Shown: positions 1 through 9,634 of the stretch, piece after piece | Numbering within the stretch: position 1 is the stretch's first letter | Layout: every line of letters starts with the position of its first letter | Assembly: GCA_030616165.1 (NCBI GenBank) | Contig: JAUWXV010000141.1 | Location: 1-9,634, forward strand | Direction: 5' to 3' | Origin: a bacterium | Lineage (GTDB): Bacteria > SM23-31 > JAUVVT01 | DNA: 9,634 nt | Position numbers and translations under genes: made by a program | The notes under the pieces: model-generated | The model's database searches: none | What the model saw: only the letters and a program-made list of their open reading frames with translations | What the model was told of the DNA's origin: nothing

Positions 1-381
1 GAAAAAATACTTATTGTTGATGATTCAAAAGAGATAAGAAATATACTTTCTACTTTCCTGAAAGAAGAAGGCTTCGAAATTTATACCGCTGAAAATGGGA
101 AAAAAGCATTAGATTTAATCAAAGAAAAAGTAATAGACCTAATAATAACAGACATCAGAATGCCCGAAATGGATGGATATCAACTAACAAAAAAAATGAA
201 AGAAGAGAAACCCAGGGTTGGAATTATTATTATGACCGCATATACATCCATTTATACTGAAGGTGACATAAGAAAAATTGGAGCAGATGATTACATTTCT
301 AAACCATTTGAACTTATCGATATAATTGAAAAAATAGAAAGGGTGCTTTTCCAGATGAAATCTCTTAAACCTATGAAGTAA
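1..381 (+). CDS. single-domain response regulator (CheY-like receiver), 5' partial
   Basis: The reading frame is open from base 1 to the TAA at 379-381 (126 residues), so only the start codon and perhaps one or two residues are missing. It is a complete receiver domain: the acidic pair D7-D8 in ILIVDDS, the phospho-acceptor D51 in ITDIRMP followed by EMDG, the switch threonine T79 in IIMTAYTS, the aromatic switch Y98, and the conserved lysine K101 in YISKPF. No output domain follows; only about 20 residues of helix and a basic tail remain, so it should act through protein contacts as CheY/Spo0F-type proteins do. The phosphodonor kinase and the target are not in the window, so pathway is unknown. 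It is separated from ffh by 89 AT-rich bases and is probably a different transcription unit. The first ATG inside the frame (160) would cut the domain in half and is not the start. Confidence 0.93.
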   Translation, partial: EKILIVDDSKEIRNILSTFLKEEGFEIYTAENGKKALDLIKEKVIDLIITDIRMPEMDGYQLTKKMKEEKPRVGIIIMTAYTSIYTEGDIRKIGADDYISKPFELIDIIEKIERVLFQMKSLKPMK

Positions 382-428
382 AACGAAAAAACTTGATAAT
401 GATAATATAATTCATTAGATTGTATAAA

Positions 429-444
429 ATTTATAATATAATTT
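429..444 (+). repeat. 16-bp AT-only repeat copy 1, upstream of ffh
   Basis: The 16-mer ATTTATAATATAATTT occurs here, 26 bases before the ffh start, and again exactly at 6339-6354 upstream of sppA. Its core ATAATATAAT also occurs at 402-411 and at 7709-7718. It contains overlapping TATAAT hexamers (432-437 and 437-442), so it may be a -10 region for ffh, but I find no matching -35 hexamer at 16-18 bases. The strand is nominal. In DNA this AT-rich some repetition is expected by chance. Confidence 0.35.
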
Positions 445-470
445 ATTTAATAAAATAAGATTAACAAATT

Positions 471-1796
471 ATGCTCGAAGAGTTTACTGAAAAGATAAAC
501 ATTGCGTTCAAAAAACTTCGCGGTTTAGCAACCATAAACGAGAAAAATATTAATGAACCGTTAAGAGATTTAAAGCGAGTATTACTTGAAGCAGATGTTA
601 ATTATAAGGTTGTAAAATCATTAATGGAACAGGTTCAAAAGAAATCACTAGGACAGGAAGTTATAAGAAGCATTACACCAGGACAGCAAGTTATAAAGAT
701 ATTCTATGATGAATTGAAAAAAATATTGGGAAATTCGACCTCAGAATTCATAATGAGACCAAATAACCCAATGACTGTAATGATTGTTGGTCTGCAGGGT
801 TCAGGAAAAACTACCTTATGTGTGAAATTATCGCATTATGCAAGAAAGAAAGGGAGAAAACCCTCAATAATTGCAGCAGATCCATATAGACCGGCAGCAG
901 CAAAACAACTTGAGATAATGGGGAAAGCCACAAATATACCTGTTTTTTCAAGAATTACAGAAGACTTAATTCTCAGCACAAAAGAAAATATTGAAGATGC
1001 AAAAAAAAGTGGATATGACATAATAATAATGGATACTGCGGGCAGGCTTCACATAGATGAAGAGATGATGGACGAACTTGTTGAATTAAAACAAGAGGTT
1101 GTTCCAGATGAAATCCTCCTTGTTACAGACGGGATGACAGGACAAGATGCCGTAAAAACTGCTGTTGAATTTCAAAAAAAACTTGACTTTACAGGTATAG
1201 TTATAACCAAACTTGACGGAGATGCCAAAGGAGGTGCTGCCCTTTCAATGAGTGCAGTGACAGGAAAGCCAATCAAATTTATCGGAATTGGTGAAAAATT
1301 AGGTGATATAGAGGTATTTCATCCTGACAGATTTGCATCCAGAATTCTGGGTATGGGTGATATAATTTCTCTTGTTGAAAAGGCTGAACATGCAACTGAT
1401 AGAGAACGTGAACTCCAAAAGAAATTGAAATTAGATAATTTTACCTTTCAGGATTTTTATGACCAAATCCAGCAGTTAAAAAAAATGGGACCCATTCAGC
1501 AGATATTAGAAATGATTCCATTCGGAGGAAAATCTCTTAAAGGACTGAAGATTGATGACAAACAGTTTGTTAAAATTGAAGCTTTAATAAATTCTATGAC
1601 CAAAGAGGAAAGGGAAAATCCCAGAATCATAAATGGAAACAGAAAAAAGAGAATTGCAAAAGGGAGTGGAACAAATATTGAAGATGTGAACAGACTGCTC
1701 AAACAATTCATTCAAATGCAGAAAATGCTGAAAAATTTCAGTCGTTTTGGACTAAAGAAATTTGGAAAAATGCAAACATTGTTTGGCGGAATTTAA
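471..1796 (+). CDS. ffh: signal recognition particle GTPase Ffh (SRP54)
   Basis: Ffh binds 4.5S RNA and signal sequences emerging from the ribosome and hands the complex to FtsY at the inner membrane. At 441 residues it is full length. An N-terminal helical N domain (about 1-90) precedes the G domain: P-loop G107-LQGSGKTT-T115, the SRP-specific ADPYRPAA stretch, D188-TAGR, and T246-KLD-D249 followed by GDAKGG. The M domain (about 300-441) shows the RNA-binding stretch RIAKGSGT and the NRLLKQF helix, with methionine-rich flanks ([17 protein letters not shown] and QMQKMLKNF). The ATG at 471 gives the expected N-terminus ([16 protein letters not shown]), although there is no strong Shine-Dalgarno before it. 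The stop is only 13 bases from the rpsP start, so the two are co-transcribed. The ffs RNA gene is not in the window. Confidence 0.98.
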
Positions 1797-1798
1797 AA

Positions 1799-1804
1799 AA
1801 GGAG
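1799..1804 (+). promoter_or_regulatory. Shine-Dalgarno deciding the rpsP start
   Basis: AAGGAG sits 5 bases before the TTG at 1810. It supports that TTG over the in-frame ATG at 1762, which lies inside ffh and has no such site. Confidence 0.8.
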
Positions 1805-1809
1805 ACAAT

Positions 1810-2238
1810 TTGGCTACAAAGATAAGATTAAAAAGAATGGGCAGAAAGAAAAGACCATTTTATCGCATAGTTATTGCCGATTCGCGATCTCCAAGAGATG
1901 GTAGATTTATAAAATCAATCGGATATTATAATCCTACTCAGGAGCCCATCGATCTGAAAATAGATGAAGAGAAGGCTATAAAATGGTTGAAGAATGGTGC
2001 TATCCCAACAGAAACAGTTAAAAGTCTTTTCAGAATGAAAGGAATTACTCTCAAATTCGATTTAATAAAAAAAGGGTTTCCTGAAAATAAGATCAGAGAA
2101 GAATTTCAAAAACATCAACTGCTTCAAGAGGAAAGAAAAAAGAGGAGCGCTCTTCTGAAAGAAATCAAGAATAAAACTGTTAAAACAAAAGAAGAACAGC
2201 AGAATAACACCGAAGAAAATGGGAGCAAAAATAACTAA
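1810..2238 (+). CDS. rpsP: 30S ribosomal protein S16, C-terminally extended
   Basis: S16 is an early-assembling small-subunit protein. The TTG start at 1810 gives the canonical N-terminus [20 protein letters not shown] (second residue onward read directly), then [22 protein letters not shown], the family signature, and a [12 protein letters not shown] segment typical of the C-terminal half of the domain. The frame is also open upstream to an ATG at 1762, but that would add 16 residues overlapping ffh and is not conserved in S16. The protein is 142 residues, against about 80-90 for a minimal S16: residues from about 85 on form a lysine/glutamate/glutamine-rich, probably helical then disordered tail ending in [11 protein letters not shown]. 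Extended tails are known in several phyla. It follows ffh by 13 bases. Confidence 0.96.
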
Positions 2239-2351
2239 CGATTTTTCTTATTTTTTTGATATTGAATAAAATGGCTAATTTAGTGGCAATAAATACATTA
2301 GGATACTGCGTATTCACATTACAATTCCCATAATGAAAAGGAGGAGTATAG

Positions 2352-2582
2352 ATGAAGGAGTTTATTGAATTTATCGCAAAAAATTTGGTTGACAATCCCG
2401 ATGATGTAAAAGTAACAGAAGTCCAAGGCGAAAGAACCACAGTATATGAATTGAGAGTGGGAACATCAGATTTAGGAAAGGTTATCGGAAAAAAAGGACA
2501 GACTGCAAAATCTATCAGAACCTTACTCGGCGCTGCTTCTGCCAAACTCGGGAAAAGGGCTGTTCTCGAAATATTAGAATAA
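2352..2582 (+). CDS. khpA: KH-domain RNA-binding protein KhpA
   Basis: A 76-residue protein consisting of one KH domain, the usual size of KhpA (formerly YlqC). The GxxG loop that contacts RNA is G46-KKG-G49 within [19 protein letters not shown], and the N-terminus ([18 protein letters not shown]) matches the family. KhpA pairs with KhpB/Jag in many bacteria as an RNA chaperone linked to cell division and envelope synthesis. Its place between rpsP and rimM is a well-known conserved arrangement. A perfect AAGGAGG (2338-2344) lies 7 bases before the ATG. The 113-base gap after rpsP is the longest in the operon and holds no terminator I can see, so read-through is likely. Confidence 0.96.
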
Positions 2583-2610
2583 ACTTAATATCTCATTTTA
2601 AAGCATCCCT

Positions 2611-3117
2611 GTGCAAAAAATAGTTATTGGAAAAATTAGTAAACCGAAAGGAATTAAAGGGGAAATTAAGGTTATTCCTTTGACTGATAGTTTTGAAAGG
2701 TTCAAACTTTTAAAAGAGATTTCAGTTGTTGGAAGAAACGGAAAACTAAATACATTCAAGATCGAAAATATAACTATCACAACCAAAACTGTAAACCTCA
2801 AACTTAAAGACATTGATACAAGAAACCAAGCCCAGGAACTCAAAGGTAGAGAGGTAGTCATTGATGAAAACCAAAAACTTCCCCTTAAAAAAGGGAATTA
2901 TTATATCTATCAAATCATCGGCCTCAAAGCAACGGATGAAAATGGAGAATACTTAGGTGAAGTAGTTAATGTTCTTAAAAATCCCGGAAACGATATCTTT
3001 ATCATCAAAAAGGGGGAAAAAGAATATCTTATACCAGCGGTTAAAGAGATAATTAATGAGGTCGATCTTAAAAATTGCAAAATTATAATAAAACAGATTG
3101 AAGGATTATTTGACTAA
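2611..3117 (+). CDS. rimM: ribosome maturation factor RimM
   Basis: RimM binds S19 and the 16S 3' domain during late 30S assembly. The 168-residue protein has the usual length and two-part layout: an N-terminal RimM beta-barrel beginning IGKISKPKGIKGEIKV and reaching LKLKDIDTRNQAQELKGREV, then a PRC-barrel-like C-terminal half with YYIYQIIGLKA, the GEYLGEVVNV strand, NPGNDIFII and EYLIPAVKEII. The GTG start at 2611 places the conserved IGKI four residues in, as in other RimM proteins, though the bases before it show no clear Shine-Dalgarno; translation may be coupled to khpA, which ends 28 bases upstream. It precedes trmD, the usual order. Confidence 0.96.
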   Translation: MQKIVIGKISKPKGIKGEIKVIPLTDSFERFKLLKEISVVGRNGKLNTFKIENITITTKTVNLKLKDIDTRNQAQELKGREVVIDENQKLPLKKGNYYIYQIIGLKATDENGEYLGEVVNVLKNPGNDIFIIKKGEKEYLIPAVKEIINEVDLKNCKIIIKQIEGLFD

Positions 3118-3145
3118 TTTATTAAAATATTGATACAATTAATTG

Positions 3146-3826
3146 ATGAAAATCAATATAATTACAGCATTTCCTGATTTTTTTAAAAGCCCATTAGAGA
3201 CAAGCATAATAAAAAAAGGGATAGAAAAGGGAAAGATTAAAATTGAGATAGTAAACTTAAGAGATTTTTCAAACAACAAACACAAAAGGATTGATGATTA
3301 TCCATACGGGGGCGGTCCTGGTATGGTGCTTAAGGTAAAGCCCATTTTTAATGCGGTGAAAACAATTAAAGAAAAAGACAACAAATTAAAAACAAAAGTC
3401 ATTTTACTTTCCCCGCATGGAGAAAAATTAACCCAACTAAAAGTGAGAAAACTCTTAAAAGAGGAAAACTTAATATTAATATGCGGTCATTATAAAGGTG
3501 TAGATGAAAGAGTAAAAAAGTTTATAGATGAAGAAATATCAATAGGAGATTACATATTAAGCGGAGGTGAATTACCTGCCCTGGTTATTATAGATTCAGT
3601 TGTAAGGCTAATTCCAGAAGTCATTGGCGATATTGAATCTGCTAATACCGACTCTTTTGAGATAGGGCTTTTAGACCACCCTCATTATACTAAGCCAAGA
3701 ATCTTTATGAGAGAAAAAGTGCCCGATGTATTATTATCAGGTAATCATAAAAAGATTGAGGAATGGAGAAAAAGAATGTCTTATTTGAGTACAGCAAAAA
3801 AAAGAAACGACCTCCTCGAATCCTAA
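3146..3826 (+). CDS. trmD: tRNA (guanine-N1)-methyltransferase TrmD
   Basis: TrmD methylates G37 next to the anticodon of certain tRNAs using S-adenosylmethionine, preventing +1 frameshifts. At 226 residues it is a little shorter than the E. coli enzyme. The SPOUT trefoil-knot motifs are all present: GGGPGM at 55-60, LLSPHGEKL at 87-95, CGHYKGVDERV at 113-123 and ISIGDYILSGGELPAL at 131-146. The catalytic aspartate is D169 in NTDSF, followed by GLLDHPHYTKP, which fits the family exactly. The C-terminal helical domain (LSGNHKKIEEWRK) ends at RNDLLES. I chose the ATG at 3146; a TTG directly before it (3143) would add one residue and cannot be excluded. No strong Shine-Dalgarno is visible. Confidence 0.97.
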   Translation: MKINIITAFPDFFKSPLETSIIKKGIEKGKIKIEIVNLRDFSNNKHKRIDDYPYGGGPGMVLKVKPIFNAVKTIKEKDNKLKTKVILLSPHGEKLTQLKVRKLLKEENLILICGHYKGVDERVKKFIDEEISIGDYILSGGELPALVIIDSVVRLIPEVIGDIESANTDSFEIGLLDHPHYTKPRIFMREKVPDVLLSGNHKKIEEWRKRMSYLSTAKKRNDLLES

Positions 3827-3853
3827 GAAAATATAAAGGAATGTGATAATATT

Positions 3854-4195
3854 ATGGATAAACTATCAGAAATTGCTATTGAGAATATAAAGAAAGATAT
3901 ACCAGAATTTAATTCAGGTGATACTGTCTCTGTCCATGTCAAGATCATTGAGGGAGATAAAGAGAGAACTCAAATATTCAAAGGAACTGTCATACAGCGA
4001 AAAGGAAGCGGAATTAATGAGACCTTTACCGTGAGAAAGGTATCTCATGGAGTTGGTGTGGAAAGAATTTTATTACTCCATTCGCCGAAAATATCCAAAA
4101 TCTCAGTCTTAAAAAGAGGAAAAGTAAGGAGAGCAAAACTGTTTTATCTTAGAAAACTAAAAGGAAAAGCAACAAAAATTAAGGAGAAAAAATAA
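3854..4195 (+). CDS. rplS: 50S ribosomal protein L19
   Basis: L19 sits at the 30S-50S interface. The 113-residue length is normal. Signature parts are [62 protein letters not shown], and the basic tail [26 protein letters not shown]. The ATG at 3854 is preceded by AAAGGA at 3835-3840, an unusually long 13 bases away; no better start exists in frame. It is the last gene of the operon: a strong terminator begins 15 bases after the stop. Confidence 0.97.
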
Positions 4196-4210
4196 TAAAT
4201 TAGATATATC

Positions 4211-4247
4211 AAAACCGCTCCTAAACAAAATGGAGTGGTTTTTTTAT
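4211..4247 (+). terminator. Rho-independent terminator of the ffh-rplS operon
   Basis: The arms AAAACCGCTCC (4211-4221) and GGAGTGGTTTT (4232-4242) pair over 11 positions with a single G-T wobble, around a 10-base loop, and run into a seven-T tract (4239-4245). It ends the block that starts with ffh. Confidence 0.9.
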
Positions 4248-4283
4248 TTGATAACCCACCCTGAACTGAAATCTTTGCTATTT

Positions 4284-4313
4284 TTGACGATAACTAATTA
4301 AGCAAGCTAATCT
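4284..4313 (+). promoter_or_regulatory. possible weak sigma-70 promoter of the LysM transglycosylase gene
   Basis: TTGACG (4284-4289) matches the -35 consensus at five of six bases. The best -10 at a suitable distance, TAATCT (4308-4313, 18-base spacer), matches only three of six. The site is plausible mainly because a terminator lies just upstream and a gene starts 28 bases downstream. Confidence 0.25.
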
Positions 4314-4341
4314 TGAACAATAATTAAAAAATGAGGTCCAA

Positions 4342-6219
4342 ATGACTATAAAAAAGTTCCTGATCATTCTAATTTTATCAAATTACTTATGGGGGTGTTC
4401 ATCAAGTGAAATATTAAACAAACCAGATATAAAAAACCCACCATCAAACATTGAAATAATATCCACTGATTATCAAAGCTCTCAAGACGAACAGACCAAT
4501 TTAAAAGGCGATATCGAAACTTTAAGAAAATTATACAAAAATGCTTTAGTTTCAATAGATTCTGGAGACATAAATAAATCGCAGGAATTATTTGAACAGG
4601 CATTAACAATTATTTCAAACAATGAAATTAAATTTACAGAGATTTATGAAAACAATGATGATTATAATGAAATCGTTGACGTAATACTCGAAGATTATAA
4701 AAATTTTATGAATGAAAAAGTCAGATATACTGAAAAAACAGCCCCAGAATTATCTGAAAGTGATAAATTACATGAAACAATTGAACCATCTGAATATAAT
4801 CAATCCACAAACAAAAAAATACCAATAGTTGTAAACAGCAGAGTTAAGGCATATATAAAATATTATCAGGGAAAAGGTAGAAAATATTTTGTACAATGGC
4901 TTGAACGAATGGGGAAATATAAACCCTTACTTGAAGATATATTAAGAAAAGAAGGACTTCCCGAGGACCTTGTCTATCTTGCGATGGTGGAAAGTGGTTT
5001 TAATCCGAAGGCACATTCGAGAGCAAGGGCAGTTGGAATATGGCAGTTCATCTCAAGCACAGGAAGAGTATATGGACTCCGGATTGACAGTTATATAGAT
5101 GAAAGGAAAGACCCTGTAAAATCAACCAAGGCAGCCTCACGGTTCTTAAAAAGCCTTCATTACGAATTCAAAGATTGGTATCTTGCAATGGCTGCTTATA
5201 ATGTATCCAAAAGCAAAGTCACCCGAGCAATAAGAATATACAAATCACGGAACTTCTGGGACCTAAAGTCTCTTCCAACAGAAACAAAAAATCACATTCC
5301 GAAATTTATCGCTGCAGCAATTATAGCAAAAAATCCAGAGAAATACGGATTTAGAAACATAAATTATCAGATACCCTTTAAATATGAAGAAGTTCATATC
5401 GATAAATGCATAGATTTAACAGTAGCTGCAAAATGCGCCCAAACCGATTACCTGACAATAAAAGAACTCAACCCTGAACTTAATGTCTGGTTCACACCCC
5501 CTTATCCGGATGGATATACACTAAAAATCCCTCCAAATAAAAAAGAGACATTTCTTAAAAACTATGCAAAAGTTCCCGATAATCTAAAAATTACACGAGT
5601 TATACATAATGTAAAAAGAGGAGAAACTTTATCATTTATCGCAAGAAAATATCATACAACTATTAACAATATAAAATCAGTTAACTCACTGAAAAATATT
5701 CATAAATTATCAATTGGGCAAAAACTTCTAATACCTGCTCCCCCACCAATTGAAGTAGCTTTAAAAAATAATGAGATAAATAAACAAAAAAAAGTTGCTT
5801 ATACACCTGAGAACACAAAAGGATTAGAAAAGATTACCTATGTGGTAAAGAAGGGAAATACACTGGGCGAAATTGCCGAATTTTATAATACAAGAGCAAG
5901 TAATCTCAGAAAATGGAACTCACTCTCTTACAGAAGTTACATTTATCCCAACCAAAAACTCACTCTGTGGCTCCCACAACGCTCAACATTAAACAAGGTC
6001 TATAATCAAGATGAAAATGTAGTTCTGAATATTGACCAATTTTCTGAAAAAAATGGAACAAAACCGGGAAAGATTTACACAGTTAAAAAAGGTGATACTC
6101 TGTGGGGAATTGCAAAAATTTTTGATATAAATCTAAATTCCCTCCTCAAATTCAACCAGAAAAGTAAAAAGAGTGTTATAAAACCCGGAGAAAAAATCAT
6201 AATTCCACACCTCGATTGA
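4342..6219 (+). CDS. lipoprotein lytic transglycosylase, MltD-like, with three LysM domains
   Basis: The enzyme should cleave the MurNAc-GlcNAc bond of peptidoglycan to a 1,6-anhydro product from the inner face of the outer membrane. A lysine-rich start and hydrophobic stretch end at LWGC with C19 as probable lipidated cysteine (Trp before the Gly is atypical). Residues about 53-95 resemble a TPR unit (LYKNALVSIDSGDINKSQELFEQAL). The SLT catalytic domain covers about 165-335: catalytic E217 in AMVESGFNPKAHS, then AVGIWQF and A284-AYNV. Three LysM domains follow at about 421-468, 498-547 and 578-624, each starting V-K-[KR]-G-[DEN]-T-L. GAGGT (4333-4337) four bases before the ATG supports the start. 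At 625 residues it is longer than E. coli MltD. It is flanked by terminators and seems monocistronic. AAYNVS replaces the common AAYN-[AS]-G. Confidence 0.94.
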   Translation: MTIKKFLIILILSNYLWGCSSSEILNKPDIKNPPSNIEIISTDYQSSQDEQTNLKGDIETLRKLYKNALVSIDSGDINKSQELFEQALTIISNNEIKFTEIYENNDDYNEIVDVILEDYKNFMNEKVRYTEKTAPELSESDKLHETIEPSEYNQSTNKKIPIVVNSRVKAYIKYYQGKGRKYFVQWLERMGKYKPLLEDILRKEGLPEDLVYLAMVESGFNPKAHSRARAVGIWQFISSTGRVYGLRIDSYIDERKDPVKSTKAASRFLKSLHYEFKDWYLAMAAYNVSKSKVTRAIRIYKSRNFWDLKSLPTETKNHIPKFIAAAIIAKNPEKYGFRNINYQIPFKYEEVHIDKCIDLTVAAKCAQTDYLTIKELNPELNVWFTPPYPDGYTLKIPPNKKETFLKNYAKVPDNLKITRVIHNVKRGETLSFIARKYHTTINNIKSVNSLKNIHKLSIGQKLLIPAPPPIEVALKNNEINKQKKVAYTPENTKGLEKITYVVKKGNTLGEIAEFYNTRASNLRKWNSLSYRSYIYPNQKLTLWLPQRSTLNKVYNQDENVVLNIDQFSEKNGTKPGKIYTVKKGDTLWGIAKIFDINLNSLLKFNQKSKKSVIKPGEKIIIPHLD

Positions 6220-6270
6220 AGATAATCAGACTTAATCTTAAGTAATACAATTAAATTACATTAATACCTT

Positions 6271-6310
6271 AAAGGGAAAGATTAAATACATATAATTTTT
6301 CCCTTTTTTT
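6271..6310 (+). terminator. probable Rho-independent terminator after the transglycosylase gene
   Basis: AAAGGGAAA (6271-6279) pairs perfectly with TTTCCCTTT (6298-6306) around an 18-base AT-rich loop and continues into a seven-T run (6304-6310). Only three GC pairs and a long loop make it weaker than the one at 4211, but position 52 bases after a stop codon fits. Confidence 0.65.
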
Positions 6311-6333
6311 ATAAAAAATTATAATTATTTTTA

Positions 6334-6362
6334 TTGGCATTTATAATATAATTTGTTATATT
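6334..6362 (+). promoter_or_regulatory. sigma-70-like promoter of sppA
   Basis: TTGGCA (6334-6339, five of six to consensus) is followed after exactly 17 bases by TATATT (6357-6362, five of six). It lies just after a terminator and implies a start near 6369, giving a leader of about 60 bases. The spacer contains most of the 16-bp repeat, whose own TATAAT hexamers could serve as an alternative -10. Confidence 0.5.
6339..6354 (+). repeat. 16-bp AT-only repeat copy 2, upstream of sppA
   Basis: Exact second copy of ATTTATAATATAATTT found at 429-444 before ffh. Here it overlaps the spacer of the proposed sppA promoter. Both copies are intergenic and upstream of a gene on the same strand. Chance recurrence in AT-rich spacer DNA is a fair alternative. 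Confidence 0.35.
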
Positions 6363-6428
6363 ATTCTGTTAATTTTTAAGATGTTTAAAAATAATATGTC
6401 TCAATATGAAACAATTTTGAGGTAAATT

Positions 6429-7304
6429 ATGGCAAAAAAGAGTGACTGGATAATTGGTGGAGTCATTTTACTTTTTATGGTGATATTCTTTTTTATTTTC
6501 ATATCACTTTTATTCATATCACCCGAAGGTGATTTTATGACTTCACAGGATAAAGTAGCATGTGTAGAACTTTACGGTCCAATATTAAACTCAAAAGATA
6601 TAGTAAGCCAATTAAAGAAATACAGAAAAAATAAATCGATAGATGCAATTGTTTTAAGGATAGAAAGCCCGGGAGGTGCTATAGGCGCTTCACAGGAGAT
6701 ATATGAAGAGGTTAAAAAAATCCGTGAATCGGGCAAGATAATAGTAGCTTCAATGGGAAATGTTGCCGCTTCTGGCGGATATTATGTGGCATGCGGAGCA
6801 GACAAGATTGTTGCAAATCCAGGCACCGTTACTGGAAGTATTGGGGTTATAGCAGAATTCTTTAACATATCAGAACTTGCTGATAAATTTGGACTTAAGT
6901 TCGAAACAGTAAAAAGCGGTAAATTCAAAGATTCTGGAAGCCCTTTCCGAACTCTCACAACTGAAGAGCGAAAATATTTTCAAAAACTAATTGATGATTC
7001 TTTTCAGCAGTTTGTTGAGGTTGTTCATAAAGAAAGGGGAATAGATAAAGAAAAATTACTCAAGATTGCCGATGGGAGAATATTTACCGGTCAGCAGGCA
7101 AAAGAGTTAAATCTCGTGGATGAACTCGGAAGTTATGAAGATGCAATTTCTTTGACAATTAAAATGGCAGGAATAAGTGAAGATGCCAGAATTATTAGAG
7201 AAAAAAGGAAAATATTTAATATATTTGACATATTGTTCGGTGATATTGAAGAAACCATTTTCAGGCTTAGATATAATATGATTTTTGGATATTTGATAAA
7301 ATAA
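6429..7304 (+). CDS. sppA: signal peptide peptidase SppA, short (single-domain) form
   Basis: SppA is a membrane-bound serine protease of the S49 family that degrades cleaved signal peptides. One transmembrane helix spans about residues 7-31 (WIIGGVILLF...) with the catalytic part outside the cytoplasm. The nucleophile is S115 in NVAASGGYYVACGADKIVA and the general-base lysine is K167 in SGKFKDSGSPFR; their spacing of 52 residues equals that of the B. subtilis enzyme (S147/K199). GTVTGSIGVI and the closing DGRIFTGQQAKELNLVDELG are also typical. At 291 residues it is the half-size form that assembles as a ring, not the 67 kDa duplicated E. coli form. GAGGT (6419-6423) lies five bases before the ATG. 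HU follows after 112 bases. Confidence 0.95.
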   Translation: MAKKSDWIIGGVILLFMVIFFFIFISLLFISPEGDFMTSQDKVACVELYGPILNSKDIVSQLKKYRKNKSIDAIVLRIESPGGAIGASQEIYEEVKKIRESGKIIVASMGNVAASGGYYVACGADKIVANPGTVTGSIGVIAEFFNISELADKFGLKFETVKSGKFKDSGSPFRTLTTEERKYFQKLIDDSFQQFVEVVHKERGIDKEKLLKIADGRIFTGQQAKELNLVDELGSYEDAISLTIKMAGISEDARIIREKRKIFNIFDILFGDIEETIFRLRYNMIFGYLIK

Positions 7305-7341
7305 ATATTTTAATTGGCGGAAATTTTGTAAATATATGAGT

Positions 7342-7347
7342 TATAAT
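7342..7347 (+). promoter_or_regulatory. TATAAT -10-like hexamer upstream of the HU gene
   Basis: A perfect TATAAT lies 69 bases before the HU start, in the AT-rich spacer after sppA. The nearest -35-like element, TTGGCG (7314-7319), is 22 bases away, too far for a standard promoter, so support is weak. Confidence 0.25.
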
Positions 7348-7358
7348 TAAAATTTTTT

Positions 7359-7380
7359 AACTTTTTTTGAAAAAAAAGTT
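7359..7380 (+). repeat. perfect inverted repeat in the HU gene leader
   Basis: AACTTTTTTT (7359-7368) and AAAAAAAGTT (7371-7380) are exact reverse complements separated by GA. The pairing can extend outward, past a two-base bulge (GC, 7381-7382), as A/T pairs between about 7349-7358 and 7383-7392. Its end is about 24 bases before the Shine-Dalgarno. It could be a weak transcription pause, an RNA leader structure or a curved-DNA element; it lacks the GC stem expected of a terminator. Confidence 0.5.
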
Positions 7381-7403
7381 GCTTAAAAAAAATTTTCTCA
7401 AAA

Positions 7404-7410
7404 AAGGAGG
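7404..7410 (+). promoter_or_regulatory. Shine-Dalgarno deciding the HU TTG start
   Basis: A perfect AAGGAGG lies six bases before TTG at 7417, which establishes the non-ATG start. Confidence 0.85.
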
Positions 7411-7416
7411 CAGTTC

Positions 7417-7701
7417 TTGACAAAAGCAGAAATAGTGAGCAGCATATCAGAAGCAATAGGGCTAACAAAGGTTGATACCGAAGCTGTTGTTAATGGATTT
7501 ATTTATTCTATAGGAAATTCACTTAAGAATGGAAAGGGTGTTGAGATTAGAGGATTTGGCACATTTAGGGTCAGAGAAAAGGAAGCGAGGGTTGCAAGAA
7601 ATCCAAGAACCGGTGAAAAGGTGATGGTTCCTAAAAAATTGGTACCTTCATTTAAACCTTCCCGAGAATTAAAACAATTAATTAACAGCGGCTCTGAATA
7701 G
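7417..7701 (+). CDS. HU/IHF-family DNA-bending nucleoid protein
   Basis: A 94-residue histone-like protein that binds and bends DNA as a dimer. The N-terminal helices (TKAEIVSSISEAIGLTKVDTEAVVNGFIYSI, read from residue 2) lead to the signature E43-IRGFGTFRVREKEAR and the DNA-intercalating arm R61-N-P63-RTGE, followed by VPKKLVPSFKPSRELKQLI. The arm is complete and should kink DNA at P63. Sequence by eye cannot decide between HU and an IHF-like subunit; the arm region RNPRTGEKV and PSFKPS occur in both. The TTG start is fixed by a perfect Shine-Dalgarno six bases upstream and yields the standard MTKAEIV N-terminus. The zinc-ribbon gene follows in the same frame 45 bases after the TAG stop and is probably co-transcribed. 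Confidence 0.96.
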   Translation: MTKAEIVSSISEAIGLTKVDTEAVVNGFIYSIGNSLKNGKGVEIRGFGTFRVREKEARVARNPRTGEKVMVPKKLVPSFKPSRELKQLINSGSE

Positions 7702-7733
7702 TATAAACATAATATAATCGTAATTATAAAACT

Positions 7734-7737
7734 GGAG
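7734..7737 (+). promoter_or_regulatory. Shine-Dalgarno for the proposed CTG start
   Basis: GGAG at 7734-7737 lies nine bases before CTG at 7747. No comparable purine-rich site precedes the ATG at 7819, which is inside the first zinc ribbon. Confidence 0.5.
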
Positions 7738-7746
7738 CGCACTGAT

Positions 7747-8517
7747 CTGAAAAATATAGAATGCCAATTTTGTGGGCAAAGGTTACTTTTAGATGCAAAT
7801 TTCTGCCATAAATGTGGTATGCCCATAAAAAATAAAATATGCTTTGAATGCGAAACACTAAATGATTATAATTCGAAGTTCTGTATCAACTGCGGAACAA
7901 AATTAGATTCTCTTAAGTATCCAAAAAAATATAAAGTTAAAGAGAAAAAAAGAAATGTAATTAAGAAGTCAAGAAATCCAGCAATATACTTTGGAATATT
8001 CATATTCATATCAGTGGTAATGTTATTCACATTTTTTAAAATAAATAATCTAAAATGGGAAGAGTCTGATAATAACAATATCACACAGCTTCAAATAAAT
8101 AATGACCTTTTAAATGAGATAGACATACTTAAAAAGAGGCTTCAAATAAATGCCAATGATGTTGAGTCGAGTATATTGCTTGGAAATATCTATTTTGATA
8201 TTGATAATAAGTCGGAGGCAATATTATACTATAAAAAAGCGCTTGGGATAGATTCCACAAACTCAGATGTTCGTGTGGATATGGCTATCTGTTATTATGA
8301 GTCAGGTGACCCGAATACCGCTATTAAAGAAATGGAAAAGAGCCTGAAATTTCAACCGAATCATTCCAAGGCACTTTACAATTTAGGTATAGTTAATTAC
8401 TCAACGGGTAACACAGCAACGGCTGCCCAATGGTGGAAAAAACTTCTGCTTGTGGAATCACAGGGCGAATTAGCAGATAAAGTGAAAGAATATTTAAATA
8501 AAATTACTGAACAATAA
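7747..8517 (+). CDS. membrane-anchored double zinc ribbon and TPR protein (function unknown)
   Basis: Two CxxC...CxxC zinc ribbons stand at the N-terminus: the first with CQFCG and FCHKCG (encoded 7762-7818), the second with CFEC and FCINCG. A lysine/arginine-rich linker leads to one transmembrane helix (about residues 79-97, IYFGIFIFISVVMLFTFF), a short acidic linker, a coil, and three TPR units (VESSILLGNIYFD..., SDVRVDMAICYYE..., SKALYNLGIVNYS...). Positive charge before the helix suggests ribbons in the cytoplasm and TPRs outside. The first ATG in frame (7819) would destroy ribbon one, since its four cysteines lie upstream; the frame is open back to the HU stop, and the only plausible start is CTG at 7747 behind GGAG. 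This gives 256 residues. The architecture suggests a scaffold; substrate and partners are not visible. The start remains the uncertain part. Confidence 0.85.
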   Translation: MKNIECQFCGQRLLLDANFCHKCGMPIKNKICFECETLNDYNSKFCINCGTKLDSLKYPKKYKVKEKKRNVIKKSRNPAIYFGIFIFISVVMLFTFFKINNLKWEESDNNNITQLQINNDLLNEIDILKKRLQINANDVESSILLGNIYFDIDNKSEAILYYKKALGIDSTNSDVRVDMAICYYESGDPNTAIKEMEKSLKFQPNHSKALYNLGIVNYSTGNTATAAQWWKKLLLVESQGELADKVKEYLNKITEQ

Positions 8518-8577
8518 AATTCATCTTAAAAAGTTGTTCTTATCCAAATTATGCGTAATCAATAAAATGAGTTATAT

Positions 8578-8583
8578 TATAAT
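8578..8583 (+). promoter_or_regulatory. TATAAT -10-like hexamer before the last gene
   Basis: A perfect TATAAT lies 83 bases before the ATG at 8667 in a 149-base AT-rich spacer. No convincing -35 hexamer is found at 16-18 bases. It is the best promoter candidate for the last gene but is weakly supported. Confidence 0.25.
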
Positions 8584-8666
8584 AGCAAAACACAAAAAGA
8601 AAAAAACTTATAAATAAAATAAAGTAATAGAATTAAAACATCAAAAACCACACAGCTAAAGAAGTC

Positions 8667-9634
8667 ATGAGTAATGTGAAGAATATAAATATTTCTGAAC
8701 AACCAATTTCTCAAATTTCTGATTTGATTCCGGAAATTAAAATCCTTAAAAATACTCTTATGAAAAATCAACTTTATAAACTTTGTGATACTAAAATAAG
8801 TAAGATCGAATATAAACTTAAAAACTCGCTTTACATTCCTTATACCACCGCTGAGGACAAGTTGAATCTTAATAAAGATTTTTACAATGCTGTATGCAAG
8901 TGGCTACTTCAGTTTCCCGAAGATAAAAGACTCGGTTTTCTCTTAATAGCGTTGAGTATTATATATGTAACTGAAAAAGAAATGGATACATTTTTAGAAA
9001 TAGCTATTGAAAAATTATGTCAAGCTATTAAAGAAAAGGAAGGTAAAACATTTGGGATTTTAAAAGGCATAGAGGGTGTAAAGCATAAAATTATCCCTTT
9101 TCCTCTTTCAGATTCCGGTATTTACGATAAATTTATTCATAAAATGGGGATAGAGAGTACATTGGATAGGAATAGAAGACCTTTCAGAGGCCAATTAGGG
9201 GAATATCTTTATGATATTTTTCAAAATCTTAGACAGTTAGCTGAAACAGATAAAAAGTATATATATTGGGAAATGTGGTTAGCTAAGATAAAAGAATTAA
9301 TACGTTCTTTCTTAAACTCCTACATTATATTAGTTGAAGATTATACATTTTCAGGACGTACTATAAAAAGTGATATTCAAAAGCTATTAGATTTGATAAA
9401 GATTGTTTTTGAACCGTTTAAGAAAAGCATAGAAACCCAGGGGTATAAATTACCTTATTTTTTTATTTTTGTACCTATAGCAACAGACAGTGCATTAAAG
9501 GAAATAAATAGTACATTCTCTGGAAATACAATAGCAGGAAGCTATTTCCATTCCCCTACAACTGGTTATATATTCGATTATACTTATAGGGCAAATACGG
9601 ATATTCCACAGAATATTAGGGAACTTAAGGATAT
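8667..9634 (+). CDS. putative phosphoribosyltransferase-fold protein (PRTase-CE-like), 3' partial
   Basis: The frame runs from ATG 8667 to the window end without a stop: 322 residues, C-terminus missing. ATG 8667 is the first start after an in-frame TAA at 8634-8636; the site before it (AAAGAAG) is weak. The N-terminal half is helical, with QFPEDKRLGFLLIAL at 82-96. A hydrophobic strand then leads into the key motif, ILVEDYTFSGRTI (221-233): strand, acidic pair E224-D225 and a small S229-G-R-T loop, the pattern by which type I phosphoribosyltransferases bind PRPP. A second strand (YFFIFVP, 264-270) follows, as expected in a Rossmann-like fold. The layout resembles the PRTase-CE family described from conflict and immunity loci, in which the motif often reads DDFxGTG. 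The reaction and partners are unknown. It is the only accessory-looking gene here. I recognised it by motif only; a different nucleotide-binding fold is possible. Confidence 0.72.
   Translation, partial: MSNVKNINISEQPISQISDLIPEIKILKNTLMKNQLYKLCDTKISKIEYKLKNSLYIPYTTAEDKLNLNKDFYNAVCKWLLQFPEDKRLGFLLIALSIIYVTEKEMDTFLEIAIEKLCQAIKEKEGKTFGILKGIEGVKHKIIPFPLSDSGIYDKFIHKMGIESTLDRNRRPFRGQLGEYLYDIFQNLRQLAETDKKYIYWEMWLAKIKELIRSFLNSYIILVEDYTFSGRTIKSDIQKLLDLIKIVFEPFKKSIETQGYKLPYFFIFVPIATDSALKEINSTFSGNTIAGSYFHSPTTGYIFDYTYRANTDIPQNIRELKD

Follow-up and report, generated by a model that had tools for sequence, protein, structure and literature searches.

Type III-A retrons carry a PRTase-CE gene followed by a reverse transcriptase gene, and their effectors have been described as PRTase/WH proteins (PMC12548924). 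We found this arrangement in five loci (L037, L040, L142, L143, and L147). A further system, from P2-like phages, combines DprA with a PRTase, as the authors name it, and blocks T7 and lambda (PMC9122126). In other loci the neighbor of the PRTase-CE gene is different. NADAR adjoins it in L144 and L145 and, judged by reading the translation, in L035 too; the NADAR-paired PRTase-CE proteins match the NCBIfam model NF053875 (DS32_1 anti-phage) at 310–399 bits, with a cut-off of 250. The name DS-32 points to the 'DS' systems of DefensePredictor, whose paper lists a PRTase in the legend of Fig. 4 and leaves DS-32 unnamed in its main text (PMC13092281). An ORC-CDC6-like ATPase accompanies PRTase-CE in L041, L138, L141, and L146, often together with HAD and PfkB genes, and such operons are present on rhizobial and other plasmids. 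In L038, a ParB-like gene precedes the PRTase-CE gene. These contexts support the role of a switchable effector for PRTase-CE, and the literature that we found does not describe the reaction catalyzed by these effectors.

When these neighborhoods are viewed across replicons, NADAR is seen beside or near PRTase-CE in several unrelated ones (L035, L138, L140, L144, and L145). The combination of NADAR with HAD, PfkB, and nucleoside deoxyribosyltransferase neighbors hints at the handling of ribosyl or nucleotide products.

The window analyzed here, 9,634 nucleotides, is an entire contig (1–9,634) of a metagenome-type bin of 3.74 Mb in 343 contigs that is 90% complete. Its last gene begins with an ATG at position 8,667 on the forward strand and runs without a stop to the end at 9,634; whole codons extend to 9,632, yielding 322 amino acids (8,667–9,634, +). 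Thus, the preliminary description was correct in reporting a long frame open at the window edge, and because the window is the whole contig, the truncation represents a physical contig end rather than a cut made in choosing the window. The longest stop-free run in the other five frames over this gene is 79 codons, and its GC content by codon position (36/29/24%) is like that of the neighboring genes. Since the rival frames are broken and the codon-position GC agrees with the neighbors, we conclude that the frame is a real coding gene. We looked for its continuation in the bin. The last 75 bases overlap no other contig, and a PNNxxP-type pattern, used to find the C-terminal piece, occurred in 12 places of the bin, all of which read like chance translations.

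The preliminary description had guessed at a PRTase-CE protein, a reading that a profile search placing the protein in another family would have contradicted. The search upheld the guess. The Pfam PRTase-CE profile (PF24390), whose cut-off is 27 bits, matched with a score of 43.9, residues 76–289 being aligned to positions 1–165 of the 253-position profile, and there was no confident placement in another family; in particular, the query gave no match to PF00156 at E≤1. Approximately one third of the PF24390 profile, including the conserved 'GYG...PNN...W..LFPR' tail, corresponds to sequence beyond the contig end.

The PF24390 cut-off by itself is not specific, because the PRPP synthetase of the same genome (ribose-phosphate pyrophosphokinase, positions 15,699–16,646, + strand, on contig C227) passes it at 28.1 bits. 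PF24390 matches exist elsewhere in the genome, and this was the one examined. The PRPP synthetase aligns through its PRPP loop, to profile positions 92–177 only and without the helix motif. We therefore tested the two halves of the query separately. Residues 60–200 alone matched profile positions 1–47 (18.0 bits, E 0.0028), and residues 201–322 alone matched positions 103–166 (27.1 bits), so that the helix half and the PRPP-loop half are colinear in the profile. A custom profile that we built from 19 collected PRTase-CE proteins revealed the same two pieces, a WLxQF helix segment at residues 72–120 and a loop-helix-strand core at residues 218–288, and it scored the query at 27.0 bits compared to a best score of 7.0 among 1000 shuffled queries. 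Because each half matches PF24390 alone and colinearly, and given the shuffle test, the PRPP-loop motif is more than a chance occurrence. It is the N-terminal helix match that separates the query from the PRPP synthetase, and since the latter passes the cut-off, PF24390 matches close to that cut-off are not to be trusted without it. Judged from these profile comparisons, the assignment of the query to PRTase-CE is solid.

The motifs named in the preliminary description lie where it had placed them. The N-terminal helical segment (8,880–9,026, +; residues 72–120) contains the WLxQF motif as WLLQF at residues 79–83, within a helix motif that extends to residue 91 and includes QFPEDKRLGF (82–91). 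The PRPP-loop core (9,318–9,530, +; residues 218–288) consists of a strand, the loop motif ILVEDYTFSGRTI (221–233), a helix, and a second strand, YFFIFVPIATD (264–274), whose core lies at about 264–270 with YFFIFV at 264–269. A single-sequence AlphaFold2 model of the 322-residue fragment had a mean pLDDT of 37, too low for a confident structure. The loop itself, VEDYTFSGRT at residues 223–232, fits the pattern [DE]Dxx[FGT][ST]G. It had been called divergent on account of ED and S-G-R-T. The first residue is indeed E rather than D, but the loop is less odd than was claimed since relatives show partial precedents: xFSGxR loops occur in the NADAR-paired clade (YLDDFLFSGNRL and YLDDGLFSGGRI), and rhizobial III-A proteins have the loop VTDLIGSG with a non-acidic first position.

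The protein is only 12–22% identical to the other PRTase-CE proteins with which it was aligned. Peptide-pattern scans of GTDB-species contigs and of viral contigs found no close relatives, and translations from motif-based DNA scans gave only unrelated proteins or proteins of other families. Likewise, neither tblastn against plasmids and phages nor a search of 60 relatives revealed a close relative. A search of 385 genomes from a different phylum gave a single match, to a penicillin-binding protein, which we rejected as spurious. The query is a distant member of PRTase-CE with no close relative in any of the collections searched.

A separate family of ~345 amino acids was also observed, in L083, L094, L097, L104, L105, L115, L119, L121, L131, and the viral contig L074, which are mostly Patescibacteria records. 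Its members have a conserved [IV]EDG[ATS]F[ST]G loop and match PF00156 and PRTase-CE weakly (16.8 and 15.5 bits, respectively, for L121). By its sequence it looks like an undescribed PRTase-type family.

The gene order on the contig, in which genes outside the profile scans are named from their translations, is response regulator, ffh, rpsP, KH, rimM, trmD, rplS, LysM/SLT, sppA (S49), HU, zinc-ribbon/TPR, and PRTase-CE. No defense genes were seen upstream of the PRTase-CE gene in the window, and the window contains no RNA families or tRNAs. The gene between HU and PRTase-CE (7,819–8,517) encodes a protein with a zinc ribbon, a membrane segment, and TPR repeats. An AT-rich gap of 149 bp (21% GC; 8,518–8,666) separates it from the PRTase-CE gene. 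No terminator-like site was found in this gap; a promoter-like match (9/12) at 8,493–8,520 (+) overlaps its start, and such matches are no more common there than in shuffled sequence. The nearest relative of the same class that keeps the order LysM/SLT, sppA, HU has xseA next, then an apparent dxs and nadK (again named from translations), without the TPR and PRTase-CE genes at that position. Because xseA occupies the site after HU in this relative, the site is variable. PRTase-CE homologues were absent from the other five genomes of the phylum, both at E≤1e-5 at the protein level and at the family cut-off. Restriction of the gene to one lineage among the six phylum genomes is as expected for a defense-type gene but is not proof of such a function.

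Taken together, we think it probable that the truncated gene encodes an effector with the type I phosphoribosyltransferase fold, of the PRTase-CE family, belonging to an anti-phage module. For this protein we infer an effector role, PRPP binding, and activation controlled by a partner. The N-terminal helical segment with its WLxQF motif would dock to a partner encoded in the same module; the neighborhoods of relatives suggest a retron reverse transcriptase, an ORC-CDC6-like ATPase, or a ParB-like or NADAR protein for this part. Upon sensing infection, the partner would release or activate the PRTase core, which may use its ED-Y-T-F-S-G-R-T loop to bind PRPP or a nucleotide of the phosphoribosyl type. 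Transfer or cleavage of phosphoribose could then disturb the pools of nucleotides or cofactors and thereby stop phage replication or halt the infected cell. No partner gene lies within the contig; if downstream, it would lie past the contig end.

Which partner this might be can be considered by comparing the query with the known clades. A type III-A retron effector, in which the PRTase-CE part, possibly with a C-terminal winged helix, would be followed by an ncRNA and a reverse transcriptase past the contig end, is improbable. The best match of the query among defense models is indeed to PADLOC PRTase_III-A (25.6 bits, 1.6e-6), and in III-A loci the reverse transcriptase gene lies downstream, which here is beyond the edge. 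However, this score is near those of PRTase-CE proteins that have no reverse transcriptase neighbor (43 bits for L041 and 36 for L035) and far from the 383–463 bits of two proteins that do; furthermore, there was no match to wHTH-PRTase_assc over the cut-off, and a search of the 90%-complete bin detected no reverse transcriptase, a result that speaks against a retron. A module of PRTase-CE with an ORC-CDC6-like ATPase is less doubtful but still unlikely. The profile of the ORC-paired clade gave the top clade score for the query (12.8 bits, reached by 0 of 1000 shuffles), and two ORC-paired proteins of our genome sample ranked first by phmmer, but the III-A clade scored nearly the same (12.0 bits), such that the two are not separable. 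The bin does have a gene for an ORC-CDC6-like/AAA ATPase with a C-terminal cold-shock-like domain (7,805–9,502, +, on contig C217), which is likewise cut by a contig end. Its match is below the cut-off (18.2 of 27 bits), and it leaves its contig in an orientation that bars a simple co-directional operon with the PRTase-CE gene; consequently, we regard it as a lead only.

A metabolic PRTase or a PRTase-related regulator with no role in defense would account for the shared PRPP loop, for weak PyrR-type matches (E about 0.1), and for the housekeeping genes upstream. We nevertheless consider this as improbable as a retron effector, given that PF00156 was not matched, that the helix motif is present in the query but not in the control PRPP synthetase, and that the other phylum genomes have no homologue. 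A further reading, tentative and rather unlikely, is a previously unsampled PRTase-CE lineage with a partner of its own that is neither a reverse transcriptase, nor NADAR, nor an ORC-CDC6-like ATPase; the phylum is represented by six species genomes in our comparison.

A truncated orphan by itself changes little. The protein nevertheless brings the PRTase-CE effector family, with its presumed fold, to a bacterial phylum of which few members have been sampled, and it illustrates how far the family can diverge with both hallmarks, the helix and the PRPP loop, kept. Divergent members of this kind may help to tell partner-binding from catalytic positions.

Compared to the described systems, the query shares with the retron III-A PRTases (PADLOC PDLC02931–PDLC02935) the predicted fold family and its best weak match, whereas the two reverse transcriptase-paired members score 383–463 bits, and neither a winged helix in the query nor a reverse transcriptase in the bin was seen. 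With the DS-32 PRTase-like anti-phage protein (NF053875), which is encoded beside NADAR in the loci that we examined, it has in common the predicted fold family and an FSG-type PRPP loop, but it scores 18.7 bits (7.9e-4) and does not reach the equivalog cut-off of 250, and its contig carries no NADAR gene. The PRTase-CE and ORC-CDC6-like operons have an ATPase gene beside PRTase-CE, and none is visible on this contig, which ends inside the PRTase-CE gene; like their PRTase-CE proteins, the query has an N-terminal extension of ~50 amino acids before the WLxQF helix, and among the clade profiles theirs scores it highest, although the lead is small and not significant. Relative to PF24390 as a whole, the query covers only profile positions 1–165, owing to the contig end, and has E rather than D as the first loop residue, but the helical WLxQF N-terminus, the PRPP loop, and the strand and helix that come after it are all present and in the same order.
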